Shown here in pieces: positions 1 to 64,000 of a stretch of 64,000 nt of DNA (position 1 is its first letter; every line of letters starts with the position of its first letter). Both the position numbers and the translations under genes were made by a program. The stretch spans positions 1 through 64,000 of the forward strand of contig NSKI01000008.1 of the NCBI GenBank assembly GCA_003586005.1, written 5' to 3'. The stretch comes from Haloplasmatales bacterium 4B (GTDB taxonomy: Bacteria > Bacillota_I > Bacilli_A > Haloplasmatales > Haloplasmataceae). The notes beneath the pieces were generated by a model. It had not been told where the DNA came from and did not search any database. It saw nothing but the letters and a program-made list of their open reading frames with translations.

Positions 1-90
1 GATTATATTAACTGGTACAATAACATAAGAGTCCATGGAAGTTTAAATTATTTATCACCAGTTGAATATAGAAGAGGAATGTCTATATAA
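1..90 (+). pseudogene. IS3-family transposase (OrfB), C-terminal end only
   Basis: The first 90 bases read, in frame 1, as the last 29 residues of an IS3/IS150-type OrfB transposase, including the family's end signature (YNNIRVHGSLNYLSPVEYR). The rest lies beyond the left edge, so it cannot be decided here whether the element is intact; it is entered as a partial gene. The rve_3 integrase-core tail of this family normally ends 10-20 residues after the LSPVEYR motif, as here. The element's right terminal repeat should lie in the next 100-150 bases. Confidence 0.8.
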
Positions 91-180
91 GAATTGTTTA
101 AAAAAGTGTTGCCATTCCAATTTAATTTCTTTATCAAACTTTCTTCTTTTTTCCATAAAGAAAAATCCCCTCTCTGTAAA

Positions 181-203
181 AGTACAATTTATTTTTTTGT
201 ACT
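181..203. repeat. Possible IS3-type terminal ends back to back
   Basis: A 7-bp inverted repeat (AGTACAA at 181-187, TTGTACT at 197-203) sits just beyond the transposase tail. IS150-like elements begin TGTACT, so 181-187 could be the right end of the element at 1-90 and 197-203 the left end of a second, now lost, element. This is inferred from the terminal bases only; no target duplication could be defined. Confidence 0.3.
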
Positions 204-320
204 GTCTACTTTAAGGGAATCATACCATAATACAGAAGCCATCTACTAGCAGCATAAGTTCAGATTTTAGTTTATTGGATATTTTTCTACCCACATTATT
301 TGACAAAGAGTCAAATTAAA

Positions 321-1094
321 TTATGTCAATTGTTTTATAAAATCGACAGTAACTCGATTAAATTGAACTGGTTGGTCAATATTACATACATGACCACTGT
401 CTTTTATACATTCAAGTTTCAATTCAGGTTGTTTTTTGACAAGTTCTTGAATAGATGTTAAAAATAGATGATCTTCTTCACCCATTACGAATAAGGTTGG
501 TACACCCTTGGTATCCATCTGTAAATTTCGTAAATAAGGATTTAAAGATTTTGTCAATCTAAACCACCGTAAAAATTCTTTTTGGCACATTCTTTTCGCC
601 TGTTCAACAAATGCATGTCTTGATTCAAAATGTCTTTCTTTCGGCATAATTATCCATGCAAAAATTTTATATATCCAGATGTATGGTAAAATGTATTTAA
701 ATAAATTCCCAACAGCAATTAAAAATTTAGTTCGCATATCTAATTGAATTATTGCACCACCTAAAATCATTGATTTTACTCTTTCAGGGTGATTTCTAGT
801 TAATGTCTGAATTATAATGGTCCCTAAAGATATTCCAACAAAATGAGATGATTGAATATTTAAATAGTCAATAACTTCAATTACATCCTCTGATACTTGC
901 AAAAATGTATCACCTTTACGCCATAACACTTTATTAGATTCACCATGCCCGCGTAAATCAATGCATAATACATTAAAATTTTTTCTAAAGGAATTAATTT
1001 GCTTATACCAGATTGTTGAACTTCCGCCAGCGCCATGAATAAATGTTACCCATTCTTCTGAACTAGAATTTGAATAAATGCGATAATGTAACAT
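321..1094 (-). CDS. Alpha/beta-fold hydrolase
   Basis: A 257-residue cytosolic alpha/beta hydrolase with the full family layout: an HG oxyanion-hole motif (His20-Gly21), nucleophile elbow G-I-S-L-G with Ser89, a GEEDHLF segment supplying the acid Asp208, and catalytic His235 in SGHVCN. A helical cap lies at about residues 120-185. There is no signal peptide. The substrate cannot be told from sequence; relatives include esterases, lactonases and C-C hydrolases. The start is supported by GAGGA five bases upstream. It is monocistronic, between IS remains and the mreB cluster. Confidence 0.88.
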   Translation of the reverse strand: MLHYRIYSNSSSEEWVTFIHGAGGSSTIWYKQINSFRKNFNVLCIDLRGHGESNKVLWRKGDTFLQVSEDVIEVIDYLNIQSSHFVGISLGTIIIQTLTRNHPERVKSMILGGAIIQLDMRTKFLIAVGNLFKYILPYIWIYKIFAWIIMPKERHFESRHAFVEQAKRMCQKEFLRWFRLTKSLNPYLRNLQMDTKGVPTLFVMGEEDHLFLTSIQELVKKQPELKLECIKDSGHVCNIDQPVQFNRVTVDFIKQLT

Positions 1095-1259
1095 ATTTTC
1101 CTCACTTCTTATCTTATTACCTTGTATAAATATACACCTTTTCTATATTTATTGTCAACTAATTAATCTTTATTAATATTATAGAAAGACTTGTGTTTGA
1201 TTAATTATATTTAAAACAGTGCACGTTTTGTACAAACCTGCACCATGTTATTAGCATAC

Positions 1260-2657
1260 TTAAAATAAATTTTTCAATTTCTTAAACAAATTATTTACTG
1301 TATCTTTTATTTTTTCATAAGCAGCACTAAGCAGTTCCTTTATTTCTTCAAATTCTAATATTTCAAAGTAGACTAGAGATCCTATACAAACTACTAAAAC
1401 TAGTAAAACTAATAATAACCAAAGATTTTTTTTAGTTTTTCTTTGCTTAGTTTTAAAAAATTCATTTTCAAAATTAATACTACCCTGTTTTTCAAAACGA
1501 GCTTTTCGCTTCTGGTACGAATTTAAACTTTGCGATATTTTATAATTTTCTTCAATATCATATGGTACTTCAATAAGTTCAGATTCAATTTCTTCCTCAC
1601 TTAAATCATCAACTTCATAATCATCTATTATTTCATTTTGTTTTATTTCAGATAGATCATTAAAGTTACCTTCAGAACTCTTCTGTTTGTCACCATGGTT
1701 AAAATTAGCACTAACTCTAGAGACTAAATCCAAAAATTCCTCATCACTAGTATCAACCTTAGAATTGACCTCTTCAAAATCTTTTTTTAATTCAGCCTTT
1801 TTTTCAAATAAACTCTTCCAATCGAAATATTTCATCTCTTTAACTACACTATTGTTAGAATTTACCATAATTAATTTACAAACACCTAAAAAGTCATATT
1901 CTGATTTTTTAATTGTTATTAGATGAAATTCCTCAATTTTTAAATTACTAGCGTATTTGTAGTAACTTCTATGAAAATCATCAATTTTAGTCGATTTTTT
2001 AACTATTTTTTTCCCTTTTTCAGTTAATGTATAATGAGTACCTTTAAAAGATTCGCATAATTGCTCATCAGTTAACTGTTTAGAAATTTCTCTAATTAAA
2101 TCGTTGTTATCCCCTCGAGCATCCAATCTATGCTTGTTGACTACATTTAATAACTGATCTCGATTTGACTTTCTAATATTCTTTAAGTAATTATCTGTAG
2201 TCAAATATCCCCTTCTTACCAACATATCTAGATGATATTCTACATCTAAGTGATTTTCTTTTTCCCAATTAGCAAAACGTTTATCATTTACTGCTAATTC
2301 ATCAGCAAATATTAAAAAAATAATCTGCTTTGGAGTTAATAAATGTTCATAATCATCTAAAAATGAATCATATTGATCTAAAGTTACATTTAACAATTGT
2401 GGCAAAGAAATGTGAAAGTCTGTTAAAGTATTATGAAGTAACTTTAATTCATCTGTATTTATTATCAGATTACTATTTTCCAAATATTCTTCTATTTCAC
2501 GATAGATTTTTCGAAACATATTTTTATTACTTAATATCTCTTTATCAATAACTCTTGAATAAACTGGAGTAAAGTAATCCTCTATTGATAAAAATAGGCT
2601 GATATTAAGTTTATTACCTAAAATTTTAAATTTCATATGATAAGTAAAATCATACAT
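1260..2657 (-). CDS. Tail-anchored protein with SAP-like segment, distal gene of the mreB cluster
   Basis: A 465-residue protein of unknown function, last in the mreB-containing gene string. Residues 1-160 are a mixed alpha/beta cytoplasmic region with no family I recognise. Residues about 167-197 (DQLLNVVNKHRLDARGDNND onward) have the helix-extended loop-helix pattern of SAP domains, which often bind nucleic acid. Residues 290-405 are acidic and low in complexity. One membrane span covers 411-430, preceded by a basic stretch (KTKQRKTKK) that suggests the bulk is cytoplasmic. The 35-residue tail is an amphipathic helix ending in KKLKNLF. GGTGG lies upstream of the ATG. By position it is a candidate membrane anchor or adaptor for the MreB filaments; that role is inference. 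Confidence 0.75.
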   Translation of the reverse strand: MYDFTYHMKFKILGNKLNISLFLSIEDYFTPVYSRVIDKEILSNKNMFRKIYREIEEYLENSNLIINTDELKLLHNTLTDFHISLPQLLNVTLDQYDSFLDDYEHLLTPKQIIFLIFADELAVNDKRFANWEKENHLDVEYHLDMLVRRGYLTTDNYLKNIRKSNRDQLLNVVNKHRLDARGDNNDLIREISKQLTDEQLCESFKGTHYTLTEKGKKIVKKSTKIDDFHRSYYKYASNLKIEEFHLITIKKSEYDFLGVCKLIMVNSNNSVVKEMKYFDWKSLFEKKAELKKDFEEVNSKVDTSDEEFLDLVSRVSANFNHGDKQKSSEGNFNDLSEIKQNEIIDDYEVDDLSEEEIESELIEVPYDIEENYKISQSLNSYQKRKARFEKQGSINFENEFFKTKQRKTKKNLWLLLVLLVLVVCIGSLVYFEILEFEEIKELLSAAYEKIKDTVNNLFKKLKNLF

Positions 2658-2704
2658 AGTTTACCACCACCAATATAACTCTAAATTCATCTCACAATTA
2701 TATT

Positions 2705-2740
2705 ATTATAGACTGTATGTTTTTACATACAGTCTATAAT
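2705..2740. terminator. Perfect 16-bp hairpin between mreB1 and the tail-anchored protein gene
   Basis: Bases 2705-2720 and 2725-2740 are perfect reverse complements around a TTTT loop. There is no strong T-tract on the minus side (ATAATAATATAATT follows), so it may be a weak terminator or an RNA processing/stability hairpin that sets a lower level for the downstream gene. Confidence 0.6.
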
Positions 2741-2766
2741 TATTTCATATCCCTAGGTACTATAAA

Positions 2767-3774
2767 TTAATCAGTTGGATTAATTAAGTAGTTACCACGA
2801 TTTTTAAGTAAAACTTTAGTACCTTCAACTACAGCTGTTAATGGGCTATCAACCACTCTAACAGGTAGGTTAACCATTTCTTCAATGTATTCACATACAC
2901 CAGGAATGTTTGCTCCTCCACCATTAACAATTATTCCGTTTTCAACAATATCTGCAGATAATTCTGGTGGTGTAACTTCTAAAACAGAATAAACAACATT
3001 AATAATTTCATCAAAGATTGGTAAAATTATTTTGCGAACTTCTTTAGATGAAATCTTAGTCGCTGAAGGTAATCCAGAAACTAAGTCTCTACCTGATACC
3101 TTTACAAATTTCTCTTCTTCTTCATCTATTAATGTTGCAACTTCTATTTTTACTCTTTCAGCAGTTATTTGACCAATTACCAAGTTATGTGTTTTATGTA
3201 TATATTTAATAATTTCTTGGTCAATATAATTTCCTGCTACACGTATAGATTGAGATAATACTACATCACCTAGTGATAATACACCAACGTCAGTAGTTCC
3301 GCCACCAATATCAACAACCATTGTTGCGTTTGCTGAATAGATATCAACCCCAGAACCAATTGCTCCAGACTTAATTTCTTCTTCAATAAATACATCGTTA
3401 ATACCCATTTCAATCGCTAATTGGCGCATTGCCTCACGCTCGATTTGAGTTACTTCAGATGGACAACAAATCAAACATTTTGAGTTTTTAAAATCTCTCA
3501 TGTTTTGAACACGTTGGAAAACGTATTTTAATAATGCTTTAGCAGCGTCCATATCAGAAATTACACCTTCACGTAATGGACGGCTTACCTGAATTTTCTT
3601 GTGTGTTTTTCCAATCATAGAGAACGCGTCATTTCCACCGGCAATTACTTCACCAGTTTCAATATCAAAAGCTACAACTGAAGGTTCATTAAAAATGATT
3701 CCTTGTCCTTCATAGTATACTAATAAATTTGTCGTCCCTAAATCAATTCCTATGCCCAATTTCTTAATTGCCAT
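2767..3774 (-). CDS. mreB: MreB paralogue 1 (actin-like cytoskeletal ATPase)
   Basis: A 335-residue bacterial actin. It has the phosphate-1 loop (DLGTTN from Asp11), the catalytic-region Glu at 133 in an E-I-K-S-G-A-I-G context, phosphate-2 loop DIGGGTTD (155-162), and the C-terminal adenosine motif NGGGANIPG. MreB polymerises on the membrane with ATP; in walled cells it guides peptidoglycan synthesis. This copy is about 85% identical by eye to MreB4 (8078-9082) and much less so to the others, so the two are recent duplicates. It ends in GNYLINPTD, a tail shared in form by all five paralogues and unlike Bacillus MreB or Mbl. It follows mreB2 by 28 bp and should be cotranscribed with it. Confidence 0.96.
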   Translation of the reverse strand: MAIKKLGIGIDLGTTNLLVYYEGQGIIFNEPSVVAFDIETGEVIAGGNDAFSMIGKTHKKIQVSRPLREGVISDMDAAKALLKYVFQRVQNMRDFKNSKCLICCPSEVTQIEREAMRQLAIEMGINDVFIEEEIKSGAIGSGVDIYSANATMVVDIGGGTTDVGVLSLGDVVLSQSIRVAGNYIDQEIIKYIHKTHNLVIGQITAERVKIEVATLIDEEEEKFVKVSGRDLVSGLPSATKISSKEVRKIILPIFDEIINVVYSVLEVTPPELSADIVENGIIVNGGGANIPGVCEYIEEMVNLPVRVVDSPLTAVVEGTKVLLKNRGNYLINPTD

Positions 3775-3802
3775 ATTCTTCCTCCATTTTTAAGATTGTA
3801 TT

Positions 3803-4819
3803 CTAGTAATCATAAGGTTTAACTAAATAATTTCCTCTATTATTTAATAGTAATTTAGTACCTTCTACAATTGAAGTTAAAGGATTAACAGATATCTTAA
3901 CTTGTAATTGTAATTCTTCTTCTAAGAACTCTTTTATTCCATGAATTAAAGCTCCACCACCATTTATTACAATACCATTTTCAAAAATATCTGAAGATAA
4001 TTCTGGTGGAGTATTTTGAAGAACTTTTCTTATTGTATTAACAATTGATTCAAAAGCTCTAACGAAAATCTCCTTAACTTCTGATTGTTTCATTGTAACT
4101 TTGCATGGCAAACCATTACTTAGGTTTCTACCAGCAAAAGTATATTCCTTATCCTCACTTAATTCCTTACTTAATGTTCCTAATTGAATTTTAATTTGCT
4201 CAGAAGTATTATTCCCAATAATAATCCCATATTTGTATTTAACATATTTAGAAATTTCTTTATCTAAATAATTTCCAGCGATTTTGCTAGAATCAGAAAT
4301 AACAAGATCACCTAATGATAGAACTCCTATATCAGTTGTACCTCCACCTATATCAACTACCATTGACCCAGAAGCCTCAAAGATATCAATTCCAGCTCCA
4401 ATAGCACCAGCTTTTAACTCTTGTTCAACAAAAGCATCTCCGACACCTATCTTATTCGCTAATTCAAGTAAAGCTACTTTTTCAATATCTGATACTTCAG
4501 AAGGACAACATAATAATATTGTTGAGTTTTTTAAATCTACACTAATATTCTCTAATTTTTCAAATACATATTGAAGGTAAACTTTTGTAGCTTCTAAATC
4601 TGCTATTACTCCACCTTCCATTGGCTTTGCTAAACGTATATGTTTATGTTCTTTACCAAGCATTTCAGATGCTCTTTTACCAACGGCTATGCATTTATTA
4701 GTGCCTTTATCAAATGCAACTACTGATGGTTCATTATAAACTACACCACTACCGTTAATATAAACCAAGATATTAGCTGTACCTAAATCAACACCAATTT
4801 TATGACTTTTTTTTGCCAT
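3803..4819 (-). CDS. mreB: MreB paralogue 2
   Basis: A 338-residue MreB-family ATPase with DLGTAN, CCPSEVSD, E-L-K-A-G-A-I-G, DIGGGTTD and NGGGALIHG motifs all present. It groups by eye with MreB5 (shared KIGVDLGT, KNSTxLxCCPSEVS, MEGGVIAD/LEGGVIADL and xENGIxINGGGALI features). It is more diverged than the 1/4 pair and has an extra Tyr at the C terminus (KPYDY). It is the first gene of the mreB2-mreB1 pair, with its own promoter candidate about 60 bp upstream. The order (type 5/2, then type 4/1) is the same as in the mreB5-mreB4 pair, indicating duplication of a two-gene unit. Confidence 0.95.
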   Translation of the reverse strand: MAKKSHKIGVDLGTANILVYINGSGVVYNEPSVVAFDKGTNKCIAVGKRASEMLGKEHKHIRLAKPMEGGVIADLEATKVYLQYVFEKLENISVDLKNSTILLCCPSEVSDIEKVALLELANKIGVGDAFVEQELKAGAIGAGIDIFEASGSMVVDIGGGTTDIGVLSLGDLVISDSSKIAGNYLDKEISKYVKYKYGIIIGNNTSEQIKIQLGTLSKELSEDKEYTFAGRNLSNGLPCKVTMKQSEVKEIFVRAFESIVNTIRKVLQNTPPELSSDIFENGIVINGGGALIHGIKEFLEEELQLQVKISVNPLTSIVEGTKLLLNNRGNYLVKPYDY

Positions 4820-4872
4820 TTTTCCACCTTCTTTGTTAAATTTTAAATTTAAGATAAACTTTTTGAAACAAA

Positions 4873-4901
4873 GTAATATTCAAATTATTACTTGTAGTCA
4901 A
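4873..4901 (-). promoter_or_regulatory. Sigma-A-type promoter for mreB2-mreB1
   Basis: On the minus strand TTGACT (4896-4901), a 17-bp spacer and TATTAC (4873-4878) match the housekeeping promoter pattern, 54 bp before the mreB2 start codon. This would let the mreB2-mreB1 pair be expressed apart from the 621-aa gene upstream. Confidence 0.55.
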
Positions 4902-5007
4902 GCATACAAATTATGGAAGTGGTATATCTATATAATAAACTAAAACAAGACAAAAATAAATGTTTTTTTACAATAAATGAAAAAAAATTCTTAATCTTAT
5001 TTGTTCA

Positions 5008-6873
5008 TTAATTAAATAATAATGAAACCTGTTTTATTTTAAACACATTTCTGTTCATAGAATTATTATATTTTTCATTTGAAACAATAATTGGCAGAAC
5101 TCCCTCACGGGTAATTTTATCAACCAAGCAATTAAATTCATTTGCTTTTTTTATGTTAATATTTTCTTTATCAGATAATTCAGGACCTTGTATATAGTCC
5201 AACTTCATTTTAGAATCGCCTTTGTACATTTTAATATTTCTAATAGCGCGCATAGCATTAAAATTAGATGATCTATTATTTTCCAATTCTTTTGTTATAA
5301 GAGAATGGATAACAATTTTTCTCTCTTCAAAATATTTGAATAAAATGTCAGGTTCTTCTAATAGTGCGCTTGTATCTAATATAAAACTTACTTCACGTTC
5401 ATTTTGCAAAATGATTCGCTTAACATTCATTAAATATAAACTTTTTTCAATGTAATCTTTATAATAATCAGTATTTAGATTATAACTTTCTATAAAGTTT
5501 TTGTATAAATTCTCATAATCGCTTAACATAAGTTCATTTTTACAACTTTTAATAAATACTTCTAATTCTTTTAACAATAACAAAATGTTCTCATCAGATA
5601 AACAAAGTTTTTTCCCTAATTTAACTCCTAGTTCGCTTAATTTAATCATTAATTTTAATGAATCAAAATTAAATACTGCTCTCCCAATTTGATTAAAATT
5701 ATGAGATGTAAATGAATTAGCTTTTAAAACACTAGATAAAAATTGATTCAATTGATTATTAAGCTCTTCAACCTTCATTGTATACATATATAAGAACAAA
5801 TTATCTAGAGTTGAAAAAGAATTACTACGATTAAAAAAAGTGTTTAATATTTGCTTTACATAATTTATATTACTGTTTTTGCCTTTAGCTAAGAATTTAA
5901 AATCTTCATAATCTGGTCCTAACTTGTTTAAAGACAGATTATACTTATCATTCATTAAAATAATATAATTATTCATTCCACATGATTCTCTAAATAAATT
6001 TTCACTTATATAAAGAATAATTATATTCCCTTGTTTTTCAATTCTATCATCACTATTGTTAAAATTACTAAAATATTGTTTATCACTATGTTGTAATAAA
6101 ATTAGGAATTTAGGTTCGCTTTGTTTCTCAGTTAAATCATCAATATCGATGTCTATCTTTTTTAAAAACATATCATTTATGAATAAACAATTGCTATTTT
6201 TATAATAATCAACTAAATACTCCATAATAATTGCTTTATCGACAGGATATACATTATCAATATAATCAATTGTTTTTGGAGTGATTAAATTAGCCTGAAA
6301 ATCAACTTCAGCATCAATACCTAAATTAGATAATATTTCTTTAAAAGAATATTGCTTTAAAAGAGCATTTGTATATAATTCATTTTCTGATTTAATAACT
6401 AGCTTAGAATTAATAAGATGCAATTCAAAATTTAAATTATAATACAATTTTTCAAGTTGATAATACCTCACATCAAATAAATATAAAGAATCTTTATATA
6501 AATCTGCGAAATAATTCATTATTTCTTCTTTTTTAAATTCTCTTTTTAATTGATTATCAATTTTTATCACAAACGGACATTCATAAGTGTTAAATAAATT
6601 CGAACTATCACTTATAAATTGATCCGTTATAACATTTATAATGTAATCAAATTTTTCTTCTTTCAACATATTAGGCATAAATATTTTTGAATATAAATTT
6701 ATATGCCTTTTAATTTCCACTTTTGTTACATCGCTTCTTTTAAATAAACTGTATAATTCATCACTCATTTGATCTATTAAATTGTTTCCGCTTTTATCAA
6801 AATATTTCACATAACAAACATTGTTGGCAACTTCTAGAGCAACTGTAAACTTTCTTAACAAAGTATTTTTCAC
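5008..6873 (-). CDS. Unknown 621-aa protein with C-terminal PIN-like domain, inside the mreB cluster
   Basis: A 621-residue soluble protein placed between mreB3 and mreB2. Residues 1-490 match no family I recognise; they are alpha-helical with several Asn/Lys/Asp-rich stretches and no signal peptide or membrane span. From residue 495 it resembles the PIN domain of PhoH-type proteins: FILDTSALLEEPD (acidic residue Asp500) and a VIHSLITKELE segment with the second acidic position. The later acidic positions look changed (LPIIVSNEKYN where TNDxxL is usual), so nuclease activity is doubtful. The start is GTG with a strong AAAGGGGGG Shine-Dalgarno sequence. Location suggests a partner or regulator of the MreB filaments, or an RNA-level control of their expression; both are inference. 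Confidence 0.8.
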   Translation of the reverse strand: MKNTLLRKFTVALEVANNVCYVKYFDKSGNNLIDQMSDELYSLFKRSDVTKVEIKRHINLYSKIFMPNMLKEEKFDYIINVITDQFISDSSNLFNTYECPFVIKIDNQLKREFKKEEIMNYFADLYKDSLYLFDVRYYQLEKLYYNLNFELHLINSKLVIKSENELYTNALLKQYSFKEILSNLGIDAEVDFQANLITPKTIDYIDNVYPVDKAIIMEYLVDYYKNSNCLFINDMFLKKIDIDIDDLTEKQSEPKFLILLQHSDKQYFSNFNNSDDRIEKQGNIIILYISENLFRESCGMNNYIILMNDKYNLSLNKLGPDYEDFKFLAKGKNSNINYVKQILNTFFNRSNSFSTLDNLFLYMYTMKVEELNNQLNQFLSSVLKANSFTSHNFNQIGRAVFNFDSLKLMIKLSELGVKLGKKLCLSDENILLLLKELEVFIKSCKNELMLSDYENLYKNFIESYNLNTDYYKDYIEKSLYLMNVKRIILQNEREVSFILDTSALLEEPDILFKYFEERKIVIHSLITKELENNRSSNFNAMRAIRNIKMYKGDSKMKLDYIQGPELSDKENINIKKANEFNCLVDKITREGVLPIIVSNEKYNNSMNRNVFKIKQVSLLFN

Positions 6874-6993
6874 TTAATTCCCCCCTTTAATAAAACTAGT
6901 TCTTTCAAATTATTTATATATGGTTTTAGAAATATCAAACTATTTCTAAAGATTTATCTTGTCAGTTTTAATGGTATAGATAATTTTAATAGT

Positions 6994-7018
6994 AAAGGTC
7001 GCCATTCAGACGACCTTT
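6994..7018 (-). terminator. Hairpin after mreB3
   Basis: AAAGGTCG (6994-7001) pairs with CGACCTTT (7011-7018), 10 bases past the mreB3 stop codon. The minus-side T-tract is weak, so readthrough into the 621-aa gene is possible. Confidence 0.6.
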
Positions 7019-7028
7019 CAAATTAAAT

Positions 7029-8048
7029 TTAATCATTAGGAGCTACTAAGTAATCACCTTTATTTTTAAGAAGGTCCTTAGTTCCCTGAATTATTGAAGT
7101 AAGTGGGTCTGGTGATACTCGTATTTTAAGTTGAACCAAATCTTCTAAATATGCATCTAGCCCATCAATTAATGCGCCACCACCGTTAAGCACAACTCCG
7201 TTATCAATAATATCAGCAGCAATTTCAGGTGGTGTAACTTCTAAAACTTTTAAAATTACATTTGCAATAGTCTTAAATGAGTTTTTTAATACATCACGAA
7301 TTTCAGTTTGTCTGATTGTAATTTTTGATGGAAGACCACTCTTTAAATCTCTACCAGCAATAGTAATTTCTTTTTCGTTAGGTAAGTCATCACGTAATGT
7401 TGCTAAACTAATTTTTACTTTTTCTGCAGAAAGTGCTCCAATTTCAAAATTATATTTTTTCTTAATGAATTTTCTTATTTCTTCATCGAAAGCATTTCCA
7501 GCAGTTTTTATTGATTTAGAAACGACAATATCACCTAAAGCTAATACCCCAACATCAGTAGAACCTCCACCAATATCAATTACCATAGAACCAGATGGAT
7601 TGTAAATATCGATTCCAGCTCCAATCGCACCAGCTTTAACTTCTTCTTGTACAATAACATTTTGAATTCCAAAATTTAGCATAATATCTTTTAATGCTTG
7701 TCTCTCAATACCTGATAAATCTGAGTGACAACAAATCAATACTAAAGCATTTTTTAATTTTACATTTTCAAAATTAATTAAATGATTATTTAAAATATAT
7801 TCAAGCATTTTAATTGTTGCATCTTTATCAGCAACAACGCCCTGTTCTATTGGCCTAACAACTCTTATTTTATCATGTTGTTTTCCTAACATGCTTTTAG
7901 CGTTACTTCCAATAGCGATAATTTGGTCAGTGTCTTTATCAAATGCTACTACACTAGGTTCATTAAAAATGACACCTCTTCCACTAGAATATACTAGTGT
8001 GTTTGCAGTACCCAAATCTATCCCAATTTTTGTCTCATTTTTAGTCAT
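7029..8048 (-). CDS. mreB: MreB paralogue 3 (singleton type)
   Basis: A 339-residue MreB-family protein, the most isolated of the five. Motifs: DLGTAN, E-V-K-A-G-A-I-G, DIGGGSTDVGVLA (Ser in place of the first Thr of the phosphate-2 TT pair) and NGGGALIDG. Where the other four have CCPSE, this one has CCHSDLSGIE, losing the Pro of the conserved loop. The insertion before the loop (NNHLINFENVKLKNALVL) is longer and more hydrophobic than in MreB1/4, at the place where Gram-positive MreBs carry a membrane-insertion loop. It ends KNKGDYLVAPND. It is third in the mreB5-4-3 string, 29 bp after mreB4. Confidence 0.95.
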   Translation of the reverse strand: MTKNETKIGIDLGTANTLVYSSGRGVIFNEPSVVAFDKDTDQIIAIGSNAKSMLGKQHDKIRVVRPIEQGVVADKDATIKMLEYILNNHLINFENVKLKNALVLICCHSDLSGIERQALKDIMLNFGIQNVIVQEEVKAGAIGAGIDIYNPSGSMVIDIGGGSTDVGVLALGDIVVSKSIKTAGNAFDEEIRKFIKKKYNFEIGALSAEKVKISLATLRDDLPNEKEITIAGRDLKSGLPSKITIRQTEIRDVLKNSFKTIANVILKVLEVTPPEIAADIIDNGVVLNGGGALIDGLDAYLEDLVQLKIRVSPDPLTSIIQGTKDLLKNKGDYLVAPND

Positions 8049-8077
8049 ATTTCCACCTCTTTTAAATTTAGTTATAA

Positions 8078-9082
8078 CTAATCAGTAGGATTAATTAAAT
8101 AATTACCGCGATTTTTAAGCAGAACTTTAGTTCCTTCAACGACGTCTGTTAGTGGAGATTCAGAGATTTTAACAGGTAAATGTACCATATCTTCAATATA
8201 ATCTTTAATTCCAGGAATTAAAGCCCCACCACCGTTAACAATTATTCCATTATCAACGATATCTGCCGATAGTTCTGGTGGTGTAATTTCTAAAACAGAA
8301 TAAACTACATTTACGATCTCATCAAAAACTGGTAATAAAATTTTACGCACTTCTTTAGATGATATTTTTGTTGCTGAAGGTAGACCAGAAACTAAATCTC
8401 TACCAGATACTCTTATGAATTTTTCTTCTTCTTCATCTAGCAAAGTAGAAATTTCCATTTTTACTCTTTCAGCAGTTCTTTGACCGATAACTAAGTTATG
8501 TGTTTTGTGAACATACTTAACAATTTCTTGATCAATGTAGTTACCTGCAACACGAATTGATTGAGATAACACAACATCTCCTAGTGATAATACACCAACA
8601 TCAGTAGTTCCTCCACCAATATCAATTACCATTGTTGCATTAGCGGTATAAATATCTACACCTGATCCGATAGCACCAGCTTTAATTTCTTCTTCGATAA
8701 ATACATCGTTAATACCCATTTCAATTGCTAATTGTTTCATAGCTTCACGCTCAATTTGTGTGATTTCAGATGGACAACAAATTAAACATTTAGAGTTTTT
8801 AAAATCTCTCATGTTTTGAACACGTTCGAAAACATGTCTTAATAATGCTTTTGCAGCATCCATGTCAGATATTACTCCTTCACGCAATGGACGGCTTACT
8901 CTAATTTTTTTATGAGTTTTCCCAATCATAGAAAACGCATCTTCTCCAGCAGCAATCACCTCTCCAGTTTCGATATCAAATGCAACTACTGAAGGTTCAT
9001 TAAAGATAATCCCATTACCTTGCACGTAAACAAGTAAATTAGTTGTTCCTAGGTCTATACCTATACCTAGTTTCTTTTCCAT
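8078..9082 (-). CDS. mreB: MreB paralogue 4
   Basis: A 334-residue MreB nearly identical to MreB1 along its whole length (both contain GVISDMDAAKALL, KNSKCLICCPSE, DIGGGTTDVGVLSLGDVVLS and ELSADIV). ATP-site motifs are intact: DLGTTN, E-I-K-A-G-A-I-G, NGGGALIPG. Differences from MreB1 cluster near the C terminus (IEDMVHLPVKISESP against IEEMVNLPVRVVDSP), a region near the polymer interface. It lies 36 bp after mreB5 and 29 bp before mreB3, in one transcription unit. Confidence 0.96.
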   Translation of the reverse strand: MEKKLGIGIDLGTTNLLVYVQGNGIIFNEPSVVAFDIETGEVIAAGEDAFSMIGKTHKKIRVSRPLREGVISDMDAAKALLRHVFERVQNMRDFKNSKCLICCPSEITQIEREAMKQLAIEMGINDVFIEEEIKAGAIGSGVDIYTANATMVIDIGGGTTDVGVLSLGDVVLSQSIRVAGNYIDQEIVKYVHKTHNLVIGQRTAERVKMEISTLLDEEEEKFIRVSGRDLVSGLPSATKISSKEVRKILLPVFDEIVNVVYSVLEITPPELSADIVDNGIIVNGGGALIPGIKDYIEDMVHLPVKISESPLTDVVEGTKVLLKNRGNYLINPTD

Positions 9083-9118
9083 TTTTCATTCCTCCTATCA
9101 ACTTCTAAATATTAATTA

Positions 9119-10132
9119 TTAATCTAATGGTTTTATTAAATAATTCCCTCTATTTTTCAATAAATATTTTGTCCCATCAACTATCGCAGTTAAGGGGTTT
9201 AAAGAAATTTTCATTTTTAATCCGATTGCTTCTTCAAAGTATTCTTTAATTCCATCAATTAATGCACCACCACCATTAATCATGATACCATTTTCAAAGA
9301 TATCAGCTGCTAATTCTGGAGGTGTCTGTTGTAACACCTTAAATGTAGTAATCGTTATTCCTTCAAAAGCTTTTACAAAAATGTCTCTAATTTCTGATTG
9401 TTTTAGAACAAGTCGACCAGGCAATCCTGTTTTAATATTTCTTCCTGAAACAGTATATTCTTTTTCATTGGGAAGGTCTCTTCTTAAAGTCCCTATTTCT
9501 AATTTAACTTTTTCAGCTGATCTGCTTCCTATTGCCATACCATGTCTCATTTTACAATATTTAATAATTTGATTATCTAAATATCTACCTGCTACTCTAA
9601 TTGACTCTGAAACTACTAAATCTCCTAATGCTAATACACCAATATCGGTAGATCCTCCACCAATATCTATTATCATTGAACCAATAGGAGCAAAAATATC
9701 TAGACCCGCACCAATAGCACCTGCTTTTACTTCTTCTTCAACAAATACATCTTTGATTCCTAGGTTATTAGATAAATCTCTTATTGCAGCACGCTCGATA
9801 CTAGAGACCTCAGAAGGACAACAAATTAGTAATGTAGAATTCTTAAAATCAACATTTATATCGACTAATTTAGTAAACACATGTTTCATTAATTCCTTGG
9901 CTCCATCTAAATCAGCGATTACTCCACCTTCAAGCGGCTTTGATATTTTAACCAAATGATGTTCTTTTCCCATCATTGCATAAGCGTTATGGCCTATAGC
10001 AATACAATTATTAGTTCTTCTATCAAAAGCAACACAAGACGGTTCATTGAAAATAAGACCGTGTCCATTAATATAAACTAAAGTGTTAACAGTGCCTAAA
10101 TCGACCCCTATTTTATATCCTTTTTTAACCAT
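9119..10132 (-). CDS. mreB: MreB paralogue 5, first gene of the mreB5-4-3 operon
   Basis: A 337-residue MreB with DLGTVN, CCPSEVSSIE, E-V-K-A-G-A-I-G, DIGGGSTDIGVLA and NGGGALIDG. Like MreB3 it has Ser at the first position of the phosphate-2 TT pair; like MreB2 it carries the KNST..CCPSEVS block, so it pairs with MreB2. A longer in-frame start exists at 10165. The ATG at 10132 is preferred because GAGGTG lies 5 bases before it, the resulting N terminus (MVKKGYKIG) aligns with the other paralogues, and the promoter -10 box at 10166-10171 would leave the longer start almost at the transcript end. Confidence 0.93.
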   Translation of the reverse strand: MVKKGYKIGVDLGTVNTLVYINGHGLIFNEPSCVAFDRRTNNCIAIGHNAYAMMGKEHHLVKISKPLEGGVIADLDGAKELMKHVFTKLVDINVDFKNSTLLICCPSEVSSIERAAIRDLSNNLGIKDVFVEEEVKAGAIGAGLDIFAPIGSMIIDIGGGSTDIGVLALGDLVVSESIRVAGRYLDNQIIKYCKMRHGMAIGSRSAEKVKLEIGTLRRDLPNEKEYTVSGRNIKTGLPGRLVLKQSEIRDIFVKAFEGITITTFKVLQQTPPELAADIFENGIMINGGGALIDGIKEYFEEAIGLKMKISLNPLTAIVDGTKYLLKNRGNYLIKPLD

Positions 10133-10165
10133 CATCTCACCTCTAGATATGTATTTTATATCCAA

Positions 10166-10194
10166 ATTTTAGCATAATAAGAATAATAAAGCAA
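10166..10194 (-). promoter_or_regulatory. Extended -10 promoter for mreB5-4-3
   Basis: On the minus strand TTGCTT (10189-10194), a 17-bp spacer ending ATGC and TAAAAT (10166-10171) form an extended -10 housekeeping promoter. It sits 34 bp before the chosen mreB5 start. Confidence 0.6.
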
Positions 10195-10296
10195 TGTTTT
10201 CTGAAAATACATTGTCAAAAAAATACAATTTATTCCAAATTCCACACATTTTTTTACATTTAGTGCCGCAATTTGTCAAATTTTGTTCCAAAGCTA

Positions 10297-10338
10297 AACC
10301 AGAAAGAAAAAAATCCATATCTTTATTTAGATATGGAT
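10297..10338 (-). terminator. Intrinsic terminator of the small coiled-coil gene
   Basis: A perfect 10-bp stem (10313-10322 with 10329-10338, loop TTATTT) is followed on the minus strand by TTTTTTTCTTTCT. It separates the upstream small gene from the mreB5 promoter. Confidence 0.9.
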
Positions 10339-10367
10339 AAATTTGAAAAATACAACTTATATTTTCA

Positions 10368-10616
10368 CTAAACATTTAAAATATCACCATTTTTTAGTTT
10401 TTCATTTTCCTTCTCTAGTTGCTTAATAGTGATCTCTTTTACTTTTAATGTTAAAGTAGCAATTTTATGTTGTTCTTCGGTTTGCAAATATAATTTATAA
10501 AACTTTTTATTTTGCTTATATAGATTACTATTCAATTCATACAACTTCCTATTTTTATGTCTGCATAACTGGTAACCAAATAAAATTGCAGTAATTAATA
10601 TCAGTGTCTCTAGCAT
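10368..10616 (-). CDS. Small membrane-anchored coiled-coil protein
   Basis: An 82-residue protein counted from the ATG at 10616, with AGGGAG just upstream; a TTG four codons earlier has no ribosome site. One hydrophobic span (LETLILITAILFGYQLC, residues 2-18) is followed by a basic stretch (RHKNRK) and a Lys/Glu-rich helix to residue 78 with heptad character. Architecture: N-terminal anchor with cytoplasmic coiled coil, as in small division or scaffold proteins. No family recognised. It has its own terminator and directly precedes the mreB cluster, so a link to it is possible but unproven. Confidence 0.65.
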   Translation of the reverse strand: MLETLILITAILFGYQLCRHKNRKLYELNSNLYKQNKKFYKLYLQTEEQHKIATLTLKVKEITIKQLEKENEKLKNGDILNV

Positions 10617-10864
10617 CTTCTCCCTCAATTCTTCTTATGTTCTACACATCATTTATTACTTTTTTTAACACAACTAAGAATTATAATTTGTCTAATTTAA
10701 TCAGAAGTTAAAATTTTTATTATTTTTTTATAATTTTCTAGTTAAGTTTTATATTATTTCGTTAATAATTATATAAATTAACATTAAAAATAAGATATTG
10801 TCAAAATTACTGAAACAAAAAAAGGTTGTCATAATATGATAACCTTTAAACAATTAATAAAAAA
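10617..10864. other. AT-rich intergenic region with terminator
   Basis: About 250 bp of very AT-rich sequence. It holds the terminator of the 10865-13146 operon at its right side and presumably the promoter of the small coiled-coil gene at its left. No other coding signal seen. Confidence 0.6.
10815..10847 (-). terminator. Terminator of the YwaF-like gene
   Basis: AAAGGTTATCAT pairs with ATGACAACCTTT (one mismatch) on the minus strand, followed by TTTTTGTTT, 18 bases after the stop codon. Confidence 0.8.
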
Positions 10865-11647
10865 TTAATTACTAGAAAATCGATCGTTTTTTTTCTTGGA
10901 AATATAGGCTGAATTAGTGCTAGTAACATGAGTAGGTATGTTTGTCCTCACTTTAAATGATTTTAATAAAACATACCAAATAAAAATAAGACCTGTTAAT
11001 ATTATATCAATAATAATTAAATATAAATCTCCGAAGGTATCTGTCAAAAATTGAAGCTGTTTTGGAACTTCATCAATAACAAGATAAAAATAATTAGTAT
11101 TTGCAAGGTTATTTATAAAAACCATCAAGATAGAAAATACCTGGATAGTTACGAAAGAAAGCAAGGTTTCTTTTAAATTTGGTTTTAAATCTTGAACAAC
11201 AAAAATAATTAACGGAACTATAATTATAAATATATTTCCTAAATAATAATAATAATACTGAATATGATTTATAGAATATTCAAAATTAATAAACATACCT
11301 ATCATCCCCCCAATTACTCCGCTAAAGATAATTAGGTTAAATATATATTTAATTTTAGTAAATATAAATAAAACCGTTAATGTAATATTAATTGTTAAGA
11401 AATCAAGTAACAAGTTATCAATGTTTATACCATCTCGCCATCTTATTACTAGATCACACACAAGTAGAACACCCATTATAACTCCAGCTAGATTCAAGAA
11501 GTAGTTAGCTACTATTGTTGATTCATTAAGCTTTTCTTTAAAAATATATAACAACAATATTATAGTATACAGGATTGTAAGTGGGACAATTTTTTCTAAA
11601 AATATTACATTAGATCCGTTAGATATAAAATTGCTTAAGTTAAGCAT
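10865..11647 (-). CDS. YwaF/TMEM164-like integral membrane protein
   Basis: A 260-residue protein with six to seven predicted membrane helices and a short basic tail. The layout and the segment TNYFYLVIDEVPKQLQFLTD before the final helix recall the YwaF family (TIGR02206), where an NY..L..KP..G.WPWY-like motif occupies this place. The function of that family is unknown. The ATG overlaps the stop codon of the upstream GGDEF/HD-GYP gene (TAATG), which implies translational coupling and a shared role, for example as a membrane partner of the signalling enzyme. A terminator follows. Confidence 0.6.
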   Translation of the reverse strand: MLNLSNFISNGSNVIFLEKIVPLTILYTIILLLYIFKEKLNESTIVANYFLNLAGVIMGVLLVCDLVIRWRDGINIDNLLLDFLTINITLTVLFIFTKIKYIFNLIIFSGVIGGMIGMFINFEYSINHIQYYYYYLGNIFIIIVPLIIFVVQDLKPNLKETLLSFVTIQVFSILMVFINNLANTNYFYLVIDEVPKQLQFLTDTFGDLYLIIIDIILTGLIFIWYVLLKSFKVRTNIPTHVTSTNSAYISKKKNDRFSSN

Positions 11648-13146
11648 TATTTAGCCCTCCTATTTTCATTTTTTATTATATCGATAAATAAATTAATGAT
11701 GCTCCCATCAAATTGTGTTCCAGAACATAATTTCATTTCTTCTATTGCATCATCAATTGATAAAGCATTTTTATATGGCCTATTTGACATCATAGCGTCA
11801 AATGAATCGGCAACAGTTAATATCCTTGCCTCTAAAAGGATTTCTTCCCCTTTTATTTTATCTGGATAACCAAATCCATCATAGCGTTCATGATGATGTT
11901 TAACTATATGGTGCAATTTACTTAAGTTCGTAAAGGGTTCAATTATTTCAGCACTATAAACAGGATGCATTCGGAGAAGTTTAAACTCTTCATCCGTTAA
12001 TTTTTCTCGCTTATTTAATATTTCCTGTGGAACTTCGATTTTTCCAATATCATGAATTAACGCGGCTATTTGCAATACTTTTAAATCTTCCTTAGATAAT
12101 TTCATGGCTTCACCAATTTTGCTAGAATATTCCATAACACGCTCAGAATGGCCAAGAGTGTAGTGATCTTTAGCTGATATCGTTCCTAATAATGTTTTTA
12201 AACTAGTTAACAATTGGGTTTCTGTTTCATTTAAAAATCCCTTTATATTATTAAATACATCTTTATAAATTTTGATATTATTACGACCAGTCTGCTTAGC
12301 ATGATATAAGGCGTTATCAGCTTGAGATATCAATTCATCTGGCGTAGTTGCTAAATCAGGGTAAATTGAGTAACCCATTGAAATGGTAATTCTAATCGAC
12401 TTACCTTTTCTTGTAGAATAATTATTTAATTGAGTCTCATAATTTTTTTGAATTTTTTCAATAAGTGCTTCGATTTTATTTTTCTTAAGATCAGGCAAAA
12501 TTATCGCGAATTCATCACCACCATATCGACAAAGAATATCTTGGATTCTTAATGATGATTTAATAACATTTGCAGTATAGCTTAAGTAAGCGTCACCTTC
12601 CCTATGACCAAAAGTTTCATTAAATGTTTTAAATCGATCAATATCTATCATAATAATTCCTAAGGCATTTCTTATACGATTGGCTCTTTTTACTTCAAGG
12701 TCTAATCGTTCTTGAAAATAACGATGATTAAAAGTATCGGTAACTGAATCAATAAAATTGTTGTTTTCTATCTTGTTTGAATATTTTTTTTGTTTTATTG
12801 AAATCGAGCAAATAAAAATCGCGATTATAATAGTGAATAAACGATAATAAACCATTTCAAGGTAAAGAAATTCATCAGTGGATAAATATTTTAATAAAAA
12901 TTGAATACTGCTAGCGATATTAACAAACAAAGAAAAAAACAATCCTTTGTATAAAAATTTATATACAGTAATCAATAAAACTAGTATTTGAAAATTTGTT
13001 AATAAAAATATTATTCGTAATGGCATATCTAAAAATATTTGTATACTCTCTAATAGAACGATAACTAGAATAATTGCTACAAATGAGATAAAATTAATAA
13101 TATCATGTCTTTTAATCTCTTTTTTTCCATCAATTACTAAATTCAA
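11647..13146 (-). CDS. Membrane GGDEF and HD-GYP domain cyclic-dinucleotide enzyme
   Basis: A 499-residue protein with about five N-terminal membrane helices (residues 16-118). The GGDEF domain has an intact GGDEF motif (209-213) and an upstream RxxD inhibitory site (RIQD, 200-203). The HD-GYP domain has HD at 365-366 and HHERYDGFGYP (418-428). GGDEF domains make cyclic-di-GMP and HD-GYP domains hydrolyse it; having both suggests a bifunctional or switchable enzyme. It forms an operon with the YwaF-like gene by stop-start overlap. Upstream is a 440-bp gap that should hold the promoter. Confidence 0.93.
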   Translation of the reverse strand: MNLVIDGKKEIKRHDIINFISFVAIILVIVLLESIQIFLDMPLRIIFLLTNFQILVLLITVYKFLYKGLFFSLFVNIASSIQFLLKYLSTDEFLYLEMVYYRLFTIIIAIFICSISIKQKKYSNKIENNNFIDSVTDTFNHRYFQERLDLEVKRANRIRNALGIIMIDIDRFKTFNETFGHREGDAYLSYTANVIKSSLRIQDILCRYGGDEFAIILPDLKKNKIEALIEKIQKNYETQLNNYSTRKGKSIRITISMGYSIYPDLATTPDELISQADNALYHAKQTGRNNIKIYKDVFNNIKGFLNETETQLLTSLKTLLGTISAKDHYTLGHSERVMEYSSKIGEAMKLSKEDLKVLQIAALIHDIGKIEVPQEILNKREKLTDEEFKLLRMHPVYSAEIIEPFTNLSKLHHIVKHHHERYDGFGYPDKIKGEEILLEARILTVADSFDAMMSNRPYKNALSIDDAIEEMKLCSGTQFDGSIINLFIDIIKNENRRAK

Positions 13147-13526
13147 AATATGACCTCCCCGTTATTTACATTCATTTTATAACTGAAAGTTGTCTTATCT
13201 TGGATGATTAATTATTTCAGTTAATAACTAATTCCTAAGTAATTATAAAATCATGCTAATAATTCTTTTAGATTCTTTAAAACATAAAACCCTCATTAGT
13301 ACTCTTATTTTACAATATCTCCTATCATTTTACAATGTTTTCTTTATATAATTAAGAAAAAACAGAATATTCACTCACAAAATTCTTCTATCTTTAAAAT
13401 CCCTGGCCTAGATTTCGGTGGTTCCTACCCTAATACTTATAAAGACATATTAAAGCAATCACTATGGTTAGGTAACACAAATCCTAACATTCAATCCGTG
13501 TAATCTTAGAGAGGCAATTTTATATA
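13147..13526. other. Intergenic region, no gene assigned
   Basis: About 380 bp between divergently unrelated minus-strand units. The plus strand at 13366-13503 can be read as a short open frame ending in LWLGNTNPNIQSV, but it has no ribosome site and no recognised relative, so it is not called. The promoter of the GGDEF/HD-GYP gene should lie near 13150-13250. Confidence 0.5.
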
Positions 13527-13564
13527 TAAAAAAATGGGATTAGTAAATGAAAATCTACTAATCC
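13527..13564 (-). terminator. Terminator of the Dabb gene
   Basis: GGATTAGTA (13537-13545) pairs with TACTAATCC (13556-13564). Minus-strand T-tract follows at 13527-13534, and the plus side also runs into T's, so it may work both ways. Confidence 0.85.
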
Positions 13565-13584
13565 TTTTTATAATTCATATTTAT

Positions 13585-13887
13585 TTATACTTCGTAATCA
13601 ACTACAACTCTCTTGTCAATTACTTTTTTGATAAATTCTACTACTAATTGGTGTTTAGGATGAAATTGATAAATATCTAGGGCTTCTTTATCATTAAATA
13701 CAGAATATAATACTATATCAAATGCTTGATCAGATTCCATAAAGTTTATTCCAACTTCAATTTTATCAATTTCATTAACAATATCATTTAAATTTTCTAG
13801 TCTAAATTTAATTTCTTTAGCTATCTCAGACTTAATTTTTCCTTCATACTCATCTTTTAACTTCCACATAACAATGTGTTTTATCAT
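13585..13887 (-). CDS. Dabb (stress-responsive alpha/beta barrel) domain protein
   Basis: A 100-residue protein starting MIKHIVMWKL, the usual opening of Dabb proteins, followed by a helix (AKEIKFRLENL) and closing strands (FDIVLYSVFND, VVVDYEV). These ferredoxin-like proteins form dimeric barrels; bacterial members have mostly unknown roles. An ATG two codons upstream (13893) is also open. AAGGAG is 9 bases before the chosen start and 3 before the longer one, so the inner start is preferred. Monocistronic with its own terminator. Confidence 0.85.
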   Translation of the reverse strand: MIKHIVMWKLKDEYEGKIKSEIAKEIKFRLENLNDIVNEIDKIEVGINFMESDQAFDIVLYSVFNDKEALDIYQFHPKHQLVVEFIKKVIDKRVVVDYEV

Positions 13888-14013
13888 ATACATTATCTCC
13901 TTCTATTTTACTATTGTATAGTATTAAACTATTTATTAAGATTAGTCAATCTGCATCAATTCTCTTTTCCAAAAATCGAGATAACTGAGTTGCTTAAAAA
14001 TTTAAGATTTTCT

Positions 14014-14940
14014 CTATGTTATATCACGTTTTGTAAGTATTCTTATTGATACAATCAAACCAATAATTCCAAATAGCATCCAATAGATAATTAAATTAGT
14101 CGCAGCTAAATATGAATAAACTGGAGCTGCTTTCATTAAAGTTATACCTGTAATAACTGATAAATCTTTATCCACTCCCTTGTTTAAGTCAAAAACACCA
14201 ATAAAGTTACCCACTACAGATTGGATGGCTGGGCTAAATGTATTATTATTAGCATCAATAAAATAATAATAAATTAAACTAAAATGATAGTTTAAATCTA
14301 TGTAATAAAGATAATATTGTTCATAATAGGAAAGCAAAAGTGTTTTGAATAAAGGAATAATTAAAAAGATAATGACAATATAAAAAGTTATCGAGATAAT
14401 TGCTACAACCTTTGATTTGATTAATAAAGAAAGTAAAATTGATAAAGATGAGAATATAAATCCAATTAAAATTAAATACTTAATAAGATTTGGAATAGAT
14501 TCAATTAATAAAGTCTTTATATTGTTATCCATATTTGAAATTGTTGTAATGATTGTAATGTTAGTAAATATTCCTAAAGTTCCCAACAACAACATAACTA
14601 TATATAATGCAATCCATTTATATATTAAAATTTGATAACGAGAAATTTTCATTGATACTAATAATCCTAAAGTACCTTCAGACATTTCATTCGCTATTAA
14701 ACCAATTCCCTTGGCTGATGCCACAATTAAAAATGGAATTCCTAAAACCCACATAAAAACTAAAATATAATAGATGCCGATAGTAAAGTCAGTTTGACTA
14801 GAAATAGACATACTTCCATCATATATTTCTGATTTTAAAACAAAACCAATTATTGTAGGTACTATAGATATAACAAATATATATATTAATGTTGATTTCC
14901 AATTTAATAAATTTCTAAAATTATTAATTAAAATAACCAA
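14014..14940 (-). CDS. ABC-2 type transporter permease
   Basis: A 308-residue membrane protein with six predicted helices. After the second helix comes the coupling segment NEMSEGTLGLLVSMKISRYQ, which matches the E-rich/coupling helix of ABC-2 exporters and contacts the ATPase. A longer extracytoplasmic loop lies between the last two helices (about residues 215-270). It is the third gene of an operon: beta-propeller protein, ATPase, permease, with 4 bp to the ATPase gene. Substrate unknown; export or extraction of a lipid, peptide or the partner protein are all possible. Confidence 0.9.
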   Translation of the reverse strand: MVILINNFRNLLNWKSTLIYIFVISIVPTIIGFVLKSEIYDGSMSISSQTDFTIGIYYILVFMWVLGIPFLIVASAKGIGLIANEMSEGTLGLLVSMKISRYQILIYKWIALYIVMLLLGTLGIFTNITIITTISNMDNNIKTLLIESIPNLIKYLILIGFIFSSLSILLSLLIKSKVVAIISITFYIVIIFLIIPLFKTLLLSYYEQYYLYYIDLNYHFSLIYYYFIDANNNTFSPAIQSVVGNFIGVFDLNKGVDKDLSVITGITLMKAAPVYSYLAATNLIIYWMLFGIIGLIVSIRILTKRDIT

Positions 14941-14944
14941 AAAA

Positions 14945-15895
14945 TCACCTCATATTTTGCTTAGAGTCATATATTTTTTTGTAAATTTCATCAAGAGAAG
15001 TTTCCTCTTCAACAAACTTTAACAATCTTATTTTAAAGTGAGAAAGAATTGGTGAGATTACACTTTCTAATTTATATCTATTTTCATTTTCAACATTGAC
15101 AATTATTAGTCCTTTATTATTTTCCTCAATAGAAGTAATAAACTCATTACAATTTTTTTCTAAATATTTTTTCAAAAAGTTATTATTTGATGTATCAATT
15201 TGATATTGTCCTTTATTAAAAATATTTTTAACCTTATGTAAACTACCATTTAAAACAATTTCCCCACTTCTTACTAAAGTAACCTCATCAACTAATGATT
15301 CTAATTCTGATAAAATGTGAGAACTAATAAAAATACTTAAATCTCTTTCAGAAATTAATTTTTTTAAAATTTCAATAATATTAATTCTAGCTGTTGGGTC
15401 TAAGTTTGCTGTCGGTTCATCAAGAATTAAAACTTTTGGATCATTTATAAGAGCTTGAGCAACTATAACTTTCTTTTTCATACCCGAGGAAAAATTAAAT
15501 GGTTTTCGATAAGCATTATCATCAAGTTCAAAATATTCGATAAGTGAAAATGCCTTTTCAACAGCTTCTTTCTGTGATAATCCTTTAATTTGACCGATAT
15601 ATACCAGGTAATCAATAGTTGTCATATTCTGATAGAATAATGATTCTGCAGGAGCATATCCAATAGAAGAACGCCCTTTCTTGGATCCAATTTTAAAATT
15701 ATCTATTGTACCAATTCCATTTGATGGATGAATCGCTCCTGTAAGCATTTTAATTGTAGTTGTTTTACCAGCTCCATTGGGACCAATAAACCCATGTATT
15801 TTATTTCGAGAAATTTTAAGGTTTAAATCTTTAACGGCTACAAAGTTGCCAAATTTTTTCGTTAAATTATTAGTTTCAATTATATAATTATTCAT
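14945..15895 (-). CDS. ABC transporter ATP-binding protein
   Basis: A 316-residue ATPase: Walker A GPNGAGKTT (38-46), signature FSSGMKKKV, Walker B VLILDEPTANLDP and the H-loop SSHILSELESL. After about residue 225 there is an extra C-terminal domain typical of ABC-2 drug/lipid exporter ATPases. It lies one base after the stop of the beta-propeller gene and 4 bp before the permease gene, so one half-transporter pair is encoded (probably dimeric). Confidence 0.95.
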   Translation of the reverse strand: MNNYIIETNNLTKKFGNFVAVKDLNLKISRNKIHGFIGPNGAGKTTTIKMLTGAIHPSNGIGTIDNFKIGSKKGRSSIGYAPAESLFYQNMTTIDYLVYIGQIKGLSQKEAVEKAFSLIEYFELDDNAYRKPFNFSSGMKKKVIVAQALINDPKVLILDEPTANLDPTARINIIEILKKLISERDLSIFISSHILSELESLVDEVTLVRSGEIVLNGSLHKVKNIFNKGQYQIDTSNNNFLKKYLEKNCNEFITSIEENNKGLIIVNVENENRYKLESVISPILSHFKIRLLKFVEEETSLDEIYKKIYDSKQNMR

Positions 15896-15896
15896 T

Positions 15897-18800
15897 TTAC
15901 AACTCCCTCCTACGATATTTAATTATTTTCATTGGGAGTATAAAAACACCTATTAGCAACAATACTGTATAAATAATATAATTATAATTACTGTCATCAA
16001 TATCTGCAGTAATTTCAAAATAGGTTATTTGTTCAACACCATTTTCAAAAACTTCACCGATACTTATATTATTGATTCCATCACTTAAGAGTAAGTTAAT
16101 TTGGCAAGAGGATGTAATTTCTACTAGCTTTCCATCAACATAGATTCGATAAGTGCTCACATCTGGGAATTTATCCCATTTTATTAATAAATTTGCAGAT
16201 TTGTATCTTTTGTCTTTTTCATAATTATTTAAAGTCATTAAGTGATCTAGCTCTAGAGTATTAGTTATAAAATTTGCTTCATTCTTCTTGTTAAAAAGCT
16301 CATAAAACAATTTATCATCATGTATTTCAAAACTATGAATTACTCCATTTATATTAATCACATTTTCCATATTAACAAAATTATTCATACGCATTATTTT
16401 AGTAGTAACAGTTCCATGATTTATTATCGTAAAAATCCCATACATATCTTCATCATGTTTAAAAGTATCAATATATCCTCCTGGTGAACCAATTTTACTA
16501 TTTTGCATATCATTTTTATTGATATAACTAATATTAAGGGGAACAACTTTCTTAACTGTAATGCTGTCATCTAAACTGTAAAATTGAAGGTACGTTTCTC
16601 CCCATCTATCAACTAAAACTAAAACATCTTTTTTCCCATCACCTGTGACATCATCAATAATTGTCAATGGTTTAAATTGCGAATTATAAGTTAGTTCATT
16701 ACCTTCATAAAACTTCTTAACAAAAAGAATGTCTGAACTATTAAAATCAACATAAGGATTAACAATTTCGCTTCTAGTATGCCATTCTCCAAACTCATCT
16801 TCACCACTAGTTGTCACAATTATTTCGTATTTACCATCATCGTTCAAATCTTCATAAATAGGATATAATGAAAAATCCCAATTAGCATCTATACTTCCAA
16901 CAACACTTTCACTTGAATAAAAAATTATGACCTTGTTTTTAGATTCAGAATCTAATCTTAAAACGGTGTCATTATACCCATCATTATCAAAATCATCATT
17001 TTTTGATATGTTTTGATTATTAAACCAAAAGCTAAAATTTCCTAATGAAATTTCATCGACAACTTCAACATTAAGAGTATCATCAAAGGAAACTACTGTG
17101 ATTATATTACTACTTAATATGTACATTTCTTTTTTATCTTCAACAAAAGCTGGAATAATAAAATTGTAATATTCATCATTATTTTCAACCAAATCATTTA
17201 AATTGGCATCAATTAAGACCTCATTTAGATTCGCTCCATTTAAAATTATAAAGTTAGCATCTTCAGAGTTGATTAGCACATCTAAAACACCATCATTATT
17301 AAAGTCTGGTGCTTTAGTAAATACATTAAATTTGCTAGTTTCTTCATATGGCAGTAAATATTGATTAACATCATTGCTATCATTAATATTAATTGTTATT
17401 AATTTGTTTTCATCATTAATAAAAGCAAACATGCCCTCAATTATTAAATATTTTGTAAAACTAGAATTACCTAATTCATAATTCCACAACAAATTATTAA
17501 TTTCATTGAAACATTCTATAGCATAATAAGTTTTAAGATCATCTCGACCTAGTTTATAAAACAATTTATAAAAATTGTTAGCTTCAATAATCGTGTCATA
17601 GCCATCAAAATAACCAATCGTATTTATAACACTTGGATTTAAGGGATCATCAATATTTAATTTATATATAGTATTATAATTAACTATTAAATTTCCCTTA
17701 TATAATATTGGATTTACTGAATAACTAGGAGTAGTTCCATCATTACCTATAGGATTGCTAAGCAGTATTTCACTCACACTTTCATTATCTTCTAGATTAA
17801 ATACAAATGCTTTAGTTCCATCAAAATAACTAATATCACCGCTTTCATTAACTGTTAAATCGATAATTTCTTTATTAATATCCATTTCCCAAATTACATT
17901 AAACGTCGAACTATTTATTAAATACATTTTAGGGGTCAAAGCAGTAAAATTAGCTAATCTATTCGATTCAAAAACTGTTACTAATATGTATTCTGAAACG
18001 ATACGTGTATTAATAATTTTATAAGTATTTACACCATCATTAGAAATCCCGCTAATTTCTTTTAATTTATTTCCTTCTAAATATGATTGATAAACCAATA
18101 AATTAGGGATTTCATCTAAAATTTTTCGTTCACTAATTTTCGACCCATCAGCTGGAGACAATTTGGTAATATAACCATCTTCACCAGTTGCGATTAAATT
18201 ATTGTTAAGGTAATGTAAATCCCAGATATTTGTTTTAATATCTCCAAGTACTTTATTATCAATTTTTACTTGATATGGTTTGGCTATTTGTTTTTCCCAA
18301 ATAACTTTACCATTTAATCCATCAAGTCCGATAACGTTTGTTGGCTGAACACTGATTGCGACATCATCTATTTGATCATTATTTGGATCTCCGATAAAGG
18401 TTGCCGCCCATATATTATCCTGATATTCATAATGCCAGTTTTCTAAACCTGATTTCAAATCTAAATTGTAAAGTAGATATCCCGATACTAGCAAAACACT
18501 AGATTGATTAATATCATAATCAAAAATAGGTGTCTTTTTTTCCATCTTTATACTTTGATCATTATAACCTGTTGTATAAGTAGTAAAAGTCCAGATTTTT
18601 CCCAAACTGTCAAGACTATAAACAACCACACTAGGCATATTTTCAGACTCTAAAAATAATATTAAATCCTTATTTGGGAGTTCATCAGATTCAATATTAT
18701 CAATAACGGCATAATCTAATATTTTTGCATTTAAATTAATTTGCTTCTCAATTTTAAATGACTCCGGGTCAATTAAGTTCATACCATTATCTGTAGGTAC

Positions 18801-18968
18801 AAAAAGAAATTGACTAGTATTATCAATGTATTCAAGTCTCATATTACTACTTAACTGCCCATTGATAAAATCACCACTTATTACAGCTTTAACATCAAAT
18901 TTCATAAATAATAAGTTAGGTAAAAGTGATGCAAATATTAATATAAGTAAATAAAACCGTTTCTTCAT
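15897..18968 (-). CDS. Large surface beta-propeller protein, membrane-anchored, in an ABC exporter operon
   Basis: A 1023-residue exported protein. It has an N-terminal signal peptide (MKKRFYLLILIFASLLPNLL), a C-terminal span (YIIYTVLLLIGVFILPMKII) with a basic cytoplasmic tail, and about 970 residues outside. The outside part has PQQ/WD-like blades (for example GLDGLNGKVIWEKQ) and at least five FG-GAP/EF-hand-like loops: DPNNDQIDD, DFNNDGVLD, DFDNDGYND, DLNDDGKYE and DVTGDGKKD. These normally bind calcium and cap blades of integrin-like propellers. Near residues 895-960 an FN3-like module (LLIKWDKFPDVSTYRIYVDG) precedes the span. It is the first gene of the operon with the ABC-2 transporter. 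Adhesion or binding of an exported partner is inferred. Confidence 0.88.
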   Translation of the reverse strand: MKKRFYLLILIFASLLPNLLFMKFDVKAVISGDFINGQLSSNMRLEYIDNTSQFLFVPTDNGMNLIDPESFKIEKQINLNAKILDYAVIDNIESDELPNKDLILFLESENMPSVVVYSLDSLGKIWTFTTYTTGYNDQSIKMEKKTPIFDYDINQSSVLLVSGYLLYNLDLKSGLENWHYEYQDNIWAATFIGDPNNDQIDDVAISVQPTNVIGLDGLNGKVIWEKQIAKPYQVKIDNKVLGDIKTNIWDLHYLNNNLIATGEDGYITKLSPADGSKISERKILDEIPNLLVYQSYLEGNKLKEISGISNDGVNTYKIINTRIVSEYILVTVFESNRLANFTALTPKMYLINSSTFNVIWEMDINKEIIDLTVNESGDISYFDGTKAFVFNLEDNESVSEILLSNPIGNDGTTPSYSVNPILYKGNLIVNYNTIYKLNIDDPLNPSVINTIGYFDGYDTIIEANNFYKLFYKLGRDDLKTYYAIECFNEINNLLWNYELGNSSFTKYLIIEGMFAFINDENKLITININDSNDVNQYLLPYEETSKFNVFTKAPDFNNDGVLDVLINSEDANFIILNGANLNEVLIDANLNDLVENNDEYYNFIIPAFVEDKKEMYILSSNIITVVSFDDTLNVEVVDEISLGNFSFWFNNQNISKNDDFDNDGYNDTVLRLDSESKNKVIIFYSSESVVGSIDANWDFSLYPIYEDLNDDGKYEIIVTTSGEDEFGEWHTRSEIVNPYVDFNSSDILFVKKFYEGNELTYNSQFKPLTIIDDVTGDGKKDVLVLVDRWGETYLQFYSLDDSITVKKVVPLNISYINKNDMQNSKIGSPGGYIDTFKHDEDMYGIFTIINHGTVTTKIMRMNNFVNMENVININGVIHSFEIHDDKLFYELFNKKNEANFITNTLELDHLMTLNNYEKDKRYKSANLLIKWDKFPDVSTYRIYVDGKLVEITSSCQINLLLSDGINNISIGEVFENGVEQITYFEITADIDDSNYNYIIYTVLLLIGVFILPMKIIKYRRREL

Positions 18969-19653
18969 CTTTTCACCTCAAATGCTTTATTAATAGGTAA
19001 ATTATAACATATTTCGACACATAAAAAAGTTTTATTTATAATAAAATAAGACAAATTATGCTAGTTGAAGTCGTGCTATACTCCTAAACTTTGATAATTT
19101 AGAGGATATTGAGCAAAAAACTGCTATTTAAGCAATAATGTACTACCTGCATTTAATGATGAAATTTATTAACTACATGCTAAGAATATATCAAATCAAA
19201 AGGACTAACTCTAGAATTTTTTAGTTAGCCTTTTCTATTTATCTACATATACATACAAATCAATTATATTTGTTTTTAATTCAGTAATTTATTATTTATC
19301 AGCGCATAGTCCTCTATCTGCATGATATATGCATAATCAAAACGTTTCAATAATAATATAACTTTATTTTATATTATATCTTCTATGAAATAAATAATTA
19401 TTTTTACCAAACCTTTATACTAAAATTACATTAATTTCACTAATATAATTAGTATTATACAATTGCAGACAAGATTAAATTTCCCATTTTATTATTGCCT
19501 CTATTAAGCATCAAAAGTAGATAATAAATTAGTGATAAAATATTGTGATTAAATTAACAAAACAAAAATTTTGTTTGTTTTTGTACAAAAAATGTTGTAT
19601 TATAAAATTAAGTGATGGTTTTTGAACGATTAAATAAGAAAGCGAGGACAATT
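18969..19653. other. Intergenic region with orphan terminator
   Basis: About 685 bp without a convincing gene. It contains the promoter of the beta-propeller operon at its left, a plus-strand terminator-like hairpin near 19198-19236 with no clear gene before it, and AT-rich sequence up to the small gene at 19654. A short unassigned transcript ending near 19236 is possible. Confidence 0.5.
19198..19236 (+). terminator. Orphan terminator-like hairpin
   Basis: AAAAGG-CTAACT (one bulged A) pairs with AGTTAGCCTTTT and runs into TTTTCTATTT on the plus strand. No open frame of credible length precedes it. Confidence 0.6.
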
Positions 19654-19995
19654 ATGAGCAAAAATAATGATGAAGATATTAAAACTATTGAATGCTTTGA
19701 AGATCTTGATTTTCTAACTGAAACACAAAATGACTTCAAAATAGGGAATACTTTGAGTATTCATAAATTATTTCCACCACATTTCATGTACAAATATACA
19801 AGTTGTAACAGTTTTGACAATTTTATTGAAATAGGTAATTTTAATTATAATACACAAGAAGAATTTGACGCATTAGTAGCTAAACCAGAATTTGAAGAAC
19901 ATGTTAAAAAATATACAAGTTTTGAGTCATGGAAAAGTATGGTGGGTAGAGCTGTTAATTTCTTTGCAGCAAATAAACTTGGTGTAGAATTGTAA
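19654..19995 (+). CDS. Hypothetical small acidic protein
   Basis: A 113-residue cytosolic protein with an acidic N terminus (MSKNNDEDIKTIECFEDLDF), one central strand-rich part and a C-terminal helix (AVNFFAANKLGVEL). No family recognised. The start was chosen at the ATG with GCGAGG seven bases upstream; a longer frame from a GTG at 19612 lacks a ribosome site. It has its own terminator. Downstream is a coat protein gene, so a sporulation link is possible but not shown. Confidence 0.7.
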   Translation: MSKNNDEDIKTIECFEDLDFLTETQNDFKIGNTLSIHKLFPPHFMYKYTSCNSFDNFIEIGNFNYNTQEEFDALVAKPEFEEHVKKYTSFESWKSMVGRAVNFFAANKLGVEL

Positions 19996-20025
19996 AAACT
20001 AGACTTTAATGTCTAGTTTTTTATT
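19995..20025 (+). terminator. Intrinsic terminator
   Basis: AAAACTAGAC (19995-20004) pairs perfectly with GTCTAGTTTT (20011-20020), followed by TTATT. Confidence 0.9.
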
Positions 20026-20096
20026 CTAAAAATAACTTTTAACTAAGAATAATTTCATTAATAAGTCAAATGATATAAATAAAGGAGGCTTAAAAT

Positions 20097-20552
20097 ATGA
20101 ATTTAACTCAAAAGGAAATATATTTATTAAACGATCAAAAGGGTACTGAAGAATTATGCATTAAGAAATATACAAATTATGCTACTCAAGTTAAAGATCT
20201 GCAATTAAAAAATATGTTTGAAAGACATGCGCAACAAGAACAACAACATTTAAATACAATAAACCAAATACTTGGAGGACAAATTCCTAACACAAATCAA
20301 CAACCTCAACAACAGAACTCTCAAACACAAACTATGATTAAATCAGGGATGAGTAATCAACAAGATATTGATTTCTGTTATGATTTATTAGCAACAGAAA
20401 AGTATGTTTCTTCTACTTATAATATCGCAATATTTGAGTTCAATGATCACAATATTAGATTAGCTTTAAACCATATCCAAAAAGAAGAACAAGAACATGG
20501 TGAAGAAATATATAATTATTTAAAAAGTGTTGGTGCCTATAATATTCAATAA
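20097..20552 (+). CDS. Spore coat protein, CotF family
   Basis: A 151-residue four-helix protein of the Coat_F family (ferritin-like fold). Helices (LTQKEIYLLNDQKGTEELCI, MFERHAQQEQQHLNTINQIL) flank a Gln-rich linker (residues 64-80), then a second helical pair (DLLATEKYVSSTYNIAIFEF, HIQKEEQEHGEEIYNYL). The paired ExxH-like positions resemble ferritin metal ligands, though coat members are thought structural. GGAGG lies 8 bases before the ATG. Members are made in the mother cell and deposited on the spore or found in related non-coat roles. Its presence agrees with the sigma factors in this window. Confidence 0.88.
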   Translation: MNLTQKEIYLLNDQKGTEELCIKKYTNYATQVKDLQLKNMFERHAQQEQQHLNTINQILGGQIPNTNQQPQQQNSQTQTMIKSGMSNQQDIDFCYDLLATEKYVSSTYNIAIFEFNDHNIRLALNHIQKEEQEHGEEIYNYLKSVGAYNIQ

Positions 20553-20558
20553 AAAAAA

Positions 20559-20585
20559 ATTGCTTCACTTTGAAGCGATTTTTTC
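20559..20585 (+). terminator. Terminator of the coat protein gene
   Basis: ATTGCTTCA pairs with TGAAGCGAT (one G-U) and is followed by TTTTTCTTT on the plus strand; it lies at the convergent junction with the EAL gene. Confidence 0.85.
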
Positions 20586-20586
20586 T

Positions 20587-22230
20587 TTATATATTACTTT
20601 GATACCATTCCATAACTTCTGTTGTTTTCATTGGTTTAGCAAAATAATAACCTTGTGCCATATCACAACCCATTTCAATTAAAGATTTTGCTATTTCTTC
20701 AGTCTCCACTCCCTCAGCCAAAACCTTTATTCCAAGATTGTGGACTAAATCAATGGTCGATTTTACAATGTGATTAACTCCCTTATCTTCTAACATCTCT
20801 TTAATAAAATATTGATCTATTTTAACGGTATTGACTGGAAAATTGCTCAAATAAGATAAAGACGAATATCCTTTACCATAATCATCTATCGATAAACCGA
20901 TCTGATGATCTTTTAATTTCTGTAGAAGATAAATACTGATCTCAGGGTTTTCCATCAAGGCCGATTCTGTTATTTCTAATTCAACGTTTTTGGGCTCAAT
21001 TCCATGGTCATTAATTATCTTTATAACATTATCAAAAAATTTAGAATAATGTAAATCTTTAGTTGATATATTAATTGAAATTGTAGTATGTATTTGTTTT
21101 TCCTGAAATTTTTTCAAGGTATTTAAGGCTTTCTTTAATACCCATTCGGTTAATGGTGTAATTAGTTGAGTCTTTTCAACTAGGGGAACGAATTCCGTTG
21201 GACTAATCACGCCTCTGTTTGAATTTTTCCAACGAATAAGCGCTTCTAATCCAATCGGTTTATTTGTCCGCAAATCCATTTTAGGTTGATAATAAAGACT
21301 TAATTGATCAGAATTTAATGCTTCACGAAACATGCCTAGTAACTCAATGTTACTATTATTTTTAATGTAGTTTCGATTATAAACTAAATGCTGAATATTA
21401 ATTTTTTGCGCATATTTAGCTGCTGCATCAGATCTATTAAAACAATCAATTAGATTAAGATTTTCATTACAATAAATCGATCCAAAGGTAAACTCTACAT
21501 AGAGGGGTATATCGTCGATAAAAAAAGTTTTATTAAGCGAAGCTAGTATCTGCCCTGACACGGACTTATTATTCTCATTATTCAAATAAATCCATAATTT
21601 ATTATTATCTGCATGAATTATTTTTGTATCCCTCGTAACAATTTTCTTTATTCTAAAATTAATATCTTTTATAAGATTAACATACAAAGTTCTTCCTAAT
21701 AGGCTTATTATATTTTCATAATTATTAACCAAAACAGTCATAACTAAATTCACATTGTCGCTATTAACTTTATTTAGAGTTATCGAATCAATAATATTTA
21801 TATTTGGCAATCCTGTTTCTTGATTATGAGTTAATAAATTAATAATCCTTTCGTTATTTTTTCTGAAAAAATAAGAAGATATGCCACTTATTAGGCCTAT
21901 TATAAAAAAAATAACCATCCTGTAAAGCCAATTAAGCAATAACTGAGGTTCGTTATTAATTGTATCCAGTGGCATAAGTGGACCTAATAGTAAACCTGAA
22001 ATAATACCAACGATTACTCCACCAGTAACACCAAATGAGATACTAGCCATAATAATTGGGATATACATGGTATGCGTGTAAACGTACTTTGTTCCCCCAA
22101 ACTGATAGACAAAAAAATAAACTAATAACATAAAAACAGTTAATAATAAAACATTCAAAGATTGATTTATTCCCCTTGGCTGTATAAAAAACTTAATAAA
22201 TAACCTAGTAAATTTAGTTCTCATATCCAT
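20587..22230 (-). CDS. Membrane EAL-domain cyclic-di-GMP phosphodiesterase with degenerate GGDEF
   Basis: A 547-residue protein. Residues 25-122 hold four to five membrane helices with Gly-rich loops, like sensor domains of the LytS/MASE type. Residues 130-285 are a GGDEF fold without the active motif (ADNNKLWIYL lies at the signature place), so cyclase activity is unlikely. Residues 295-545 are an EAL domain with EAL at 329-331, ELEITESALME, DDYGKGYSS (449 onward) and AEGVET (505-510); the catalytic acids appear intact. It should hydrolyse cyclic-di-GMP. With the GGDEF/HD-GYP protein at 11647-13146 it shows a working cyclic-di-GMP network. Confidence 0.93.
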   Translation of the reverse strand: MDMRTKFTRLFIKFFIQPRGINQSLNVLLLTVFMLLVYFFVYQFGGTKYVYTHTMYIPIIMASISFGVTGGVIVGIISGLLLGPLMPLDTINNEPQLLLNWLYRMVIFFIIGLISGISSYFFRKNNERIINLLTHNQETGLPNINIIDSITLNKVNSDNVNLVMTVLVNNYENIISLLGRTLYVNLIKDINFRIKKIVTRDTKIIHADNNKLWIYLNNENNKSVSGQILASLNKTFFIDDIPLYVEFTFGSIYCNENLNLIDCFNRSDAAAKYAQKINIQHLVYNRNYIKNNSNIELLGMFREALNSDQLSLYYQPKMDLRTNKPIGLEALIRWKNSNRGVISPTEFVPLVEKTQLITPLTEWVLKKALNTLKKFQEKQIHTTISINISTKDLHYSKFFDNVIKIINDHGIEPKNVELEITESALMENPEISIYLLQKLKDHQIGLSIDDYGKGYSSLSYLSNFPVNTVKIDQYFIKEMLEDKGVNHIVKSTIDLVHNLGIKVLAEGVETEEIAKSLIEMGCDMAQGYYFAKPMKTTEVMEWYQSNI

Positions 22231-22296
22231 ACCCCTCTAAATTCAATGTTTTTTTAATATATGTCATATTTTAGCATATTTTGTCGAATTGTTCAA

Positions 22297-22344
22297 TTAA
22301 AAAAGTCTCACTATACATATAATTTTATACCCAGTTGAGACTTT
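22297..22344 (-). terminator. Terminator of trmB
   Basis: AAAGTCTCA (22302-22310) pairs with TGAGACTTT (22336-22344); T-tract TTTTTTAAT on the minus strand. Confidence 0.85.
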
Positions 22345-22351
22345 CAATTTG

Positions 22352-22990
22352 TTATTTAAAATTAGCTTCCATTCGATATATTCTTTGACCTTGGCTATGG
22401 AATCTCTCTTCATATTCAGTCATAATGTTTTTTTCAAAATTTGATTTATGAAGATCTAAACTTATATAATTAAACTCCATGTTAAAATGTGACATACTAA
22501 TAATTGAATATTCAAACAGCTTTTGGTTATCTGTTTTAAAATGTATTTCCCCATCAACAAGCAATATTTCCTTGAAAATAGACAGAAAAGTATGATGTGT
22601 CAATCTTCTTTTTTCATGACGTTTTTTTGGCCACGGGTCAGAAAAATTTAAATAAATTCTTTCTACTTCACCGTTTTCAAATACATCATTCAAAAAATTG
22701 GCATCTATACATACTAAAATAACATTTTGTAATTTTGCTTCTTTCAATTTTTCAACTGACCTTACCATCACACTTTGAACTACCTCAATCCCGATATAAT
22801 TTATTTCAGGATAATTTTTAGCCATATTAATAATGAATTGTCCTTTTCCCATACCTACTTCTATATGAATTGGGTTTGAATTATTAAAAAAAGCTTTCCA
22901 TTTCCCTTTAAATTCTTGAGGAACTAGTTTTACATACTGTGAATTGTTTTTTAAAATATTTTCCGCGTTAGCGATTTTTCTTAAACGCAT
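22352..22990 (-). CDS. trmB: tRNA (guanine-N7)-methyltransferase TrmB
   Basis: A 212-residue SAM-dependent enzyme that methylates G46 of tRNA. It shows the SAM site (IEVGMGKGQFIINMAKNYP, with IGIEVVQSVMVR after it) and the hallmark LNFSDPWPKKRHEKRRLTH, which carries the catalytic Asp and tRNA contacts. Length is normal. It begins 8 bp after pepV and should be cotranscribed with it. Confidence 0.97.
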   Translation of the reverse strand: MRLRKIANAENILKNNSQYVKLVPQEFKGKWKAFFNNSNPIHIEVGMGKGQFIINMAKNYPEINYIGIEVVQSVMVRSVEKLKEAKLQNVILVCIDANFLNDVFENGEVERIYLNFSDPWPKKRHEKRRLTHHTFLSIFKEILLVDGEIHFKTDNQKLFEYSIISMSHFNMEFNYISLDLHKSNFEKNIMTEYEERFHSQGQRIYRMEANFK

Positions 22991-22998
22991 ATAATCAC

Positions 22999-24363
22999 CT
23001 ATCTTGTTAAATTATAAATTGCATCTGCATAAATTGCGACCGCCTTAAATAAATCTTCCAATTCAACATATTCATTTGGTTGATGTACTAAGGCTTCCTT
23101 ATTAGGAAACTCTGGCCCAAACGCCACAGCATTTTTTAAACTTCTTGCATAAGTACCCCCTCCTATTGTAAGAAGCGGTGAAGTAAAATCATTAGTATAC
23201 TTAATGTATGCTTGATGTAGAGTTTTAACTAAATCACTATTAGGATCAACAAAATGTGGACCTTTATCTCTTGAAACCGCATAATCAAAACCATATTCTC
23301 CAGCTATATCGATTAGCTTATTTGTCATTGATTTTGTGTCAGTATTAATTGGATAACGGTAATTTAATACTAAACTAAATACATTATTTTTATAATTTCC
23401 AACACCAACATTGCAGGTTAATTCTCCCATTATCTCATTTTCATAATTAACACCAGTTTTTTTCATCCTTGAATCAAAGGTGAAGTATTTACAACAGAAT
23501 TCGACAAATTTATTGTTTAAATGTTCATTTAAGAATGCAAGCAAAATAAACCCTGCGTTTAAACCATCATCTGGCTCCATAGCGTGTGCATTCTTACCAA
23601 ATGCTATTAATTGTACTTTCCCATCTTCAAGTGATTTAGTTTCACCTGTGTAATTATTTTTAACTAGATATTGATTAAATGATTCAGTTAATTTGTTGTC
23701 AACAATTGCTATTGCTTTATCAGGAACAACATTAGTTCTTTCTCCATATTGTAATTCATATAAACCGTTACCATCACACTTACCTGTAAAAGTACCATCC
23801 ATAATTCCTTTTTCACCATATATTAATGGGAATGAAGCATCAGGTGCAAATCCAACCTCTGGCATTTTTTCTTTTTCAAAATAGCGTTTAACTCCACGCC
23901 ATTCTGATTCCTCGTCTAAACCTAAAATTATTCTAATTCGCTTATTAAACTTAACATTCATATCCATTAACATTTTAACAGCATAGTAGGCGGCGATTGT
24001 TGGTCCCTTATCATCTAAAGCACCACGCGCATAAATTTTACCATCTTCGATTGTCGCACTAAAAGGAGCAAATCGCCATCCATCACCAGTAGGCACAACA
24101 TCTAAATGACATAAAATACCTAAGGTTTCAGTTCCTTCTCCTATTTCTAGATGTCCTGAATAATTGTCAACATTTTTTACAACAAAACCATCACGTTTAC
24201 CTAAATTCAACATATATTCATATGCTTCATGAATTGCGTCACCAAATGGGTGTGTAGCATTTTCAGAAAATTCTGTTAAAACACTCGGTATTTTTAGTAA
24301 ACCTTGTAAATCTTTAATAAAATCATCTTGATATTTTTTAAAACTTTCGTAATAATTTTTCAT
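22999..24363 (-). CDS. pepV: M20 family dipeptidase PepV
   Basis: A 454-residue zinc dipeptidase. Metal and catalytic motifs: HLDVVPTGDGW, GALDDKGP (bridging Asp) and LDEESEWRGVKRYF (catalytic Glu pair), with the late His in LVHQPNEYVELEDL. The lid domain lies between about residues 185 and 385. It cleaves dipeptides in the cytosol. First gene of a pepV-trmB operon, with GGAGG before the start. Confidence 0.95.
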   Translation of the reverse strand: MKNYYESFKKYQDDFIKDLQGLLKIPSVLTEFSENATHPFGDAIHEAYEYMLNLGKRDGFVVKNVDNYSGHLEIGEGTETLGILCHLDVVPTGDGWRFAPFSATIEDGKIYARGALDDKGPTIAAYYAVKMLMDMNVKFNKRIRIILGLDEESEWRGVKRYFEKEKMPEVGFAPDASFPLIYGEKGIMDGTFTGKCDGNGLYELQYGERTNVVPDKAIAIVDNKLTESFNQYLVKNNYTGETKSLEDGKVQLIAFGKNAHAMEPDDGLNAGFILLAFLNEHLNNKFVEFCCKYFTFDSRMKKTGVNYENEIMGELTCNVGVGNYKNNVFSLVLNYRYPINTDTKSMTNKLIDIAGEYGFDYAVSRDKGPHFVDPNSDLVKTLHQAYIKYTNDFTSPLLTIGGGTYARSLKNAVAFGPEFPNKEALVHQPNEYVELEDLFKAVAIYADAIYNLTR

Positions 24364-24402
24364 TATAATTCCTCCAATTTATAATCATTTACAAATAATA
24401 AT

Positions 24403-25091
24403 CTAATTTCTTCCCTCATTTAAATCTTTAAATTCACCTTATTTTAGGTTTTCATCTAATACCAGTTTTCCAATATCCATTTTTTAGATAAGTTACTTTC
24501 TTCCCCTATTTTTGAAACATCCGCTTAACTTGATGAAATTTACCTTCGCAAATATAAACTCATGCTTTATCTTTAGCGATAATTTCAAGCAATGCCTTTT
24601 TAGTTGTATATAATTGATTATTCCCGTCATAAATTACTAAACCAAATTTAAAGAAGTTTATATCCTCAACTTCTAAAACTCCACTCACTTCAACATAATA
24701 TTTCTTGTAATTTTTTTTAGGGTGCAAAAATTGATTAACGAACAATCCATCATTAGTTAAAATAATTAACCCTTCAGTATCGATATCAAATCTACCACAA
24801 GGAAAAAGATTGTAAAGAAGTAAGTGCTCATTTAACAATTCTATTACTGTTTTATGTAAATTATCTGAAGTTGAGAAATATAACCACAGATTTTATTAAT
24901 CATCAAATATATAAATTCTTTATATTCAATAACTTCATTATATATAGAAATAACATCCTTATTAGGGTCAACATGAATACTTCCATCTTTTACAACTTTA
25001 TTATTTACTAAAACAAATTTTTGTTTAATTATCTTTTTAAATTCCCTTCTAATCCGTATTTTAAATTAGCTAAGAGTTTCTCTAAGGGCAT
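24403..25091 (-). pseudogene. rsuA: Decayed 16S rRNA pseudouridine synthase gene (RsuA/RluB family)
   Basis: The whole family length can be followed in broken frames. The start reads MPLEKLLANLKYG (S4 domain, ATG at 25091), then FVLVNNKVVKDGSIHVDP in another frame and YLMINKICGYIS in the position of the NKP.G motif. The catalytic-loop region CGRFDIDTEGLIILTNDG is intact in the piece at 24560-24838. Then EGKFHQVKRMF comes after an in-frame TGA, and GKKVTYLK after an in-frame TAG. The end reads IGKLVLDENLK-stop-GEF. At least three frameshifts and three stops make this a true pseudogene, not a sequencing slip. The central piece should not be annotated as a gene. Loss implies 16S modification is absent or done by another copy. 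Confidence 0.93.
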
Positions 25092-25225
25092 AACTTTACT
25101 CCCATTATTTTCCCTATTCATTAAAATATTATATCATAAATTCAATATTCAAAGAAGTTTTATAGGCACATAATTATAATTAAAACATACTATACTATTG
25201 AAATACATGTTAAAGGAGTGAAATA

Positions 25226-25519
25226 ATGTATCCACAACAACAATTTGAAGGAGATAACTTCATGGGTAGACCTCCATATGGACAAGAAATGTATCAACAA
25301 GGTGGAATGTTTCCGCCACAACAAAGTTTTCCTGGACCTGGCCAACCACAAAGTCAATTCCCACAAACTCCAGGTTTTGGTATTGGCGAACCATCATATA
25401 ATGTAGAAGCAAGATTAGATCGAATTGAACGTGAAATAATAGAAATAAATCGCCGTTTAAACACATTATCACGACATATTCGTCGAATTGAAAATGTCTT
25501 AAATATAAGACAAGATTAA
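25226..25519 (+). CDS. Pro/Gln-rich protein with C-terminal coiled coil, possible coat-associated protein
   Basis: A 97-residue protein. Residues 1-55 are rich in Gln, Pro, Gly, Phe and Tyr (MYPQQQFEGDNF, PPQQSFPGPGQPQ). Residues 60-95 form a charged helix with repeated LDRIEREI, INRRLNTLSRHI and RRIENVL heptads. Small proteins of this plan are common on spores of Bacillota, so a coat or exosporium role is likely by composition, not by a named family. GGAG precedes the ATG and a terminator follows. Confidence 0.75.
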   Translation: MYPQQQFEGDNFMGRPPYGQEMYQQGGMFPPQQSFPGPGQPQSQFPQTPGFGIGEPSYNVEARLDRIEREIIEINRRLNTLSRHIRRIENVLNIRQD

Positions 25520-25526
25520 AACCAAC

Positions 25527-25559
25527 AAAAGTCTTGTATGAAAATATAAGGCTTTTTTT
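25527..25559 (+). terminator. Terminator of the Pro/Gln-rich gene
   Basis: AAAGTCTTGTAT pairs with ATATAAGGCTTT (two G-U pairs), followed by TTTTAC. Confidence 0.75.
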
Positions 25560-25651
25560 ACTTCTTCCTTTTACTAGTATTACCAATTTATAAATTATCA
25601 AAAAGAGTTACCCTTAATTTCATAATTATGGATAGCTCAATTTATAAAAAA

Positions 25652-26386
25652 TCAGTTTGTAACTGTATTCATAACAGCTGTTTCAGTCAACGCCTGAATT
25701 TCATCAGCTACATCATATACAGAGACATTATCTGTTAAATGTTTTATATAAGGTGGCAAAATCTTAATTGTTACCTTTCCTTTTTTTAATTTACCAATAA
25801 CCTCATGTGCTGAATATGATTTGTCAGTTCCAATTATCGCCATTGGAATTATTGGCACCTGCGCTTTTATCGCAATTTTAAGACCTCCTGAATTATATTT
25901 TCCAACCTTTTTTTCTGTAATAAACTTAGTTATTTCTCCTTCGGGAAAGATTACTAATGAATGTCCTTTCTTAACGTTTTCTATTGCTTTATTTATTCCT
26001 TTAATACCTTCTCGAGGATTCAATCTATCAACAAAAACACTTCCAAAAGACTTAAACCAAGGTGCTACAACTGGGATTCTATCAAACCATAGATCCCCAG
26101 CAATTACTGCTCCTAGTTGTCTTTGCACTGCGAAACTTACAAAATAGGGATCAATCATACTTGGATGATTTGCGGTATATAAGACTGCTCCTTCAGTTAA
26201 ATGTTCTCTACCTTCAACTGTAACTTTAATACCCGTTTTCTTAACAATTATATTACAAACTTTACCTATATGTTTATAACGTTCTTCAATACTATATTTT
26301 TCAGGATGTTTATATCTTTTTCTAATAGGTATGATATGAAACAAAACATATAAAATAACATTAAAATATACCCATAAGATTCTCAC
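25652..26386 (-). CDS. plsC: 1-acyl-sn-glycerol-3-phosphate acyltransferase
   Basis: A 244-residue membrane acyltransferase that makes phosphatidic acid. It has an N-terminal hydrophobic segment (ILWVYFNVILYVLFHI), the NHPSMIDPYF active site (HX4D), the GSVFVDR block, the FPEGEIT glycerol-phosphate site and the PIIPMAIIGT block: all four acyltransferase motifs in order. Length is normal. Monocistronic; the nearest gene is ileS on the same strand after 300 bp. Confidence 0.94.
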   Translation of the reverse strand: MRILWVYFNVILYVLFHIIPIRKRYKHPEKYSIEERYKHIGKVCNIIVKKTGIKVTVEGREHLTEGAVLYTANHPSMIDPYFVSFAVQRQLGAVIAGDLWFDRIPVVAPWFKSFGSVFVDRLNPREGIKGINKAIENVKKGHSLVIFPEGEITKFITEKKVGKYNSGGLKIAIKAQVPIIPMAIIGTDKSYSAHEVIGKLKKGKVTIKILPPYIKHLTDNVSVYDVADEIQALTETAVMNTVTN

Positions 26387-26651
26387 AAAATATTTCCTCC
26401 AATCATTTAGGTTTACTTATGACTATTTTTATTTTCTAACAGTTGTGTCTAAATAATTCAATTCTAGTTATAATGAAATCCTTAATTTTATTATAAACTA
26501 AAGATTTTATACTTTCTATACTTTGATTTAAAATTCGTCATTTTTCCTACCACTACCTCTAATAAACTTACCCATTTATGATACTGCCTTCACAATTATT
26601 ATTGAATTCAAGGCTAATTTTACAATTTCAAATGAATAATGTAATAGTCAT
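26387..26651. other. Intergenic region, nothing recognised
   Basis: AT-rich sequence between plsC and the ileS terminator. It should carry the plsC promoter. No open frame or repeat of note. Confidence 0.5.
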
Positions 26652-26686
26652 AAAAAAGACATATGAACTAAATCCATATGTCTTTT
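26652..26686 (-). terminator. Terminator of ileS
   Basis: AAAAGACATATG (26654-26665) pairs perfectly with CATATGTCTTTT (26675-26686), followed on the minus strand by TTTATGAC. Confidence 0.88.
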
Positions 26687-26690
26687 AAAA

Positions 26691-29426
26691 CTAATCTTTT
26701 ATGACACTATTACAACGCTCACATAATTCATCTTCATTAATTGTTTCAACTACTTGCCAACATCTTGCACAAGTATGTCCTTTTGCGTTTTCAACTAAAA
26801 CTGACATATTTTCAAATTTTATAGCATTATCAGGAGCTATACCTTCGCTTATTTCAAATTGTGATACGATAAAGATTTGCTGTAAGTTTGCATCAATTGT
26901 TTTTAAATATTTTAAAGTAAGTTCATTTGGAAAAATAGTTAATTTCGCATTAAATGATTTACCAATTATTTTATCATTTCTAGCAGTTTCTAATGCTTTT
27001 AATACTTCATCTCTTAAATCAAGAAATTTCTCATATTTTGTTTTTATTTCCACAGCATCATTATAACCAGTTACTCTAGGCATATCCGTTAAGTGAATAG
27101 ATTCTTCAGTTTTATTGTTTAAGTGAGAATATGCTTCATCTGCTGTATGAGGAATAATCGGTGCTAAAAGTTTAATTAGCCGTATAAAATTTTCATATAG
27201 TACAGTTTGAATAGAGCGACGTGATACAGAATTTTCTTTTTCTATATACAGTACATCTTTTGTAAAATCGAGATAAAAGGATGATAAAAATTGTGAAATA
27301 TAATTATTAATATAACGATACACAACATCAAATTGAAACTCATCATAAGCTGTTAAAACTTTTTCAGTTAACTCATCTAATTTTACAAGTACAAAACGAT
27401 CGACTTCATTCATTTCTTGATAATCTACACTATTTTTCAATACATCAAAATCTGTTAAGTTTCCTAACAAGAAACGGAATGTATTACGAATTTTACGATA
27501 AGATTCACTAACTTGCTTCATTAAATCGTTTGAAATTCTAACATCTGCTTGATAATCGACACTAGCTACCCAAAGCCGTAATATATCAGTACCTGACTGT
27601 TTCATTATTTTTAATGGATCAATAACATTTCCTAAAGATTTGCTCATCTTACGACCATTACCATCTAGTACGAAACCATGAGTTACCACGTTTTTGTATG
27701 GAGCAATATCTTTCATTGCTACACCTGTAGATAATGAAGAATTGAACCAACCACGATATTGGTCACTACCTTCTAAATATAAATCAGCAGGATAAGGTAA
27801 ATTCCTCTCAACTAGTACTGAATGATGACTACTTCCTGAATCAAACCAGACATCCATAATATCAGTTTCTTTTCTAAATTTGTTGTTTGGACTACCTGGA
27901 TGAGTAAAGCCTGCAGGTAGTAAAGCGTCTGCATTCCATTCAAACCAAATATTAGATCCATGTTCTTTAAACAAATCAGAAATATGGTTAATTACTTTTT
28001 CATCGAGAATTTCTTCACCATTTTCCGCATAAAACACTGGAATTGGAATTCCCCATAGACGTTGACGAGAAATACACCAGTCTTTACGGTCTTTAATCAT
28101 ATTTCCTAATCGAGTATCTCCCCATTTAGGATACCAATTTATATTATTAATTTCTGATAACATTCTTTCTTTTAAGCCATCAATTGAAGCAAACCATTGT
28201 GGTGTGACACGGAAAATAATTGGTTTTTTTGTGCGCCAATCATGAGGATAAGAGTGGGTAATAAAAGAAAGTTTTAATAAAGCACCTTTTTCTTCTAACA
28301 TTTCACCAACAGCTTTATTCGCTTTATCAACGTGAAGTCCTTCAAAATAGATTGTGTCTTTAGTTAATTTTCCTTGCTCATCAGCGATACACAATGCCTC
28401 TAAGCCATATTTTTTCCCAATAATGAAATCGTCTTCACCGTGACCTGGTGCTGTATGAACACAACCTGTAGCTTCAGCGGTAACGTGTTCACCTAATACA
28501 ACAAGAGATTCTCTATCATATAATGGGTGAATACATTTTATAAATTCTAGCTTATTGCCCTTAATAACTTTAGTGACTTCAACATTTTCCCACTTTAATT
28601 CTTCTGTTAATTTACTCACCAAGTCATTAGCTACAACGTATTTACCTTTATTAGTATTTACTACTGCGTACTCTAAATCTGGATGAACTGATATTGCTAG
28701 ATTACCTGGAATCGTCCAAGGTGTTGTTGTCCAAATTATGAATTTTTCATCTCCATTAAGTACATCTTTAGGGTCAACAACATTAAAAGCAACATAAATC
28801 GAAGGCGATTTTTTATCATGATACTCAATTTCAGCTTCAGCTAGAGCTGACTCACTTGACCATGACCAATAAACAGGACGAACTCCTTTATATATTAAGC
28901 CACGAGAGACCATTTTAGCAAATACCTTTAATTGCCTTGCTTCATATTCTTTTTGATAAGTAATATACGGATGATCCCAATCACCCATGACACCTAAACG
29001 TTTGAACTGTTCTTTTTGATTTGCTACTTGTTTTTTCGCATATTCAAGACATTTTTCCCTATATGCTGCTGGTGATAAAGTCTTTCTATCTACACCAAGC
29101 TTTGCGATTGCTGTTTCTATTGGTAATCCATGTGTATCCCAACCTGGAATATAAGGTGATCTAAAGCCAGACATGTTTTTATAACGAACAACAAAATCCT
29201 TTAAAATTTTATTTAAGGCATGGCCAATATGAATGTTCCCATTTGCATAAGGCGGACCATCATGTAATAAATAATATTCCTTTAATTCATTTTTTCTCAT
29301 TATTTTTTCATATAAATTCATTTCGGCCCATTTTTCTTGAATAACTGGTTCTTTTTTAGGCAAATTACCTCTCATTTCAAATGCAGTTTTCGGCATCAAT
29401 AATGTATCTTTATAATCTTTTGTCAT
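26691..29426 (-). CDS. ileS: Isoleucyl-tRNA synthetase
   Basis: A 911-residue class Ia synthetase that charges tRNA-Ile. HIGH motif [11 protein letters not shown] near residue 60; CP1 editing domain with [10 protein letters not shown] and [35 protein letters not shown] near residue 595; a C-terminal zinc module CARCWQ...CERCNSVI. The C-terminal zinc module marks the common bacterial type rather than the eukaryote-like IleS2. It is the last gene of the ylm/division string and is controlled by a T-box leader upstream. Confidence 0.98.
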
Positions 29427-29451
29427 AAAATTTCCTCCTTTTAATTAAATA

Positions 29452-29671
29452 AAAAAAACGCCCTTACAAAGGACGATAAAATACCGTGGTACCACCTTAA
29501 TTTGTATATAAATATACCTCAAAAACCTTTAACGCGGGTTATCGTCATGCTTACTATAATATTTCAGCATGCGGCTCCAAGGTGATATTCCTTTATAGAC
29601 TTATATGAGACTTGCACCAACTCTCACTCGCTTAAATAAGATATCTAAAAAGTACTGTCCAATTCATCGCC
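29452..29671 (-). promoter_or_regulatory. T-box leader (tRNA-Ile responsive) of ileS
   Basis: The minus strand holds the T-box signature AAGGTGGTACCACGG (near 29484-29498), which pairs with the free CCA end of uncharged tRNA. A terminator hairpin CGTCCTT/AAGGGCG follows (29459-29475) with eight T's (29452-29458). Upstream are stem I elements. An ATC triplet in GAATATCACC (near 29585-29595) is a fitting Ile specifier. Uncharged tRNA-Ile should favour the antiterminator and turn ileS on. This separates ileS expression from the divIVA-position gene before it. Confidence 0.92.
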
Positions 29672-29720
29672 TAATTTTATTATTATTATAACACACTCTT
29701 TACTTGTGTCAATTAAATTA

Positions 29721-30560
29721 TTAATGATTTTTATATTGATTAATGACTTCAAGAAAACTTAAATTTTTTTTGGGTTTTGCTCTTTCTTCTACAATTTCTG
29801 GCAAATTTACCACTTGTTCTATTTCTTCTTCTATTTGGGTAATTTCACCATTTTCGACGTTATTATTATCAATAGTTATTTTATTATCAAAAAAAATATT
29901 ATTTACATCATCAAATTCAGTTAATTGTGATTTGTCTTTTACTTCTTTTGTAATTTTAATATATTTTGGATCGTTAATTAACGCAGCTATGTTATTATCG
30001 CATATTTGTTGCAATTGATTATCAGTTTCAAAAAATTGGAGTAACTCCTGAAAATCTTGATTGTCAGATCGAATTATATAATAATTACTATCAGAAAAAC
30101 GGAAAATCGCTTTTCTAAATACTGTTAAAATATGCGAGCGATAAAGTTGTGATTCCTTATCTTTTTCTCTTAATTCATCGATAGCTAAACTTATTTGATT
30201 AAAAGCAGCTTCCTTCATTTCTTCAAGTTTAATCTCAGTATCAGTTACCAGTATTTTGGCACTTTCTTCTGCTTCAGAGGTAATAACATTAGCTTCTTCA
30301 CGTGCTTTTTCAATTATATTATTGGCTTCAATTTGGTTACTAAGAGTTTTTTCATCTGATAAGTTATCTATTTCTGTTTTATTGTTTTTTAATTCAGAAA
30401 TTTTTGTTTCAAGTAAATCATTCTCATTTTTTATTTTTACATGCTTCTCATCGATATCAATTAATAAATCAAGTAATTTTGTCATTACTATTTTTGTTTC
30501 TTGAGCTGTATAATTTTCAATATTTGGTAATATTTGTTCTCGCAAAGTCTTAAAATCCAT
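29721..30560 (-). CDS. Coiled-coil protein in the divIVA position
   Basis: A 279-residue protein between ylmH and ileS, exactly where Bacillus has divIVA. It lacks the recognisable DivIVA N-terminal signature. Residues 1-50 are helical (LREQILPNIENYTAQETKIV), 50-85 a coiled coil, and 85-140 an Ala/Glu-rich helix (EKAREEANVITSEAEESAKI) of the kind seen in DivIVA. The second half (190-270) is acidic and poorly conserved looking. It may be a very divergent DivIVA or a replacement; by position it probably acts in pole or septum marking. GGAGG precedes the ATG. Confidence 0.6.
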   Translation of the reverse strand: MDFKTLREQILPNIENYTAQETKIVMTKLLDLLIDIDEKHVKIKNENDLLETKISELKNNKTEIDNLSDEKTLSNQIEANNIIEKAREEANVITSEAEESAKILVTDTEIKLEEMKEAAFNQISLAIDELREKDKESQLYRSHILTVFRKAIFRFSDSNYYIIRSDNQDFQELLQFFETDNQLQQICDNNIAALINDPKYIKITKEVKDKSQLTEFDDVNNIFFDNKITIDNNNVENGEITQIEEEIEQVVNLPEIVEERAKPKKNLSFLEVINQYKNH

Positions 30561-30579
30561 AAATATCCCTCCGAAAAAG

Positions 30580-31335
30580 CTAAGTAATAGGCATTTTTAT
30601 CTCTAAAACGATTTTATTTGTTTTTGTATTCCTTAATAAGTTAGAAATAATAAATCGACCTTTTTTTCTAACTGAGATAATATCATTTACTTCACATTTT
30701 AATGCTGGATTAGTAACTACTTGATCATTTTTATAAACAAATTTTGATAATACATTTGCTTTAGCACTATCTCTAGATAAATTATATACATGACTAATCA
30801 AATTATCAATACGCATTGAAGAAATAATAATTTCTTTATATTTATAATTGACGCTTGCAATAAAATCTTTGTCATTTTTCTCAATGACAATTGGAACTCT
30901 ATTTATCACTTTAAATTCATTAACTAAAATTGATTCTATATCTTTTGTTACAAAAAAGTAACAACAATCATCAATAAATACAATATCACCAAATAGTGAT
31001 CGATCCAGTTTTAAACTCATTAATGTGCCTAAGACAGATTGATGGGTTAATTTTAAGTAACGTTTATTATATTTAATATTATAACAAGTTATATTAAATT
31101 CAGGTATAATTGTAAATGTTTTAGGATATAGTAATGCTTTTTTCCTTTCAGCAAACTCATATCCTCCATAAAATGAAACTTGTATTAAACTAAATTTTGA
31201 ACATTCAATTAGTATACTCTGTTCTCTCAGAGTTAAAAATTTTGTAAGAATAACTTTTTCGTTTTTTTCTACCTTTTTAATCTGTTCCTTAATCTTAGCA
31301 TAAAATTCTTTTTCTTCTGTTAATATGTTTAACAT
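30580..31335 (-). CDS. ylmH: YlmH-type S4-domain RNA-binding protein
   Basis: A 251-residue protein with a C-terminal S4 domain (SRDSAKANVLSKFVYKNDQV to IISVRKKGRFII, residues about 175-235) and the YlmH N-terminal region (FYGGYEFAERKKALLYP). In Firmicutes it binds rRNA and has been linked to rescue of stalled ribosomes and to cell division. It sits in the usual order after ylmG and before the divIVA-position gene. Confidence 0.93.
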   Translation of the reverse strand: MLNILTEEKEFYAKIKEQIKKVEKNEKVILTKFLTLREQSILIECSKFSLIQVSFYGGYEFAERKKALLYPKTFTIIPEFNITCYNIKYNKRYLKLTHQSVLGTLMSLKLDRSLFGDIVFIDDCCYFFVTKDIESILVNEFKVINRVPIVIEKNDKDFIASVNYKYKEIIISSMRIDNLISHVYNLSRDSAKANVLSKFVYKNDQVVTNPALKCEVNDIISVRKKGRFIISNLLRNTKTNKIVLEIKMPIT

Positions 31336-31341
31336 CTATTA

Positions 31342-31593
31342 TCAACTTAAATAAAGAATAATTATTATTTTATATATTAATTGTAAAAACAAGATAGCGA
31401 GCATAGGTGCAAAGCTAATGCCAGAAAATTGTGCAAATCTAAACACATTTAGTAAAGGATCACAAATTCGCTCTAATAGCCGGTAAAAACCAGAGCTTCT
31501 TGCTTCTGGAAAATAACCAACTAAAATATACGCTATTAATATATAAGTATAGGCATTAATTAAGTACCCTAATGCATTTATTATTTCATACAT
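31342..31593 (-). CDS. ylmG: YggT family membrane protein YlmG
   Basis: An 83-residue protein with two membrane helices (residues 5-25, 55-82) around the family loop ICDPLLNVFR, the conserved YggT motif. It is linked by gene neighbourhood to septum formation; the exact role is unknown. The start was set at the ATG with AGGAG nine bases upstream; a TTG three codons earlier would overlap the ribosome site. It lies 6 bp from ylmH. Confidence 0.93.
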   Translation of the reverse strand: MYEIINALGYLINAYTYILIAYILVGYFPEARSSGFYRLLERICDPLLNVFRFAQFSGISFAPMLAILFLQLIYKIIIILYLS

Positions 31594-31610
31594 ATAAACC
31601 AACTCCTAGT

Positions 31611-31961
31611 CTATTTATTTGTCCAAAAACGAAACACTTTTTTTGATAATTTTTCTACATCGCCTTCTAATGCATATATTGCTCCTAAAACAAAATCAGA
31701 AATTCTTTTACAAGTATCAATATCAACATCTTCCATATCAACTGTTACGATATTACCGATTTCAATTTGTTCAACAACTTCACAAGCATCACCAAAAGTT
31801 TTTGGATAAAGGGTGATTTCCTTTGGTGTTACTGCTGTTCCTATTTTTACATCACTATCGATAAAATCCTCAGTCTCTTCAAATTCTTCATATGTTAATA
31901 TATCATCAACATCCTCTTCAAAACCTAAAAATTTCTTAAAGATTTTTTTAAAACCAGCCAT
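31611..31961 (-). CDS. sepF: Cell division protein SepF
   Basis: A 116-residue protein with an N-terminal amphipathic membrane helix (MAGFKKIFKKFLGF), an acidic linker, and the SepF core (ITLYPKTFGDACEVVEQI; GNIVTVDMEDVD; CKRISDFVLGAIYALEGDVE). SepF tethers FtsZ rings to the membrane and shapes the septum in Firmicutes. It is somewhat short because the linker is brief. Confidence 0.95.
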   Translation of the reverse strand: MAGFKKIFKKFLGFEEDVDDILTYEEFEETEDFIDSDVKIGTAVTPKEITLYPKTFGDACEVVEQIEIGNIVTVDMEDVDIDTCKRISDFVLGAIYALEGDVEKLSKKVFRFWTNK

Positions 31962-31974
31962 AAAATTCCTCCAA

Positions 31975-32643
31975 TTACTTAAATAACCTTGACCCTATTC
32001 TAACTAATGTTGCACCTTCTATAATTGCTTCTTTAAAGTCATTACTCATTCCCATTGATAAATAACTGCATGGGGCATAATCGAGATTTATTGAAATAAT
32101 TTCTTCTTGAATCATTTTTAATCTTCTAAAATTTCCTTTAATAGACTCAAAATCTTGGGTATTTTCAGCCATAGTCATAAGACCAATAATGCGGATTGAT
32201 TTATAGTTTTTTAAAGAATTAATAAATGGAATAACTTCACTTTCGCTTAGTCCATGTTTGCTACTTTCACCAGAACAATTAACTTCAACAAAACAATCAA
32301 GTGGATTCTCGCGATACTTCTCAATTTCTCTAGCTAAAGATTCTCTATCTAAAGAATGTAGATAGTCAATTTTATTAATTATTTTTTTTACTTTATTTGT
32401 TTGTAAACTACCAATAAAGTGCCAAACGATTGATTCATCCTTCAACTGCTCATACTTTTGCAAAAAAGAATCAACACGATTTTCGCCGAGATTATTAATG
32501 CCGCAACTAATTATCTCTCTCATTTCGTTAACTCCAACATATTTCGTTGCAGCACAAATAATTATATCCTTTTTAATATTGTTTTCAAGTTTAAGCTTTT
32601 CAATTTCAGTTCGTAAATTTTCGACATTTTCTTTAATATTCAT
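31975..32643 (-). CDS. ylmE: Pyridoxal-phosphate homeostasis protein (YlmE/YggS family)
   Basis: A 222-residue TIM-barrel PLP-binding protein. The Lys of CAATKYVGVNEM binds PLP; GINNLGENRVDSFLQKYE, WHFIGSLQTNK and LSMGMSNDFKEAIIEGATLVRIG are family motifs. It buffers vitamin B6 and amino-acid pools and has no known enzyme activity. It is 13 bp before sepF, as in the Bacillus order; the usual ylmD (laccase-like) is missing between it and ylmC. Confidence 0.95.
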   Translation of the reverse strand: MNIKENVENLRTEIEKLKLENNIKKDIIICAATKYVGVNEMREIISCGINNLGENRVDSFLQKYEQLKDESIVWHFIGSLQTNKVKKIINKIDYLHSLDRESLAREIEKYRENPLDCFVEVNCSGESSKHGLSESEVIPFINSLKNYKSIRIIGLMTMAENTQDFESIKGNFRRLKMIQEEIISINLDYAPCSYLSMGMSNDFKEAIIEGATLVRIGSRLFK

Positions 32644-32702
32644 GGAAACCTCGTAAGATATATTTTTCTATATTATAACATAAAATCCATATTTTACTAA
32701 TA

Positions 32703-32948
32703 CTATCTCAAATTTTTAACAGGATAATTTACAATTATAACATTTTCTCCAATTTTAACTATTTGGTCCCATGGTATTCGAATACATTCACGTTTACTAA
32801 AAAAATTACCTAGTCCCAAACGTGCTTGAATAAATATCGCAAATATTTGACCACTATTTGGTTCTATCTCTAAATCAACTATAAAACCAATAATAACCCC
32901 ATCAACAACATTAATAACTTCTTTTAACTCCATTTCACTTAATAACAT
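32703..32948 (-). CDS. ylmC: YlmC/YmxH family PRC-barrel protein
   Basis: An 81-residue PRC-barrel protein (LKEVINVVDGVIIGFIVDLEI, CIRIPWDQIVKIGENVIIV). YlmC/YmxH proteins are sporulation-associated in Bacillota with no fixed biochemical role. It begins a new unit after the sigG terminator; CACCTCC-type ribosome site precedes it. Confidence 0.92.
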   Translation of the reverse strand: MLLSEMELKEVINVVDGVIIGFIVDLEIEPNSGQIFAIFIQARLGLGNFFSKRECIRIPWDQIVKIGENVIIVNYPVKNLR

Positions 32949-32994
32949 ATCTTACACCTCCTATTAACTATTAATATTATATGCAAAAACTGGT

Positions 32995-33041
32995 AATAAA
33001 AAACGAGCAATAAGTAAATAAGGCCAACAACTTAATGCTCG
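32995..33041 (-). terminator. Terminator of spoIIGA-sigE-sigG
   Basis: CGAGCATTAAGT pairs with ACTTATTGCTCG (one mismatch) on the minus strand, followed by TTTTTTATT. It ends the sporulation sigma operon before ylmC. Confidence 0.88.
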
Positions 33042-33057
33042 ATATTATTAATATAAT

Positions 33058-33834
33058 TTAATCTAGGTAATCATGCATCTGCTTTAAAGCATTTTTTTCT
33101 AAACGTGATACTTGAGCTTGGGAAATTCCAATTTCCTCAGCTATCTCCATTTGTGTCTTACCCATAAAGTATCTTTCGTATATTATTCGCTTTTCCCGCT
33201 TTTCCAACATTTTTAAACCTGTTTCAATCATTAAGTTTTTACTCCATGTTTCAAAGTCATCAGCTTCATCTTGAATCTGGTCAATTAAATGAATAGTATC
33301 CCCGCCGTCACTGTATATAGGAGTATAAATGGATATTGGATCTTGTATTGCTTCAAGGGATATAATTACATCTATTGGGTCAACTCCGAGAATTTCAGCC
33401 ACCTCTTCTTCCGACGGCTCTTTATGATGTTCAAGTGTATAACTATCTCTTACTTGTAATACTTTATATGCAATATCTTTTAATGATCTTGATACTCTAA
33501 TTGAACTATTATCTCTTAAATATCTTCTAATTTCACCAATTATCATCGGAACAGCGTATGTAGAAAACTTTACTTCATGATTAAGATCAAAATTATCAAT
33601 GGCCTTTATTAATCCTAAACAACCAACTTGGAAAAGATCATCCATATTTTCTCCTCGTTGATTAAATCTTTTTAGAACACTTAATACTAATCTTAAGTTG
33701 CCAAAAATCAATTTATCACGCGCGGCTTTATTTCCAGCTTGGTATTTTTTAAACAATTCCACCATTTCACCATTTTTTAAGACTTTAATTTTACTTGTAT
33801 CCAAGCCGTTTATGTCTACCTTATACTTGCTCAT
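33058..33834 (-). CDS. sigG: RNA polymerase sporulation sigma factor SigG
   Basis: A 258-residue late forespore sigma factor. Near-consensus blocks: VEI-like opening KYKVDINGLDTSKIKVLK, NLRLVLSVLKRFNQRGENMD (region 2), VKFSTYAVPMIIGEIRRYLRD, IRVSRSLKDIAYK, and the helix-turn-helix MGKTQMEIAEEIGISQAQVS. It is 77 bp after sigE. In Bacillus SigG is held by SpoIIAB until engulfment ends. Here the leader can fold back over the ribosome site (separate entry). Confidence 0.97.
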   Translation of the reverse strand: MSKYKVDINGLDTSKIKVLKNGEMVELFKKYQAGNKAARDKLIFGNLRLVLSVLKRFNQRGENMDDLFQVGCLGLIKAIDNFDLNHEVKFSTYAVPMIIGEIRRYLRDNSSIRVSRSLKDIAYKVLQVRDSYTLEHHKEPSEEEVAEILGVDPIDVIISLEAIQDPISIYTPIYSDGGDTIHLIDQIQDEADDFETWSKNLMIETGLKMLEKREKRIIYERYFMGKTQMEIAEEIGISQAQVSRLEKNALKQMHDYLD

Positions 33835-33837
33835 ATC

Positions 33838-33870
33838 AAAAGCCTCCTTCTCACATAAAGTTTGGCTTTT
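33838..33870 (-). promoter_or_regulatory. sigG leader hairpin over the ribosome-binding site
   Basis: In the sigG leader AAAAGCC pairs with GGCTTTT (33864-33870 with 33838-33844), enclosing or covering the AGGAGG Shine-Dalgarno sequence and stopping 3 bases before the ATG. Such a fold would lower translation of the long spoIIGA-sigE-sigG transcript. Just upstream a GCATA and a weak CCAAACTTTA could form a forespore (SigF/SigG) promoter, not confirmed. Confidence 0.5.
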
Positions 33871-33911
33871 TTTTACGAGATGTATGCATAATGTTGGATA
33901 AAATTAGAACA

Positions 33912-34610
33912 TTAATTAATACCTTTTTTGATTTGTTGTTTCATTTTGTCGATAATTTTCTTTTCTAATCGAGAAATGTATGACTGTGATATTCCCATCA
34001 TTTCAGCTACTTCTTTCTGGGTTAATTCCTCTTGCCCGAATAATCCGAACCTTAAAACTATAATATCTTTTTCACGTTTATTTAATTTATTAACTGCTTG
34101 ATATAATATTTGTTTTTCTTCGTTACTTTCCAAATCTTTCATAATAATGTTACTTTCTGTTCCTAAGATATCAGAAAGTAGTAATTCATTACCATCCCAA
34201 TCAACGTTAAGCGGTTCATCAAAAGAGACTTCCGTGCGCATTCTTCCATTTTTTCTTAAAAACATTAAGATTTCATTTTCAATACACCTAGAAGCATAAG
34301 TTGCTAATTTAATATTTTTGTCTTTTTTATAGGTCATTACGCTTTTGATTAAGCCTATTGAACCAATGCTTATTAAATCTTCTATATAAACGCCAGAATT
34401 TTCAAATTTTTTCGCTATATATACTACTAAACGAAGATTATGCTCAATTAATTTATCTCTTGCGATCATATCTCCATTATAAAAGGAATCAATATAAAAC
34501 ATCTCCTTTTCAGATGTTAATGGTTCTGGTAAAACCTCACTACTATTAACAAAAAAGACAAAACATTCCTTGAAAAACCTCTCAATTAGCTTCAAAAATT
34601 TTTTTAGCAC
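33912..34610 (-). CDS. sigE: RNA polymerase sporulation sigma factor SigE (pro-form)
   Basis: A 232-residue early mother-cell sigma factor. Region 2 has [40 protein letters not shown] and [20 protein letters not shown]; region 4 has [16 protein letters not shown]. About 25 hydrophobic/basic residues ([20 protein letters not shown]) precede the core, equal to the pro-sequence that SpoIIGA removes. The start is GTG at 34610, eight bases after GGAGG; a GTG at 34619 overlaps that site. It is 17 bp after spoIIGA. Confidence 0.96.
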
Positions 34611-34627
34611 ACAATCCACCTCCCATT

Positions 34628-35434
34628 CTAAACAAGAATTTTTGAATTCAAAATTACATTAAATGACTTCCCTTTAATACTTTGAGATAAGGATACATAT
34701 ACTTCCTTTTTGCATAACTCATTATTTATAATTAACCCAAAAAAATCAGGTTTAAAAGCTAAGATTAAATTTTTACTACTAATGGTGTCTGTACTTATAT
34801 AAGTAAATTGAATATTATTTTTCATTAAAAATTGTTCATTAATATCGTCTTTTAGTAAATTTTTTTCAATAAAAACGACCGGGAGATTATCTCCATAGGT
34901 TGTAACAGTATTACCAGTGTCAATTAATCCTTTAAGTTTATATTTAGTGTTTAAGAAACTAATGACTACATCCAAACATCTATAATCGATGTTTGCATGA
35001 TTTTCTTCTATTACTTTATAAATATATGTTAATAGTAACGAAAATAGAAATGAAAAAATTAATAAATACCAAGTTGTTAAAATATTTAAATTAACAAACA
35101 ATATATTACTAGAAAATCGAAAATCATAACTTATTATTATTCCTGCTGTTACATAATTAAGTAAATAAAATAGACATATATTTTTAAGATATTTTTTTAC
35201 TGTTTTAAACTGAAAAGCAATTAATATTATAATAAGGCTATATACAATACGTAAAACAATAAATAAGAACTTAATTTGGATATAAAAAAGAATTAGTCCT
35301 GATGCAGCAAATATTGCAGCTAGAAATATGCGAAAATACTTAATTCTCTCACCAGATATTAAACCCGTGTAAGTTATTAAACAATAATCTAGCAGAAAAT
35401 TAGCTAAAATAATAAGGTCAAGATAAATAATCAT
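34628..35434 (-). CDS. spoIIGA: Sporulation sigma-E processing peptidase SpoIIGA
   Basis: A 268-residue membrane aspartic protease. Five membrane helices (residues 1-145) precede the protease domain with [11 protein letters not shown], whose DTG is the active-site motif. It sits in the septum and, when triggered by SpoIIR, cuts pro-SigE, encoded next. Length is somewhat short but normal for the family. AGGGGG precedes the ATG. Confidence 0.95.
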
Positions 35435-35500
35435 TTAATCCCCCTAGAGTTGATTATCCATATACTATCATTTTAATTCTGTGAATTTTCAATAAAAATG

Positions 35501-36190
35501 TCAGTTAAAGTTTTTTTTGTAAGAATTAAAAATTTCCGTTAGTTTTTTAATGTTTATAATAAAAAGTAAAATAAGAAAAAGTAAAAATACAGGAATAAAT
35601 ACATGCGCTTCAACGTAGATAAGAAAATCAAAAATACCATGCATTACAATAGGTGCAACTAAAGATAATACAAAATAATATTGTGTTTTAATTTTATGAA
35701 TAGTGAATTTAGCCATTGAAAGATAATAACCCATAGTTATCGCAAATATTATGTGTCCTGGCACACTTATTACAGCTCGAGGAAATTCTATAGTATAACT
35801 TTGAATTTTGAAAGCTATGTACATTATGTTTTCTGCTGTAGCAAATCCGAGAGCAGTGACAACAGCTAAAATTATACCATCACATTTTTTGTTGAAATAT
35901 TTACTTTTATAAGCTAAAGACACGATCACATAACGTTTAAAAAATTCCTCAGTAAATCCTGCAACAATAAGTGCTTTGTATAATTGCGATATATATTGAG
36001 GAAAAAAATCGAAACTCATTAAAATTTTTTCAAAATACACTACCGGAATAGCAACTAAAAATCCATAAACTAGCACCTTTAGCAATAGATAAAATCTTTT
36101 TTTAACATCTTTAATTAAATAATATATTAATATACTTAAAGCAATACCTGGGGTAATTACGATAATAAATAAGTTTAAAAAATTAGTCAT
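35501..36190 (-). CDS. prsW: PrsW-family intramembrane metalloprotease
   Basis: A 229-residue membrane protein with about seven helices and the family motifs TEEFFKR (EExxK), GFATAENIMY, PGHIIFAITMGYY and MHGIFDFLI. PrsW cuts anti-sigma factors such as RsiW in Bacillus; the relatives in sporulating species vary in target. It precedes spoIIGA by 66 bp on the same strand, so a role linked to sporulation or envelope signalling is possible. The PrsW name is by family, not by proven target. Confidence 0.88.
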   Translation of the reverse strand: MTNFLNLFIIVITPGIALSILIYYLIKDVKKRFYLLLKVLVYGFLVAIPVVYFEKILMSFDFFPQYISQLYKALIVAGFTEEFFKRYVIVSLAYKSKYFNKKCDGIILAVVTALGFATAENIMYIAFKIQSYTIEFPRAVISVPGHIIFAITMGYYLSMAKFTIHKIKTQYYFVLSLVAPIVMHGIFDFLIYVEAHVFIPVFLLFLILLFIINIKKLTEIFNSYKKNFN

Positions 36191-36297
36191 CCATATCCTC
36201 CTAATGTCATTAATATTGTTTGTAGGTTAATATAAAATATAAATAATTTTATGATATAAACACATAATAGAATAGAATAATAAAATGGAGGTTTACT

Positions 36298-36723
36298 ATG
36301 TTGGATATAATACCAAATCGAAAAAGAAATAGTAGTTTGTTTAATTTAAATAATTTCTTCTCTGAGTTTTTTCCAGATGAAATCTTCTCAAATAATGACA
36401 GAATGATGAAATTAGATATTAAAGAATATTCAACATCTTATGTCTTTGATGTAGAGTTACCTGGAGTAAAAAAAGAAGCAATTGATTTAAGTATTGCCGA
36501 TGATATATTAACTATTAGTGTTAATATTTCTGAACAAACTAGTGAGGAAGATCCAAAATACATTCGTAAGGAAAGAAAACATGGTTCTTATTCACGTTCA
36601 TTTTCGATACCAAATATTGATTCAGAAAATATTAAAGCGAATTATGATAATGGGGTCCTATCAGTGACTCTGCCTAAAGCAACACCTCAAACGCTTCCAA
36701 AAAGAAATATTAGTATTGAATAA
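36298..36723 (+). CDS. Small heat-shock protein, Hsp20/alpha-crystallin family
   Basis: A 141-residue chaperone. The alpha-crystallin domain spans about residues 35-130 (YVFDVELPGVKKEAIDLSIA; RKERKHGSYSRSFSIPN; YDNGVLSVTLPKA, the A-x-x-x-n-G-V-L signature). A short C-terminal ISIE tail may replace the IxI motif. It binds unfolding proteins without ATP. GGAGG precedes the start and a strong terminator follows. No CIRCE-like repeat is seen upstream. Confidence 0.95.
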   Translation: MLDIIPNRKRNSSLFNLNNFFSEFFPDEIFSNNDRMMKLDIKEYSTSYVFDVELPGVKKEAIDLSIADDILTISVNISEQTSEEDPKYIRKERKHGSYSRSFSIPNIDSENIKANYDNGVLSVTLPKATPQTLPKRNISIE

Positions 36724-36728
36724 AAATT

Positions 36729-36764
36729 AGTTCCCTATTACTAAAAACAATAGGGAACTTTTTA
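36729..36764 (+). terminator. Terminator of hsp20
   Basis: AGTTCCCTATT (36729-36739) pairs perfectly with AATAGGGAACT (36749-36759), then TTTTT. Confidence 0.92.
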
Positions 36765-36831
36765 CTAGACAAATATAAATAACTGCTTTAAGATAAAATG
36801 TAGAGTATAGAATAAGTGAGAGGTGAGTAAA

Positions 36832-37995
36832 ATGGAAAATTTTATTTATGATAATCAAACAAAAATTATTTTTGGGAAAGATACTGAATTAAAAATTGGT
36901 CAATTAATTAAACCAATTGGTAAAAAGATTCTAGTTCATTATGGTGGAGGAAGCATCAAAAAAAGTGGATTATATGAAAGAATCATCAAATCTTTAGAAA
37001 AGGAAAAACTAGAAATATTTGAATTAGGTGGTGTTAAACCTAATCCGAGGCTATCACTAGTCAAAGATGGAATCAATCTTTGCAGAAAAGAAAGTATTGA
37101 TTTTATATTAGCAGTCGGTGGTGGAAGTGTAATTGATTCAGCAAAAGCTATTGGTATAGGGGCTAAATATGATGGTGATGTTTGGGATTTTTTTGAAGGA
37201 AAGACGCAAATAACTGGCACTATTCCTCTTGGAGTAATTTTAACAATTCCAGCTGCAGGTAGTGAATCAAGTACTGGGACTGTTGTGACTAAGGAAGATG
37301 GATGGTATAAAAGAAGCGCAGGTAGTCTTCTTATTAGACCAAAGTTTGCAGTTATGAATCCAGAACTAACTTACACTCTTCCAAATTATCAAACAGCTTG
37401 TGGTGCAACTGACATGATATCTCACGTTTTAGAACGTTATTTTACAAACGTTCCGAATGTCGAATTTACTGATGAATTATGCGAAGGAACAATCCGGACC
37501 ATAATTAAGCATAGTAAAATTTTGATGAAAGAACCAAAAAACTACGCGTCTCGTGCAGAAATAATGTGGGCTGGGTCAATCGCACACAATGGACTATTAG
37601 GTACAGGAAGAATCGAAGATTGGGCAAGTCATAGTATCGAACACGAACTAAGCGCAGTATATGATATTGCACATGGTGCAGGACTTGCAATAATCTTCCC
37701 CAATTGGATGAAATATGTATATAAACATGATATAAATCGTTTCGTGCGATTCGCAAATAAAGTTTTTAATGTTGAAATTGATTTTAAAAATCTAGAAAGA
37801 ACAGCAAAAGAAGGAATAAAGAAATTAAAACTCTATTTTAATGAAATCGGTCTACCTACCTCATTAAGCGAAGCAAAAATTGATGGTAAACAGTTAGAAG
37901 CAATGTCCAAAAAAGCTACGGAAAAAGGAACAGTAGGTAATTTTGTAAAACTTCATGAAGAAGATGTATTAAATATTTATAAATTATCACTATAA
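36832..37995 (+). CDS. Iron-containing alcohol dehydrogenase (butanol dehydrogenase type)
   Basis: A 387-residue NAD(P)H-dependent dehydrogenase. GGGSVIDSAKAIG binds the nucleotide; the metal site has the Asp/His set in TACGATDMISHVLERYF and in WASHSIEHELSA plus IAHGAGLAI. It matches the YqhD/BdhA clade reducing aldehydes to alcohols in fermentation. GTG at 36823 is open, but AGGTGA eight bases before the ATG at 36832 and the family opening MENFIYDNQTKIIFG support the inner start. Confidence 0.95.
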   Translation: MENFIYDNQTKIIFGKDTELKIGQLIKPIGKKILVHYGGGSIKKSGLYERIIKSLEKEKLEIFELGGVKPNPRLSLVKDGINLCRKESIDFILAVGGGSVIDSAKAIGIGAKYDGDVWDFFEGKTQITGTIPLGVILTIPAAGSESSTGTVVTKEDGWYKRSAGSLLIRPKFAVMNPELTYTLPNYQTACGATDMISHVLERYFTNVPNVEFTDELCEGTIRTIIKHSKILMKEPKNYASRAEIMWAGSIAHNGLLGTGRIEDWASHSIEHELSAVYDIAHGAGLAIIFPNWMKYVYKHDINRFVRFANKVFNVEIDFKNLERTAKEGIKKLKLYFNEIGLPTSLSEAKIDGKQLEAMSKKATEKGTVGNFVKLHEEDVLNIYKLSL

Positions 37996-38001
37996 ATATT
38001 T

Positions 38002-38038
38002 AAAGAATTAATAAATTCAAATTTATTAATTCTTTTTT
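38002..38038 (+). terminator. Terminator of the alcohol dehydrogenase gene
   Basis: AAAGAATTAATAAAT pairs with ATTTATTAATTCTTT (38002-38016 with 38021-38035), followed by TTTATTTTT. Confidence 0.88.
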
Positions 38039-38179
38039 ATTTTTTTACAAATATATATTATATATAAAAGAAATTTGTTATAATTATCAAAGAAGTGTTA
38101 TATTTGAAACAAATGATATTTTTAGTTATTATTTTTTGTTTTTATAACCTAAGGAATAAGAAGAAAAGGAGAGTTTAAT

Positions 38180-38716
38180 ATGCAGGGGTTTATTAAAGAA
38201 ATAATCTTAAAGAATAAATACAAATTAATCCTAAAAACACCAACTACAAACGACGCTTTAGGCATGGTAGAATACCTTAATATTATCGGTGGAGAAAGTG
38301 ATAACTTGTTGTTTGGGAAAGGAGAATTTCACCTAACAGTTGAACAAGAAAAAGAATATATAGATAATTTAGGAAATAATAAATACATGATTTTAGGTAT
38401 TATAAATAATAACATTGTCAGTATAGCACAAATTAGTAGATCTTCTAGAAAAAGAATTGCTCACAATAGTGAAATTGCCTTGTCAGTAAAAAAAGCATAT
38501 TGGCATATTGGTGTTGGTAGTGCAATGTTAGCAGAACTTATAAGTTTTGCAAAAGATCAAGAAATCATGAATATAAGTCTTGGTGTAAAGAAAAGTAATG
38601 TAAACGCGATTAGATTATATGAAAAATTTGACTTCAAGAAGATTGGCGAACATCGAAATTTCTTTAACGCAAATGGTGTTTTTGATGATATAATCCTTAT
38701 GGATTTAAATTTATAA
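38180..38716 (+). CDS. GNAT family N-acetyltransferase
   Basis: A 178-residue GNAT enzyme. The acetyl-CoA site is in IALSVKKAYWHIGVGSAMLA (Q/RxxGxG/A-type, here HIGVGSA), with the following NVNAIRLYEKFDFKKIGEH motif typical of RimJ/RimL-like members. The acceptor is unknown. A plus-strand ribosome site (AGGAGAG) precedes the ATG. It converges on the MazG-like gene with a shared terminator. Confidence 0.92.
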   Translation: MQGFIKEIILKNKYKLILKTPTTNDALGMVEYLNIIGGESDNLLFGKGEFHLTVEQEKEYIDNLGNNKYMILGIINNNIVSIAQISRSSRKRIAHNSEIALSVKKAYWHIGVGSAMLAELISFAKDQEIMNISLGVKKSNVNAIRLYEKFDFKKIGEHRNFFNANGVFDDIILMDLNL

Positions 38717-38749
38717 AAACAAGGAAACTAATTGTTTCCTTGTTTTTTT
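38717..38749. terminator. Bidirectional terminator between GNAT and MazG-like genes
   Basis: AAACAAGGAAAC (38717-38728) pairs perfectly with GTTTCCTTGTTT (38734-38745); T-tract on the plus strand, and the hairpin overlaps the 3' end of the facing gene. Confidence 0.9.
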
Positions 38750-39042
38750 GGATGTTTTACCGCATTTTTTTCCATTTTATTTAATATTATCTCTTCAATA
38801 TCAAAATGGTTTTCATCAGCGAATCGAAAACAATAGATTAATACGTCAGCTAATTCATCTTTAATATTTTGAATATTTTTTTCAAAAGCTTCTTCATAAT
38901 TTTTCCACTGAAAATTTTCTAATAACTCTGCTGCTTCTAAGCAAATTGATAATGCCATATCTTTACCATTATGATATTTTATCCAATTTCTTTCTTCAGA
39001 AAAATCATGAATTACTTTCTGAAGTTCTTCTAGTTTATTCAT
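38728..39042 (-). CDS. MazG-like nucleotide pyrophosphohydrolase
   Basis: A 104-residue all-alpha NTP pyrophosphohydrolase. The metal-binding acids are in SICLEAAELLENFQW (ExxE) and NIKDELADVLIYCFRFAD (ExxD). Small MazG/RS21-C6-like enzymes clean up non-standard nucleotides. Single-domain length is typical. It has its own unit. Confidence 0.9.
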   Translation of the reverse strand: MNKLEELQKVIHDFSEERNWIKYHNGKDMALSICLEAAELLENFQWKNYEEAFEKNIQNIKDELADVLIYCFRFADENHFDIEEIILNKMEKNAVKHPKKQGNN

Positions 39043-39112
39043 TTATTTCTCCTTAAATATTTATTCTATCTATTATTATATAGTAAAAGAAAACGTAAAT
39101 CCATAATTCAAC

Positions 39113-39139
39113 AAAAAAAATTCCGCCAAAAAGGTGGAA
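39113..39139 (-). terminator. Terminator of spoVS
   Basis: TTCCACC pairs with GGCGGAA (one G-U) on the minus strand and runs into eight T's (39113-39120). Confidence 0.85.
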
Positions 39140-39158
39140 CTTTCTTTCGTGAATATAC

Positions 39159-39419
39159 TTAGCGAGCTTCGACTATTAATTTTATTGCTGTTCGTTCTTC
39201 ACCGTCAATCATGATGTCAGCAAATGCTGGAACACAAATAAGATCTTTACCCGTTGGAGCAACGTACCCACGTGCGATAGCGATAGCTTTTACAGCTTGA
39301 TTCAGTGCACCAGCACCTATAGATTGAATTTCAACTACACCACGTTCGCGGAAACAGTTCGCTAAAGCTCCTGCTACAGAGTTTGGATTAGATTTTGATG
39401 AAACTTTTAATACATCCAT
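39159..39419 (-). CDS. spoVS: Stage V sporulation protein S
   Basis: An 86-residue Alba-like protein almost identical to the family consensus (MDVLKVSSKSNPNSVAGALA; VEIQSIGAGALNQAVKAIAI). SpoVS affects septation and late sporulation in Bacillus. GGAGGT lies before the ATG. It follows ymdB and rny in the usual Bacillus order, with a 170-bp gap that may hold its own promoter. Confidence 0.97.
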   Translation of the reverse strand: MDVLKVSSKSNPNSVAGALANCFRERGVVEIQSIGAGALNQAVKAIAIARGYVAPTGKDLICVPAFADIMIDGEERTAIKLIVEAR

Positions 39420-39591
39420 AGTCTATGACCTCCTATAATTTTTATTACACTGAAAGTATATTCAATGCTATATATTATTATGACATACAAGCAATTTTTC
39501 CTTAACTTAGTAGTATTATCATAATTTAACCATATTATACAGCGAATTTATAGCGAATTTTGTCGAAAATTTTATTATTTTAAAATTATTA

Positions 39592-40395
39592 TTATATTTT
39601 TAATAAATTTACATAATTTTCGATTATATTTATCCTTTCAATTTTAGTAGCTTTTCCAGTTTGGTTGTTTATTATCATTAAAACGGCATTTAGTTGAGAG
39701 TCTCCTTCTTCAACAGGTGTAAATCTGATTGGTAAGCCATTTATGAATCGGTTAATGACGCTTTCTTTTTCTACACCAATAACACCATTTAATGGTCCAC
39801 ACATCCCCACATCTGTTATATAGGCGGTTTTATTGGGTAAAATGCGGTTATCAGCAGTAGGGACATGTGTATGTGTACCAATAACGCCACTTGCTCTCCC
39901 ATCAACGTAATAACCAAATGCAATTTTTTCGCTAGTTGCCTCAGCATGAAAATCGACTATAATAATTGGTGTAATTTTACTCACTTCTTCATAAATTTCA
40001 TCAAATATCCTAAAAGGACAATTACATGAATTCATAAATGTTCTTCCATTTAAATTAATCACAGCAATTTTCAGATCGTTATAATTATAAATATCATACC
40101 CTTTACCAGGAACACTTCTATCCATATTGGCTGGTCTGATTATATTTTTGGCATTATCAATAAAATTAAAAATTTCACGGTTATCAAATGTGTGATTTCC
40201 CATAGTAATAACTTGAATTCCCTGTTCTAAAAAAGTTTTATAAATTTGTTCAGTTATCCCTCTTCCATGGGCAGAATTTTCACCATTAGCAATTACGAAA
40301 TTAATATTATATTCATTTTTTAATTTCATTAAATTTTTTTTGACTATTTCTCTTCCTAGTGATCCGTATATATCACCAATAAATAGAATGTTCAT
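39592..40395 (-). CDS. ymdB: YmdB family metallophosphoesterase
   Basis: A 267-residue di-metal phosphodiesterase. Ligand motifs: FIGDIYGSLGR, ANGENSAHGRGI, MGNHTFDN, VDFHAEATSEK and GTHTHVPTAD. In Bacillus it hydrolyses 2',3'-cyclic nucleotides and influences biofilm and motility choices. It is downstream of rny, separated by a hairpin that straddles the rny stop. Confidence 0.96.
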   Translation of the reverse strand: MNILFIGDIYGSLGREIVKKNLMKLKNEYNINFVIANGENSAHGRGITEQIYKTFLEQGIQVITMGNHTFDNREIFNFIDNAKNIIRPANMDRSVPGKGYDIYNYNDLKIAVINLNGRTFMNSCNCPFRIFDEIYEEVSKITPIIIVDFHAEATSEKIAFGYYVDGRASGVIGTHTHVPTADNRILPNKTAYITDVGMCGPLNGVIGVEKESVINRFINGLPIRFTPVEEGDSQLNAVLMIINNQTGKATKIERINIIENYVNLLKI

Positions 40396-40421
40396 TCTAC
40401 CATCTTCTTTCTTAAAATTAT

Positions 40422-40449
40422 AAAAATAAAGTGGGGTTTATCCCACTTT
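40422..40449 (-). terminator. Hairpin at the rny/ymdB junction
   Basis: AAAGTGGG and CCCACTTT pair (40428-40435 with 40442-40449), overlapping the rny stop codon; TTATTTTTAT follows on the minus strand. Probably a partial terminator setting the rny:ymdB ratio. Confidence 0.7.
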
Positions 40450-42010
40450 ACTTAGCAACTTCAACAGCTCTTGTTTCACGAACAACAGTAATCTTTATAG
40501 TTCCTGGATAATTTAGTTGCTCTTCAATTTTTTTCTTTACATCTCTTGCTAAACGGTGAATTTCAATGTCATTTATGTTTTCCGGTTTCACTAGTACCCG
40601 TACCTCGCGACCTGCTTGAATCGCAAAAGATTTATCGACTCCCTCAAATGAATTAGAGATTTCTTCTAATTTTTCAAGTCGGTTAACATAATTTTCTAAA
40701 GATTCACTTCTTGCCCCAGGTCTTGCTGCAGATAAGGCATCAGCGGCTGCAACTAAAGAAGCGATAATCGATTTTGGTTCAACATCACCATGATGAGATG
40801 CAATCGCATCTAATACGTCTTTATGTTCTCTGTATTTTTGTATTATTTTTAAACCAATTTCCACATGACTTCCTTCAACCTCATGGTCTACCGCTTTTCC
40901 AATATCATGTAACAAACCAGCTCTACGAGCAAGTACCTCATCTTCTCCTATCTCAGCAGCTAACTTACCTGCTATAAATGCTGTTTCAATTGAATGTCTT
41001 AATACATTTTGCCCATAACTCGTGCGATAATTTAAGCGACCTAATAATTTTACTAAATCTGGATGTAATCTTCCAATAGTTGTCTCAAAAACGGCTTCTT
41101 CCCCAAACTCTCTAATGTGCTCTTCAATATCACGTCTTGATTTCTCAACAACTTCTTCAATACGCGCAGGATGTATTCTACCATCCTGGACTAACGTTTC
41201 AAGCGCATTTTTTGCAACTTCACGTCTTATAGGATCAAAACAAGATAAAACGACTGCCTCTGGTGTATCATCAATAATTAAATCAACTCCAGTTAAGGTT
41301 TCAATCGTCCTAATATTTCTACCTTCGCGTCCAATAATCCGACCTTTCATATCATCATCAGGTAAACTTACAACTGATACGGTTTTTTCACTTGCCATTT
41401 CAGCAGCGTACTTTTGAATGGCTAACGAAATATAGCTTTTGGCTTTTTTATCAGCCTCAAACTTAGCTTTTTCTTCTTCGTCTTTAATATACTGAGCGAC
41501 CTCTAAAGAAATTTCTTCTTGAACTTTTTTCATCAAGATCTCTTTTGCTTGATTTTTTGTATAACCTGAGATTTCTTGTAATAGTTTATCTTGTTCAAGT
41601 AACTTCTCAATAATAGTTTCTTCTTTGCTTTTTAATTCGTAACTTTTGTTTTCAAGTTTTTCTTCTTTAAATGACAATTGTTCTTCACGTCTTGTAATTG
41701 TCCTTTGGCGATTATCCAAATTTTCTTCACGACTAGAAACTCTAGTTTCTAGTTCTAATACAATTGTCTTTCTTTCCTTTAATTCACGTTCTGTTTCTAA
41801 TTTAAGTTTATGATGTTCTTCTTTAATTTCAATTAAAGTCTGACGTTTCTTCGTTTCCGATACTTTAATTGCTTCATCAATAATTTGTTGGGCTTTTTCC
41901 TTCGAACGAGCTATTTTATTTTCGTAAACATAACTTCTAATAAAATATCCAATTAACGTTCCAACTATTGCTGCTAACAAAATAGAGATGATAGTTTCAA
42001 TAAGACTCAT
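40448..42010 (-). CDS. rny: Ribonuclease Y
   Basis: A 520-residue membrane-anchored endoribonuclease that starts mRNA decay. It has an N-terminal span ([18 protein letters not shown]), a coiled coil (residues 35-190), a KH domain ([20 protein letters not shown]) and an HD domain ([31 protein letters not shown]). All motifs are intact and the length is normal. Confidence 0.98.
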
Positions 42011-42245
42011 AATACACCTCCATCATTTGTTTGAAAGTTAAGCACAGTTGGACAAAATGTATACTCCATACAATAATATCTTACATTTTTTTAAACTTCA
42101 AGTCAAGTTAAAAATCTGTTTCTACAAAAAGAAACACAAATTTTTCCAGTTTTTTTAAAAAGATATATATTTATTATGAGTTAAATCGCCCAATTTCAAC
42201 CAGAAAAGTGAGACCATTTTCTAGATTTGGTCTCAAAATGTTTTA

Positions 42246-42617
42246 TTATTTTTTTGTTTTTGTAAATAGTTTTTTAAACAAATTAAAAAAGATGATTGTA
42301 AAAAACAAATATAAAGCTATTAATATTGGTTTTTTAACCATTGTGTTGCGAATAGTAAGCACTAATGCTCCACTTGTTAAAACTAAATAAATAATACCAA
42401 GTACTCCTTTAAATAAATGAATTAAATTGTTTTTTCTCTTTTTAAAATATTCAATTATAGTGTCTAATAATGCAGTAATAATAGCAATTGAAAAAACAAA
42501 AACTAAACCCCATATTAAATAATTACGATTAATGAAATAATAAATGCCAAAGAGAATTGCCCAGAAAATAAGATTGAAAAAGCAGGTACTAGTAAATAGT
42601 TGCGTGTATTTTTTCAT
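42246..42617 (-). CDS. Small four-helix membrane protein, unknown
   Basis: A 123-residue protein with four hydrophobic segments (for example LIFWAILFGIYYFIN, LIWGLVFVFSIAIITALL, GVLGIIYLVLTSGALVL, LIALYLFFTIIFF) and a basic C terminus. No family recognised. It lies between rny and recA, where Bacillus has no gene. A hairpin GAGACCA/TGGTCTC (about 42212-42234) follows its stop but with a poor T-tract. Confidence 0.7.
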   Translation of the reverse strand: MKKYTQLFTSTCFFNLIFWAILFGIYYFINRNYLIWGLVFVFSIAIITALLDTIIEYFKKRKNNLIHLFKGVLGIIYLVLTSGALVLTIRNTMVKKPILIALYLFFTIIFFNLFKKLFTKTKK

Positions 42618-42672
42618 TCCTTACTCCTTTTTAGCCTTTTTACATAGTATATCCCTATTTAAGTTAATATAT

Positions 42673-42696
42673 AAAAAAGCCACATTAAAATGTGGC
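42673..42696 (-). terminator. Terminator of recA
   Basis: GCCACATT pairs with AATGTGGC, followed by TTTTTTATA on the minus strand. Confidence 0.9.
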
Positions 42697-42701
42697 ATAA
42701 A

Positions 42702-43736
42702 CTATTTAACTTCGCCGAAATCTTCATCAGACGCTAATATAGCAGAATTAATATTCAAATTTTCACGAATCTTTAATTCGATATCTTGGCAAATCAATGG
42801 ATTATCACGTAAAAACTGTTTAGAATTTTCTCTACCTTGGCCAATTTTCTCATTATTATAAGAGTACCAAGCACCGCTTTTGCCAACTAAATCAAGTTCA
42901 ACCCCTAAATCTAAAACTTCTCCTTCTTTAGATATACCTTCACCATACATAATATCAACTTCAGCTACTTTAAATGGTGGAGCAACTTTATTTTTAACTA
43001 CTTTTACTTTTGTCCGGTTTCCAACAATATCAGTTCCTAACTTTAATTGTTCAGCACGACGGATTTCTAAGCGTACAGTCGAATAAAATTTTAACGCTCT
43101 CCCACCTGGAGTTGTTTCTGGATTACCAAACATAACTCCAACTTTTTCGCGAATTTGATTTATGAAGATTGCAATACATTTAGACTTACTAATAGCTCCA
43201 GCTAATTTTCTCATTGCTTGAGACATCAATCTTGCTTGAAGACCAACATGGCTATCTCCCATCTCGCCTTCAATTTCTGCTTCTGGAACAAGAGCAGCTA
43301 CTGAATCCACTATTACAATATCTACTGCATTGCTTCTTACTAAAGCTTCAGCAATTTCTAAGCCTTGCTCTCCTGTATCTGGTTGGGATAACAATAGATT
43401 TTCAATATCAACGCCTAGTTTTTTAGCATATGCTGGATCTAATGCGTGTTCAGCGTCTATAAAAGCTGCGCTACCACCCATTTTTTGAGCTTCAGCAATA
43501 GCGTGTAAGGCAAAAGTTGTTTTCCCTGAACTTTCTGCTCCATATATTTCTATTATTCTTCCACGTGGAAAACCACCTATTCCTAATGCGGAATCCAAAG
43601 TTATAGACCCTGATGAAATTGCTTCTACAGCAAAATTAACATCAGCACCTAGTTTCATTATAGCACCTTTACCAAATTGTTTTTCAATTTGTTTTAATGC
43701 ACTATCTAAAGCTGCTTGGCGATTATTATTACCCAT
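42702..43736 (-). CDS. recA: Recombinase RecA
   Basis: A 344-residue recombinase for homologous repair and SOS control. Walker [10 protein letters not shown] (about 65-73), Walker [13 protein letters not shown], loop L2 region [21 protein letters not shown], and the C-terminal domain. It lies near rny and pgsA, as in many Firmicutes; cinA, usually between pgsA and recA, is absent. No clear LexA box was found in the short upstream region. Confidence 0.98.
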
Positions 43737-43853
43737 TAATATTTCCTCCTAATTATAAGGTCATCTATTTATACGATATCTAATTTCTTTTTCATCCTTT
43801 ATTTTACATTATATTCATTTTTTTAGCAACTATTTTTCAAACATTTGTTCGAT

Positions 43854-44459
43854 TTATTTACTTGCAAAGATAATTTGCGTATTTTTCTTTAAATAATCAT
43901 AGCCAGAAATAACAGTCAGCAATGTTGCTAATGACATTAAGCTATCTACTACAAGATGTTTCCAATCATAAGCAGTAAACAATGAATAATAGTTTTCAGC
44001 TTTTAAATCAAAAACAAATAGAACAATGATTAAAACAATTTGAACAACTGTTTTCGCTTTTCCTAATGGACTTGCCGCAATAACTTTTCCTTCAGAAACA
44101 GCCAGTAATCGTATTCCAGTCACCATAAACTCGCGGGAAATTATTAAAATTGGAATAAATGCTGGTAATAAGCGTAGTTCAACCGCAATTAAAAGGGCAG
44201 AAGTAACTAACAATTTATCAGCTAATGGGTCCATAAATTTCCCGAATGTTGTGATAAGGTTATGCTTTCTTGCGATTTTTCCATCTAATCTATCAGTATA
44301 AGCAGCAATAATAAAAACTATTAATCCCAACAGATTCGCTAGTGATATCTCAAAATTTATCATTACTATTTTTTTTGTTAAAGCAGGTATATAAAAAACA
44401 ACTACAAATAATGGAATCATTGCTATTCTTAATAAAGTTAACTTATTAGGTAAATTCAT
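43854..44459 (-). CDS. pgsA: CDP-diacylglycerol-glycerol-3-phosphate 3-phosphatidyltransferase
   Basis: A 201-residue membrane enzyme of the CDP-alcohol phosphatidyltransferase family, making phosphatidylglycerol phosphate. The motif AAYTDRLDGKIARKHN...GKFMDPLADK matches D-x2-DG-x2-AR-x-G-x3-D-x3-D, with Asn in place of the usual Gly-adjacent residue (HNLITTFGKFMDP), a common variant. Four helices follow. The ATG at 44459 has AAGGA ten bases upstream; the GTG three codons earlier is too near the ribosome site. Confidence 0.95.
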   Translation of the reverse strand: MNLPNKLTLLRIAMIPLFVVVFYIPALTKKIVMINFEISLANLLGLIVFIIAAYTDRLDGKIARKHNLITTFGKFMDPLADKLLVTSALLIAVELRLLPAFIPILIISREFMVTGIRLLAVSEGKVIAASPLGKAKTVVQIVLIIVLFVFDLKAENYYSLFTAYDWKHLVVDSLMSLATLLTVISGYDYLKKNTQIIFASK

Positions 44460-44499
44460 ATATTTCACATCCTTAATTTATATCATTATCAATTATAAC

Positions 44500-44548
44500 A
44501 CAAAATATCATGTTTCAACATAGCTTATTTATTTTTTTGAAACATGAT
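44500..44548 (-). terminator. Hairpin at the end of the decayed mpg gene
   Basis: ATCATGTTTCAA (minus) pairs with TTGAAACATGAT over 12 bp with the stop codon in the loop; ATTTTGTG follows. Terminator-like. Confidence 0.6.
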
Positions 44549-45082
44549 TACTTTCCTTTATATAAAAGCGCCATAAACGGTCCTTATCCTCTTGTGCATA
44601 ATCAATGTTTATCCTTTTAGTACTAATGATTTCAGTTATTTTATAATCATCTTCCTCAAGATATAACTGCTTACTTGTTACTAAATCTAATGTATTAAAA
44701 CTTTTATCAATACCTAAATACTTGCATAACTTCCCTGGGTCATTTGTTGTTAAATTCTCACCACTAAAAAGAATCGGTTCTACTGCCCTAATTAGTACAG
44801 CTTCTGGTATGTCTTTTATATTAGCAGTAATATTTAACATAAAATGCATTCCATATATTAAATAAATATAGACATGTCCCCCTGGTAAATACAAAGCCTT
44901 AGTTCTATTAGTTCGTCTATAATTATAATGACAAGATCTATCAAATGCTCCACCATAAGCTTAGTTTCAACAATACGATATTTTTTGATGTATTCATCTT
45001 TTCTGATGCATATAATTTTACCTAATAAAGTTTACGCTAAAATATAAGCTTCTTATTCAAAAAACACTCTTTTAAGCCGCAT
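44529..45082 (-). pseudogene. mpg: Decayed 3-methyladenine DNA glycosylase gene (AAG/Mpg family)
   Basis: The gene begins with a good ribosome site (AAGGAG) and ATG at 45082, reads MRLKRVFFE, then has in-frame TAA at 45053-45055 and again at 45032-45034 (LA-stop-TLLGK). It goes on with LLGKIICIRKDEYIKKYRIVET, and then needs a frameshift near 44960 to continue with AYGGAFDRSCHYNYRRTNRT and the intact family core LPGGHVYIYLIYGMHFMLNI. The family's LAxxLLGk, ETEAY and GHAYVYLIYGMH motifs are all recognisable. Two stops and a frameshift leave it inactive. The open part from 44894 should not be called a gene. Confidence 0.92.
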
Positions 45083-45094
45083 AAAAATTCTCCT

Positions 45095-45122
45095 TATAAA
45101 AAAAACTCCCTTAAAAGAGAGT
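45095..45122 (-). terminator. Terminator of rnpB
   Basis: ACTCTCTT pairs with AAGGGAGT (one G-U) and is followed by eight T's on the minus strand. A separate hairpin TACTCATTTGAAATGAGTA lies between it and the RNA's 3' end. Confidence 0.88.
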
Positions 45123-45154
45123 AATACTCATTTCAAATGAGTATATACATTATG

Positions 45155-45547
45155 CATGTATAGTATTCATGTAAGCCATGTTCTGTACCTTTGTACTAAA
45201 ACGGATGCCTCCTTGTACTCCGGCGGTAATCATTTATCTACAGAAATCTGTCTCTTGTTTAAGTTCATTTCCTCAACAAAAGTTCCCCTACCAAAATTTG
45301 GGTTTCTCGCTCGTGGGGTTTACCAACGTTCCACACTATAAATTTCTTTTTAGTTTCGTCTCTGTGGCACTTTTATAGGTATTCATACCATACTTAAAAA
45401 AGGTTAGATATTTTCCCAGCCGTAAGCATTACTGCTTCCCTAACTTATTGTTTCATTAGGCGCGATCACTACAAGCATCTCAGCCTGTGCGAGCATGGAC
45501 TTTCCTCATTAAAGCAAGCTTTAATGCGATTACCCGAATACTACATT
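45155..45547 (-). ncRNA. rnpB: RNase P RNA, type B
   Basis: The minus strand shows the universal RNase P RNA pieces in order. GAGGAAAGTCCATGCTCGCAC is near the 5' end; then CTGAGATGCTTGTAGTG and AGTGCCACAGAGACGAA, followed by GTGGAACGTTGGTAAACCCC, CGAGCGAGAAACCCAAATTT and GGTAGGGGAACTTTTG. TCTGTAGATAAATGATTACC precedes ACAGAACATGGCTTACATGA at the 3' end. The overall order is that of the Bacillus (type B) class. P1 can form between GTAGTATTC and GAATACTAT. The ends were set by that pairing and are accurate to a few bases. It is the catalytic part of the enzyme that trims the 5' end of tRNAs. Confidence 0.96.
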
Positions 45548-45797
45548 AATATATTATACTATAATTTTTAAATTAGTCAATAAAACTTAATTAATATCAT
45601 TATGTAATTATATCCAAAAAAAAGTTTTTGTATTATATAGATATTTTCTTACTATTTTAGAATTTTATTAAAAAATAATTTGATTTCAATAGACAAATAC
45701 TAAAAAAGAAATATCGCAATTGAAAAAAACAATTTTTTTTATGAAAACTAACCTTTTTCCGATAAAATTTGCTAATATAAAATAGGTGGTGATTTAT

Positions 45798-46373
45798 ATG
45801 AGTATCAATTATCCAATTAAAAAAAGCACTGTTTTAAATCGAGATACAATCTATTCTCATCGAGGTATTAATCTCGAAAAAGAATTAAATGAATCGAATC
45901 AATATTATAAAACACATCAAATTGCTTTAATTTATAAAAAACCGACACCAATTCAAATTGTTAAGGTCGATTATCCAAAAAGACAAAAAGCTGTTATAAA
46001 AGAAGCTTACTTCCAGTCTCCTTCAACTACTGATTATAATGGGATTTATAAAGGAAAATATATTGATTTTGAAGCAAAAGAAATTACGAGTAAAACAGCA
46101 TTTCCACTTCAAAATATACATGCACATCAAATAGATCATATTAGAGGTGTAATTGAATTAGGAGGAATTGCCTTCATAATTGTCAAATTTACAAATTTAA
46201 ATAAAGTTTTTTTATTAGATGGCATGGACACTGTTAAGGCATATGAGAATTTTAAGAAGGATGGTCCAAAATCCTTAAGTATGAAATTTTTTATGGAAAA
46301 AGGGCATGAAATTAATGAAAAGTGTATATATACTATTGACTATTTAAAAGTAGTCGATAAAGTATATTTATAA
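45798..46373 (+). CDS. recU: Holliday junction resolvase RecU
   Basis: A 191-residue nuclease that cuts Holliday junctions in Firmicutes. Catalytic motif region: STTDYNGIYKGKYIDFEAKE (D-x-n-E-x-K), with RGINLEKELNESNQYY at the start and HQIDHIRGVIELGGIAFIIV after. The start was set at ATG 45798 with GGTGGTG before it; earlier GTGs fall inside the ribosome site. It overlaps the expected recU-ponA operon, one base from the PBP gene. Confidence 0.95.
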   Translation: MSINYPIKKSTVLNRDTIYSHRGINLEKELNESNQYYKTHQIALIYKKPTPIQIVKVDYPKRQKAVIKEAYFQSPSTTDYNGIYKGKYIDFEAKEITSKTAFPLQNIHAHQIDHIRGVIELGGIAFIIVKFTNLNKVFLLDGMDTVKAYENFKKDGPKSLSMKFFMEKGHEINEKCIYTIDYLKVVDKVYL

Positions 46374-46374
46374 A

Positions 46375-49056
46375 ATGTCTAAAAAAACAATTTTTGAAGT
46401 TTTAAAAACTTTTGCGGTATTTGTAGTATTGATCCTTAGTTTTATATTTGGTTATACATACTATAAAGTTAGCGGTATTATAAATGAACTCCCCTATTTA
46501 GATATAAATAAAATACATGTTAATGAGTCAACTAAGGTTTTTGATAAAAACCAGGTTTTGATGGTAGAATTAGGAGTTGAAAAACGCGATATTGTTAAAT
46601 ATGAAAACATATCTCATGAAATGGTCAATGCTTTAATTTCAATTGAAGACATGCGTTTTTATGACCATGATGGGATTGATTACAAACGAATATTTGGCGC
46701 AATCGTTGAAAATATTAAATCTATTAGTTACAGTGAAGGTGCCAGTACTTTAACACAACAACTTGTAAAATTATCATATTTGACTAACGATAAAACATTA
46801 GAGCGAAAAATAAAAGAAATGTTTATTAGCCTCGAGTTAGAAAAACAAATTTCTAAAGAGATAATTATTGAAGCATATTTAAACAGAGTTCTTTTTGGCG
46901 GAAGAATATATGGAATTGAAAAAGCTAGTAAATATTACTTTAATAAATCAGCAAAAGCATTGAATTATGAAGAATCAGCGCTTCTAGCAGGAATTATTCA
47001 AAGCCCTAATAGATACAATCCTTATGTTAATCCTGAAGAAACTAAATCAAGACAAATTTTAGTCTTGAAGGCTTTATATAATCAACAATTTATTTCTAAA
47101 ATTGATTTAGATAACGCCATAAATAAGCCAATTGAAGAGTTAATAGTCGAACAATTGGAAAGTAATGAACATGAAAAATATTATGAATACATTGACCTAG
47201 TAATATATGAGATTCAAAATAAGTATAATTTAAATCCTTTTAACGAAAGTTTGCGAATTTACACTCATTTAGACACTAGCATTCAAGACTATATATACGA
47301 AATCGAAAATGATGATAATCTTCATCCAAATGATAGAACCCAAACTGGTATTGTTGTTTTAGAAACAAAAACGGGCATAATTAGAGGAATCGGTGGTGGT
47401 AGAGGACACGAAGGTTCTATGTCCTTTAATTTCGCTACAGACGCCAAAAGACAACCTGGGTCAACAATTAAACCAATCCTTGATTATGGTCCTGCAATCG
47501 AATATTTAAAATACTCACCCGCCCAACCTTTTTTAGATGAAGAAATTTATTTTAATACATATGGTAGCCGTTTTGTTCCAATTGAAAATTATGACAATAA
47601 ATATAAAGGCTATTTAACAATGCGGGATGCGATTATTGATTCAAGAAATGTAACTGCAGTTAAAGCTTTCAGAGAAGTTGGTGCGGAAAGAGCATATCAA
47701 TTTGCTAACCGTTTAGGAATTAAAACTGATGAACGTATAACTGAAGCCCATGCAATTGGTGGTTATCAATATGGTTTTACTGTTATGCAAATGGCAGCTG
47801 CTTATGCACCATTTGGTAATGGTGGCTATTATCATGAGCCAACTACAATTGATTTTATTCAAAAAAATGGTGAAAAGTTAAAAGTGGAACCAATTACAAG
47901 GCAAGCTATGCGAAAAGATACCGCATATTTAATGACAGACATATTACGGGATAATATGGTTTCAGGAACAGCTATACGAGCAAATGTATCTGATCTCATT
48001 ATAGCCGGAAAAACAGGTCAAACAAATTATAATGAATTCACTAGAAAGAAATTTGGTTTTCCAAGTAATAGTGTAAGAGATTCTTGGTTTATTGGTTACA
48101 CAACTAAATACACAACAGCTGCTTGGTTAGGATATGACAAAATTGAAGAAGACGCTTATTTAACTCCAGCTGAAGCCAAAAAATCTTTAGAAATTTTCAA
48201 AAAGACAATGGACATAATTCACAAGGATAGGTTTTCTAGTAAACCCTTTACTAGACCAGACAATATAATTGAAGTAGAAGTAGAAACTAATTCTACACCA
48301 CTAAACCTACCAAATGAATATACACCTGATATGTATCGAAAAAAAGATTTATTTATTAAAGGAACTGAGCCATCTTCCGTTTCAAGTCGTTTTAATCCTC
48401 TAAAAATGCCCAGAAATTTTGTTGTTTACTATGATGGTATTAATGAAAACATAGTTTTTAAATGGGATAAATATAATAACGATTATTCTTTAGCTGACTT
48501 TGAAATTATGGAAAGAGTGCATAAAATAAGTAATTATTATGATTATTATAAAAATAAAACGCAAAAAGAGTATTATCAATCTAGTGTCTTTAATCCATCC
48601 TATTTAAATGAACAAAGAGTGAAAGCCACTAATTACAACTACTGTAAATCAAGTAGTAAAAAAGCTAATTTATGTCCTATTACAAAGATTCAATCTTTAA
48701 ATCTTCATTTATCTTTACTCGAAGGGCTTAAAAATTATGAAATTAGTATCTTATTAAATGGGAAAGACATTAATATTTTAAATAATGGAGAAATTAGTGA
48801 ATTAAGGGGTTATTCTACTTGGAATGGTTACCGAAATGGCATATATAGTAATTTAGGAGCAATTGAATACCGAATAGTTGGTACAAAAGGAACAGAACAT
48901 ACCACATTATATGTAGGTCCATATCAAGAAGAAGTTAAAGTTTATTCTCAAATAGATGATTACATAGAATATGATTCGTTTTCAATTTCAGCTGATTATT
49001 CTAAGTATCGCAATAGATTAAAAAGTGATAGTAATATTAGTTTAAATCCATTTTAA
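46375..49056 (+). CDS. ponA: Class A penicillin-binding protein (PBP1A-type)
   Basis: An 893-residue bifunctional peptidoglycan synthase. One N-terminal span (residues 10-30); a GT51 glycosyltransferase domain with EDMRFYDHDGID (Glu91) and EGASTLTQQLVK; a transpeptidase domain with SxxK at 363-366 (GSTIKPI), SRN (DSRNVTAVKA) and KTGQT; then a C-terminal tail of about 230 residues with Tyr-rich segments of no named fold. There is no separate ribosome site, so translation is likely coupled to recU. It shows that this lineage can build peptidoglycan, unlike the wall-less Mollicutes. Confidence 0.96.
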   Translation: MSKKTIFEVLKTFAVFVVLILSFIFGYTYYKVSGIINELPYLDINKIHVNESTKVFDKNQVLMVELGVEKRDIVKYENISHEMVNALISIEDMRFYDHDGIDYKRIFGAIVENIKSISYSEGASTLTQQLVKLSYLTNDKTLERKIKEMFISLELEKQISKEIIIEAYLNRVLFGGRIYGIEKASKYYFNKSAKALNYEESALLAGIIQSPNRYNPYVNPEETKSRQILVLKALYNQQFISKIDLDNAINKPIEELIVEQLESNEHEKYYEYIDLVIYEIQNKYNLNPFNESLRIYTHLDTSIQDYIYEIENDDNLHPNDRTQTGIVVLETKTGIIRGIGGGRGHEGSMSFNFATDAKRQPGSTIKPILDYGPAIEYLKYSPAQPFLDEEIYFNTYGSRFVPIENYDNKYKGYLTMRDAIIDSRNVTAVKAFREVGAERAYQFANRLGIKTDERITEAHAIGGYQYGFTVMQMAAAYAPFGNGGYYHEPTTIDFIQKNGEKLKVEPITRQAMRKDTAYLMTDILRDNMVSGTAIRANVSDLIIAGKTGQTNYNEFTRKKFGFPSNSVRDSWFIGYTTKYTTAAWLGYDKIEEDAYLTPAEAKKSLEIFKKTMDIIHKDRFSSKPFTRPDNIIEVEVETNSTPLNLPNEYTPDMYRKKDLFIKGTEPSSVSSRFNPLKMPRNFVVYYDGINENIVFKWDKYNNDYSLADFEIMERVHKISNYYDYYKNKTQKEYYQSSVFNPSYLNEQRVKATNYNYCKSSSKKANLCPITKIQSLNLHLSLLEGLKNYEISILLNGKDINILNNGEISELRGYSTWNGYRNGIYSNLGAIEYRIVGTKGTEHTTLYVGPYQEEVKVYSQIDDYIEYDSFSISADYSKYRNRLKSDSNISLNPF

Positions 49057-49072
49057 TTTTGAAATATAAGCT

Positions 49073-49111
49073 AAAAAAGTCTAGAAATCTATTGTTTTTC
49101 TAGACTTTTTT
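49073..49111. terminator. Bidirectional terminator between ponA and the 331-aa gene
   Basis: AAAAAAGTCTAGAAA pairs perfectly with TTTCTAGACTTTTTT (49073-49087 with 49097-49111); it has T-tracts on both sides. Confidence 0.93.
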
Positions 49112-50105
49112 ACCATAATATAATTTCATTAACTAATAATAAGGAAATAATTAAGTAAATAATAAGACCTGTATTAATTAACCTAAGTATTTTGCTTATA
49201 GATAAGATTTGCTTATAGTAAGAAGTGAAAATCCCCACTCTATGGATAACAGTTCTACCATAATTTTGTATTTTTCTTACTACTAATTTAGAATTATATA
49301 GGTTACTAATTTCATATTTTTGCTCCATTTTTTTGTTTTTTGCTAAATTATATAAATGATGCTTTATATTTTTAATATCTGGTCTAAACTTCTTTAACAT
49401 TCTATCTCTTTCTTTTATTAGAAATCCTTTAGCAGATAGACCAAATTTTAAAACCTTGTCAAAATATACTTTAACAATTATTAAGTACATTGAAATAATA
49501 ATCGATAAATAAACAATTACTGAAGCAATATTATAATACCTTCGATAAATTAATAGTCGATTAATTTTTGTAAATACAGGTCCAAGATAAGGAATCATTT
49601 GCATAACAGAATATTGCCTTAATAGAATCAAAAACAATAGCGCAATCAAAACATAAGTATTAATTCTTTTATTTTTAATTTTTTCAATCCGTTTAACAGG
49701 GTTAAAAGACGCTTGAAGAAGAATCCTTTTTAACTGCAAATCAATATTTTTATAATAATCATATTCCCATTTTTTAATAATTTCATCAACAAACTGTTTT
49801 CTTTGAAATAGCTTTGTATAAGGATTTCTAACAATATAACTTACAGTTTGAGTACCTTCAAAAAAATCATCATAAGTTATCTCTATATCTTCAATATATT
49901 TTTTTCCTAATTTGCTTGAACCAACATATAAGAACGGATTAAGATTATAACTAATCTGATGATATGAATTTTCTATATCTACAAATTCTTTTTGTTTACT
50001 TTGTATTATCCGATATTCTTGACTTTTTATCTTTTCAAGTGCAAGTTCATGCATTTTTTTACGAAAGTGAAAAATGTCTAATATTTTAAATTTCATTTTA
50101 ACCAA
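49110..50105 (-). CDS. Membrane protein of unknown function, paired with the CvpA-like gene
   Basis: A 331-residue protein with a long basic N-terminal cytoplasmic part (residues 1-150, rich in Lys, Ile and Tyr), membrane helices near 152-172 and 190-218, a basic loop, and a last helix at the very C terminus (INTGLIIYLIISLLLVNEII). No family recognised. It starts one base after the stop of the 583-aa CvpA-like gene, so the two are made together and probably interact. Confidence 0.72.
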   Translation of the reverse strand: MVKMKFKILDIFHFRKKMHELALEKIKSQEYRIIQSKQKEFVDIENSYHQISYNLNPFLYVGSSKLGKKYIEDIEITYDDFFEGTQTVSYIVRNPYTKLFQRKQFVDEIIKKWEYDYYKNIDLQLKRILLQASFNPVKRIEKIKNKRINTYVLIALLFLILLRQYSVMQMIPYLGPVFTKINRLLIYRRYYNIASVIVYLSIIISMYLIIVKVYFDKVLKFGLSAKGFLIKERDRMLKKFRPDIKNIKHHLYNLAKNKKMEQKYEISNLYNSKLVVRKIQNYGRTVIHRVGIFTSYYKQILSISKILRLINTGLIIYLIISLLLVNEIILW

Positions 50106-50106
50106 C

Positions 50107-51858
50107 TCAATTCGATAATAATTTGCGATTTATTGATTTTAATAACAGCGTATTTTCATAATTAAGTGCTTCTTGAATATCCTTAGAATTTGTTAGTTTT
50201 TCTATTAGATCGCCTTCAGCATAATTACTTTCAACAATATATTCTAGGTAAGATTTTTCGTCATTTCTTTCAATTAACAAAGCCTTTAATACTTTGTTAA
50301 TATCATTACTAGTTCGCTTATATAATTCTTCATTATAAGTAAAGCGGTTAATATGGGTAATAATTTCATCATAAGTTATAATTTTATCAAAAGTATTTAT
50401 ATCCAGCATAAATAAGGCAAAATATATTTGACCAACTTGATAATAAATATCTACATCATCATCATTAAAGTAATCAATGAAACTTAAACTATCTAAAAAC
50501 AGTAGGTACATGATAGGGTCATTATTCACATTTTCATCAACTACTTTGTTCAAGCCTTCTTCCTTCATAATTGAAAAAACTAATTTGTATTTAAATGAGA
50601 CCCGATCTAATAAGGGCTCATATAGTTCAATTTGTGGTTTTAAATTAAGTAAATAATCTTCTTGAAAGTGAGAAAATCTTTCTACTTGCTTAATTATTAA
50701 TGCTTTTTCACTTTCCTTAGCATCAATTTTCTTTATTTCATTAATTAAATTTTCCTTATGAGAGCTAAAATCATTTAAGATCAATTCTAAATTATCATCA
50801 TTTAATAAATCAAAATTTGATTTTAATTCAATTTGGTAAGAATCCATTAACCAATTTTTCATCACTAAATAAACTTGAGTATTTAACTGCATTTTTTTTA
50901 GAACTTCAAGAGTTAATTGGTCATCAGTATTTGCAGCAATTTTTGGATAATTTTCAATAAAACTATTAATCACTTGATCGATTGAATCCATATCTTTAAT
51001 TTTATTTTCGTAAGCCCAGATAAATATTTGCTCATATTCAGATGCAGTTTTTAATAAATCCTCATTTATTTTTTTTATCTCTAAGTCTTCAAAATCCATT
51101 TCTTCAAAATATTTTAAATGTTTAACGTAATAATACAAAAATTCATCCTTTTCATAGTTACCAGATATTTTGTCTTTTTGTTGCAAATACAAATATATTT
51201 CATAACTTTCGTTTTCATTTTCTTCCATGAATACATCAACATCACTTAGTAAATCAGTATATTTCTCTAAACTTTTAATATCCATTATTTTTAGTGATCT
51301 ACTTACTTCATTAAATTTATCTATTGTTGGCTTGGTTTCTTCAAGCAAAATTCCAAAACGAGAAAACTTTGGTGGATGATTTAAAATAAAGCTAGTTAAA
51401 ATATCGTTATTATTTGTAAAATTCAAAGCATAAAAAGGGATAATAAAAACCGAAATAATTATATACATCCTTATTACAGAAAAGACGCCACCAAATATTG
51501 AATTAAACCTACCAAACATATATTCGATCCTCTCATCTAAAACATACTTTCCTAATCGCCATAAAAAGATGGCAAGAAAAAAATATACAACAATATAAAC
51601 TCCTATTGAAGTTGATAAAGAGGCGATAGAATTACGATAAGGTATATTTGGTAAAATGGTATAGACAAAATTAACAATTGTGTTACTAGAAAATAATAAA
51701 TTTGTGATATTATCTCCATAAAAATATAATACAAAAAAAGGGATTACTACTTTCAAAACACGAAGTAACTCGATTCCACCGCCACGAATATAACCAGTAA
51801 TAAAAATCGTTGTAAAAATAGCTACTAATATCAGATCAAAATTGACAGAAATTTGCAT
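50107..51858 (-). CDS. CvpA-like membrane protein with a long helical cytoplasmic domain
   Basis: A 583-residue protein. Residues 1-155 have four membrane helices arranged like CvpA (colicin V production) proteins, including the Gly-rich GYIRGGGIELLRVLK and the RFNSIFGGVFSVIRMYIIIS segment. The remaining 425 residues are charged and helical (for example EYTDLLSDVDVFMEENENE, KKIDAKESEKALIIKQ), with no named domain. CvpA alone is about 160-180 residues, so this is an extended form. CvpA proteins have been tied to envelope homeostasis in other bacteria. First gene of a two-gene operon. Confidence 0.75.
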   Translation of the reverse strand: MQISVNFDLILVAIFTTIFITGYIRGGGIELLRVLKVVIPFFVLYFYGDNITNLLFSSNTIVNFVYTILPNIPYRNSIASLSTSIGVYIVVYFFLAIFLWRLGKYVLDERIEYMFGRFNSIFGGVFSVIRMYIIISVFIIPFYALNFTNNNDILTSFILNHPPKFSRFGILLEETKPTIDKFNEVSRSLKIMDIKSLEKYTDLLSDVDVFMEENENESYEIYLYLQQKDKISGNYEKDEFLYYYVKHLKYFEEMDFEDLEIKKINEDLLKTASEYEQIFIWAYENKIKDMDSIDQVINSFIENYPKIAANTDDQLTLEVLKKMQLNTQVYLVMKNWLMDSYQIELKSNFDLLNDDNLELILNDFSSHKENLINEIKKIDAKESEKALIIKQVERFSHFQEDYLLNLKPQIELYEPLLDRVSFKYKLVFSIMKEEGLNKVVDENVNNDPIMYLLFLDSLSFIDYFNDDDVDIYYQVGQIYFALFMLDINTFDKIITYDEIITHINRFTYNEELYKRTSNDINKVLKALLIERNDEKSYLEYIVESNYAEGDLIEKLTNSKDIQEALNYENTLLLKSINRKLLSN

Positions 51859-51976
51859 TATATCCCTCTTTTCTCATATCAAAATTATATCATAGGCTGT
51901 TATTATAATCAATTTGGAAAAACAAATTGTCCATATATACAATTAACGTTATAATAAAAAGAAGGAGGAGATAAAT

Positions 51977-52885
51977 ATGTTTTTCGATATGCATTCTGAT
52001 ATTTTATATGACATAGTGATAAAAAAATTAGATAATAAAAAACACATCGTAAAAGATTTTCATTTGCCACAATTACTAAAGGGAAAAATAATAGGGGGTA
52101 TTTGGAATTATTATAGTGATATAACCCCATTATGCAATTTTGATCAAGCTATAGGTTTAATTTTAGAAGAATTAGAAGATGCGAAAGACTACGTTCATTT
52201 AGTACAAAAAAATGATATTATTAGTAATAAGTTAAATATTATCTTAGGTTTAGAAAGTTTAAAACAAGTAAATGGTTTAAATCATTTACGTAATCTATAT
52301 GATTTGGGTTTCCGGCATGCCATGTTAACCTGGAATGAGCAAAATAAATTTGCGACGGGGGTCTTAGGTAGTGAAAACCGCGGTTTATCTGAATCAGGCA
52401 TAGAAATTATAGAATTTATGAATAAAAATAACATGATTATTGATGTAAGCCATGCAAATAAGAAGACTTTTTTCGATATCCTAAAAGTATCAAATAAACC
52501 CGTTATCGCATCTCATTCAAATGTCTACCAATTATGTAATCATGTTCGTAATTTATCTGAAGAACAAATCATAGAAATAACAAAAAAAAATGGTTTAATA
52601 GGATTAACCGCAGTAAAGGGTTTTGTTAATCCTAATGAACCAACAATTAGTAATTTCCTAAACCATCTTGATTATTTAAAGGATTTGAATTTGTTAAATC
52701 AAACCGCATTTGGTTTTGATTTCATGGACTATCTTAGTCCAAAAAACGGGAATTTATCTGATTTAGCATCAGCTGAATTTACATATCGATTAGAAGAAGC
52801 AATGCTTAATAGAAATTATTCAGTTGAAGAAATAAATAATATCTCTCATAATAATGCTTTAAGAATAATAAAAACATTATTATAA
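51977..52885 (+). CDS. Membrane dipeptidase family (M19) zinc peptidase
   Basis: A 302-residue TIM-barrel dipeptidase. MHSDILYD gives the HxD metal pair, LNIILGLESL the bridging Glu, IDVSHANKKTF and ASHSNVYQLCNHVRNL the two His ligands, and FGFDFMDYL the late Asp. Such enzymes cut dipeptides, including some with D-residues. No signal peptide, so it is cytosolic. GGAGGAG precedes the ATG. Confidence 0.93.
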   Translation: MFFDMHSDILYDIVIKKLDNKKHIVKDFHLPQLLKGKIIGGIWNYYSDITPLCNFDQAIGLILEELEDAKDYVHLVQKNDIISNKLNIILGLESLKQVNGLNHLRNLYDLGFRHAMLTWNEQNKFATGVLGSENRGLSESGIEIIEFMNKNNMIIDVSHANKKTFFDILKVSNKPVIASHSNVYQLCNHVRNLSEEQIIEITKKNGLIGLTAVKGFVNPNEPTISNFLNHLDYLKDLNLLNQTAFGFDFMDYLSPKNGNLSDLASAEFTYRLEEAMLNRNYSVEEINNISHNNALRIIKTLL

Positions 52886-53023
52886 TTTTTTAAAATCAGT
52901 AATCGAGTCGGTAATCGGTTCAATACGCTATCAAAAAAGAATTATTTAATATAATTTACCCATCGGATGTTAATTTATTTCGGTATTTCACATAAAAAAA
53001 GTATTTTTAAATAACAAAAGGAG

Positions 53024-53071
53024 TTGACAAAAAGAAGCTCTTTCGTTAAAATAAATTATACGTTAAAATAA
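53024..53071 (+). promoter_or_regulatory. Promoter with 11-bp direct repeats for the MFS-ArsR operon
   Basis: TTGACA (53024-53029), 17 bp, TAAAAT (53047-53052) is a near-consensus housekeeping promoter. CGTTAAAATAA occurs twice (53044-53054 and 53061-53071), 17 bp apart; the first copy overlaps the -10 box and the second covers the probable transcription start. This is a good candidate operator for the ArsR-type regulator encoded in the same unit. Confidence 0.65.
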
Positions 53072-53106
53072 TTTTATTGTTTAATTTATTTTATGGAGGA
53101 GTAACT

Positions 53107-54363
53107 ATGGATGAAGTTTTAGAAAACAAAGAAATAACCTTGATTAGCATGTTTAAAATTAAAGCTTATGTAAAATTGTTATTTGCTAGTGTAATTTCAA
53201 GATTTGGTGATTCAATAGATATGATCGCTTATAGTTGGATGGTATACCAACTAACTGGTTCGGAATTATTACTTGGAACAATTTTTATGGTTAATGCGAT
53301 TCCAAATATTATCTTCAGTCCTTTTATTGGAGTATTAGTTGATCATTTTTCCAAACGTAAATTAATCGTTGTTGGTGATATCTTAAGAGGGTTAATCGTC
53401 AGTTTAACAGCTGTATTATTTTTCTATAACCTTTTAGAAGTTTACCATTTATTTATTTTTACATTCTGTATTTCTACTGTGGAAACATTTGTTAACCCGT
53501 CTAAAACCTCAGTATTTTCTTTAATTTTAAAAGATGACGAATATCTTAAAGGAAGTTCAATTTCTCAATCCGCTAACTCAATAGCTGGACTAATAGGAGC
53601 TGGTGTTGCTGGAATCTTAATCGCCACAATTGGAGTGAGTGGAGCTATACTAATAGATGGTGCTACTTTTTTCACATCAAGTATAATTTTTCTTTTCATA
53701 AAATTTGAAGATATAAAAGGAGAGAAAAAACTTAATTTACAAAACTATTTAGGAGATTTAAAAGCAGGTTTTATATTTGTGAAAGGGAAAAAAATAATTG
53801 TCATTTCAATACTGCTTTTAGCATCACTTAATCTGTTCTTATCACCAATAAGTGTATTAATGCCTGTGTATGTTGAAAAAGTGTTAGAAAAAGGAGCAAT
53901 TGGATTAAGTATAATCAGTGTTGGCCTATCTATTGGTACAATATTAGGAGGGTTTGTTGTATCTTTACTCGATAAAAAATTGAAAAAAAGCTTTATGATT
54001 GTATCAGGAAATGTCTGGTTTGCATTAATGATTATTTTATTAAGTCTACCTGCCTTTCATATAATTACATTTATTGAACCAATATATATATCAACACTAG
54101 CATTCTTCTTTATCGGGTTTAGTATGATTTTTATGACTGCACCTTTACAAACCTATTTACTTCAAAACACTCCTAAAGAGATTATCGGTAGAGTATTTGC
54201 ATTATTATCAATGTTTACATTAAGTACGCTTCCAATAGGTGGTGCTATAACTGGTGTCATTGCTTCACTAGTATCATTAGGAATCCTTTACTTTACATTA
54301 GGATGTATCATCTTAATTATTTCATTCTTGCCACTTCTAAACAAGGAGTTTCGAAAAGAATAA
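53107..54363 (+). CDS. MFS exporter (MFS_3-type)
   Basis: A 418-residue transporter with 12 membrane helices. Between helices 2 and 3 is the MFS motif VLVDHFSKRKLIVVGDILRG (GxLaDrxxrkxxl type), and VSRFGDSIDMIAYSWMVYQL is the usual opening of the macrolide/multidrug exporter branch. Substrate unknown. GGAGGAG lies six bases before ATG 53107; a longer frame begins upstream without a ribosome site. It is cotranscribed with the regulator gene 31 bp downstream. Confidence 0.93.
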   Translation: MDEVLENKEITLISMFKIKAYVKLLFASVISRFGDSIDMIAYSWMVYQLTGSELLLGTIFMVNAIPNIIFSPFIGVLVDHFSKRKLIVVGDILRGLIVSLTAVLFFYNLLEVYHLFIFTFCISTVETFVNPSKTSVFSLILKDDEYLKGSSISQSANSIAGLIGAGVAGILIATIGVSGAILIDGATFFTSSIIFLFIKFEDIKGEKKLNLQNYLGDLKAGFIFVKGKKIIVISILLLASLNLFLSPISVLMPVYVEKVLEKGAIGLSIISVGLSIGTILGGFVVSLLDKKLKKSFMIVSGNVWFALMIILLSLPAFHIITFIEPIYISTLAFFFIGFSMIFMTAPLQTYLLQNTPKEIIGRVFALLSMFTLSTLPIGGAITGVIASLVSLGILYFTLGCIILIISFLPLLNKEFRKE

Positions 54364-54394
54364 AAATGTTGTATAATGTATGTGAGGTGTTAAT

Positions 54395-54976
54395 ATGAAA
54401 GATCACAAAGTTCTATCTACATTAGAAGAAATTAAAGCTATTTCAGACCCATATCGTTTAAAAATTATTACAACATTTAGACGATTTAAAAGAGCTGCAA
54501 CAGTTAAAGAAATAGCGGATAAATTAAATGAAACACCCGCTAAAGTGCATTATCATGTAAAAAAATTAGAAAAAGTTAATATTTTAAAACTAGTAGATAC
54601 TAAAGAAATAAATGGAATAATAGCTAAATACTATAGGCCTACATTTGATAAATTTATTATTAAGCATACTGAAAATGATAAAGAATTATCTAAAATTATG
54701 TTGGGAGAAACACAACGAGCAATTTTTAATATCTACGAAGATAGTAAAGAGATTATTTTTAACGAGATCGCAAACGCTGATTTACCTAAAATAACTAATG
54801 ATGATGACGATGATGTTGTTGAATCTATCTCATCTTCAACAGTTTACTTAACTAAAAAGGATCTTGATGAATTTGCGAAACTAATTCACAAATTTTGTGA
54901 TAAAGATAAAGAGGATAAAGATACACAGAAATATCATTTTTTTAATGTTTTATTTCCAATAGATGATGACAAATAA
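54395..54976 (+). CDS. ArsR-family (HTH_20) transcriptional regulator
   Basis: A 193-residue regulator. The winged helix is at residues 6-75 (ISDPYRLKIITTFRRFKRAA; TVKEIADKLNETPAKVHYHV; KKLEKVNILKLV). The C-terminal 110 residues are acidic and helical, with a run of aspartates (DDDDDVV) that may bind cations, as effector or structural site. No Cys metal-sensor motif like ELCVCDL is present. Position after an MFS gene argues that it controls the exporter, likely through the repeats at the promoter. Confidence 0.9.
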   Translation: MKDHKVLSTLEEIKAISDPYRLKIITTFRRFKRAATVKEIADKLNETPAKVHYHVKKLEKVNILKLVDTKEINGIIAKYYRPTFDKFIIKHTENDKELSKIMLGETQRAIFNIYEDSKEIIFNEIANADLPKITNDDDDDVVESISSSTVYLTKKDLDEFAKLIHKFCDKDKEDKDTQKYHFFNVLFPIDDDK

Positions 54977-54999
54977 AAGGTGAAGAGATTCACTTTTTT
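54975..54999 (+). terminator. Terminator of the MFS-ArsR operon
   Basis: AAAGGTGAA pairs with TTCACTTTT (one G-U) around GAGA, followed by T's; overlaps the stop codon region. Confidence 0.8.
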
Positions 55000-55165
55000 A
55001 CCTCCTACATCTTTTTATAAACTAACTTCCCTTTTATCATTAATATCACCTCTTATTAAGAGTGTCATATTCATGAAAAAATAACTATAATTATTCTTTC
55101 TCTTCTATACGAATAAATATAATGATATAATATTAATGACTTACTAGTAGAAAGGGGATGGTCAA
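55000..55165. other. Gap before the structured leader
   Basis: AT-rich sequence after the ArsR terminator. It should hold the promoter of the structured leader and CD3324-like unit; TATAATA near 55125 could be a -10 box. No gene seen. Confidence 0.4.
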
Positions 55166-55198
55166 ATGATTAAATTGCTAGGGTGGTTAGTTAAATAA
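55166..55198 (+). CDS. Possible 10-residue leader peptide
   Basis: ATG at 55166 reads MIKLLGWLVK then TAA, with GGGGATGG eight to ten bases before it. It lies at the head of a structured stretch (GGTTAT/ATAACC stem at 55210-55226 and a strong terminator at 55248-55281). The Trp/Leu content and hairpins fit an attenuation leader, or an unannotated tiny peptide, but chance is not excluded. Confidence 0.35.
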   Translation: MIKLLGWLVK

Positions 55199-55247
55199 CT
55201 AATTTAAGTGGTTATTTAGCATAACCGCAATCAAGTTCCTTAATAAG

Positions 55248-55281
55248 CTCTAGTATTATCAATAAATTGATAATACTAGAG
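55248..55281 (+). terminator. Perfect 16-bp hairpin upstream of the CD3324-like gene
   Basis: Bases 55248-55263 and 55266-55281 are perfect reverse complements (CTCTAGTATTATCAAT and its complement), followed by TCTATTTACATTTATT. It lies before, not after, a gene, so it may end the short leader transcript. Confidence 0.75.
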
Positions 55282-55314
55282 TCTATTTACATTTATTAGA
55301 TAGGAGGTGGTTTG

Positions 55315-55407
55315 ATGAAAACGATTATTTTAAATAATAATCATTCTAATATCAAGGAGGTTTTCATCATTGTCATACAAAAATGGGGGAGATATTTTAC
55401 CACCTAA
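55315..55407 (+). CDS. Short open frame overlapping the CD3324-like start
   Basis: A 30-codon frame with a strong ribosome site (AGGAGGTGG, 5-8 bases before ATG 55315) that begins MKTIILNNNHSNIKEVF. It runs 35 bases past the TTG start of the next gene in another frame. The arrangement fits translational coupling of the downstream gene, or a small peptide. No homology recognised. Confidence 0.45.
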   Translation: MKTIILNNNHSNIKEVFIIVIQKWGRYFTT

Positions 55408-55654
55408 ATTATTACATGAATTGCAAAAACATATTCAAGGTGAGTTAATTTACATCCCTAAAGAAAAAAATTCTAGGGCTGCTTGGGGTGAATATAGTGG
55501 CTCTAAAAGATTAATTACTAATCGTAATTTAAACATCTTTAATTCTTATAAACAAGGGAAAAGCATTAAAGATTTGGCATTAAAATACTGTTTAAGTGAA
55601 GATAGTATAAAGAAAATTGTTTTGAAGAATAAAAAAATAATAAATGGAAACTAA
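55370..55654 (+). CDS. CD3324-type small DNA-binding protein
   Basis: A 94-residue protein of the CD3324/Mor-like type: SYKNGGDILPPKLLHELQKH (family opening with ILP..LL..IQ), YIQGEYIYIP-type block GELIYIPKEKNSRAAWGE, and a C-terminal helix-turn-helix YKQGKSIKDLALKYCLSEDS. The start is TTG with AGGAGG nine bases before it. These proteins are small regulators of unknown targets. An in-phase ATG is not available nearby. Confidence 0.85.
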   Translation: MSYKNGGDILPPKLLHELQKHIQGELIYIPKEKNSRAAWGEYSGSKRLITNRNLNIFNSYKQGKSIKDLALKYCLSEDSIKKIVLKNKKIINGN

Positions 55655-55667
55655 ACTTACAAATAGA

Positions 55668-55703
55668 AGGTGAACTGATTAAGCCATCAGTTCACTTTTT
55701 TAT
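55668..55703 (+). terminator. Terminator of the CD3324-like gene
   Basis: AAGGTGAACTGAT pairs with ATCAGTTCACTTT (one G-U), followed by TTTTTATT. Confidence 0.9.
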
Positions 55704-55844
55704 TATTTTTAAATAATGTGAGTTTATAGTAAATTACATTTATATCAATCTGTTATTCATACAAATATGGAGAAATATGATATACTTAAATAGTATTTAT
55801 AAACTATTTAGTTAAAATAATATTAAAATAAAAGAGATGAGAGT

Positions 55845-56303
55845 ATGGTAAAAACAGTTAGTGAAATTCAAAAAGAAAGAATTAAGGAATTGGAAGAAAA
55901 AGCGAAGGTATTATTAGAAAAATGCAATGTTTTAACGCTTGCATCTGTTAATGAGAATGGGTATCCTCGAATATGTGCAATATCAAAAATTAGGTCTAAC
56001 GGCTTTTTAGAAATCTATTTTATGACATCGAAAAGGTCTCATTTGAACGGAAAAGCAACACACTTTGAAAATAATACAAAGGCTAGTGTTTGCTATTATC
56101 TTGACGGAGACAGCGTAACACTTATAGGAAATATTGAAATTATTGAGAATATGGATGAAAAAAGAAAGTTTGAAAATGATTGTGACAAAAATTTTTTCAA
56201 AAAAGGAATTCAAGATCCTAAGTGTTATGTGTTAAAATTTAGTACTAATGAAGCAACTTTTTGGATTGAGGGCAAATTTAGAACCTGTAAATATAAAGCT
56301 TAA
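55845..56303 (+). CDS. Pyridoxamine 5'-phosphate oxidase-like flavin-binding protein
   Basis: A 152-residue split-barrel protein. VLTLASVNENGYPRICAISK is the usual opening strand pair, followed by FLEIYFMTSKRSHLNGKATH and ASVCYYLDGDSVTLIGNIEI; the C-terminal ATFWIEGKFRTC is like the general-stress and FMN-binding branch. Likely binds FMN or F420-like cofactors; substrate not known. Monocistronic, next to an IS remnant. Confidence 0.9.
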   Translation: MVKTVSEIQKERIKELEEKAKVLLEKCNVLTLASVNENGYPRICAISKIRSNGFLEIYFMTSKRSHLNGKATHFENNTKASVCYYLDGDSVTLIGNIEIIENMDEKRKFENDCDKNFFKKGIQDPKCYVLKFSTNEATFWIEGKFRTCKYKA

Positions 56304-56305
56304 GT

Positions 56306-56515
56306 TTAAAGTACTGAATTTGTCAAGTAGACAGTGTTAAAAAATAAATATTTAAGTTTTGCTAAGGCTTGATTACGATATTCAATCGGAGTTAAGCCTT
56401 TAATTTCACTTGAAATCTTTGACTTCTGTAACAAACAATATAATTGACTATTGCTTTTGTAATACATTTTAGACTTTAACGTACCCCAAAATAATATAAA
56501 ACCAAAGATATTCAT
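56306..56515 (-). pseudogene. IS3-family transposase remnant
   Basis: The minus strand reads FWGTLKSKMYYK, then after a gap KGLTPIEYRNQALAKL. These are the (F)FGTLKSEMYY block and the LSPVEYR end of IS150-type OrfB, but the 30-40 residues between them are mostly missing, so an internal deletion occurred. The tail (FFNTVYLTNSVL) runs into GTCTACTTGACAAA, which resembles the terminal bases of this IS family. Not functional. Confidence 0.82.
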
Positions 56516-56676
56516 AATATTTTATTACTCATTATTTCTCTTAAAATTTATATTAATCCTTATTATACATAAAAATACCCGGTAAGATAAACTCTTTTTT
56601 TAAATTGTCTATCCTACAAGGGTATATTATAGTTTGGGACCCTAAACTGATTTCTTTATTATAATAATTTTTTCCA
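56516..56676. other. Intergenic region, nothing certain
   Basis: A loose inverted repeat (ATACCC...GGGTAT, 56576-56625) and a GTTT/AAAC palindrome (near 56632-56648) lie here. They may be relics of the IS or a weak terminator of the cyclase gene. Confidence 0.35.
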
Positions 56677-57291
56677 TTAACACTTAGCAACCACTCTTAA
56701 AAGTGATGCATCAGCTTTAATCTTTAATGGAAAACAAAAGACTTCACATGTTTTATTTAATAATAAATTTAAATTGCATAAATTTTCAATTATAAAAATA
56801 TTATTACTAAGTAACATTTTATGAATTGAAAATGGATAATAATCAGGGGATGGTGTGTCAAAACCAACCAATTTTACATTTTTACTAATTAAAAACTCAG
56901 CTAAATTAGTTGTGATGACAGGATATTTTAGAAAGTATTCTTTTGCTTTAAAATATTTATCAAAACCAGTATAAAATAAAACTATATCATTATTTTTAAT
57001 CATTTTTTCATATTCTTCTTTATAATCAATAATGTCTTCACCTAAGACATTTAAAACTATAGCTTTACCGCAAAATTTATCTATTGAATATTGATCTATT
57101 GTCATTGTAGATTTTGTCATATGCATAGGAGAATCAAGATGTGTACCTACATGCATACTTGTCTTTAACATAAAATTATTATATTTGTTTTCATCAAAAA
57201 ATTTATCTTGTTTTAAAATAAAATTATCATCACCAGGAAAAATTGGCATTTCATTTTCCATGACATGTGTTAAATCAATTAAGTTACTCAT
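56677..57291 (-). CDS. Cyclase family metal hydrolase (kynurenine-formamidase-like)
   Basis: A 204-residue protein of the cyclase/formamidase fold. Metal motif HVGTHLDSPMHM (H-x-G-T-H-x-D-x-P-x-H) at residues 47-58 is intact. KFCGKAIVLNVLG, IVLFYTGFDKYF and VGFDTPSPDYYP complete the family pattern. Members hydrolyse N-formyl amides or make cyclic compounds; the substrate is unknown here. It is the second gene of an operon with the DUF1648 protein, 8 bp apart. Confidence 0.92.
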   Translation of the reverse strand: MSNLIDLTHVMENEMPIFPGDDNFILKQDKFFDENKYNNFMLKTSMHVGTHLDSPMHMTKSTMTIDQYSIDKFCGKAIVLNVLGEDIIDYKEEYEKMIKNNDIVLFYTGFDKYFKAKEYFLKYPVITTNLAEFLISKNVKLVGFDTPSPDYYPFSIHKMLLSNNIFIIENLCNLNLLLNKTCEVFCFPLKIKADASLLRVVAKC

Positions 57292-57299
57292 ATCATTAC

Positions 57300-57620
57300 C
57301 TAATATGATGTAATATAAAATATTGATAAAACTATTTGTATTGCCAAAACTAAATAAAAACCAAAGTAAACTTTTTTTACATTAGGATTACTAACACTTA
57401 TTTTATCAATAAAATACATCAAAATTAATATCCCCGGGAATAGCACTGATACTGTTAATTTTCCAGCATAGCGGTCCACTTTCCCTCCACTCCAATGAAC
57501 TGGAACCTGATTAGGAATTGAGAAATAGGTTATTATCCCTAAAATGATAGATGCAGCTAAGATAATAATAATAACTTTATTCTCTTTAACAAATTTTTTT
57601 TTCAACTTTATCACCCTCAT
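57300..57620 (-). CDS. DUF1648/SdpI-like small membrane protein
   Basis: A 106-residue protein with three membrane helices (residues 15-35, 55-75, 85-105) and the DUF1648 motif IPNQVPVHWSGGKVDRYAGK. In SdpI, DUF1648 forms part of a peptide-immunity protein; this short version has only one copy. Operon with the cyclase gene. Confidence 0.88.
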   Translation of the reverse strand: MRVIKLKKKFVKENKVIIIILAASIILGIITYFSIPNQVPVHWSGGKVDRYAGKLTVSVLFPGILILMYFIDKISVSNPNVKKVYFGFYLVLAIQIVLSIFYITSY

Positions 57621-57687
57621 ACTATTTATATTTAAAATTCTATAATAATTGTATCTAATAATAATGAAATTATCCAGTTAAATTTAA

Positions 57688-58586
57688 TTATTTCTTAAAA
57701 TTCAATTGTTTTTGCAAACGATCAAAACCTATCACTGTATTTGGAAAAATATTTGTCGCATTTTTTATATAAAGATTAGGATCAAACATCGCCGGACTAA
57801 AATGAGTTAATATTAATTCTCGAACATTACCTGCTTTAGCCAGATTTGCTGCTTCACTAAAGGTCATGTGTTTATATTTTATTGCTTTTTCAATATCTGC
57901 ATTATCACCATAAGAACCCTCACAAATGAATAAATCACTATCCTTTATAAATTGTGATATTGTACTTATTGGTCTTGTATCAGTAATAATACAAATTTTA
58001 AGTCCTTTCCTTACTTCTCCTAATACCATATCTGGTGTATATGTTTGCTTTTCAAAATCTATCTTTTCTCCTTTTTGGAGTTTATTAAATAATAATTTAG
58101 GTACTTTATTTCTTTCTGCTTTTAAAATATCAAATTTAGGTCTTCTTTTAATTATGAATTGATATCCTAAGCAAATCGTAGAATGGTCCAAGTTTATTGT
58201 TTTAATTTCTACTTGTCCAAATGCATAACATCCGGGATTCTCATAGGCTATTAATTCATAAGGTAAATATGGTAATAATACTTTTAATCCTTTTAAAAGT
58301 TGATCGAGACCAGTTGGACCAATGATTGTAAGTGAATCTTTGCGACCGCTATTGCCAATTGTTGATAAAAGACCAGGTAAGCCAAATAAATGATCTCCAT
58401 GAAAATGGGTTAGACAAATTATATCAATTGACTTAAATCCCTACCCAAGTAGTTTCATACTTACTTGACAACCTTCACCACAATCAATTAAGATTTTTTT
58501 TCCTGATAATTTATCAAAGTAGAAGTTAGAAACCGCTCAGGAATTGGCATGCTTCCACCGCTACCAAGTAACGCTATATCAATCAT
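57688..58586 (-). pseudogene. rnz: Decayed ribonuclease Z gene
   Basis: Read from ATG 58586: MIDIALLGSGGSMPIPERFL, then a frameshift in an A8 run (58494-58501; A9 would restore EKKILIDCGEGCQ). KLLG-TAG-GFKS has a stop at 58441-58443, then the metal motif CLTHFHGDHLFGLPGLL. The rest is intact to the end, with FICEGSYGD and LTHFSPAMF. So 3' processing of tRNA by this copy would fail, unless the slip is corrected or is a sequence error. The open 167-codon stretch at 57688-58191 is only the C-terminal half. RNase Z is often essential, so another copy or RNA-based route is expected. Confidence 0.9.
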
Positions 58587-59668
58587 ATAACTTCAATAGT
58601 TGAATTTAACGATACAATTATTTCTTTAGTCTCGTTAAAATATTTCTCATGATTATATAATAACTTATCATCTAATTGTTTAAAAAAATATAATGAAAAA
58701 GTTTTATCTACTGGGTCTTTATAACGGTATAGAAGTTTTGCTTTCGGATTAATTAAATCTATATCTAATTGATTTTTTCCGATGGACTTTGTTATATTGA
58801 TTGAAAAAGCCATCCCTATTAAACGTTCTATACCAACTTGATCGGATAAAAAATTACCCAGTGAATAAACAACAAATGTCTTCTGTTTATCATTTTCAAT
58901 TACTTCAATCGGTTGTATTACATGTGGATGATGTCCTAGTATCAAATCAACACCTAAAGTTGATAAATATTCTGCCTGTTCATTTTGTAACTTAGAAGGA
59001 TATTGCTCATATTCATTCCCCCAATGCATTGAAACAATAATAATATCAACCCTATCCTTTACTGATTCGATATCCTTTTTTGCAATTTTAGGTGAATATA
59101 AATTAACTAAATATTCTTTACCTTTTGGAACAGGTATTCCATTAGTACCATATGTATAAGCAACAAATGCAAACTTAATATTATTTCTAACAAATACTTT
59201 AACTCTGTTTTTTACACTAAAATCTGTTCCTGAATATATTATTTTTTGCTTATTCCAATAATCAAGTGAATTTTTAATTGCTTCTTCGCCCCTATCTAAT
59301 GAATGATTATTAGCTAGCGATATTAAATTAAAACCACTATCTATAAGCGCATCACCAATTTCATAAGGACTGTTAAAACGAGGATAGCTTGATAGTCCTA
59401 TTTCACTACCTCCAAGAATTGTTTCCTGATTAACAAAAGCAATATCATGACTTTTAATATATGGTTTAATATCTTGATAAATTAGTTTAAAATCATAAAA
59501 TCCATCATGATAACTAGAATTATAGATAGAGTCATGAATTAGATTATCACCTACTGCGACTAAAGAGGCTTGATAATTTTCATCATTGCTTACCACCCTT
59601 GATGAATCCAATTCAATCTTACTACAGCCAAAAAAACATAAAATAAAAAATAACATTATTTTTTTCAT
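58583..59668 (-). CDS. CapA-family poly-gamma-glutamate-type lipoprotein
   Basis: A 361-residue lipoprotein with signal peptide and lipobox (FFILCFFGC, Cys15). It belongs to the PGA_cap metallophosphatase-like family: VAVGDNLIHDSIYN, FVNQETILGGSE, LISLANNHSLDRGEEAI, YTYGTNGIPVP, VSMHWGNEYEQYPS and GHHPHVIQPIEV are in order. These proteins take part in poly-glutamate capsule or related envelope steps. Its end overlaps the start of the decayed rnz gene by 4 bases, so the two shared a transcript. Confidence 0.93.
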   Translation of the reverse strand: MKKIMLFFILCFFGCSKIELDSSRVVSNDENYQASLVAVGDNLIHDSIYNSSYHDGFYDFKLIYQDIKPYIKSHDIAFVNQETILGGSEIGLSSYPRFNSPYEIGDALIDSGFNLISLANNHSLDRGEEAIKNSLDYWNKQKIIYSGTDFSVKNRVKVFVRNNIKFAFVAYTYGTNGIPVPKGKEYLVNLYSPKIAKKDIESVKDRVDIIIVSMHWGNEYEQYPSKLQNEQAEYLSTLGVDLILGHHPHVIQPIEVIENDKQKTFVVYSLGNFLSDQVGIERLIGMAFSINITKSIGKNQLDIDLINPKAKLLYRYKDPVDKTFSLYFFKQLDDKLLYNHEKYFNETKEIIVSLNSTIEVI

Positions 59669-59774
59669 TATATCACCTACTCATTATCTTATTTTATACT
59701 CGAAAACAAGATATATTCAAGTTCATTTCATATAATGCTTTATTATGAAAATAATAAAAACGTGAGGTGGAAAC

Positions 59775-61085
59775 ATGAAAAAAACCGCAAAAGGACTTTC
59801 AGTTTTTAGTTTAACCATGATGGCGTTAGGAAGTGTCATTGGTGGTTCATTCTTTTTAGGTTCAGCAATTTCTTTAAAAAACGCCGGACCTAGTATTGTT
59901 TTAGCTTATATCCTAGCAGGAATAATTATTTGTTTTATTTTATTTGCTTTATCAGAATTAACAGTTGCCGACCCTACCCCTGGATCATTTCAAAAATTTG
60001 CTAGAAGAGAATTTGGAAAAGGGATGGGATTTATAATTGGTTGGATTTATTGGACCGGTTTAGTTTTAGCTTTAAGTAGTGAAGCTGTTGCTGTATCAAC
60101 ATTTATAAAAATTTGGTTCCCAAATTTAGCGATTCCTATTATTGGTTTAGTTATAATTGTATTAGTCACAATCATTAATTTACTAGGAACAGAAAAATTA
60201 AGTTTTCTAGAAAGTTGTTTAGCTGTTATTAAGGTTCTTACGATATTTGGCTTTATCGTTTTTGCTTATTTACTAATTTTTGGAAATCAAATCGATCTAG
60301 TAGATATTAAAAACCAAGCCTTTATGCCCAATGGATTTAAAGGTTTATCCGGAAGCATGTTAATTGTAATCTTTACTTATGCTGGTTTTGAAATAATAGG
60401 TTTAGCGGCTTCTGAAACAGCAAATCCCAATAAAGTTATTCCCAAAGCAATTTTGTCAACAATAATAATATTGATTAGTTTATATACATTATCATCACTA
60501 GCAATTATATTATTAATCCCTACAAATGAAATTACAGCTAATATTTCTCCACTGGTCGCAGCTTTTGATTATCATAATATAACCTGGTTTGGTAAAGTAA
60601 TAAACTTCATAATGGTAAGCGCCATTTTGTCAACTATGCTTGCCGCTACTTTTAGTTTAGCAAGAATGCTTAGAGCCTTAGCTATTGATGGATTCGCACC
60701 ATCATTCCTAAAAGACATTGGTGACATCCCCTATCGCGGCATTATTTTTTCTGGAAGTGCGATTTTAGTTTTCTTTAGTTTATCATTTGTATTACCAGAA
60801 CAAATTTATATTTTCTTAGTTAGCTCAAGTGGTTTTACATTCTTATTTATCTATTTAATTATCTTATTAACTCATAAAAAATTTAGAAAAAAAACTGGCT
60901 GCCCACAAAAAGGGAGTTGCCAATTACCATTTTATCCCTATTCATCTTGGATAAGTATTATTGGACTTGTATTATTTATGATTAGTATGCCATTTGTGAA
61001 AGGACAAGGTTCAGGTTTATTAGCAGGAGTAACACTTGTTTTATTCTACATTTTCATTTATTTTTTAGTAAGGAAAAAAATATAA
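59775..61085 (+). CDS. APC-family amino acid permease
   Basis: A 436-residue transporter with 12 helices. LGSVIGGSFFLGSAISLKNA is the family's helix-1 pattern and GFEIIGLAASETANPNKVIP the helix-6/loop consensus. It imports an amino acid or exchanges it; the substrate is not clear from sequence. GGTGG precedes the ATG. Convergent with the AEC gene. Confidence 0.94.
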   Translation: MKKTAKGLSVFSLTMMALGSVIGGSFFLGSAISLKNAGPSIVLAYILAGIIICFILFALSELTVADPTPGSFQKFARREFGKGMGFIIGWIYWTGLVLALSSEAVAVSTFIKIWFPNLAIPIIGLVIIVLVTIINLLGTEKLSFLESCLAVIKVLTIFGFIVFAYLLIFGNQIDLVDIKNQAFMPNGFKGLSGSMLIVIFTYAGFEIIGLAASETANPNKVIPKAILSTIIILISLYTLSSLAIILLIPTNEITANISPLVAAFDYHNITWFGKVINFIMVSAILSTMLAATFSLARMLRALAIDGFAPSFLKDIGDIPYRGIIFSGSAILVFFSLSFVLPEQIYIFLVSSSGFTFLFIYLIILLTHKKFRKKTGCPQKGSCQLPFYPYSSWISIIGLVLFMISMPFVKGQGSGLLAGVTLVLFYIFIYFLVRKKI

Positions 61086-61114
61086 AAGCTTCAAAATAGA
61101 AGCCTTGATAAAAA

Positions 61115-62065
61115 CTATATTGGAAATAATACACTAACAATACCAATTATAAAACTTATAGTTAAAACACTCATCACTGTGGAAGAAAACACAATTTGTG
61201 ATGATAAATCTGGTTCAATATCATATTCGATTGCTAATAGGACATTATTAACTGCACTAGGAGCACCAGAAATTATTATAATCACTTGACTAATGACAGG
61301 GTCAAGTTTTTCAATTTGAAATAATTTTACTAACAAAAAAGCTAAAAGAGGACTAATTATTAATCTCATAAAATTTGAAAGATATAATTTAGGAACTTTA
61401 AACTTAATTTTTGTTTCGGCTAATTGTGCGCCTAGTGTAACTAAAGCAAGTGGTACTAATCCTTTACTTAAGCTATCCAAAGAATTCCATATTGGAGCAA
61501 TAACTGAAAGATTAAGTGAACGAAATAATATTGCAAATACTACTGCATAGATTATCGGCATTTTTAATGTTTCAATTAATGAGTGAATTACTTGTTTTTC
61601 ACCTGCATTTGCATTATAAATTCCAAAGGTATTTAATAATATACTTTGAGAAAGCATTATAACTACTTGAACTGATAAAGCAGTTAGAACAATAACTTCG
61701 TTATCTTTATACAAAAGTAATAATAACGGAATACAATAATTTCCACTATTAAAAAAGACAACTGAGTTCACAAATGCACTTCTCGTTCTTTTTGGAAACT
61801 TAAATATAATACTTACGATATGACTCAGAATTAACAGTATAAAAAATAAAATCAATATAAGAAAAATAATTTTCATAAATATAGAAGCATTTATAGAAGC
61901 TTTGAAGATGTTTGTAAATAATAATGCTGGCAAAAAGATATAAAACTGCAACTTTGCAAGTGTACTAGTGTTTAAATGAAATTTCTTTTGCAGTAAAAAT
62001 CCAACAACGATTTGTAAAAAAATTGGGATAATGACATTAACAATTATTTTAATAAATTCTGACAT
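61115..62065 (-). CDS. AEC (auxin efflux carrier) family transporter
   Basis: A 316-residue membrane protein with about ten helices. FFNSGNYCIPLLLLLYKDNE and the second repeat end SGAPSAVNNVLLAIEYD show the two five-helix repeats of the family. Bacterial members carry organic acids such as malate. The start was set at ATG 62065 with GGAGAG five bases upstream; a TTG seven codons earlier lacks a ribosome site. Confidence 0.92.
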   Translation of the reverse strand: MSEFIKIIVNVIIPIFLQIVVGFLLQKKFHLNTSTLAKLQFYIFLPALLFTNIFKASINASIFMKIIFLILILFFILLILSHIVSIIFKFPKRTRSAFVNSVVFFNSGNYCIPLLLLLYKDNEVIVLTALSVQVVIMLSQSILLNTFGIYNANAGEKQVIHSLIETLKMPIIYAVVFAILFRSLNLSVIAPIWNSLDSLSKGLVPLALVTLGAQLAETKIKFKVPKLYLSNFMRLIISPLLAFLLVKLFQIEKLDPVISQVIIIISGAPSAVNNVLLAIEYDIEPDLSSQIVFSSTVMSVLTISFIIGIVSVLFPI

Positions 62066-62186
62066 TTTTCTCTCCGTAATTTCCAAATTTAAAAGTATAA
62101 ATATATATTTTTAGTAATTAATATAGGCGCTTTTTTCACATATATTTAATTAAAAGTTGCATAATATTAATAAAAGGAGTGATTAA

Positions 62187-62699
62187 ATGGATCAATTATA
62201 TGAACTTGATATTAAAATATCAGAAAATTTATTTATCCATTACATTCAAAATAGTCACATTGCCAACGTATTTATAAACAACTCAGAAAAAAATTTGTTA
62301 ACAAAAAGTGCTGAAACCATGTCTTTTAAAGGTTTGTTAAATCTAATCGCCTTTTATACCCAATCGAGTAATTATGCCATTGCAGAGGACGGAACAATTT
62401 TATATTCAAATATCATTGATATAGGCGATGATATGTATCTACAATTAGAAGACAGTTTAGAATATTTTGACGAGTTAATTGGTGATGTATTAAGAGATTA
62501 TGATAATGGTTATCAAATAACATTATATTCAAAAACTAATCAATATGAAAACGACATCGAAATTGCTGCTTATTATTTATTCGATTCCGTAAAAGATTTA
62601 TTTCAAGAGATTGAAGACTTTCGAACAAATGATTTATATAAGTTAAAAATAAAACTTAATCATAAACTTGATGAATTCCATTATCAAGTAAATCATTAA
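62187..62699 (+). CDS. Hypothetical acidic protein
   Basis: A 170-residue cytosolic protein, acidic, with alternating strands in residues 60-125 (YAIAEDGTILYSNIIDIGDD, YQITLYSKTN) and a helical C terminus. No family recognised. AGGAG lies seven bases before the ATG. Monocistronic; a 280-bp gap follows. Confidence 0.72.
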   Translation: MDQLYELDIKISENLFIHYIQNSHIANVFINNSEKNLLTKSAETMSFKGLLNLIAFYTQSSNYAIAEDGTILYSNIIDIGDDMYLQLEDSLEYFDELIGDVLRDYDNGYQITLYSKTNQYENDIEIAAYYLFDSVKDLFQEIEDFRTNDLYKLKIKLNHKLDEFHYQVNH

Positions 62700-62977
62700 A
62701 GATATACGGACTGCAAATAAATGATATAATTTTGAACAATAATAACACAATATTTCTAATTAATTTTCAATTTTAGAATCATCTTCAAATTCTAGGCTCT
62801 ATCCTATTTTTATTTATTGATTATAAACCAACCTATTTATTATAATACCTAATGTTAAAATAAGTATACTAGCACCAAAACAACCAATCTTTTATTCAAA
62901 TAAACACTCTCACTTTCACATTACAATTATAACATCAATATATGTTCTAAACAAATTTGATAGTTCCAACTAATTAT
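62700..62977. other. Intergenic region
   Basis: AT-rich, no promoter or repeat identified with confidence. The next recognisable sequence is the DUF326 remnant. Confidence 0.4.
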
Positions 62978-63040
62978 ATGCATAAAGAGTGTGCTGAAAT
63001 TTGTAAGAAATGTGCTGATTTATGTAGAAAAATGACCTAG
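62978..63040 (+). pseudogene. Remnant of a Cys-rich four-helix protein (DUF326 type)
   Basis: An isolated 20-codon frame (MHKECAEICKKCADLCRKMT) carries the C-x3-C-x2-C-x3-C spacing seen in copper-binding four-helix DUF326 proteins (about 105-120 residues). Upstream coding sequence is gone, but a terminator remains just after it, so it is likely the tail of a lost gene. Confidence 0.65.
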
Positions 63041-63052
63041 TAAACGATGCTC

Positions 63053-63079
63053 AAAGAATCCATCTCGGGTTCTTTTTTC
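63053..63079 (+). terminator. Terminator behind the DUF326 remnant
   Basis: AAAGAATCC pairs with GGGTTCTTT (one G-U), followed by TTTCATTTG. Confidence 0.75.
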
Positions 63080-63163
63080 ATTTGTAATTATTTAATTAAA
63101 ATTAAAAAAGAAGCAAATATAAATTACTTCTCATTTACAATTACTTTCATATTAATGGATTAT

Positions 63164-63552
63164 TTACTGTCTTGTTTCATCAATTACTGATGTTAATTCT
63201 TTTTCAACAACTGATGCAATGTCTACTAGTTCTTCATTTGCCATCATACCAATTAACTTAGTTGGTTTCGACATCCCTATAAATACATGACCTTTCTATC
63301 CATACACAACCATTTTACATGGTAAAAAAAACCCAACTTCTAGATGTTTTTCTAAAACTTGTTTGGCTTGATGAGGATTACATACTTCCAGTATCTTAAA
63401 TTCATTTTCAAAATCTAACCCTTTTCTTTTAACTTATCTTTAAAATTTAGTTCCCATAAAACTCCAAACTTTCGCTTACTTAAATTATTTTTTAAATCTT
63501 CAACTGCTTGATCAAAGTTTTTATTGGTTTCTACTTGGTAGTTGATATCCAT
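63164..63552 (-). pseudogene. Decayed DUF302 family gene
   Basis: From ATG 63552 (GAGG upstream) the frame reads MDINYQVETNKNFDQAVEDL, then FGVLWELNFKDKLKEKG. It is broken by a one-base loss, continues LDFENEFKILEVCNPHQAKQ and LEVGFFLPCKMVVYG, then has an in-frame TAG, and ends GHVFIGMSKPTKLIGMMANE. The family core is otherwise intact. It follows the SHOCT gene in one unit and is close to the DUF326 remnant, so both may have belonged to a metal or redox stress set. Confidence 0.88.
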
Positions 63553-63567
63553 GTAGGTTCCTCAACA

Positions 63568-63801
63568 TTATTTTTTATTAATTAATTCTTTTTTACGTAA
63601 ATATTCCTTTTCTGTTAATTCTCCATTAACAAACTTTGTATTTAACTCATCTATTGCAGAATTCTTATTTTTTTGTAAATGATTTGAAGCAAATAATTTA
63701 TATACTACAAAAACAATTATCCCTATAAGTATTATGTGGATAATAAAACCCCAAACAACAAACATCCCATATCCATCGTCATAACCGTACATCATTGGCA
63801 A
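63568..63801 (-). CDS. Small SHOCT-domain membrane protein
   Basis: A 77-residue protein with a Tyr/Met-rich N terminus (MPMMYGYDDGYGM), one membrane span (residues 17-38) and a SHOCT tail (ELNTKFVNGELTEKEYLRKK). SHOCT domains are oligomerisation helices on short membrane proteins. AAAGGAG is a few bases before the ATG. It precedes the decayed DUF302 gene. Confidence 0.9.
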   Translation of the reverse strand: MPMMYGYDDGYGMFVVWGFIIHIILIGIIVFVVYKLFASNHLQKNKNSAIDELNTKFVNGELTEKEYLRKKELINKK

Positions 63802-63918
63802 TTTACTCCTTTTTTTATAATATCGCTTTTTTATAGTTTAAGCAGAAAATCTATAGTAATTCTGCATATCCAGTATGTATTTTATAAAATTTACAATCGT
63901 ATAACTTTTGTTTTCAAT

Positions 63919-63958
63919 CAAAAAAGCTAGAAATTGAATACATATCAACTCTAACTTT
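63919..63958 (-). terminator. Terminator of a gene beyond the right edge
   Basis: AAAGTTAGA pairs with TCTAGCTTT (one G-U) on the minus strand, followed by TTTTTTGATTG. The gene it ends must lie to the right of the window. Confidence 0.75.
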
Positions 63959-64000
63959 TTAAAAGCTACATTGTCTTTTTTGTAAATCAATACTTCTCAA

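Follow-up and report, generated by a model that had tools for sequence, protein, structure and literature searches.

In mreBCD operons, the genes adjoining mreB encode partner proteins of MreB, with MreC, MreD, and RodZ as partners. The gene described here, X, resembles theirs in its position beside mreB, but its product has no sequence relation to them and MreC was undetected in the genomes concerned. In Spiroplasma, the reconstituted swimming set consists of five MreBs, fibril, and one unannotated gene, and certain MreB pairs are sufficient for helicity and swimming (PMC9710875). Haloplasma contractile carries seven MreBs and no fibril, and its cells switch between a straight and a contracted shape (PMC8432965).

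We analyzed 64,000 nucleotides of Haloplasmatales bacterium 4B DNA (assembly GCA_003586005.1, contig NSKI01000008.1, positions 1 to 64,000; hereafter the window), which hold a gene cluster that, like the Spiroplasma set, has five MreBs and two other, lineage-specific proteins, X and Y. The Spiroplasma set is spread over four loci (PMC9710875), whereas the Haloplasmataceae genes form one cluster. Moreover, fibril is nucleosidase-derived, whereas no nucleosidase domain was seen in X: residues 1–490 gave no MTA/SAH nucleosidase match in Pfam, NCBIfam, or PDB, and the fold comparison, made with a poor model, was weak.

The mreB cluster and its two orphan genes

The cluster runs along the minus strand from mreB-A (9119–10165, which probably starts within the listed ORF) and mreB-B (8078–9082) to mreB-C (7029–8048), X (5008–6873), mreB-D (3803–4819), mreB-E (2767–3774), and Y (1260–2657). 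X is bordered directly upstream by mreB-C and directly downstream by mreB-D. The initial annotation had described two strings of mreB genes around X; the flanking mreBs are there, but they belong to one five-mreB cluster interrupted by X. These five are all the full MreBs of the window genome. In the MreB tree, the mreB-C copies, present in every genome with X, form a clade of their own (100/100), while mreB-E shares a clade with mreB-B. Members of the mreB-C clade (window 7029–8048 and orthologues) have an insertion of two to three residues near residue 88, and CCHSDLS where other MreBs have CCPSEVS/T; judged from sequence, these features could possibly form a paralogue-specific contact site.

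X encodes 621 amino acids from a GTG start codon preceded by a strong ribosome-binding site (AAAGGGGGGAATTAAGTG). Homologues in three other genomes (37–54% identity) are full-length with intact frames, so X is not a chance ORF, and the protein first proposed from the reading frame alone is the product of a real gene. X has diverged further than the neighboring MreBs (73–89% identity), and its G+C content is 0.23 against 0.30–0.34 for the mreBs, with GC3 inside the range of neighboring genes. The intergenic gaps around X (64–227 nt) are mostly wider than those between mreBs (26–68 nt), implying that X may have its own promoter. A promoter scan scored no better than shuffled sequences.

The second orphan, Y (465 aa), has an acidic linker and a C-terminal hydrophobic (membrane) helix, and was found only in Haloplasmataceae. 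It travels with mreBs in five genomes, namely the four X carriers and G004, which is without X, and is the last gene of the cluster in each. Three genomes have a Y paralogue close to the cluster, the window genome has one on a separate contig (G000:C47), and distant Y relatives persist in the mreB-less G002 and G007. Common ancestry of X and Y was considered and rejected, as comparison found no relation between them. Further along the window, a 1023-aa ORF (15897–18968) adjoining ABC transporter genes encodes a probable secreted or membrane protein.

A degenerate PIN domain behind an N-terminal region of no known family

The C-terminal part of X (residues about 495–620; window 5014–5391, minus strand) has the PIN alpha/beta fold, as the initial annotation had proposed, with Pfam, structure prediction, and PDB matches in agreement and no other fold indicated. 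Pfam PIN_4 matched X above its gathering score (residues 497–543, E 9.5e-5) and all four homologues (best E 2e-7). The AlphaFold model shows a PIN fold at mostly pLDDT 80–90 over residues 495–620, and the Foldseek matches in PDB at probability 1.00 were PIN domains, the best credible ones being Nmd4, SMG6, SMG5, and other PINs. A viral fold library likewise returned credible matches to PIN/PhoH only.

In sequence, the PIN domain of X is nearest to the PIN half of PhoH2, a PIN-PhoH RNA helicase (NF053827). When the PIN domains of the four X proteins were compared as a profile with seven from PhoH2 proteins, the latter taken from plasmid and phage records, the match had 96.6% probability and E 4.7e-10 (a single comparison). 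The NCBIfam PhoH2 model itself matched X weakly, over model positions 3–57 of 427 (the PIN part) and far below cut-off, and tblastn with the PIN region from a relative brought up PhoH proteins at non-significant E-values. The two proteins are alike in the first PIN half, with DT(S/N) and E(L/I)(E/D) motifs followed by an NA-R helix. However, the PIN domain is C-terminal in X and N-terminal in PhoH2, no PhoH ATPase/helicase match was found in X, and the third acidic motif of PhoH2 (ND-N/D-x-I) is lost.

The initial reading that the first acidic motifs are kept and later ones altered is borne out by the four X proteins. All of them share FILDTS (D500) and ELE (E529). Where PhoH2 has its third acidic residue (ND-N-x-I), the profile alignment puts I, P, or L in all four, and at the fourth position the SND of three relatives is SNE in the window protein. 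The acidic active site is thus incomplete, with the first and second residues kept, the third lost, and the fourth D or E. In SMG6, which has four acidic residues (D1251, E1282, D1353, and D1392), the D1353A mutant is catalytically inactive (PMC12923823). Given this precedent and the lost third residue, X probably has little or no nuclease activity, as far as sequence can tell. X shares a PIN fold and an incomplete acidic site with SMG5 and other inactive PINs (fold match; PMC12923823). However, SMG5 is eukaryotic with different partner domains, and any action of X on RNA is hypothetical. Inactive PINs can nevertheless assist cleavage, the active site of SMG6 being completed by SMG5 (PMC12923823). 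The conservation of D500 and E529 suggests that the active-site pocket of X keeps some use, which counts against the domain being a binding module only. By PIN_4 search, X was the only such protein in the X-carrying genome, and the four family genomes that lack X had none.

Residues 1–490 have no match in Pfam, NCBIfam, or PHROGs (all four homologues) or, by sequence, in PDB, the PIN part alone being matched; the first description of some 490 residues outside known families stands. Residues 1–400 are conserved among homologues (e.g., CYVKY, D-RYY--EK-YY, and E-LFRE), and residues 403–490 are predicted with good confidence to form a helical bundle running into the PIN domain. A fold search with residues 1–494 alone returned nothing at E < 0.05 from a poor model (mean pLDDT 59). 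With only three usable sequences, modeling of the N-terminal part was poor, and we therefore do not claim a new fold. A candidate internal repeat (about residues 116–150 versus 212–245) was set aside as too weak. X thus has a known kind of domain (PIN) in an unfamiliar setting, with an N-terminal part outside known families.

Distribution of X and history of the cluster

We sampled eight Haloplasmataceae genomes (G000–G007, draft assemblies, G000 being the window genome), of which four, belonging to three genera, carry X (G000, G001, G003, and G006). Outside the family, X was found in none of 60 relatives, 395 genomes of the class, and 392 of the phylum (overlapping samples), nor in phages, plasmids, or viral contigs, so that X is, as suggested at the outset, lineage-specific among the genomes sampled. 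When genome contigs were searched with the X alignment, two of the homologues proved to come from named records, one a MAG of Haloplasma contractile and the other from an uncultured Haloplasmataceae MAG, whereas a single-sequence query gave nothing. Our literature search covered open-access papers, and an earlier account of the X gene is possible in the subscription literature, for example on the H. contractile genome.

The gene order A-B-C-X-D-E-Y, on one strand and with X between mreB-C and mreB-D, is the same in all four X genomes, and X is fixed beside mreB in each. The expectation that X homologues always go with multi-mreB clusters held in one direction: X always has mreB neighbors and was not found widely without them, but G004 and G005 have several mreBs and no X. 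In G004 (85% complete) the order is A-B-D-E-Y, with C and X missing. The mreBs of G005 are A, B, C, and an E/B-type copy, and X, a D-type neighbor, and Y are absent. Directly downstream of its mreB-C, in place of X, G005 has a gene of about 174–178 aa (L042 7218–7754) with no Pfam match and no relation to X. Neither a cluster MreB nor X was found in G002 and G007.

In the IleS tree, G005 branches first and G004 next, and G002 and G007 fall among the X carriers, in a group of six genomes (94/96). Since G002 and G007 are nested among X carriers and have neither cluster nor X, their state reads as joint loss. The simplest history is that X was gained after the G004 split and lost with the mreB cluster in G002 and G007, a history drawn from draft assemblies and a single gene tree, in which the crown is unresolved and one row is a fragment. 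X probably originated when a PhoH2-type PIN was joined to about 490 further residues within a pre-existing mreB cluster, after the G004 split.

A search for MreC gave nothing above cut-off in any of the eight family genomes but detected it in eight of 14 control genomes. Six of the MreC-negative Haloplasmataceae genomes have several MreBs, which probably function apart from the classical wall-building complex, given that MreC was undetected in all eight. Together with the literature on H. contractile, the lack of detectable MreC suggests, by analogy, that these MreBs form a cytoskeleton that generates shape and movement, as they do in Spiroplasma. The window also holds an 893-aa ORF (46375–49056) resembling a class A penicillin-binding protein, which would be odd if the lineage is wall-less like H. 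contractile.

Candidate role in the multi-MreB cytoskeleton

X has a fixed place in the cluster, occurs in this family alone, and is missing from genomes that lack the cluster, and is therefore best read as a cytoskeleton accessory. On the basis of synteny and co-occurrence, we give a probability of about one half to X being a family-specific component or partner of the Haloplasmataceae multi-MreB cytoskeleton, its PIN domain exapted as a binding module. The earlier proposal of a partner of the MreBs thus survives as a candidate from genomic context, through fixed synteny in four of four carriers and joint absence from the two mreB-less relatives. In this proposal, the PIN domain, having lost one metal-binding residue, would most likely not cut RNA and would serve as a binding fold. 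X would bind one or more MreB paralogues, with its neighbors MreB-C or MreB-D as first candidates given the genomic association, and may control the assembly, bundling, or placement of MreBs. Y would be a membrane-anchored member of the same kit, and X may act in cell shape or contraction. Several observations count against a partner role. All four X sequences come from one family, X diverges much faster than the adjoining MreBs, and both G004 and G005 hold many MreBs without X, G005 even with MreB-C.

The other function proposed at the outset, regulation at the RNA level, would have the PIN domain bind or cut mRNA, perhaps mreB transcripts, and so set the ratio of MreB paralogues. Homology to PhoH2, structural matches to RNases and to PINs of RNA decay (such as SMG6 and Nmd4), two invariant acidic residues, a nearly invariant SN-D/E motif, and the ability of inactive PINs to join in cleavage, as SMG5 does in completing the SMG6 site (PMC12923823), keep this idea in play. 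It loses weight because all four proteins lack the third acidic residue; moreover, a search of these genomes with PIN_4 found no second protein for a composite site, and the larger N-terminal part has no recognized RNA-binding domain. We consider such regulation unlikely. A nuclease whose site tolerates the lost residue, with a housekeeping role apart from MreB and a merely historical position in the cluster, would account for the unchanging D500 and E529, an acidic fourth residue (D or E), and the lack of any other PIN_4 protein in these genomes. Yet X is missing from half of the family, including both relatives without the mreB cluster, and occurs at no other locus, and we regard an active housekeeping enzyme as quite improbable.

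Fast divergence, low G+C (0.23, below 0.30–0.34 for the mreBs), and the lack of homologues outside the family could also mark X as a fast-evolving orphan or formerly mobile gene that inserted into the cluster and has been kept as a passenger. However, it is intact, full-length, and in the identical position in three genera, is unmatched in phages, plasmids, and viral contigs, and has a GC3 within its neighbors' range, making a passenger gene very improbable.

Beyond the partner role, a more ambitious proposal can be put forward only tentatively, and we would sooner doubt than expect it: five or more MreBs, X, and Y would make up a contraction machine, with X, built from a dead nuclease domain and a new N-terminal region, as the functional counterpart of Spiroplasma fibril, either forming filaments or binding MreB.

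In published descriptions, H. contractile has seven MreBs but neither a cell wall nor fibril. The seven-gene cluster of five MreBs and two family-only proteins, X and Y, supplies the first non-MreB candidates for contraction, and the Spiroplasma precedent, a gene set expressed in JCVI-syn3B, offers an assay format. The H. contractile MAG carries the X cluster. As a constant member of the five-mreB cluster, X is a good candidate for a missing part of the shape and motion machinery; if this is true, a nuclease fold would have been recruited to the cytoskeleton.
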